NCBI GenBank assembly: GCA_020445205.1
Contig: JAGRHA010000154.1
Span: 1 to 32,140, forward strand
From: Gammaproteobacteria bacterium
GTDB taxonomy: Bacteria > Pseudomonadota > Gammaproteobacteria > Chromatiales > Chromatiaceae
DNA length: 32,140 nt
Reading direction: 5' to 3'
Position numbers and translations under genes: made by a program. How positions within the stretch are numbered: the first letter of the stretch is position 1; each line of letters starts with the position of its first letter. Below are positions 1 to 32,140 of this stretch, piece after piece. Below the pieces are notes generated by a model. It had not been told where the DNA came from, searched no databases, and saw only the letters and a list, made by a program, of their open reading frames with translations.

Positions 1-372
1 GGCCTCGAACGGGTTCGGCAGATCGCTGAACACACCGCTCGATCTGTGGAAGATCGGCGAAGTCTTGCCGTGCATCACCTCGCGCGCGTGCACGATGCGG
101 CCGCCGAAGGCCTGGCCGATCGACTGGTGACCGAGGCACACGCCGAGGATCGGCAACTTGCCCGCGAAGGCTTCGATCGCCGCCACCGAGACGCCGGCCT
201 CGGTCGGCGTGCAGGGTCCCGGCGAGATCACGAGTTGATCCGGCTGCAATGCGGCGATACCTGCAACGTCGATCTCGTCGTTGCGCACCACGCGCACGTC
301 GGCGCCGAGTTCACCAAAGTACTGCACGATGTTGAATGTGAAGGAGTCGTAGTTGTCGATCATCAGCAACAT
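1..372 (-). CDS. trpG: Anthranilate synthase component II (glutamine amidotransferase), partial
   Basis: This subunit releases ammonia from glutamine and passes it to TrpE for anthranilate synthesis in tryptophan biosynthesis; in many gammaproteobacteria it also serves p-aminobenzoate synthesis. The N-terminal 124 codons are present and the gene runs off the left edge of the window. The start [12 protein letters not shown] is the family start, and the nucleophile elbow GVCLGHQ places the catalytic Cys near residue 79. The His-Glu pair of the class I amidotransferase triad would lie outside the window. The ATG is separated by one base from the trpE stop codon, so the two genes are almost certainly co-transcribed and translationally coupled. 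No damage is visible in the part present. Confidence 0.96.
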
Positions 373-373
373 G

Positions 374-1870
374 TCACGCCTCCTTCGCGCACGGGTGGAC
401 GTCGAGCCCGGCCTCGGCCAGGGCCACGGCACGGAACACGGCACGTCCCTTGTTCATGGTTTCTTTCCACTCGAGATCGGGCACCGAATCGGCGACCACA
501 CCGGCGCCGGCCTGGATGTGCAGCTGGCCGTCCTTGATCACCGCAGTGCGGATCGCGATCGCGGTATCCATATTGCCGCTCCACGACAGGTAGCCCACGG
601 CACCGGAGTAGACACCGCGTTTGACCGGCTCGAGCTCGTCGATGATCTCCATGGCGCGGATCTTCGGCGCGCCCGACACGGTGCCTGCGGGAAAGGTGGC
701 ACGCAGCACGTCGATCGCGCTGAGACCTTCGCGCAGCCGTCCGGTGACGTTGGACACGATGTGCATCACGTGCGAGTAGCGCTCGACGACCATCTTGTCG
801 GTCAGCTTCACACTGCCGATCTCGGCCACTCGGCCGGTGTCGTTGCGTCCGAGATCGATGAGCATGAGGTGTTCGGCGAGCTCCTTTGGATCGGCGAGCA
901 GCTCGGCCTCGAGTGCCGCGTCCTCGTCCTCGCTGTGGCCGCGCCGCCGTGTGCCGGCGATCGGCCGCACCGTCACCTCGCCCTCTTCGAGACGTACGAG
1001 GATCTCCGGCGACGAACCGACGATCTGGAAATCGCCGAGGTCGAGGAAGTACATATAGGGCGACGGATTGAGGCCGCGCAACGCGCGGTACAGATCCAGC
1101 GGACGCGCTGCAAACGGGATCGACAGGCGCTGTGAGATCACCACCTGCATGCAGTCACCGTCGAGGATGTACTGTTTGATGCGTTCGACGCCGCGCTTGA
1201 AACCGTCCTCGGTGAAGCCGGAGACGAAATCCGATTCGCTGACCTGGCGCGGACCGGCGGAGCGGTGCCGCGGCGCACCCTGTTGCATGCGGTCTATCAA
1301 CTGGCCGATGCGGCGGTTGGTCGCGGCCAGGGTGTCACCGCGATCGACATCGGCGTGCACGATCAGGTACATGCGGCCACTGAGGTTGTCGAACACGACA
1401 ACCTCGTCGGCGACCATCAACAGGATATCGGGGCAGCCGAGCGGATCGGGCTTGTCGGGATTGCGCAGGCGCGGCTCGATGTAGGCGACCGTGTCGTAGC
1501 CGAAATAGCCGACGAGACCACCAGAGAAACGCGGCAGATCATCGAGTTCGGGGACCCGGAATCGCGCCTTGAAGGTCTCGACGAACGCCAGCGGATCGTC
1601 GACCCGCACCTGTTCGACGGTCACGCCGTCGGTCTCGACGCGGATATCGTTGCCATCGACCCGCAACAGCGTCCGGCACGGCAGGCCGATGATCGAGTAA
1701 CGCCCCCATTTCTCACCGCCCTGTACCGACTCGAACAGGAAGCCGAACGGCCCCTGCACCAGTTTGAGATAGACGCTGAGCGGGGTGTCGAGGTCAGCGA
1801 GCACCTCGCACACGACAGGAATGCGGTTATAGCCCTGCGCGACCAGGGCGTCGAATTGTTCGGGGGTCAT
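374..1870 (-). CDS. trpE: Anthranilate synthase component I
   Basis: TrpE converts chorismate to anthranilate using ammonia from TrpG, the committed step of tryptophan synthesis in the cytoplasm. The 498 residues match the normal family length. An N-terminal tryptophan-binding segment includes LFES near residues 45-48, the feedback-inhibition motif. The C-terminal chorismate-binding domain shows [42 protein letters not shown] and [15 protein letters not shown] Shine-Dalgarno sits a few bases before the ATG. trpG follows after one base. In many gammaproteobacteria trpE lies directly downstream of rpe-gph. Here that order is kept, but a membrane protein gene and a sulfur-globule-like gene lie between. 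Allosteric control by tryptophan is expected from the conserved motif. Confidence 0.97.
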
Positions 1871-2224
1871 GGCTTACTCCACGCAAAAGAACACTGAGAC
1901 ACGAGGCGAATCGGTCAAATGCGCCATCGCGGATCAGGTACTGCCGTCTTGTTGCGTGTGAGTTCAGTCATCTGAATAAGAGATCCGGGAACCGCCCGGC
2001 GCGTCAACCTTAGCCAAAAACGCCTTTATCGCCAAGCGATCGGATGCATCGTCGCTCGGCCACCGGGCGTCACTGCAAAAAAACCGTCAAAAAGAATATT
2101 GACATTTTAGCATTTGCTTATATACTTCCCATCCAACGGCACGCAGTAACGCCAGGCGCCGCAAGGCAAACAACCAAATTTTTATCCGGGTGCGAACCCG
2201 AACCAAGAAACTCTGGAGACTCAA
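1871..2224. other. Divergent intergenic region between trpE and the sulfur-globule-like gene
   Basis: This 354-base stretch holds the upstream region of trpE on the minus strand and the promoter of the gene at 2225 on the plus strand. The half nearest 2225 is AT-rich. A small inverted repeat (CCGGG at 1985-1989, CCCGG at 1995-1999) lies on the trpE side. On the minus strand a weak TTGGCG, 17 bases, TAAGGT arrangement near 2000-2040 could be the trpE promoter, but it is a poor match. I see no intrinsic attenuator before trpE. Confidence 0.6.
2099..2126 (+). promoter_or_regulatory. Sigma70-type promoter for the sulfur-globule-like gene
   Basis: A perfect -35 TTGACA (2099-2104) and a near-perfect -10 TATACT (2121-2126) are separated by 16 bases. 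They lie in an AT-rich island, unlike the surrounding GC-rich DNA. The start site would be near 2133, giving an untranslated leader of about 90 bases before the ATG at 2225. Such a strong promoter fits an abundant structural protein. Confidence 0.75.
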
Positions 2225-2569
2225 ATGAAAAAGATCATCGCTATCGCCGCTATCATCGCTTCGGCCCAGGCTTCGGCTTTCTGGGGTAACGGCTACGACA
2301 ACATGTACAACAACGGCTACGGCGCCAGCAACGGCTACGGCAACGGCGTCATGGACGGTGCTGCCGACGGCGCTGCAGAAGGCACCTTCAGCATGAACTT
2401 CTCGGGCAAGGGCCACACCAACATGCGCGGTTACGGCAATGGCTACGGCGCTGGCGACGGCTGGGGCCGCGGCTACAACTACAGCGCACCTGGCTACGGC
2501 TACGCGCCTTACGGCTACGCCCCGTACGCTCCGGTTGCTCCGGCTCCGGTTGCTCCGGCTGCTGAGTAA
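2225..2569 (+). CDS. Exported Gly/Asn/Tyr-rich protein, sulfur globule protein-like
   Basis: This is a 114-residue protein with a Sec signal peptide (MKK, hydrophobic core, probable cleavage after ASA near residue 18). The mature part is very rich in glycine, asparagine and tyrosine, with repeated NGYG/GYG units. It has a central [10 protein letters not shown] segment and a Pro-Ala tail (APVAP repeats). This composition and the central segment resemble the sulfur globule envelope proteins of purple sulfur bacteria such as Allochromatium. These proteins coat intracellular sulfur deposits that lie in a periplasm-derived compartment. A structural role in sulfur storage is inferred from family resemblance; no catalytic motif is present. 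The gene is a single unit with its own strong promoter (2099-2126), an upstream GGAG-like site and a terminator at 2615-2640. It sits between trpE and the rpe-gph genes. A generic glycine-rich surface protein is the alternative. Confidence 0.75.
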
Positions 2570-2614
2570 TTCGCCTCACGGCGACACCGGCCCCGCCGGT
2601 GCTCGGTACGAAAG

Positions 2615-2640
2615 ACCCGCGCTTCGGCGCGGGTTTTTTT
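2615..2640 (+). terminator. Rho-independent terminator after the sulfur-globule-like gene
   Basis: A perfect 8-bp stem (2615-2622 with 2627-2634) closed by a TTCG tetraloop is followed by an uninterrupted T-tract to 2640. The structure is about 45 bases past the stop codon at 2569. It is the cleanest intrinsic terminator in the window and supports monocistronic transcription of the gene. Confidence 0.93.
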
Positions 2641-3364
2641 GTCGTGGCGAACGGTGTGAGGGCGACCTCACGCTGTGGTGTGGCGTCAGCACCCGGTTGC
2701 GAAACACCTTCGGCGGCTGCCGCCGACCATCTGCGCCACCGGTCCGGTGCCTGTCACGTCACGTTCCGATGCCGTAGCACTCGCTGCCCACCACGGGTGG
2801 TTGCCGCCGGGGACGCGCCACGGCGCTTGGCAATGTGCATCGCCTCGCCGCCGCACCAGAGCAGTGGGCATGTGCGCCACACCGCACTGCCCAAACGTGC
2901 GTGCCGTCGCCGCAATCAGCGCCGTGCACAGCACGCCGCCTCGCGCCGCGATACCACCGTCGCAGAGGATATGCGCTGGCCCGCGCGACACTCGCGCTCA
3001 GACAGTCCTCCGCGTCATCTGCGGTGCGGATTGAACAAACGCCCCTGAAGGAAACTAGGCAGGTTGGGGGCGCAGCGTTGGTAAGCGGCACTGTCCGCGC
3101 CGGAGAACCGATCCTACTGCGCTTCGACGACGTCCGGGTTCCCGTTCTGCGGCCCCGGATCGACACCCTGCAGCACGCCAACCTGGCCTTCGCGTGGCGC
3201 TTTCGAACCGCGCACGACGAACGCCGACCCTCTGGAGCGAGCATCACCGCCAGCACCAGGGAATCACGACCGCGCGGGCCCCGGCTCGTTGCGCCACCCG
3301 CTTGTCCGTGCAACCGGGTACGGCGACGTGGGGCCGGTGCCGTCAGTTCAGGGCAGGCACGCGT
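2641..3364. other. 724-base stretch with no convincing gene
   Basis: Open frames exist on both strands, but their translations are Arg/Ala/Cys-rich, show no recognisable motif and overlap each other. They look like frames left open by high GC content. One small hairpin stands out at 2656-2671: GTGAGG, a GCGA tetraloop of the GNRA class, then CCTCAC. It lies just beyond the terminator at 2640. No tRNA-like or mobile-element end structure was seen. Confidence 0.55.
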
Positions 3365-3781
3365 TCAGTCACCACCAAAGCCGGGATTGTTGACACCGAA
3401 ATCACGCCGCGCGGCGACGATCGACACCGTGAAGCCGGAGATCACATCGAGCAACGACATCAGGCCGATGACGAAAAATGTCGAGGTACCACACGCGGCG
3501 ACCGTGAGGAACTCGATGAGATAGACCACGAACACCAGCGTCGACAGGGTATGGTCGAGCACCGAGGCCACACCGGTGCGCGTCGCTTTGAAGATCTCGA
3601 AATACAGGATCAGCACACCTGCGGCAACGAATGCGTCGTGGACGCTGAACGACCAACGCGCCCCGGACATCAGGTCGACCGCAAACAGCTCGGCAGCGAG
3701 TGCCGACTGCATGTCGCCCGACAGCATCATGAGGTTGTAGACGATGAGCGGGATGGCGAACAAGGGAATGGCGCGGAACAT
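3365..3781 (-). CDS. Small integral membrane protein of unknown function
   Basis: The gene encodes 138 residues with about four hydrophobic segments: near residues 3-20, 50-65, 75-97 and 98-118. An aspartate lies in the second soluble stretch (VHDAF). I do not recognise the family. The start chosen is the ATG at 3781, because GGGAG lies at proper spacing before it. An upstream in-frame ATG at 3817 has no such site. The gene follows gph by 69 bases on the same strand, so co-transcription with rpe and gph is likely. That position says little about its function. The composition is like the neighbours, with no sign of recent transfer. Confidence 0.75.
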   Translation of the reverse strand: MFRAIPLFAIPLIVYNLMMLSGDMQSALAAELFAVDLMSGARWSFSVHDAFVAAGVLILYFEIFKATRTGVASVLDHTLSTLVFVVYLIEFLTVAACGTSTFFVIGLMSLLDVISGFTVSIVAARRDFGVNNPGFGGD

Positions 3782-3850
3782 CGGAACTCCCGACTGATAA
3801 CAGAAAGACCTGCGCATTATCGCGCAGATTCCTGCGCGCCGGCGTGATCC

Positions 3851-4534
3851 TCAGACCAATGCGCGCAGCTCGTCCATCGAATCGATGACGGCATCGGGTG
3901 CGTAGTCGCGGATGTCTTCACCGTGGTTGTAGCCGTAACTCATGCACACGATCTGGAAACCCGCGGCACGCGCTGCGGTCACGTCGCTCTTGGAATCGCC
4001 GATCATGAGTGCATCGGCCGGTGCGACACCGAAATGTTTCGCCGCGTGCAGCAGCGGTCCGGGGTCAGGTTTCTTCACCGCCAGGGTGTCACCGGCAACG
4101 ATGATGCCGAACGCATCGTGCACACCGAGATCCTTGAGCAGCGGCAAAGTGAATTGCGCGGCCTTGTTGGTCACGCAGCCGAGTCGGTATCCCTGCGCCT
4201 GCAGGTAGTCGAGGCCTTCGCGCACGCCCGGATAGAGGCAGGAACGTTTCGACGTATTGTCCGCATAGAGCTCGAGGAAGATCGGGTAGGCGCGCTCGAA
4301 ATCCTCGTCGCTCGGCTCACCGTCGAGTTCACCGACGAGGGCCCGACGCACCAGTCGCTCGACACCGTTACCCACCCAGTTGCGGACCTTCGCTTCACCG
4401 TGCACCGGCCGCCCGAGTCGCTTCATCATCTCGTCGACGCAATAGGCGAGATCGGGAACGCTGTCGACCAGCGTGCCGTCGACATCGATCAGGATCATCT
4501 GCGGTTTGTTCAGGCTCATGTTCCGGTTACTCAT
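3851..4534 (-). CDS. gph: Phosphoglycolate phosphatase (HAD superfamily)
   Basis: The enzyme hydrolyses 2-phosphoglycolate to glycolate, removing a toxic by-product of DNA 3'-end repair and, in autotrophs, of Rubisco oxygenation. HAD motif I is DVDGTLVDS with nucleophile Asp near residue 17. Motif II is the VTNKAA segment, the motif III lysine lies in VKKPDPGPL, and motif IV is MIGDSKSDV. The 227-residue length is normal. The gene lies downstream of rpe in the usual rpe-gph order. The spacing to rpe is unusually wide at 280 bases. Two starts are possible, ATG at 4534 or at 4519; neither has a strong Shine-Dalgarno, and the second gives an N-terminus closer to family members. If this organism fixes CO2, the enzyme would also serve photorespiratory salvage, but no Rubisco genes are in the window. 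Confidence 0.92.
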   Translation of the reverse strand: MSNRNMSLNKPQMILIDVDGTLVDSVPDLAYCVDEMMKRLGRPVHGEAKVRNWVGNGVERLVRRALVGELDGEPSDEDFERAYPIFLELYADNTSKRSCLYPGVREGLDYLQAQGYRLGCVTNKAAQFTLPLLKDLGVHDAFGIIVAGDTLAVKKPDPGPLLHAAKHFGVAPADALMIGDSKSDVTAARAAGFQIVCMSYGYNHGEDIRDYAPDAVIDSMDELRALV

Positions 4535-4728
4535 ACTACTGATTCATCATGCAACACCGCGCGCTGCGGGACCGGCAACGCGCCAACCAGCCGAACCGCC
4601 ACCGCCCGCGCACCAGGGGCCGCGTGCAAGCGTCATGAGGTTCGCAAATGCAGGGATCGGGCCACGACCACCGTGGCGGGCGGGCCGGACGCAGCCGCTG
4701 CACCGATCACCGCGGAGGCGCTGATGGC

Positions 4729-4759
4729 CCACCGCGGCCGACCGCACCGGCCGCCGTGG
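4729..4759. repeat. Strong GC hairpin between rpe and gph
   Basis: Twelve-base arms (4729-4740 and 4748-4759) pair perfectly except for one internal C-C mismatch, around a 7-base loop. On the rpe-gph transcript it would form about 56 bases after the rpe stop codon. No T-tract follows, so it is not a standard intrinsic terminator. An RNA stability or processing element is possible. Confidence 0.5.
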
Positions 4760-4814
4760 ATCGCCGAAGGTTGCGGCGGCCGCATGGCGCCTGCGTGTGG
4801 CCGTGGCGTGACCG

Positions 4815-5504
4815 TCAGCCGGCTTTGGCGAGCTCCGCACGCATCTCCTTGATGATGCTGTCGTAGCGGTTCGGATCGGCGTCTTTGCCCTTGCCGAAGA
4901 TGCCCGAACCCGACACGAAGGTGTCCGCGCCGGCCGCGGCGATTTCAGCGATGTTGTCGGCTTTCACGCCACCATCGATCTCGAGGCGGATATCGCGACC
5001 CGAGGCCTTGATGATCTCGCGCGTCTGCTTGAGCTTGTCGAGCGCCGACGGAATGAAGCTTTGACCGCCGAAACCCGGGTTCACCGACATCAACAGGATC
5101 ATGTCGATCTTGTCGATCACGTAGTCGAGATAGGTCAGCGGCGTTGCCGGGTTGAACACCAGACCGGCCTTGCAACCCTCGCCCTTGATCAGCTGCAGCG
5201 TACGGTCGATATGCTCCGACGCTTCGGGGTGGAAGGTGATGTAGGTCGCGCCGGCGGCGGCGAAATCCCCGACGATACGGTCGACGGGGCTGACCATCAG
5301 GTGCACGTCGATCGGGGCGGTGATGCCATGCTTGCGCAGCGCCTCGCAGACCAGGGGGCCGATGGTCAGGTTCGGCACGTAATGGTTGTCCATCACGTCG
5401 AAGTGGATGATGTCGGCACCGGCGGCCAGCACCTTGTCGCACTCTTCGCCCAGCTTGGCGAAGTCGGCCGACAGGATGGAAGGCGCGATCGCGTAGTCTG
5501 CCAT
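4815..5504 (-). CDS. rpe: Ribulose-phosphate 3-epimerase
   Basis: The enzyme interconverts D-ribulose 5-phosphate and D-xylulose 5-phosphate in the pentose phosphate pathway and, where present, the Calvin cycle. The 229 residues begin [15 protein letters not shown]. Metal ligands are seen in IIHFDVMDN (His34, Asp36) and DVHLM (His68). The conserved NPGFGGQ and LEIDGGV segments complete the TIM-barrel active site. The ATG at 5504 is chosen because AGGGAGA lies directly upstream. A frame open to 5561 adds residues absent from the family. gph follows on the same strand. The DUF3530 gene starts divergently at 5641, so the roughly 136-base gap holds promoters for both. Confidence 0.97.
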
Positions 5505-5640
5505 GTGTATTCTCCCTGGCCGGCGTGCCGGCGCTAAACTTCTGCGGTGAGCGCCCGGCATCTCCGGGCGGGGTGTAAAAAAATCGGACCGGGAATGTTA
5601 CCTGAAAACCACTTTCCGTGGCAGCTGGCGCGAGACTGAC

Positions 5641-6429
5641 ATGCGTTATCTCGCCTGTATCGTCTTGTTTTCCTGGGCCCTTGTCGTGGCCGCGGCCGAC
5701 ACCACCGCGACCCGCGAGCTGGAGGCGGCGTGGCGCGCGGCGGTCGACCTCGATGGCGAGGTGATCGCGTTGCAGGCGGGCGACGACACCGCCGTCGCGA
5801 TCCACCGTCGGCCGGCTGACAACGACAGCCTCGGCGGCGTCGTGCTGATCCACGGCCCGGGCACGAACGCCGACAGCCACGCCGTCGTGCGGCCGTTACG
5901 TATCGGCCTCGCGGACGCCGGCTGGGACACACTGTCGATCCAACTGCCCGCCGCCTATGACGACGCGACATCGGCCGACTGGCACGCACAGGCGCCGATG
6001 ATCGAGGCACGCCTCGGCGCGGCACTCGACTGGCTGCGTCAACGCGGCGTCGACCGGAGCGTCGCGATCGGTGTCGGCGAAAGCGGCCGCATCGCACTGC
6101 GCTTCGCCACATCACGCCCTGCCGATCAGCTCGTCGCCGTGATCATGGTCGGCAGTCCGGCGCGATTCGACAGCGACGAGGAGCGCGAAGCGCTGGGCGG
6201 CCTCGCGCGCCCACTGCTCGATCTATACGCCGAACGCGACCGTGCCGACGTTTTGGACAACCTGCAGCGACGCGCCACAGCCGTGCGCGACGCCAAACTC
6301 GAAGGCTATACACAACGCGCGGTCGCCGGCGCCACGGCGGACTTCCGCGGTCTCGACGACGCCCTGCTCGGCAGCGTGCGCGCGTGGCTGCAGAAGCATG
6401 CCGTCGCGACAGACGCCGCGAATCCTTAG
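5641..6429 (+). CDS. DUF3530 family exported alpha/beta-hydrolase-like protein
   Basis: The gene encodes 262 residues with an N-terminal signal peptide (hydrophobic segment at residues 3-18, probable cleavage near AAA-D). A GVVLIHGPG segment at about residues 66-74 and a GVGESG turn near residue 143 correspond to the oxyanion loop and nucleophile elbow of alpha/beta hydrolases. LAxAGWDTLSIQLP-type sequence between them is characteristic of DUF3530. The family has no established substrate; a periplasmic hydrolase is an inference. It starts divergently from rpe and is convergent with cynS. It ends with TAG, which shows that TAG is used as an ordinary stop codon in this genome. Confidence 0.8.
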   Translation: MRYLACIVLFSWALVVAAADTTATRELEAAWRAAVDLDGEVIALQAGDDTAVAIHRRPADNDSLGGVVLIHGPGTNADSHAVVRPLRIGLADAGWDTLSIQLPAAYDDATSADWHAQAPMIEARLGAALDWLRQRGVDRSVAIGVGESGRIALRFATSRPADQLVAVIMVGSPARFDSDEEREALGGLARPLLDLYAERDRADVLDNLQRRATAVRDAKLEGYTQRAVAGATADFRGLDDALLGSVRAWLQKHAVATDAANP

Positions 6430-6476
6430 CGCACCACGACCGTCAGCAGACGACGCGGCGCACCGGTCTGCACCGC

Positions 6477-6502
6477 GCTGGCGCATCACGCGGCACGCCA
6501 GC
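6477..6502. repeat. Inverted repeat between convergent DUF3530 and cynS genes
   Basis: Perfect 7-base arms, GCTGGCG (6477-6483) and CGCCAGC (6496-6502), enclose a 12-base loop. It lies between two convergent genes and could help end transcription, but no T-tract accompanies it on either strand. Confidence 0.3.
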
Positions 6503-6564
6503 CCCAGCTTGGCGCATGGTCACAGCGATTGCCCGTCCTGCCACCATCAGGCCATGCGCACGCC

Positions 6565-7005
6565 TTACCAGGATTTGTAAGGCAGAAACTTGCCGTTGAG
6601 CGTGATGACGACGCGGTCACCAGCGGGATTTTCCTGTTTGTCGATGTTCATGCTGAAGTCGATGGCCGACATGATGCCGTCACCGAACTTCTCATGGATG
6701 ATTTCCTTGATGGTCTCGCCGTAGACGCCGACGATTTCGTACAAGCGGTAGATCACCGGGTCGGTGGGCACGATCTGGTCCCACTTCTTGTTCGGGAACG
6801 CCTGCAGCGCGGCCGACACCGTGGCATCGAGATCGAGCGCGGCGACCAGGGCATCTGCGTTCACCTGATCGAGGTGGTTCATGCCCAGGCATGCCGACAC
6901 GACGTACTCTGGCGCCAGACCCGCCGCGGCGGCGATGGCCTCCCACGTCATGCCCTTGCCCTGCTTCGCAGCCAGGATGGCATCGCGCATTTCAGACTTC
7001 GTCAT
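6565..7005 (-). CDS. cynS: Cyanate hydratase (cyanase)
   Basis: Cyanase combines cyanate with bicarbonate to give carbamate, which decays to ammonia and CO2. It detoxifies cyanate and supplies nitrogen. The 146 residues include the N-terminal helical DNA-binding-like fold and the catalytic C-terminal dimerisation region. The triad residues known from the E. coli enzyme (Arg96, Glu99, Ser122) align with Arg87, Glu90 and Ser113 at a constant offset of nine, in YRLYE and IMSAIDF. The ATG at 7005 follows AGAGGAA. A sigma54-type -24/-12 element lies at 7060-7075, about 55 bases before the start, predicting nitrogen control. No carbonic anhydrase (cynT), cyanate transporter or cynR regulator is adjacent. 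In sulfur oxidisers cyanate can also arise from thiocyanate; no thiocyanate genes are seen here. Confidence 0.96.
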   Translation of the reverse strand: MTKSEMRDAILAAKQGKGMTWEAIAAAAGLAPEYVVSACLGMNHLDQVNADALVAALDLDATVSAALQAFPNKKWDQIVPTDPVIYRLYEIVGVYGETIKEIIHEKFGDGIMSAIDFSMNIDKQENPAGDRVVITLNGKFLPYKSW

Positions 7006-7059
7006 CACACTGTTTCCTCTTTGGTTGGATGTTCGCGGCGGGATCGCCGGCGACCACGA

Positions 7060-7075
7060 AGCAAGAGGAATGCCA
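7060..7075 (-). promoter_or_regulatory. Sigma54 (RpoN) promoter for cynS
   Basis: Read on the minus strand, the element is TGGCAT, five bases, TTGCT. The GG and GC are ten bases apart, as the sigma54 consensus requires (TGGCAY-N5-TTGCW). Transcription would start about 12 bases on, giving a leader of roughly 45 bases before the cynS ATG. Weak NtrC-like half-sites (CGCACC at 7121, TGCACC at 7147) lie upstream. Confidence 0.72.
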
Positions 7076-7188
7076 GGGAAAAGCAAGGCGCACGCCGACG
7101 CGGTTGCGGCGTCTTGATCACGCACCGTAGCGGAGCCGCGACCGCATGCACCGAAGGTGGGCTCGACGACCGGCCGGTGCCGCCGCGC

Positions 7189-7773
7189 TCAGCCACCGTC
7201 GACGCGAATGACGATACCTTTGAAGCCGTTGCCGGCGAGCTGCTGCCTTGCCTTGTCGAGCGCCGCGCGCCCGCGGTAAGGCCCGGTCCGCACGCGGTAG
7301 CGCAGATCCTGCGGGCCGATGCGCGCACTGACCACCTTGGCCTCGATCCCGAGCAGCGCGAGCTGCGCCTTGAGCCGGTCGGCGTCGGCGTCGCGTTTGA
7401 AGGATCCGACCTGCACCAGGTAGGTCGCCGAGTCGGCCTGCTTTGCTGCCTCAGGTGCCGAAGGACGCAGGTCGAGCTCCTCGTCGGGCACCACGACTTC
7501 CATCTCGGGCAGCATGTTGTAGAAATCGAAGCGCGGTTTGGGCGCAGGTGGAACCTCGACACGGCGCGGTGGCGCGGTCACGGGTTTGCCCTGTGGCGGT
7601 CGATCAGGCTGCGCCCCGACCCACTTGCCGCCGCTGTCGTCCGACTGCCCCTTGAGCCACGCCAGGCCGACGATCAACGCACCCAGCAACAGGCCGGCAA
7701 GCAGCCACAGCCAACCCGACACGGGCTTCTTCGTCGGTTTCTTCTGAGCACGGTGTTTGTAATCTCGAGGCAC
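7189..7773 (-). CDS. SPOR-domain membrane protein, FtsN-like
   Basis: This 194-residue bitopic protein has a basic cytoplasmic tail starting PRDYKHR, a single transmembrane helix at about residues 21-40, and a proline-rich periplasmic linker. A C-terminal SPOR domain follows at about residues 116-192 (YLVQVGSFKRDADADRLKAQL and RYRVRTGPY). SPOR domains bind denuded septal peptidoglycan, and the layout is that of FtsN, an activator of septal wall synthesis. Start: GTG at 7773, since the family begins just before RDY-type sequence; no strong Shine-Dalgarno is visible. It follows argS and priA, an order also found in pseudomonads, where hslVU comes next. Here cynS occupies that place. The ftsN symbol is plausible but not proven. 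Confidence 0.85.
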   Translation of the reverse strand: MPRDYKHRAQKKPTKKPVSGWLWLLAGLLLGALIVGLAWLKGQSDDSGGKWVGAQPDRPPQGKPVTAPPRRVEVPPAPKPRFDFYNMLPEMEVVVPDEELDLRPSAPEAAKQADSATYLVQVGSFKRDADADRLKAQLALLGIEAKVVSARIGPQDLRYRVRTGPYRGRAALDKARQQLAGNGFKGIVIRVDGG

Positions 7774-7950
7774 GACGGCGACAACGCTGGCAGTGGGCAA
7801 GGGGCATCGCCGACGGCTCGGCCGCACAGCGATCTCGACGATCGTCGCTCGTACTGCGCGTGGGCACACGGCACGAGCCGACGACGGGTCACGAATTCTA
7901 TCCCGACGCCACCACGTGGTGCGACCGCGAAGCGCGACGGTGTGCGCAAT

Positions 7951-9711
7951 CTACATCTGCTCGGGTGCCGACACGCCGAGCAGATTGAGACCGTTGCGCA
8001 GCACTTCGCGCGTCGCCAGGATCAGCTTGATGCGCGCGTCGCGCAACGCGGCATCGTCGACCAGGAACTGGTGCGCGTTGTAGTACGTGTGGAAATCGTT
8101 GGCGAGTTCACGCAGGTAGTGCGTGAGCTGATGCGGCTCTTCGTTGCAGGCCGCCGTCTCGATCACCTCGGGATAACGCGACAGCGTCTTCATGAGGTCG
8201 ATTTCGTGGCGTTCAACGAGCCGGTCGAGGTTGCCCTCACCGTCGCTGGGGCTGACGTCGATGAGCTTTTCCGCTGCCTGGCGCAGGACCGCGTGAATGC
8301 GCGCGTGTGCGTATTGCACGTAGTAGACCGGGTTGTCACTCGACTGCGACTTGGCGAGGTCGAGATCGAAATCCATATGCTGCTCGCATTTGCGCATCAC
8401 ATAGAAGAAGCGCGCCGCATCGCTGCCGACTTCCTTACGCAGCTCGCGCAGGGTCACGAACTCGCCTGAACGCGTCGACATCTGTACTTTCTCACCGCCA
8501 CGGTACAAGACCGCGAACTGCACCAGCAGCACATCGAGCCTGGCCGCGTCCTCGCCCATCGCCTGCAGCGCGGCCTTCACGCGCGGCACATAGCCATGGT
8601 GATCGGCACCCCAGATATCGATGACGCGATCGAAACCGCGATCGAGCTTGTCCATGTGGTAGGCGATGTCAGAGGCGAAATAGGTCGACTGGCCGTTGTC
8701 GCGGATGACGACGCGGTCTTTTTCGTCGCCGAAATCCGTCGAGCGGAACCACCACGCACCGTCCTTCTCATACAGATGGCCGGCATCGCGCAGGCGGTCG
8801 ATGGCGCGGTTGACCGCCCCCGACTCGACCAGTGAACGCTCGGAATACCACGCTTGGTAGAACACACCGAACAATCCGAGGTCGTCACGGATGTCGTCGA
8901 GGATGACGTTGAGCCCGGTCTCGAACACGAAGCGATAACGGTTGTCGCCGAGCAGCTTTTTCGCGCGTTCGATGAGCGCGTCGATATGTGCTTCCTTGTC
9001 ACCACCGGCGGGTTCGTCGATCGGCACGCCATCGAACACCTCGTCGGCCATATGGCGGTAGGCATCGGCGTGCTCGCGATGCAGAGTCGCGGCAATGTCC
9101 CAGACGTAATCGCCCTTGTAGCCGTTGCTCGGAAACACCAGCGCTTCACCGCACAGCTCGAGGTAACGCAGCCACACCGAGGTGGCGAGAATATCCATCT
9201 GCCGACCGGCGTCGTTGACGTAGTACTCGCGGTGCACTTCGTAGCCGACGGCATCGAGCAGATCGGCGACCACGGCACCGTAGGCGGCGCCACGGCCGTG
9301 GCCGACATGCAGCGGCCCGGTCGGGTTCGCGGACACGAACTCGACCTGCACGCGCCGGCCTGCGCCGAGCGTGCTGCGGCCGAACGAGTGCCCCTGGTGC
9401 AGGATCTCGGGCAGCAGCGAACGGTAGCCGCTGTCGGCGACGCGGAAATTGATGAAGCCGGGGCCGGCGATCTCGACGCCCACGATCATGTCCGACGCCG
9501 GCAGCGCCGCGACCAATTTCTCGGCCAGGTCGCGCGGACGCATCTTCGCCGCCTTGCTGTTGAGCATCGCCGCGTTGGTCGCAAAATCGCCGTGGCTGGC
9601 GTCGCGTGCGCGTTCGATGACCGGCGCCTGCAGCGCATCGGCGGCGATGACCTGGTCGGCGACCAGTTGTTCGAGGGCCTGGCTGACCAGGCTGGCGATA
9701 TGCGACTTCAT
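7951..9711 (-). CDS. argS: Arginyl-tRNA synthetase
   Basis: This class I aminoacyl-tRNA synthetase charges tRNA-Arg in the cytoplasm. The 586 residues include the N-terminal additional domain ([12 protein letters not shown] onward) and the HIGH-type motif in [10 protein letters not shown] near residues 131-140. The [10 protein letters not shown] segment contacts substrate. A KMSKS-equivalent QMSTRSG lies near residue 405, and the DALR anticodon-binding domain is at the C-terminus. The ATG at 9711 (MKSHIASL) is the family-like start; a frame open to 9762 adds unrelated residues. No strong Shine-Dalgarno is visible. It lies between the SPOR gene and priA as in other gammaproteobacteria, except that a small secreted-protein gene with its own terminator has been inserted upstream. 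It ends in TAG. Confidence 0.98.
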
Positions 9712-9763
9712 GGTAACGTTGTCTGCGCGGTCTCGGGGCGCGGAAGAATAACAGGAAGACAAC

Positions 9764-9797
9764 GAAAAAGGGCGGCGCTCACCGCGCGTACCGCCCT
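9764..9797 (-). terminator. Rho-independent terminator of the small secreted-protein gene
   Basis: On the minus strand an 8-bp stem (AAGGGCGG with CCGCCCTT, plus-strand arms 9767-9774 and 9790-9797) runs straight into a T-tract (A-run at 9764-9768 on the plus strand). It lies about 30 bases past the stop of the gene at 9826 and some 50 bases before argS. It therefore separates the two transcription units. Confidence 0.82.
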
Positions 9798-9825
9798 TCT
9801 GCGCGTCTTGCGCCGCGACTCGCCG

Positions 9826-10239
9826 TTACAGACCCTGCGGGTTGCCCGGCTCGACCTTGGTCCAGGTGAAGACGTGGACATCGCCGCGCATCACGTTTTT
9901 CAATTTCTCGTAACGATTGTAGGTGCCGTCACCGTTGTCACCGACCGACTGACAAAACGGCTTGCCACCGTCGCGATGGCGACACATCCGGTCGCCCTCG
10001 ACCCACCATTTGCCCGACGTCGCCCCGCGCTTGCTGTTCCAGCCGACGTAGGTGCCGTCCGCACGGTTGTAGGAGTATCCGTGCATGCCATTCTTTATCT
10101 CATGTTTCCCAAACGTGGTGTTGCCGCTGACCAGCGCGCGGATCTGGTCACCATTCAACATCGTTCCGGCGTGTACCGCTGGCGCCAACATGGCGCAGCA
10201 GGCAACCATGGCCATCGACGGAATGTGCTTTCTCAGCAT
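9826..10239 (-). CDS. Small secreted protein, DUF995-like
   Basis: The gene encodes 137 residues with a clear signal peptide (MLRKH start, hydrophobic core, probable cleavage after VHA at residue 24). The mature part holds QIRALVSGNTTFGKH, a GTYVGWNSKRG strand pair, GKWWVEGDRMC and a second cysteine in KPFC (Cys86 and Cys96, a possible disulfide). The SGNT, WW-EGD-C layout resembles DUF995-type exported proteins, whose function is not known. GGAGGA at correct spacing selects the ATG at 10239 over one at 10254. It sits between priA and argS, which are usually adjacent, and has its own terminator, so it looks like an independent insertion into that block. Confidence 0.75.
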   Translation of the reverse strand: MLRKHIPSMAMVACCAMLAPAVHAGTMLNGDQIRALVSGNTTFGKHEIKNGMHGYSYNRADGTYVGWNSKRGATSGKWWVEGDRMCRHRDGGKPFCQSVGDNGDGTYNRYEKLKNVMRGDVHVFTWTKVEPGNPQGL

Positions 10240-10331
10240 GAGTCCATCCTCCATGAATGCATGTGTTGAAGCCGCCCGGCAGCGACCGAATCGCGCCCGG
10301 ACGTGGTCACATTCAAACACCCCAGTGTGGC

Positions 10332-12551
<2,220 letters not shown>

Positions 12552-12562
12552 TCCACAGAACC

Positions 12563-12596
12563 TGTGGATAACTTTGTGGAAGAACCTTGTGGATTC
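12563..12596 (-). promoter_or_regulatory. Tandem DnaA-box-like repeats upstream of priA
   Basis: TGTGGA begins at 12563, 12575 and 12588. The first is a perfect match to the DnaA box (minus-strand TTATCCACA, 12563-12571); the other two match seven of nine bases. The near-helical spacing and shared orientation suggest cooperative binding. The first box lies only 11 bases before the priA ATG, so it may control priA or mark a replication-related site. Confidence 0.5.
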
Positions 12597-12629
12597 GCAC
12601 ACAGCCCAGCAGCGACATTGATCCAGGGC

Positions 12630-12660
12630 AAATTGTCCAATTTTTGGTCAAATACAATTT
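12630..12660. repeat. AT-rich inverted repeat
   Basis: The arms AAATTGT (12630-12636) and ACAATTT (12654-12660) are perfect inverted repeats around a 17-base centre. They lie at the start of the AT-rich core between priA and the HNH gene and could be an operator. Confidence 0.4.
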
Positions 12661-12688
12661 AGCTTTGAAAAACCGATACTTAGTAAAC

Positions 12689-12704
12689 TTCAGAATGTTC
12701 TGAA
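12689..12704. repeat. 16-base operator-like dyad
   Basis: TTCAGAA and TTCTGAA form perfect 7-base arms around a TG centre. The dyad lies in the AT-rich core between two divergent genes, as expected of a binding site for a dimeric regulator. It does not match the gammaproteobacterial LexA consensus. Confidence 0.45.
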
Positions 12705-13174
12705 AAACGGAAACAAATCTGTCACCGAAAATTTGGTGCCCAACACCGCCGTGTGCATAAGTCAAGTCCGGCAACGCATTGAATGGTCGGCAGCCGCAAC
12801 AATTATGCGGGCGCAGAGCGGCCCGGTCACCGCAATCTCTGCGCCGTGACTTGATGGCGTGCAACGATATATGCCATAAACCTGCGAGGCCGAAACGGCG
12901 GGGCCGATCGACCGCTGGGCCGTCGAACCATCAGGGTTGGAGACGCAGTGCCCGAGCCGAACCAGTGTCAGCGTATCGCGTCCGCGCACGTGCGTGGCCG
13001 GGCGCTGGGGCGCGCCTCCGAGGCCGTCGGCGGCGGCCGCAGCCGCAGGCCACTCGACGGCGGTCGTGCTTTCCACCCGATTCGCAGCCTTGCGCCGTTG
13101 CGCGCGGCTACCTGGATACCCCGCGCAGTCGTTCTTTCAAAGCCGCGATCCGGACCTGCCTGCGTGAGGCGCGT

Positions 13175-13774
13175 ATGCCGACGCTGACACAGCAGATACT
13201 GCGCACCGACGCCTCGGGCATGCCGCTGGAGTGGATCGATTTCCGCCAGGCCGCGCGCCTGCACTACCTCGGTATGATCGCTTACGTCTGCGGCGAACCG
13301 CTGTTCACGCTGCACGGAGGCATCAACGCCCTCACGCGGCGCCGCAGCCACATCGAAATCAACTCGATCGTGGCGACCTACGGCAACCACCAGCTGCGCG
13401 CGAGCTACACACCGCCGCTGAGCAACCGTACGCTGTTTCAGCGCGACGACCACCTGTGCCTTTACTGTGGCCAAGCCTTCAGCGAGCGCCAGCTGTCACG
13501 AGACCACGTCACACCGATCAGCAAGGGCGGACTCAATCTGTGGACCAACGTCGTGACGGCGTGCGTACGCTGCAACAACCACAAGGCAGGACGCACCCCC
13601 GAACAAGCCGACATGGAGCTGCTCGCCGTCCCGTTCGCACCGACGCACGCCGAGTACATCTATCTCCAGGGTCGTAACGTACTGGTCGACCAGATGGAAT
13701 TCCTGCGCGCCCATTTCCCACGCTGCAGCCCGCTGCGCGAGCGCCTGCAACGCCACCACGAGGCACATCGTTGA
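13175..13774 (+). CDS. HNH endonuclease family protein
   Basis: The gene encodes 199 residues. The HNH nuclease core is at about residues 93-140. CLYCG supplies Cys95 and Cys98, and SRDHVTPISKGG carries the Asp110-His111 catalytic pair. LWTNVVTAC holds the central Asn, and CVRCNNHKAGRTP supplies Cys130, Cys133 and the last Asn/His. The four cysteines bind structural zinc, and the His-Asn-His set binds the catalytic metal. An N-terminal domain of about 85 residues precedes it, and a short helical tail follows. No toxin, phage or restriction gene is adjacent, so this looks like a chromosomal housekeeping HNH protein of unknown target. The ATG at 13175 has GAGG upstream. The stop codon overlaps the next gene. 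Confidence 0.87.
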   Translation: MPTLTQQILRTDASGMPLEWIDFRQAARLHYLGMIAYVCGEPLFTLHGGINALTRRRSHIEINSIVATYGNHQLRASYTPPLSNRTLFQRDDHLCLYCGQAFSERQLSRDHVTPISKGGLNLWTNVVTACVRCNNHKAGRTPEQADMELLAVPFAPTHAEYIYLQGRNVLVDQMEFLRAHFPRCSPLRERLQRHHEAHR

Positions 13775-14649
13775 GCGTGTGGGACGACATCGTTGCGGCG
13801 ATCACCGAGGCCAGCGGCAAGCGCTTCGTACCGAACAGCCAAGGGACACTGGGCGGCGGTTGCATCAACAGCGCCTTCCGCCTCAGCAATGGCGAACACG
13901 ACTGGTTCGTGAAGACCAACCACGCCGCACGCATCGATATGTTCGACGCCGAGGCCGCGGGACTGAATGCGCTCGCCGACAGCGCCACGCTCAAGGTGCC
14001 GCGCGCGCTGTGTACCGGAACCAGTGGCGACACCGCGTTCATCGTCATGCAACACATCCGCTTCGGCAATGGCAGCACACGCGGCTGGCAGGCTGCCGGG
14101 CGCGGCCTCGCCGCCATGCATGCACACAACGCGCACGCCTTCGGCTGGGAGCGCAATAACACCATCGGTGCATCGCCGCAGCCGAACGCCTGGCGCGATG
14201 ACTGGATCACTTTCTGGCGCGAACAACGTCTGGGTTTCCAACTCGGCCTCGCCGCGCGCCACAACCATGGCAGCCGTCTGCAGAAACTCGGCGATCAACT
14301 GCTGACGCGATTCCACGTCCTTGTCGACCATGCCCCGCAGCCGTCGTTGCTGCACGGTGACCTCTGGGGCGGCAACCTGTCGTTCGACAGCCATGGCGAA
14401 CCGGTCATCTACGACCCGGCCACCTATTTCGGCGACCGCGAGGCCGATCTGGCGATGACCGAGCTGTTCGGCGGTTTCAGTCCCGACTTCTACGCTGCTT
14501 ACCGCGAGGCCTGGCCGATCGATGCCGGTTACCGCGTGCGCAAAACGCTGTACAACCTGTATCACGTACTCAACCACCTCAACCTGTTTGGTGGCAGCTA
14601 TGGCGCCCAGGCCGAGCGCATGATGCAGTCGCTGCTTGCCGAGTGCTGA
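13771..14649 (+). CDS. Fructosamine kinase family protein (ketosamine-3-kinase-like)
   Basis: Members phosphorylate sugar adducts on protein amines (fructosamines or ribulosamines) so that the adducts fall off, a protein-deglycation repair step. The 292 residues have a protein-kinase-like fold. A glycine-rich GTLGGGCIN loop lies near residues 25-33, and a lysine in WFVKTNH (Lys48) probably contacts ATP. HGDLWGGN near residue 195 is the catalytic loop with its Asp, and VIYDPATYFGDREADLAM holds the metal-binding Asp of this family. The start is an unusual TTG at 13771 that overlaps the HNH stop codon (TTGA), with GAGG upstream, so the two genes should be translationally coupled. The C-terminal YNLYHVLNHLNLFGGSY is typical. 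The in vivo substrate is not shown by the sequence. Confidence 0.93.
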   Translation: MSVWDDIVAAITEASGKRFVPNSQGTLGGGCINSAFRLSNGEHDWFVKTNHAARIDMFDAEAAGLNALADSATLKVPRALCTGTSGDTAFIVMQHIRFGNGSTRGWQAAGRGLAAMHAHNAHAFGWERNNTIGASPQPNAWRDDWITFWREQRLGFQLGLAARHNHGSRLQKLGDQLLTRFHVLVDHAPQPSLLHGDLWGGNLSFDSHGEPVIYDPATYFGDREADLAMTELFGGFSPDFYAAYREAWPIDAGYRVRKTLYNLYHVLNHLNLFGGSYGAQAERMMQSLLAEC

Positions 14650-15128
14650 TGCGCGGGTCTTGCACGCGCGGCGTGTGGTCGAACTTCCGCCCGTGAGCCG
14701 CGCACACTGCCGACGTTGCGGTGCAAGCGCAGCGCCGGTGTCGGCATCGCAAAGCGGAATACCCATTCCCTCGGCTGACGCCTCACATACCGTTTTCTGA
14801 TCCTGCGACCGGCGGGCGTGCCGCCGGGTGTTCGGGTCGCAGCGACATGACGTCGTCAGACGCGGGACACCGGCCGACGACATGTGCGATCGCACAAGTC
14901 AGCGGCGTCGTTCGCCGCCGGGCCATCGCCGACTCGACCACCGCTGCGCCGACGTGGAAACACCTCGCGGCCACGCCGTGATGTGCGCTCAAGGCGATCA
15001 TTTCGTCGAACGAAGAAATACGGCAGATCTGCCTCGCCGCCGCCAAGGGGCCTCGCCAAACGCGTCAGCTCCCGGCTCCGATGCAACTGCATAGCGTCAG
15101 GGGAGGAGGATGCGTGTCTCGATTCTTG
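14650..15128. other. 479-base intergenic stretch rich in dyad symmetry, no gene seen
   Basis: This lies between two convergent genes. Short open frames are present on both strands, but none has a recognisable product. The stretch contains a nested hairpin at 14803-14842, a perfect 14-base palindrome (TGTGCGATCGCACA) at 14883-14896, and a GCGGCG/CGCCGC hairpin at 14902-14918. No T-tract follows any of them. Confidence 0.5.
14803..14842. repeat. Nested hairpin downstream of the fructosamine-kinase-like gene
   Basis: An inner stem, CCGGCGG (14809-14815) with CCGCCGG (14821-14827), is enclosed by an outer stem, CTGCGA (14803-14808) with TCGCAG (14837-14842). A bulge separates the stems on one side. 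It could be a folded RNA end or a protein-binding site; no T-tract makes it a poor intrinsic terminator. Confidence 0.4.
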
Positions 15129-15794
15129 TCAGCACGCGGGGTGAAGGAACTCGCCATGACGCAGAAAGTGCCTCACCTGCGCCCGCGCCTCGCGATTGAA
15201 CATGATCATCGTGTGACTGGCGGCGACAACGATGAAATCGCGCATCTCGTCGAGGCGTGTGCTTGCGACCGATACGGCGCCATCGTCTTCACCGGGTATG
15301 AGCCACGAGAACCAGGGCTGAATCGAGCGATTGCCGGCGATGATGCCGACCGCGGCCGCGATCGGACCCAGTGTATGCACGATGCTGTCGGGCCCGGTCC
15401 CGAGTTGTTGACCCACGCGTCCCATCCACCAGCGGTATAACGGCCAGCTGCGCACGGCATCGGCGACCTCACTTCCGTGGTTGGGCGGCGCCAGCATCAC
15501 AATGCGGCTGCCGGGGGGCAGATGCGCGTGCTGCAGATAGTGGCGCGCGATGATACCGCCGAGCGAGTGGGTGACCAGGTGGACGGGCGCGGTCGGCTCA
15601 CAAGCCGCCACGGCCGGCGCCAGATAGCGTGCACTGAGTTCGGCGACATCGTACGGGCGGGTTGGGTAGCCGATGTTGTGCACGCGATATCCCGCGCTTC
15701 GCAGGTCGTGAGCGAGCCACGCCATCGACCACGCATTCTGCGCCATGCCGTGCAACAGGATCACCTGCGCAGCCTCACCCTGAGTCGCGCTCAC
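15129..15794 (-). CDS. Alpha/beta hydrolase, lipase/esterase-like
   Basis: This 221-residue protein has no signal peptide. VILLHGMAQN near residues 11-20 is the oxyanion-hole region. The nucleophile elbow is THSLGG with Ser77, where the usual first glycine is a threonine. MLAPPNHGSEVAD is typical of PGAP1-like and lipase-type esterases. The acid may lie in GEDDGAVSV, and the probable catalytic histidine is in AASHTMIM near the C-terminus. The GTG start at 15794 overlaps the stop codon of the DUF4124 gene (GTGA), so the two genes are coupled. A longer start at 15809 would overlap more. Specificity cannot be read from the sequence. Confidence 0.85.
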   Translation of the reverse strand: MSATQGEAAQVILLHGMAQNAWSMAWLAHDLRSAGYRVHNIGYPTRPYDVAELSARYLAPAVAACEPTAPVHLVTHSLGGIIARHYLQHAHLPPGSRIVMLAPPNHGSEVADAVRSWPLYRWWMGRVGQQLGTGPDSIVHTLGPIAAAVGIIAGNRSIQPWFSWLIPGEDDGAVSVASTRLDEMRDFIVVAASHTMIMFNREARAQVRHFLRHGEFLHPAC

Positions 15795-16276
15795 GGCGCC
15801 TCGCCACATGCCTCGATGTAGGCCGATCGGGCGCGCGCCTTCTCCGCCTCGCGACGGTCATCGCTGAGATATTCGCGTGCACCGTCGGCGCCCTGGTAGT
15901 AGATCGGACCGCCATGGTTCAGCCGTCGCCAGTGTGTCTTGAGCTGGCGGCACTGCTGCGCCGAACGTTCGCGACGTGCGCGGTCCTGCGCCGCGTCGGT
16001 ACGCTTGCGCTCACGCTCGTACTGAAACGATTCCAACATGCGCTGCTGCCGGTCACGACGCTGCACGGAAAGGTCATCGGCTCCAGGTGCCACGGGGGTT
16101 GTGTCGCGCAGCTCCATACGTTGCGCCTCGGCGTCTGGCGGTGGCCGCGCACCGTACTGCACTTGCCCGTTGGCATCCGTCCAACGGTAAACCCCGTCTG
16201 CCGCCACGGGCGACGACAGCCACCACAGCACCGCCAGCAGCGACAGACCCAGGTACGTAACGCGCGGTGTTTCCAT
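15791..16276 (-). CDS. DUF4124 domain-containing exported protein
   Basis: The gene encodes 161 residues with a signal peptide (hydrophobic segment at residues 7-22, cleavage near VAA-DG). A short DUF4124 domain follows (GVYRWTDANGQVQYGARPP, residues 28-46), a small beta motif common on exported gammaproteobacterial proteins. The rest is a charged, Arg/Gln/Glu-rich helical region, probably coiled coil. It ends with a YIEACG segment containing one of two cysteines. The function is unknown; a periplasmic role is inferred from the signal peptide. It is co-transcribed with the downstream esterase-like gene through a 4-base overlap. It is divergent from the MscS gene, with 85 bases between the two starts. 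Confidence 0.82.
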   Translation of the reverse strand: METPRVTYLGLSLLAVLWWLSSPVAADGVYRWTDANGQVQYGARPPPDAEAQRMELRDTTPVAPGADDLSVQRRDRQQRMLESFQYERERKRTDAAQDRARRERSAQQCRQLKTHWRRLNHGGPIYYQGADGAREYLSDDRREAEKARARSAYIEACGEAP

Positions 16277-16361
16277 GCGCCTATGATATCCCGGATACTG
16301 TCGGCCTCCCGACCCGCCCGTTACATGAACTCGACTTGACCGGACCGGCCCATCGACCGCC

Positions 16362-18650
16362 ATGCGTACTCTGTTTCTGATCGTCCTCGTTCTCGCCGTG
16401 CAGCTGTCTGGCCGACTCGCCGCAGCCCCCAACCCAGCAGCGGAAGACGACAAAGCGACCGAGACCTGGGCGCAGGAAGCCGCCGTGCGCCTGAAATCGC
16501 TATCGAGCAAGACGCAGACCTGGCAGGCCACGCCACCCGACGACAAGACCATGCTCGCGGTCCAGGACGACGCCGGCACCATCCGCGATCGCGCCGAACA
16601 GTGTGTCGCCGACTTCGGTGCACGACTGGCCAGCGTGCAGGAGCGCCTGACCGCGCTCGGCGATACCGAGAAAGCCGCCGCCGAGATCCGCGAGGTGCGA
16701 CAGCGTTTCGAGAGCGATCAGAAGGCCATCGAGCGCCAGCTCGCGGTGTGCCGCCTGCTGTCACTCGGTGCGCGCGACGTGCGCGATGCGGTCGCCCAGC
16801 TGCGCCGCGACATGCTGTCGCGCGAGTTGCTCAACCGCGGCAAGACCTTGTGGTGGTCATTCAGCGACCTCGTGGTCAACGGCTTCGCGCACGACGCCAA
16901 GCGGACGCTCGGCTTCGAACCCTGGCCCGCGGTCGCCGTCGGCCTGCTGTTGTTCGCACTCATGGTGCCGATCGCACTGCTGCTCGCATCGATGCTCAAA
17001 TCGCATTTCGATGTGCCGGCCGGCGACGAAGCCACCGCGCTGCAGCGCCACACCGTGCTCGCGCGCATGTACGGCCGCCGCCTGCCCTGGCTTGCCGGCT
17101 TCTTCGCCGTGATCGTGACCTTGTATGTCGCCGGCGCGACGCCGCTGGCGGCGATTGGTGCGGCACTGATGATTTCGGCGGTGATGGCGCCGTTGGTGCA
17201 GCTGTTCGTGTGCCAGGGGCGACTGCGCTGCGGTGAGGGCGTACCGGCACGCCTGCTCGTCGACCTGGTACTGGTGGCGGGCGTGCTGCTGCTGACACAG
17301 GCAGAGGAATACATTCCCGAAGAAGCCACCGAACTGTTGCGCGCGGGCTTCCTGCTGGTGCTCGCCGTGGTCGCGTTGTGGTTGTTGTTCAAGCTCAGTC
17401 GTCGCAACGACCTCGAGACGCTGCGCGGACTGCGCCTGCCCATGGCACTCGCGCTGCTCGCCGGACCGGTCGCCGACTGGATCGGTTACCACAACCTCGG
17501 CGAGTTCCTGACCCTCGGCATCTACGGCACCGGTGCCGGCATCCTGTTAACCTGGCTGCTGCTGTCGACCGTCAGCGACGTGGTGGATCAGCTGCGTGTC
17601 AGCGATGAGGAAACACAGTCGCCGATGCGCCGTTGGCTTGGCTACGGACAGGGCGAGCAGGTCCCCGGCATCGGCATCGTTGCCTGGCTGATCCGTCTGC
17701 TCGTGATCGTCGGCCTCGGCTACTGGTTGCTGTATAGCTGGCAGGTCTCCGACTCCGACACCGCATCGCTGCGCGATGTGCTGCACGAAGGTTTCACGGT
17801 CGGTGCGGTACACATCGTGCCGAGCAAGCTGTTCGTCGCAGCACTGGCGTTCTTCCTGCTGCTGACACTCGCACGCTGGCTGCGCCGCCAGCTCGGTGAG
17901 CGATGGCTGACGCGCACGACACTCGATTCGGGTGCACGCCAATCGATCGTATCCTTGACCAGCTACACCATCATCGGCGTCGCCATCATGCTGGCACTGA
18001 GCATGGCGGGGCTCGACTTCCAGAACCTCGCCATCGTCGCCGGCGCATTGTCGGTCGGTATCGGCTTCGGCCTGCAGAACATCGTCAACAACTTCGTCTC
18101 CGGCCTGATCCTGCTGTTCGAACGTCCGGTACGTCCTGGCGACTGGGTGGCAGTCGGCGGCACCGAGGGCTACGTCAGACGAATCAGCATCCGCTACACC
18201 CTGATCCAGACGTTCGACCGCGCCGACGTGCTCGTCCCGAACTCCGAGTTGATCTCCAATCAGGTGACCAACCTCATGCTGACCGACAGCCTGGGGCGTG
18301 TGATCGTGCCGGTCGGCGTCGCCTACGGCACCGACACGCGCCAGGTACGCGACATTCTCAACAAGGTCGTGCGCGAGCATCCCCTGGTCGTCGTTCACGA
18401 CGCGCGCGTCAATCCGCCGCGCGTACTGTTCATGGGATTCGGTGACAGCTCGCTCGACTTCGAGGTGCGGTTCTTCATCCGCAACATCGATTACAAGCTC
18501 TCGGTACGCAGCGACATCCTGTTCGCCATTGACGATGCCTTCCGTGAAGCCGGGATCGAAATCCCGTTCCCGCAGCGCGTGGTACATATGACGCCCCCGC
18601 CACCAGCCGCGGAAACGCGCACCGCCAACGATCAGGACGACCCGGGCTGA
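16362..18650 (+). CDS. Large MscS-family mechanosensitive ion channel
   Basis: The 762 residues form an inner-membrane channel that should open under membrane tension and release solutes on hypo-osmotic shock. There is a signal peptide at residues 1-21, then a charged periplasmic coiled-coil region (about 30-170). About nine hydrophobic segments follow between residues 185 and 555. The MscS pore helix and beta domain occupy about 560-745: LSVGIGFGLQNIVNNFVSG, then ERPVRPGDWV, VLVPNSELISN and the C-terminal alpha-beta part. This layout is like MscK/KefA-type channels but shorter. Its TGA overlaps the ATG of the RimB-type gene by one base (TGATG), making it the first gene of the mscS-rimB-rimK-desuccinylase operon. 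Which signal ties a channel to that modification set is unclear. Confidence 0.92.
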   Translation: MRTLFLIVLVLAVQLSGRLAAAPNPAAEDDKATETWAQEAAVRLKSLSSKTQTWQATPPDDKTMLAVQDDAGTIRDRAEQCVADFGARLASVQERLTALGDTEKAAAEIREVRQRFESDQKAIERQLAVCRLLSLGARDVRDAVAQLRRDMLSRELLNRGKTLWWSFSDLVVNGFAHDAKRTLGFEPWPAVAVGLLLFALMVPIALLLASMLKSHFDVPAGDEATALQRHTVLARMYGRRLPWLAGFFAVIVTLYVAGATPLAAIGAALMISAVMAPLVQLFVCQGRLRCGEGVPARLLVDLVLVAGVLLLTQAEEYIPEEATELLRAGFLLVLAVVALWLLFKLSRRNDLETLRGLRLPMALALLAGPVADWIGYHNLGEFLTLGIYGTGAGILLTWLLLSTVSDVVDQLRVSDEETQSPMRRWLGYGQGEQVPGIGIVAWLIRLLVIVGLGYWLLYSWQVSDSDTASLRDVLHEGFTVGAVHIVPSKLFVAALAFFLLLTLARWLRRQLGERWLTRTTLDSGARQSIVSLTSYTIIGVAIMLALSMAGLDFQNLAIVAGALSVGIGFGLQNIVNNFVSGLILLFERPVRPGDWVAVGGTEGYVRRISIRYTLIQTFDRADVLVPNSELISNQVTNLMLTDSLGRVIVPVGVAYGTDTRQVRDILNKVVREHPLVVVHDARVNPPRVLFMGFGDSSLDFEVRFFIRNIDYKLSVRSDILFAIDDAFREAGIEIPFPQRVVHMTPPPPAAETRTANDQDDPG

Positions 18651-19105
18651 TGTCGGACAAGTACACACTCGGCTGGCGCGAGTGGCTCGCCCTGCCCGAC
18701 CTCGGAATACCGCGCATCAAGGCCAAGGTGGACACCGGCGCGCGTACCTCGTGCCTGCACGCGTTCTACATCGACCCGTTCCGCCGTCACGGCGCTGCGT
18801 GGGTGCGTTTCGGCGTACATCCGGTGCAGCGCAACGATGACGACGTGCTGCATTGCGAAGCGGCGATCCTCGACCAGCGCCAGGTGGCGGATTCGGGTGG
18901 TCATCGCGAATTGCGCTACGTCATCGAAACGCGACTGCGGCTCGCCGGTTTCGACGATACCATCGAATTGACCCTTACCAATCGCGACAGCATGCGATTC
19001 CGGATGTTGCTCGGCCGCACAGCGCTCGGTGCCGGCGGATTCGTTGTCGATCCAGCGAGATCGTATCTCGCCGGGCAAAAACCGAACCAAGGAGACAGCC
19101 AATGA
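18650..19105 (+). CDS. RimB-type retropepsin-like protease (ATP-dependent zinc protease family)
   Basis: The gene encodes 151 residues. The N-terminal [13 protein letters not shown] and [13 protein letters not shown] (Asp28-Thr29-Gly30-Ala31) form the aspartic-protease-like active-site turn of this family (formerly DUF785). RETRLRLAG-type and [16 protein letters not shown] segments complete the fold. In Pseudomonas fluorescens the homologue RimB acts with RimK in ribosomal protein modification and turnover of poly-glutamate tails. The ATG overlaps the mscS stop, and its own stop overlaps the rimK start (ATGA), so it is translationally coupled at both ends. The annotated zinc dependence is a family label; no zinc ligand set is obvious here. 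Confidence 0.88.
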
Positions 19106-20007
19106 AGATCGCCATCCTTTCGCGCAATCCGAAACTCTATTCGACGCGCCGCCTGGTCGAGGCCGCGAAGGAACACGGTCACGAGGTGCGCGTACTCGAC
19201 GCATTGCGCTGCTACATGAACATCACATCGATGCGACCGTCGATCCACTACAAGGGTGAAGACCTCGTCGGCTTCGACGCCGTGATACCGCGCATCGGCG
19301 CATCGGTAACCTTCTACGGCACCGCGGTGCTGCGCCAGTTCGAGATGATGGGCGTGTATCCGCTCAACGAATCGGTCGCGATCACGCGCTCGCGCGACAA
19401 GCTGCGTTCGCTGCAGTTGCTCGCACGCAAAGGCATCGGCTTGCCCGTGACCGGCTTCGCGCATTCGCCCGACGACGTGCAGGACATGCTGAAGATGGTC
19501 GGCGGCGCACCGGCCGTGATCAAACTGCTCGAAGGAACGCAGGGCATCGGCGTGGTGCTCGCCGAGACCGAGAAGGCCGCCGAGAGCGTGATCGAGGCCT
19601 TCATGGGACTCAAGGCCAATATCCTCATCCAGGAGTTCATCAAGGAGGCGGGCGGTGCCGATATCCGCTGCTTCGTGATCGGTGAGCGCGTCGTGGCGGC
19701 GATGAAGCGCCAGGGCAAGGATGGCGAGTTTCGCTCCAACCTGCATCGCGGCGGCACGGCTTCGCTGGTCAAGCTGACGCCCGAGGAACGCTCGACTGCC
19801 GTGCGCGCCGCATCGATCATGGGCCTGAATGTGTGCGGCGTCGACATCCTGCGCTCGAATCACGGTCCGGTGGTCATGGAGGTGAATTCGTCACCGGGAC
19901 TGGAAGGCATCGAGGCCGCGTCGGAGAAGGACATTGCCAGTATGATCATCCAGTTCGTCGAGAAGAATCACAAACCCAACAGGACCAAGACGCGCGGCCG
20001 GGGATGA
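19102..20007 (+). CDS. rimK: Ribosomal protein S6 modification enzyme RimK (ATP-grasp glutamate ligase)
   Basis: RimK adds glutamate residues to the C-terminus of ribosomal protein S6 and can also make free poly-alpha-glutamate. The 301 residues match the E. coli enzyme in length. The N-terminal preATP-grasp domain starts [71 protein letters not shown] and the metal-binding [15 protein letters not shown] follow in ATP-grasp order. AAGGAGA lies before the ATG, which also overlaps the upstream gene's stop. The next gene starts one base after its stop codon. The very basic C-terminal tail ([11 protein letters not shown]) extends slightly past the core. rimA, the small regulator found with rimBK in P. 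fluorescens, is absent. Confidence 0.96.
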
Positions 20008-20008
20008 G

Positions 20009-21052
20009 ATGGCAAGACAGGCGTTCCTTATCGGTGAGCATCGAATCGGACCGGGTTCGCGCGCGACGGTGAACCTGGAACTGCCGGGCTTGTACACCAA
20101 CGACCCGGTGTCGATGCCCGTGCACGTGCTGCACGGGCGTGGTGACGGCCCGGTGCTGTTCGTCAGCGCCGCGGTGCACGGCGACGAGATCAACGGCGTC
20201 GAGATCATCCGCCGCCTGTTGCGCATGCCGCAGATGAAACGCCTGCGTGGCACCCTGCTCGCGGTGCCGATCGTCAACGTGTTCGGTTTTCACAACCGCT
20301 CGCGTTACCTGCCCGACCGGCGTGATCTCAACCGCAGTTTTCCCGGCAACGAAGGCGGCTCCATGGCCGGCCGCCTCGCCCACATCTTCACCACCGAGAT
20401 CATCGCGCGCAGCGACGTCGGCATCGATCTGCACACCGCGGCGATCCATCGTGACAACCTGCCGCAGATCCGTGCCGACATCAACGACCCGATTCTTGAG
20501 CCCCTCGCGCGCACCTTTAGCGCGCCCGTGCTGCTGCATTCCGCGGCGCCGTTTGGTTCGCTGCGCGGCACGGCCGCGGCACACGGCGTATCGGTGATGG
20601 TGTACGAAGCCGGCGAGGCGCTGCGGTTCGAGGAGTTGTCGATCCAGATCGGCGTGCGCGGCACGCTGAACGTACTGCGCCGGCTGCAGATGCTGCCGCC
20701 GAGCAAGCGCAAACCGAGCAGACCGAGCGCCGTGCTGCGGTCGAGCAGTTGGCAGCGCGCGCCGCAAAGCGGCATCCTGCGTGCCCAGTCACGCCTCGGC
20801 GACATGGTGGGCAAAGGCGAGGTCCTCGGCATCGTCGCCGATCCCAACGGCGATTCGGAGATGCCGATCGAGGCGCCGTTCGATGGTGTCGTGATCGGTC
20901 GCACCAACCTGCCGCTGGTATTCGAAGGCGAGGCGCTGTTCCACGTCGGCCGCACGCGCCAGACCTCACTGCTCGAACAGCATCTCGACGCACTCAACGA
21001 TGGCAGCAACATCGCACCGCCCGAGGTGATCGAAGAACCGCCGATCGTCTGA
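20009..21052 (+). CDS. Succinylglutamate desuccinylase/aspartoacylase family metalloenzyme
   Basis: The 347 residues belong to the M14-like zinc amidohydrolase group. Zinc ligands are visible as His57 and Glu60 (VHGDEINGVE) and His142 (DLHTAA). RRDLNRSFPGN carries the substrate-binding Asn-Arg pair. The C-terminal part from about residue 250 (GILRAQSRLGD, EAPFDGVVIG) is the beta-barrel domain of the family. The usual reaction is removal of an acyl group from an N-acyl amino acid, but the true substrate here is unknown. As last gene of the mscS-rimB-rimK operon, one base after rimK, it might act on glutamyl or acyl-glutamyl products. That is inference. It is not part of an ast arginine-catabolism cluster. 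Confidence 0.9.
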   Translation: MARQAFLIGEHRIGPGSRATVNLELPGLYTNDPVSMPVHVLHGRGDGPVLFVSAAVHGDEINGVEIIRRLLRMPQMKRLRGTLLAVPIVNVFGFHNRSRYLPDRRDLNRSFPGNEGGSMAGRLAHIFTTEIIARSDVGIDLHTAAIHRDNLPQIRADINDPILEPLARTFSAPVLLHSAAPFGSLRGTAAAHGVSVMVYEAGEALRFEELSIQIGVRGTLNVLRRLQMLPPSKRKPSRPSAVLRSSSWQRAPQSGILRAQSRLGDMVGKGEVLGIVADPNGDSEMPIEAPFDGVVIGRTNLPLVFEGEALFHVGRTRQTSLLEQHLDALNDGSNIAPPEVIEEPPIV

Positions 21053-21060
21053 CCACAGAC

Positions 21061-21088
21061 AAAAAAAAGGGGCGCCCGTGGGCGCCCC
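21061..21088 (-). terminator. Rho-independent terminator of torF-glnK-amtB
   Basis: A 9-bp stem (21069-21077 with 21080-21088) is followed on the minus strand by eight T residues (A-run at 21061-21068 on the plus strand). It lies 26 bases after the amtB stop codon. On the plus strand, where the rimK operon ends at 21052, the hairpin lacks a T-tract, so it mainly serves the minus strand. Confidence 0.9.
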
Positions 21089-21114
21089 GATCACTTGGAA
21101 GGTAATCCGCCGGA

Positions 21115-22413
21115 TCAGACGGCCGAGCCGCGCGAACCAGTGAACTCCGGATAGGCTTCCATGCCACATTCGGAAACGTCGGTACCTTCGTACTCTTCTT
21201 CCTCGCTGACGCGGATGCCCATGATGGCCTTGATGACGAGCCAGACGATGAAGCTGACACCGAACACCCAGGCGAAGATGGTGCCCGCACCGACCAGCTG
21301 GCCGACGAAGCTCGCATCACCATTGGTCAGCGGCACGGCCATGAGGCCCCAGAAACCGACCACACCGTGGACCGAGATCGCACCGACCGGGTCATCGATC
21401 TTCATCTTGTCGAGCGTGAGGATCGCGAACACGACGATGAAGCCACCGACAGCACCGATCAGCGTCGCAGCCAACGGCGACGGCGTCGACGGCTCGGCGG
21501 TGATCGCAACCAGACCAGCCAATGCACCGTTGAGGGCCATGGTCAGGTCGGCCTTGCCGAACAGCATGCGAGCCACGATCAGTGCCGTCACCAGGCCGCC
21601 GGCGGCCGCGGTATTGGTGTTGAGGAACACCATGGCGACCGAGTTGGCGTTGGCGATATCACCGAGCTTGAGCACCGAACCGCCGTTGAAGCCGAACCAG
21701 CCCATCCACAGGATGAACGTACCCAGCGTGGCGAGCGGCAGGTTGGCGCCCGGGATGGCGTTGACGCGACCGTCGGCGGTGTACTTGCCCTTGCGCGGGC
21801 CGAGCAGCAACACACCGGCGAGTGCGGCAGCCGCACCGGCCATATGCACGATGCCGGAACCGGCGAAGTCGGAGAAGCCGAAATCGTCGCCCAGGCTGTA
21901 CATGCCGAACACAGAGCCACCGCCCCAGGTCCAGTTGCCTTCCATCGGGTAGATGAAGCCGGTCATGACGACCGCGAACAGCAGGAAGGCCCACAGCTTC
22001 ATGCGCTCGGCAACGGCGCCCGAAACGATCGACATCGCCGTGGCGACAAACACCACCTGGAAGAAGAAGTCGGACGCGTCGGAGTAGACGGAGTCGCCGC
22101 CGAAACCGGCCTCAGCCGATTCCTTGAGCACCGTAGCCGTCAGCGCGTCGGCATTCTCGGCACCGTCCAGTGCGATGCTGGCCAGCAGGTAGTCACCGCC
22201 GTACATGATCGCGTAGCCGCAGACCAGGTACATGATGCACGCCACGGCATACAGCGCGACGTTCTTTGTCAGGATCTCGGTTGTGTTCTTGGCCCTTACG
22301 AGGCCTGATTCGAGCATGGCGAAACCAGCCGCCATCCACATGACCAGTGCGCCCATCACCAGGAAATAGAAGGTGTCGATGGCGTACTGGAGTTCGTAAA
22401 TGTTGTTTTCCAT
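21115..22413 (-). CDS. amtB: Ammonium transporter (Amt family)
   Basis: The inner-membrane trimeric channel takes up ammonium when it is scarce and is shut by GlnK. The 432 residues contain about eleven hydrophobic helices. The twin-histidine pore pair is seen in GIVHMAGA (near residue 188) and ISVHGVVG (near residue 347). The Phe-gate region, WGGGSVFGMYSLGDDFGFSDF and NTNTAAAGG segments are typical. There is no cleavable signal peptide; the first helix begins near residue 12, as in many Amt proteins. GGAGG precedes the ATG. The gene lies 17 bases after glnK and should share its transcript, driven by the predicted sigma54 promoter upstream of torF. Confidence 0.97.
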   Translation of the reverse strand: MENNIYELQYAIDTFYFLVMGALVMWMAAGFAMLESGLVRAKNTTEILTKNVALYAVACIMYLVCGYAIMYGGDYLLASIALDGAENADALTATVLKESAEAGFGGDSVYSDASDFFFQVVFVATAMSIVSGAVAERMKLWAFLLFAVVMTGFIYPMEGNWTWGGGSVFGMYSLGDDFGFSDFAGSGIVHMAGAAAALAGVLLLGPRKGKYTADGRVNAIPGANLPLATLGTFILWMGWFGFNGGSVLKLGDIANANSVAMVFLNTNTAAAGGLVTALIVARMLFGKADLTMALNGALAGLVAITAEPSTPSPLAATLIGAVGGFIVVFAILTLDKMKIDDPVGAISVHGVVGFWGLMAVPLTNGDASFVGQLVGAGTIFAWVFGVSFIVWLVIKAIMGIRVSEEEEYEGTDVSECGMEAYPEFTGSRGSAV

Positions 22414-22430
22414 TGAAAACCTCCAGGACT

Positions 22431-22769
22431 TTACAGGGCGTCCGGGCCGGACTCACCCGTACGGATACGGATCGCCTGACTCAGCTCGTAAACGAAAATC
22501 TTGCCGTCACCGATCTTGCCGGTCTTGGCCGCGGCACTGATCGCCTCGATCACGCGATCGAGCAGATCGTCGTCGATCGCGATCTCGACCTTGATCTTGG
22601 GCAGGAAATCGACGACGTATTCAGCGCCGCGATACAGTTCGGTGTGGCCTTTCTGACGACCGAAACCCTTGACCTCGATCACCGTGATGCCGGTGACACC
22701 GATCTCGGACAGGGCTTCGCGCACGTCATCGAGCTTGAAGGGCTTGATGATGGCTGCAACCAGTTTCAT
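22431..22769 (-). CDS. glnK: PII nitrogen-regulatory protein GlnK
   Basis: The trimeric PII protein senses 2-oxoglutarate, ATP and ADP, and blocks AmtB under ammonium excess. The 112 residues begin [17 protein letters not shown]. The T-loop holds Tyr51 in [10 protein letters not shown], the uridylylation site used by Gln[12 protein letters not shown] is the PII C-terminal signature. The coupling to amtB (17 bases apart) supports the name GlnK rather than GlnB. AAGGAG lies before the ATG, and a perfect 9-bp hairpin (22785-22808) sits directly upstream of that site, between torF and glnK. Confidence 0.97.
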
Positions 22770-22784
22770 GTGTACGTCTCCTTG

Positions 22785-22808
22785 GCCGCCCGCTCGGTTG
22801 CGGGCGGC
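22785..22808 (-). repeat. Perfect hairpin directly upstream of the glnK ribosome-binding site
   Basis: GCCGCCCGC (22785-22793) and GCGGGCGGC (22800-22808) pair perfectly around a 6-base loop. It lies 36 bases after the torF stop and touches the glnK AAGGAG site. No T-tract follows. It may stop 3' exonucleases or set the ratio of torF to glnK-amtB mRNA. Confidence 0.65.
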
Positions 22809-22844
22809 GTTACAGGGTTATCCAGTTAAGCGGGTGATACGGGT

Positions 22845-23543
22845 TTACAGCGACTTCGAAACCGTGAATGCCCACAGGTCGTCAACCAGCGCACCCGTTA
22901 CATCGCTGCTGGTGTCGCTGTAGGTCACAGCGAAATCGAGCCCCGAGTACGAGGTCGAGACACCCAGGCTGTAGTCTTCGTAATCCGCATCGGCGAGCCC
23001 CGTCTTCTCGGAGATACGGGTAACACCGTAGTGACCCGAGATCGTGAAGCTGCTGACCGGCACGTCGATGCTGAGGTCGTAGTACTGGCCTTTGCCGAAG
23101 TCGAAGAAGTCCGGGCTGTAGTACGCGGTGAAACCGGCGCTCATGAAGCCGAAGTCCTTCGATACGCCGACGTGGAATTCATCGGTGTCCGGATCGTTGC
23201 CCGGACCGGCAGCCGGGTGGCTGTCCGGATAGAAGTAGTGCAGGTAACCGACGTCGAGCGACACCGGGCCGACATCACCGCTCCAGCCCAGGTAGGTATC
23301 GATCTCGATGCTCGATCCCGAGAAGAAGTTGTCGTCGACGTTGGATGCCCAGACGCCGGCGTAAAGGCCGCTGTCGTGCGCGTAGTCGAAGCCACCCTGG
23401 ATCGCCCAGGAGTTATCGTTCTGCGAGACACCGCGGAAGATATAGTTGGAAGTCAGGGCGACATTGCCGCTGATTTCGGCCATAGCCGGGCCAGCGAGCA
23501 TCGTGCAAGCACCAATCGCCATTGCGAGTTTGTTGAGTTTCAT
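22845..23543 (-). CDS. TorF family putative outer-membrane porin
   Basis: The gene encodes 232 residues with a signal peptide (cleavage after AMA, residue 22). SGNVALTSNYIFRGVSQNDNSW is the signature opening of the TorF/gcw_chp family. The rest alternates aromatic and polar residues in short strands and ends in a Phe-containing strand (LWAFTVSKSL), as in outer-membrane beta barrels. The family is thought to form pores; substrate unknown. It is the first gene of a torF-glnK-amtB operon, whose position next to PII and AmtB suggests a role in nitrogen uptake across the outer membrane. The ATG at 23543 follows GGGGAGA. A sigma54 element lies at 23621-23636. Confidence 0.9.
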   Translation of the reverse strand: MKLNKLAMAIGACTMLAGPAMAEISGNVALTSNYIFRGVSQNDNSWAIQGGFDYAHDSGLYAGVWASNVDDNFFSGSSIEIDTYLGWSGDVGPVSLDVGYLHYFYPDSHPAAGPGNDPDTDEFHVGVSKDFGFMSAGFTAYYSPDFFDFGKGQYYDLSIDVPVSSFTISGHYGVTRISEKTGLADADYEDYSLGVSTSYSGLDFAVTYSDTSSDVTGALVDDLWAFTVSKSL

Positions 23544-23620
23544 ATGTAGCAATCTCCCCTACAGAGTCTGTGTATGCGTTTCGTGATCGCCCGACATGAG
23601 CGGCGATTGCTGTGATCGAT

Positions 23621-23636
23621 AGCAGATGCCATGCCA
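23621..23636 (-). promoter_or_regulatory. Sigma54 (RpoN) promoter for torF-glnK-amtB
   Basis: Minus-strand TGGCAT, five bases, CTGCT, with the invariant GG and GC ten bases apart. It differs from the consensus in one base of the -12 part. It lies about 80 bases before the torF ATG. The dependence of glnK-amtB on RpoN/NtrC in related bacteria is established knowledge and supports the call. Confidence 0.68.
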
Positions 23637-23700
23637 ACCGGTTTTTTGTTAAATTTGTCATTGGCTTACAGGTTGAGTGTGACATTTAAGCAACAACTGA

Positions 23701-23759
23701 TGCACCAGTTCAGACCGCCAACTCCCACGTGCACCAATTTGACGCACCAAGGTTGTGCA
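23701..23759 (-). promoter_or_regulatory. NtrC-like enhancer sites
   Basis: Two overlapping 17-mers resemble the NtrC site TGCACC-N5-GGTGCA: TGCACCAATTTGACGCA at 23730-23746 and CGCACCAAGGTTGTGCA at 23743-23759. A third half-site TGCACCA lies at 23701-23707. They are 65-125 bases upstream of the sigma54 element, a normal enhancer distance. Confidence 0.58.
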
Positions 23760-23832
23760 TGCGTGGTGTTAGACACCGGCGATTGGCGTTCTTAAGCTGT
23801 GCATAACCCACCAACGGCAACCCTGGTTCACC

Positions 23833-24081
23833 ATGCTCGACCCAAAACTGTTCGACGATCTGTCCAAGCGCCTGGCCGATGGCCTGCCACGTGGCGTGCA
23901 AAACCTCCAGGAAGACGTGCAGCGCAATCTGCGCAGCGGGCTGGAATCGGCGCTGGGGCGCATGAACCTGGTCACGCGCGAGGAATTCGACGTGCAGCAG
24001 GCGGTGCTGCAGCGCACGCGCGCAAAACTCAAGCTGCTCGAACAGCGCGTCGCCGAACTCGAGGCCGCCGCGCAGCGCTGA
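23833..24081 (+). CDS. ubiK: UbiK accessory factor (BMFP family)
   Basis: UbiK (YqiC) is a small trimeric coiled-coil protein that helps the aerobic ubiquinone biosynthesis complex, working with UbiJ in E. coli. The 82 residues begin MLDPKLFDDLSKRLADGLP. A middle amphipathic helix contains QRNLRSGLESALGRMNLVTREEFDVQ, and the C-terminal heptad coiled coil (LQRTRAKLKLLEQRVAELEAA) is typical. A location next to PII-amtB and yifB is common in pseudomonads and relatives. The gene starts divergently from torF across a 289-base region that holds the nitrogen-control sites. No strong Shine-Dalgarno is seen before the ATG. Confidence 0.92.
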   Translation: MLDPKLFDDLSKRLADGLPRGVQNLQEDVQRNLRSGLESALGRMNLVTREEFDVQQAVLQRTRAKLKLLEQRVAELEAAAQR

Positions 24082-24142
24082 CGCGCGTGTGCCGCATGGT
24101 GTCGCCGACACCGCAAATCCGGTTTGCACCGGGTGAGGCCAC

Positions 24143-24985
24143 ATGCTGCGGCTGAGTATCCTGACCCTGCTCACGCTGTGCGCCTTCGCCGGCAACTCCG
24201 TGCTGTGCCGCGTGGCGCTCAAGGACACCGCCATCGATGCGGCGAGTTTCACCAGCATCCGTCTCGCGTCGGGCGCACTGGTGCTGTGGTTGATTGCGCG
24301 TGCCCGTGCAGATGCGCGTGACGGGCGTGGCAACTGGTTGTCGGCGCTCGCCCTGTTCGCCTATGCCTCGCCGTTTTCGTTTGCCTACGAAGGACTCAGC
24401 GCGGCCACGGGTGCGTTGCTGCTGTTCGGTGCTGTGCAGGTGACGATGATCGGTGCGGGACTGTGGCGCGGCGAACGCCTGCAGCTGCTGCAATGGTCGG
24501 GATTGAGCCTGGCACTGATCGGGCTCGTTGGTTTGCTGCTGCCGGGCCTCACGGCACCGCCGCTGGGCGCCGCCACGTTGATGCTCGGCGCCGGCGTCGC
24601 GTGGGGACTCTATTCGCTACGCGGTCGTGGTGCCGGTGACCCGACCCGCGTCACGGCCGGCAACTTCGCGCGCGCCGCGCCGATGGCCCTGGCATTGAGC
24701 CTGTTGACGCTGCCGCAGCTGCAACTCGACACGGCCGGCATCGGCTATGCCATTGCTTCCGGCGCCATCGCGTCGGGCATGGGATACGCCCTGTGGTACA
24801 GCGTGCTGCCATCGCTGCAGGCGACGCATGCCGCGACCCTGCAGCTCAGCGTACCCGTGATTGCGGCGCTCGCCGGCATGCTGCTGCTCGACGAGGCCCT
24901 CTCTTGGCGTTTCACCGTCGCATCGATCGCGATCCTCGGCGGCATCGCTCTGGTGATTGCACGTCGCGGCCCGCGACGTAGCTGA
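24143..24985 (+). CDS. EamA-family (DMT superfamily) transporter
   Basis: This 280-residue inner-membrane protein is built of two repeats of about five helices each. LCAFAGNSVLCRVAL at the start and SIRLASGALVLW belong to the first EamA repeat. GAGVAWGLYSLRGRG starts the second, which ends with a LQLSVPVIAALAGMLLLDEALSW signature. The family exports amino acids or other metabolites; the substrate cannot be predicted here. GAGG precedes the ATG at 24143. It interrupts the ubiK-yifB adjacency seen in relatives. Its last codons contain a perfect 19-base palindrome (24961-24979), and a possible hairpin terminator follows at 25016-25039. Confidence 0.9.
   Translation: MLRLSILTLLTLCAFAGNSVLCRVALKDTAIDAASFTSIRLASGALVLWLIARARADARDGRGNWLSALALFAYASPFSFAYEGLSAATGALLLFGAVQVTMIGAGLWRGERLQLLQWSGLSLALIGLVGLLLPGLTAPPLGAATLMLGAGVAWGLYSLRGRGAGDPTRVTAGNFARAAPMALALSLLTLPQLQLDTAGIGYAIASGAIASGMGYALWYSVLPSLQATHAATLQLSVPVIAALAGMLLLDEALSWRFTVASIAILGGIALVIARRGPRRS
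24961..24979. repeat. Perfect 19-base palindrome at the end of the EamA gene
   Basis: ACGTCGCGG and CCGCGACGT are perfect 9-base arms around a single C. The palindrome covers the last codons of the EamA gene, just before its stop. Confidence 0.6.
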
Positions 24986-25015
24986 GGAACATCACACTGT
25001 GCGTCCCTCGACCAG

Positions 25016-25039
25016 CGAACCCGCAGCCCAGCGGGTTTG
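25016..25039 (+). terminator. Possible terminator hairpin after the EamA gene
   Basis: A 9-bp stem with one G-T wobble (25016-25024 with 25031-25039) and a 6-base loop lies about 30 bases after the stop codon. Only a short TTT occurs, within the stem, so termination may be weak. The rest of 24986-25242 shows nothing else. Confidence 0.35.
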
Positions 25040-25242
25040 CGGTCACGCACACCGGTACCGCAGCAGGGCTAGGTCATTGGTCGCAGGCGAAGGCACAAAC
25101 CGGTCTCGCCGGGACGCGTCGCCCCATCCGTTCGCCGTGACCACATCTGCGTCGCGGCATCCGGCGACGTGCGCCACCTGCCGCGGCAAGAACCGGGATA
25201 CACACAAGCGTCGCATGCATGAGCCCCGGCGTTCCGGGCGCG

Positions 25243-26136
25243 TCAGTCGTTCGCGGTGGCGACGCGGCGCAGGCGCTTGGCGAGGTGCATCAGCAGCAGG
25301 ATCGCGCCGCCGACGACCAAGCCGGCCACGAGGTCGGCAAGCAGGGTCGGCAACGCATGCAGCCAATTGTGTACCTGCTCGATGTTGTGCACATACATGC
25401 CACCACCGACAAGCAACATGGCGATCGTGCCGACGACGCCGAGCAAACGGATCACCTTGGGCAGGGCCGCGATGAGCTGGTGACCGCCCAAGCGCAGGGC
25501 GCGCGCCGCTGTCCCCTGCAGCGATCTGGCGCGCATGATCAGGCGCATGCCGGCGTCGTCCATACGCACCAGCAGCGCAACGATGCCGTAGACGCCGACC
25601 GTCGCGAGCAGCGCGATCAGGCTGACGACGAGCACCTGCAGCGGCAGCGGCTCGCCGATGACGGTCTCGAGTGAGATCACCACGATCTCGATCGAAAGGA
25701 TGAAATCGGTACGCACCGCACCCTTGATCTTTCCGGCCTCGCGCTGCAGTACCTGCTCGGGCGTGAGCTCCTCGTGCGCCGCCGCCACCTCGTGGGTATC
25801 GTGCGCACCGAACCACTCGAGCACCTTCTCGACCCCCTCGTAGCTCAGATAGGCGCCGCCGACGAGCAGGATGGGCACGATGAGCCACGGCAGGTAGGCA
25901 CTGAGCAGGAAGGCCACGGGCAGGATGATCAGCTTGTTGAGCAGCGATCCCTTGGTGATCGCCCATATCACGGGCAGTTCGCGCGAGGCATGGAACCCCG
26001 TCGCCTTCTCGGCATTCACGGCAAGGTCATCACCGAGCAGTCCGGCGGTCTTCTTCGCTGCGACCTTGCTCAACACGGCCGCATCGTCGAGCAGAGTCGC
26101 CACATCGTCGAGAATCGCAAATATGCCGCTGGCCAT
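25243..26136 (-). CDS. DUF808 family inner-membrane protein (YedI-like)
   Basis: The gene encodes 297 residues. The N-terminal soluble part MASGIFAILDDVATLLDDAA, with KVAAKKTAGLLGDDLAVNAEKATGF, is the family signature. About five to six membrane segments follow (KLIILPVAFLLSAYLPWLIVPIL, SIEIVVISLETVIG, VLVVSLIALLATVGVYGIVALLV, VVGTIAMLLVGGGM and ADLVAGLVVGGAILLLM). Homologues are widespread in proteobacteria with no proven function. The gene is convergent with the EamA gene and divergent from yifB. The 189 bases between its start and yifB hold nothing recognisable beyond promoter space. Confidence 0.9.
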   Translation of the reverse strand: MASGIFAILDDVATLLDDAAVLSKVAAKKTAGLLGDDLAVNAEKATGFHASRELPVIWAITKGSLLNKLIILPVAFLLSAYLPWLIVPILLVGGAYLSYEGVEKVLEWFGAHDTHEVAAAHEELTPEQVLQREAGKIKGAVRTDFILSIEIVVISLETVIGEPLPLQVLVVSLIALLATVGVYGIVALLVRMDDAGMRLIMRARSLQGTAARALRLGGHQLIAALPKVIRLLGVVGTIAMLLVGGGMYVHNIEQVHNWLHALPTLLADLVAGLVVGGAILLLMHLAKRLRRVATAND

Positions 26137-26325
26137 GGTTTCGGGTCCGGGGGTTGAGGCGGTTGTTCACAAATGCGCCGGGCGGCGCGCGCGACGAGTC
26201 TAAAGCGACAGTGCTGGCGACTCAAACCAGTGCGTGGCAACACTCGCACGGCGGCGGCAAATGCGTTAGCGTCTGCACAGCGGGCGCAAGGGATGCACCC
26301 GCATTCGCGATACAGGCAGGGACGC

Positions 26326-27834
<1,509 letters not shown>

Positions 27835-27942
27835 GGCCGTCGCGGGTTTGTCGTCTCAATCTCGCGTGACTTCCTCGGTGCGCGCCGGCACAGCGGCCAA
27901 AACTCGACGTGACAGCGCCATCGCCGCAACCGACAAGTCCTC

Positions 27943-27948
27943 TATAAT
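27943..27948 (+). promoter_or_regulatory. Possible -10 element for the ABC-F gene
   Basis: A perfect TATAAT lies 36 bases before the ATG at 27984, in otherwise GC-rich DNA. No good -35 hexamer is found 16-18 bases upstream, so the assignment is tentative. Confidence 0.35.
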
Positions 27949-27983
27949 CACGGCCCCTTCACCGCCTCCACCAACCACCTGCG

Positions 27984-29879
<1,896 letters not shown>

Positions 29880-30066
29880 CGCCCCGCTGCAGATGGCCTC
29901 ACGCGCACGCAGGTCCTGCAAGTCTCTACCTGCCTTGGCCGACTGCCGAAATGCCCGGCCTCCCACGTCGGCCACGGCACCACTGTTCACCCGCCCTTCG
30001 CCCCCGGTTGTTTCCGTGCGCAGCCGTGCGCAGAATCGAGGCATTGCCCGAGAGCCGGTGCCCGTG

Positions 30067-31188
30067 ATGACCAAGATCCGCCTTTCCCTGCTGCTGTGTT
30101 GTGCCTGCGTCGTCACCGCCGTCAGCGCGCAGACGCATACCACCGAGCAGGCCCGTTTCGTCGTCGAAACCGTGAGCAGCGGCCTCGACCACCCGTGGTC
30201 GGTGGCGTTTCTGCCCGACGGCGGCTACCTCGTCAGCGAGCGCCCGGGACGCCTGCGCCTGATCGACGCCAACGGCAAGCTGTCGCCGCAGCCGGTCGAA
30301 GGCCTGCCGCCGGTACTCGCACACGGCCAGGGTGGATTGCTCGACGTCGTCCTGCATCCGCAATTCGCGAGCAATCGTTGGGTGTATCTGAGCTACGCCG
30401 AGCCCGGCGTCGGTGGCGTCGGTACCGCGGTTGCACGCGGGCGTTTCGACGGACAACGGCTCGACGACGTCGAGGTGCTGTTCCGCCTCATGCCGAAATC
30501 CGGTACCGGACGTCACTTCGGCTCGCGTCTGGTGTTCGATCGCGACGGCTTTCTGTTCATCACCCTCGGCGACCGCGGCGCACAGGCACGCGCGCAGGAC
30601 GTCGCCGATCACGCCGGCTCGGTGATCCGGCTGCATGACGATGGCCGCGTGCCGGCCGACAACCCCTTCGTCGGTCGCGACGACGCGCGCGCGGAGATCT
30701 ACAGCTATGGCCACCGCAACATCCAGGGCGCGACCTTGCACGCGCCGAGCAACCAGCTGTGGACGCACGAGCACGGCCCGCAAGGGGGCGACGAGATCAA
30801 TCTGCCGCGCGCCGGTGTCAACCATGGCTGGCCCGTCATCACCTACGGCGTGAACTACGGCATCGGCACGCGGATCGGCGAAGGCACGGCCAAACCGGGT
30901 ATGGCGCAACCGCTGTACTACTGGGTGCCGTCGATCGCACCGTCGGGGATGACGTTCTATGACGCCGACGCCTTCCCCGCCTGGCAGGGCGACCTGTTCG
31001 TCGGTTCTCTGAAGTTCCGCCTGCTCGTGCGTCTCGAACTGCGCGACGGCAAGGTCGTCGCCGAGGAACGCATGCTCGCCGATGAACTCGGCCGCATCCG
31101 TGATGTGCGCCAAGGCCCCGATGGCCTGCTGTACCTGCTCACCGATGACGACGATGGCCAGCTCGTGCGCCTGCGCCCGGTCGGCTGA
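30067..31188 (+). CDS. PQQ-dependent aldose sugar dehydrogenase, YliI-like, exported
   Basis: The gene encodes 373 residues with a signal peptide (hydrophobic core at residues 5-17, cleavage near VSA-QT). The six-bladed propeller of the glucose/sorbosone dehydrogenase family is evident: GLDHPWSVAFLPDGGYLVSERPGRLRL, GQGGLLDVVLHPQF, GRHFGSRLVFDRDGFLFITLGDRG, YSYGHRNIQGATLH and HEHGPQGGDEINL. The last two carry the family's PQQ- and calcium-contacting residues. SIAPSGMTFYDADAFPAWQGDLFVGSL completes the fold. The periplasmic enzyme would oxidise aldose sugars with PQQ and pass electrons to the respiratory chain. No PQQ synthesis genes are in the window, so the cofactor source is unknown. arfB starts 11 bases after its stop, suggesting co-transcription. 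Start: ATG at 30067, weak Shine-Dalgarno. Confidence 0.92.
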   Translation: MTKIRLSLLLCCACVVTAVSAQTHTTEQARFVVETVSSGLDHPWSVAFLPDGGYLVSERPGRLRLIDANGKLSPQPVEGLPPVLAHGQGGLLDVVLHPQFASNRWVYLSYAEPGVGGVGTAVARGRFDGQRLDDVEVLFRLMPKSGTGRHFGSRLVFDRDGFLFITLGDRGAQARAQDVADHAGSVIRLHDDGRVPADNPFVGRDDARAEIYSYGHRNIQGATLHAPSNQLWTHEHGPQGGDEINLPRAGVNHGWPVITYGVNYGIGTRIGEGTAKPGMAQPLYYWVPSIAPSGMTFYDADAFPAWQGDLFVGSLKFRLLVRLELRDGKVVAEERMLADELGRIRDVRQGPDGLLYLLTDDDDGQLVRLRPVG

Positions 31189-31199
31189 GATCGCATGAC

Positions 31200-31613
31200 A
31201 TGCTGCACCTGACGCGCGCCATCAGCATCGACGAAGCCGAGCTCGACTGGCAACCCGTGCGTGCGCAGGGCGCCGGCGGCCAGAACGTCAACAAGGTATC
31301 GTCGGCGATGCATCTGCGTTTCGACATCCGCCGCTCGACGCTGCCCGAGGCCATCAAGCAACGCCTGCTCACGCTGGCGGATCAACGCATCTCGTCGGAC
31401 GGCGTGCTCGTGATCAAGGCACAGCGTTTCCGCACGCAGGAGAAGAACCGGCGCGACGCACTCGATCGCCTGGCCGAGCTGGTCGAGCAAGCGAGCCGCG
31501 TGCGCAAACCACGCCGCGCGACGCGTCCGACCCGTTCCTCGCAACAGAAGCGCCTCGACAGCAAGAGCAAGCACGGTGCCACCAAGCGCCTGCGCGGGCG
31601 CGTCGATGACTGA
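31200..31613 (+). CDS. arfB: Ribosome rescue factor ArfB (codon-independent peptidyl-tRNA hydrolase)
   Basis: ArfB (YaeJ) releases nascent chains from ribosomes stalled on truncated mRNA, as a backup to trans-translation. The 137 residues carry the GGQ catalytic motif at residues 26-28 (AQGAGGQNVNKV), with the Gln that positions water. The C-terminal tail from about residue 103 is highly basic (RKPRRATRP, KRLDSKSKHGATKRLRGR); in the E. coli protein this tail enters the empty mRNA channel. The length matches the family. It follows the PQQ dehydrogenase gene closely. Full-length release factors are excluded by size. Confidence 0.95.
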   Translation: MLHLTRAISIDEAELDWQPVRAQGAGGQNVNKVSSAMHLRFDIRRSTLPEAIKQRLLTLADQRISSDGVLVIKAQRFRTQEKNRRDALDRLAELVEQASRVRKPRRATRPTRSSQQKRLDSKSKHGATKRLRGRVDD

Positions 31614-31619
31614 ATGCGC

Positions 31620-32140
31620 TCACCAGAGTCGGCGCAGGGCATCGAGCAATATGGCGATCGAAATGACCCACAGGGCGCCGCGCAGCATGCCGCGATAGGT
31701 CTCCATATCGACGCGTTTGCGCACGCGGATGCCCAGCCACAACGCCGCGAGGATCAGCGGCAACGCGAGCACCGCAAGGCCGACCACATCGAGGTCGAAC
31801 GCGCCCTGGCTCATGAAACCGATGATCTGACCCGATTTGCTGGTGATGAAACTCAGGTTGAACGTCGCGACCATGAGCACGGTCGGCATGCGCGTGTACA
31901 GCGCATACGCCACGACCAGCGGCGCAAATATATTGACCACGCCGGCGAGCAGACCGAGCAGCATGCCGAACACCGCCATGCCCCATTTGGGTACGCGCAC
32001 CACGTGTTCGGTGCGGTGCAGATGATCACTGACCAGGTAGCCGATCAACACCGCGGCGAGCAGGAAGCGGAACGGTGCCGGATCGACGCTCAGCAGCACC
32101 TGGGTGCCGGTGAAACTGCCGATGATGGTGAACATCGGGA
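31620..32140 (-). CDS. TauE/SafE family (TSUP) permease, partial
   Basis: The C-terminal 173 codons of a membrane protein that continues past the right edge of the window. Four to five hydrophobic helices are visible (FRFLLAAVLIGYLVSD, GMAVFGMLLGLLAGVVNIFAPLVVAYAL, VGLAVLALPLILAALWLGI and GALWVISIAILLDAL). The GLLAGVVNIFAPLV stretch matches the second conserved repeat of the sulfite exporter TauE/SafE family. Members move sulfite, sulfonates or other organic anions. Export of sulfite would fit a sulfur oxidiser, but the substrate is not shown. It is convergent with arfB, with six bases between the two stop codons. Confidence 0.85.
   Translation of the reverse strand, partial: PMFTIIGSFTGTQVLLSVDPAPFRFLLAAVLIGYLVSDHLHRTEHVVRVPKWGMAVFGMLLGLLAGVVNIFAPLVVAYALYTRMPTVLMVATFNLSFITSKSGQIIGFMSQGAFDLDVVGLAVLALPLILAALWLGIRVRKRVDMETYRGMLRGALWVISIAILLDALRRLW

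Follow-up and report, generated by a model that had tools for sequence, protein, structure and literature searches.

The solitary cyanase gene cynS in the window (the whole stretch of 32,140 nucleotides of DNA that was analysed) is preceded by an exact -24/-12 element, which is very probably a real sigma-54 promoter. This reading is well supported because the element recurs at a like place before related cyanase genes and because one RpoN is encoded in the same genome. Gene and promoter lie together in a stretch that is absent from relatives, and the type of activator that accompanies cyanase genes in some of the nearest relatives has no close counterpart in the genome. The features at the centre of the argument are the following.

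7060..7075, minus strand: -24/-12 sigma-54 promoter element TGGCAT-N5-TTGCT, an exact pattern match, found again 50 to 100 bases ahead of cynS in relatives
6565..7005, minus strand: cynS, cyanase, 146 aa, ATG at 7005 (TIGR00673 and PRK02866 above cut-off; nine-way alignment with a common start)
7010..7020, minus strand: ribosome-binding site region AAAGAGGAAAC, read from the sequence

The cynS product is a true, full-length cyanase, scoring 166 bits over the whole length of TIGR00673, for which NCBIfam gives a curated cut-off of 113.3. Its start at 7005 is backed by an alignment in which nine cyanases from relatives share the first methionine, and an AGAGGA ribosome site also supports this ATG. 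Because the nine relatives align from a common first methionine, the element can be placed outside the coding region. The preliminary description of this DNA had reported TGGCAT-N5-TTGCT with GG-N10-GC spacing about 55 bases upstream of cynS, and we can confirm this: TGGCATTCCTCTTGCT at 7075-7060 on the minus strand has its GG and GC exactly 10 bases apart, agrees with the TGGCAY and TTGCW boxes and is separated from the ATG by 54 bases. The same description called cynS solitary and without cynT and cynR, which holds for its surroundings. Next to cynS the window has no gene for a LysR regulator, a carbonic anhydrase or a transporter, and no cynT or cynR, and hence no operon of the cynTSX/CynR type, was recognised in it; beta-carbonic anhydrase genes are present elsewhere in the genome (three matches).

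Could such an element arise by chance? The genome is rich in G+C and exact matches are also found inside genes. For example, the second exact match in the window (31566-31581, minus strand) lies antisense inside an ArfB-like gene and is probably a chance occurrence. The loose consensus pattern is no commoner in the window than expected (29 matches, 26.7 in shuffles). Since loose matches are as frequent in shuffled DNA, a single sequence is in itself no proof of a promoter, and the argument has to draw on exactness, position and comparison. As to exactness, pattern counts over the 4.3 Mb genome gave 26 matches to TGGCAYN5TTGCW on both strands, from which we calculate about 0.0005 chance matches (about 5 in 10,000) for the 183-base intergenic stretch upstream of cynS. 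Other exact elements in this genome precede a NifE-like gene and flagellin (both named from sequence only), as expected for RpoN. A sigma-70-like promoter was not found near cynS.

For the comparison, cyanase genes were gathered from relatives, named genomes, the family and the class, and elements were scored with weights that follow what is generally known of the consensus and were not fitted to the genus of the window. The first set comprised 92 regions upstream of cynS, including a few duplicates. In 22 of these regions an element reached a score of 13 or more out of 16.7; shuffles gave 2.9 such regions on average and 5 at most, and the opposite strand gave 1. A second set held 123 distinct, non-identical cyanase regions reaching 400 bases. 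Here 20 strong elements (score 14 or more) fall within the 51 positions from -100 to -50 and only 3 within the other 333 positions. The DNA around the element is otherwise unrelated among the element-bearing genes. The letter match of the element in selected rows is partly due to their selection, and we counted as evidence its frequency, its position, the shuffles and the opposite strand instead. With this positional enrichment across 123 genes the position of the element before cynS is unlikely to be fortuitous, and we consider a chance match very improbable.

Element-bearing cynS genes are found in G045, G006, the uncultured L097, L108 and L100, and in Thiohalocapsa and Thiomicrorhabdus relatives. 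As to conservation in relatives, to which the preliminary description looked, the element recurs at a like position, but two of the five cynS genes of the closest clade (L095 and L096) are without it. Because at least 15 gains or losses are needed over the cyanase tree (23.9 for shuffled labels), the element has been gained and lost often.

The surroundings of cynS give an indication of how the gene reached its present place.

6430..7188, no strand: stretch with cynS and its promoter; relatives lack it between their SPOR and DUF3530 genes (order argS-SPOR-DUF3530 without cynS)
7189..7773, minus strand: SPOR-domain protein gene, upstream, flank of the inserted stretch (Pfam SPOR; TIGR02223 below cut-off)
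5641..6429, plus strand: DUF3530 gene, convergent, other flank (Pfam PF12048)

In relatives argS and SPOR are followed by a convergent DUF3530 gene, usually within 80 bases, and cynS is absent there in 9 of 9 genomes (in two of these the listing masks the DUF3530 frame by a longer opposite frame). Since cynS and its promoter occupy a gap of 759 bases which is absent from the relatives and which contains the gene and its leader, they probably came in as one unit. By tree path, the cyanases closest to that of the window belong to G045, which has a transporter cluster, and L097, which has none. The assembly of the window falls into one family with genomes whose cynS loci agree at every position with named records of Thiohalocapsa and Candidatus Thiodiazotropha, which probably places it among the purple sulfur bacteria and their symbiont relatives. 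Repeats were sought at the ends of the insertion as the mark of a mobile element. This was rejected, as the only direct repeat is weak, 14 bases long and has both copies inside the stretch (6551-6564 and 7083-7096).

The insertion also bears on whether cynS needs a promoter of its own. The gene might be transcribed by read-through from argS-SPOR upstream, with the element as a relic, given that the SPOR gene and cynS lie on the same strand 183 bases apart with just one weak terminator-like hairpin between them. Yet cynS was probably inserted with its own leader, the element is still exact, and relatives in other settings keep it at an equal distance, so that we regard read-through as improbable.

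How are the related cyanase genes controlled? At the loci L017, L019, L099 and L102, from G006, G045 and Thiohalocapsa, cynS and an ABC transporter operon are divergently arranged. In G006 and G045 a gene for a GAF-AAA-Fis activator similar to CynF and NifA comes after this operon; in the Thiohalocapsa loci the transporter part is seen, and no activator lies within the stretch compared. Half-sites of the form GACAA/TTGTC precede the element in most cluster-type cynS promoters (p below 0.05 for 6 of the 10 copies). The window gene is closely related (82% identical to that of G045) and has the same element at the same distance, but it neither faces a transporter operon nor has such half-sites: no GACAA palindromes or repeats were found between the element and the upstream gene, and no NifA-type sites (TGT-N10-ACA) before cynS. 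A cynFABDS-type cluster, with a CynABD-like transporter and a CynF-like activator linked to cynS, is likewise absent from the window. The genome as a whole has no close relative of the CynF-like activator, the best being 38% identical and encoded on contig C151, which also bears the NifE-like gene; at an assembly completeness of about 91% this absence could be an assembly gap. Nor does it have a close relative of the substrate-binding protein, the one transporter component that was sought genome-wide.

Several other observations were made around cyanase loci. An OsmC-like gene recurs beside cynS in Thiomicrorhabdus and relatives, divergent from it (L114, L130, L131, L137, L143), and is also found after the CynF-like activator in G045 (L019:595-1140); it may belong to the cyanate cluster. 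One genome from the same genus, which is 99% complete (G008:C67; L087, L091), encodes the ABC transporter and CynF-like activator but lacks cynS, and this cluster may serve another substrate or may have lost its cyanase. In G003:C43 the gene of the substrate-binding protein matches in two frames (L020:570-1755), about 5 kb from a cynS that is also without a -24/-12 element. The split gene suggests a decaying cluster. Furthermore, a fused PP2C phosphatase/protein kinase gene recurs beside cynS (L097:191-1930, L100:4474-6210 and L023:5166-6902; tested against Pfam in L097), joined in L100 and L023 by a formate/nitrite-type channel gene, named from sequence only.

We suggest that the element works as the sigma-54 (RpoN) promoter of a transcript that holds cynS alone. 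Sigma-54 RNA polymerase would bind the -24/-12 element and start transcription about 45 bases before the ATG, and firing would require the action of an enhancer-binding ATPase from an upstream position. We hold such a mechanism with an upstream activator, whichever protein this may be, to be likely. The question is then which activator is involved. Two sequences in the window resemble binding sites of NtrC.

7121..7137, minus strand: weak NtrC-like site GGCTCCGCTACGGTGCG, centred some 79 bases upstream of where transcription presumably starts, score 8.9 of 12
7147..7163, minus strand: second weak NtrC-like site AGCCCACCTTCGGTGCA, in the same orientation and 26 bases upstream of the first, centre about 105 bases before the start, score 8.9 of 12

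These half-sites are located where enhancers should be, and the same genome encodes a true NtrC (677 bits, cut-off 558.6). Taken singly they are weak, with the best p at 0.03-0.11 and a value of 0.11 over 260 bases that is not significant; the pair reaches p 0.0025 over the 113 bases of the intergenic stretch or 0.0135 over 260 bases. A further NtrC-like palindrome, TGCACCGCGCTGGCGCA at 6469-6485, lies inside the inserted stretch downstream of cynS and is probably due to chance. Among other solitary copies, L100 and L128 carry the near-perfect NtrC operators TGCTCCATAGTGGTGCA and TGCACTTTATTAGTGCA upstream of cynS, which score 11.1 of 12 and are equalled in none of 500 shuffles, the -24 box of L128 being imperfect (TGGCCT). 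One ABC-cluster copy, L224, also has an NtrC-like site. The literature offered no direct case of NtrC control of cyanase. NtrC is our first choice as the activator of the window cynS, but because the window sites are weak and the solitary copies L108 and L196 carry the element with no NtrC-like site found upstream, we see the chances for and against it as nearly balanced. Should NtrC, as the most likely activator, work through the two half-site-like sequences (some 80 and 105 bases ahead of the start), a shortage of nitrogen would switch on cyanase production, and cyanate would serve as a source of ammonia. The preliminary description had proposed RpoN nitrogen control of cynS. Its sigma-54 part is upheld by the recurrence of the element and the presence of rpoN, while nitrogen control through NtrC is only suggested, given two weak sites and about 24 possible activators.

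Indeed, the sigma-54 promoter might be fired by one of the other roughly 23 activators, for instance one responsive to cyanate or sulfur, in which case the signal would be cyanate itself, for detoxification, rather than nitrogen shortage. The genome encodes about 24 proteins that have a strong sigma-54 activator domain, the cluster-type cynS genes have a GAF-type activator of their own, and in Pseudomonas CynF is needed for induction by cyanate (PMC6627978), all of which, like the weakness of the NtrC sites, speaks for such a protein. However, the genome has no close CynF relative, GACAA repeats and NifA-type sites are absent before the window gene, and two other solitary copies do carry NtrC operators. 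We therefore rate an activator other than NtrC as a real possibility but a less probable one than NtrC itself. For nitrogen control in the source organism the window itself offers a good positive control: an apparent operon (21115-23549, minus strand), made up of genes for a TorF-type porin, glnK and an AmtB-type ammonium transporter, is preceded by a -24/-12 element at 23621-23636 and strong NtrC-like sites, one at 23743-23759. With TGCACAACCTTGGTGCG and TGGCATGGCATCTGCT this promoter has the look of a good NtrC promoter.

Our proposal for the origin of the window gene is that one small insertion brought in cynS along with its promoter. The nearest relatives would suggest as source a cynS facing an ABC transporter operon that ends in its own CynF/NifA-like activator, and in the window this activator and its sites appear to be missing. 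This leads to the tentative and rather unlikely hypothesis that cyanase genes travel as small cassettes with a sigma-54 core promoter and, once away from the CynF-like activator, are rewired to NtrC by new upstream sites, so that the core is kept while enhancer and signal are exchanged, from the sensing of cyanate to that of nitrogen shortage. Detached and cluster-linked copies share one core promoter and differ in their enhancer sites, which makes activator exchange at sigma-54 promoters directly testable. Since cyanate can poison a cell as well as supply it with nitrogen, the switching signal would show what role cyanase has in these sulfur-oxidising relatives.

In E. coli, cynS belongs to the cynTSX operon with a carbonic anhydrase and is controlled by the LysR regulator CynR. 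The window gene encodes an enzyme of the same family but has neither regulator nor carbonic anhydrase nearby. The contrast with E. coli drawn in the preliminary description is fair, but sigma-54 control of cyanase is already known from Pseudomonas (PMC6627978) and has been predicted widely across Proteobacteria (PMC12316311). The window adds a solid but modest further example, in a gene detached from its usual activator and transporter, and a possible exchange of activator in detached copies is the sole point at which a specialist would be surprised. A study of rpoN in Bradyrhizobium has cynS among the genes whose expression was reduced (PMC13207237). The passage on cyanate lyase (COG1513) in a 2025 cross-phylum survey predicts sigma-54 control, enriched in alpha- and gammaproteobacteria (PMC12316311). 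This is the same kind of prediction as ours, made genome-wide, and activators and detached cynS copies fall outside that passage's treatment. The closest parallel is cynABDS of Pseudomonas pseudoalcaligenes CECT5344, which is induced by cyanate, repressed by ammonium, dependent on the sigma-54-dependent CynF and preceded by a putative sigma-54 promoter before cynA (PMC6627978). Both systems would express cyanase from a sigma-54-type promoter, with a sigma-54-dependent Fis-family activator and ammonium repression known for Pseudomonas and a predicted promoter alone for the window (PMC6627978). In Pseudomonas, however, cynS is the last gene of cynABDS, the promoter lies before cynA and CynF is encoded next door (PMC6627978), whereas the window cynS, near which neither CynF nor CynABD was found, stands alone with a promoter of its own.
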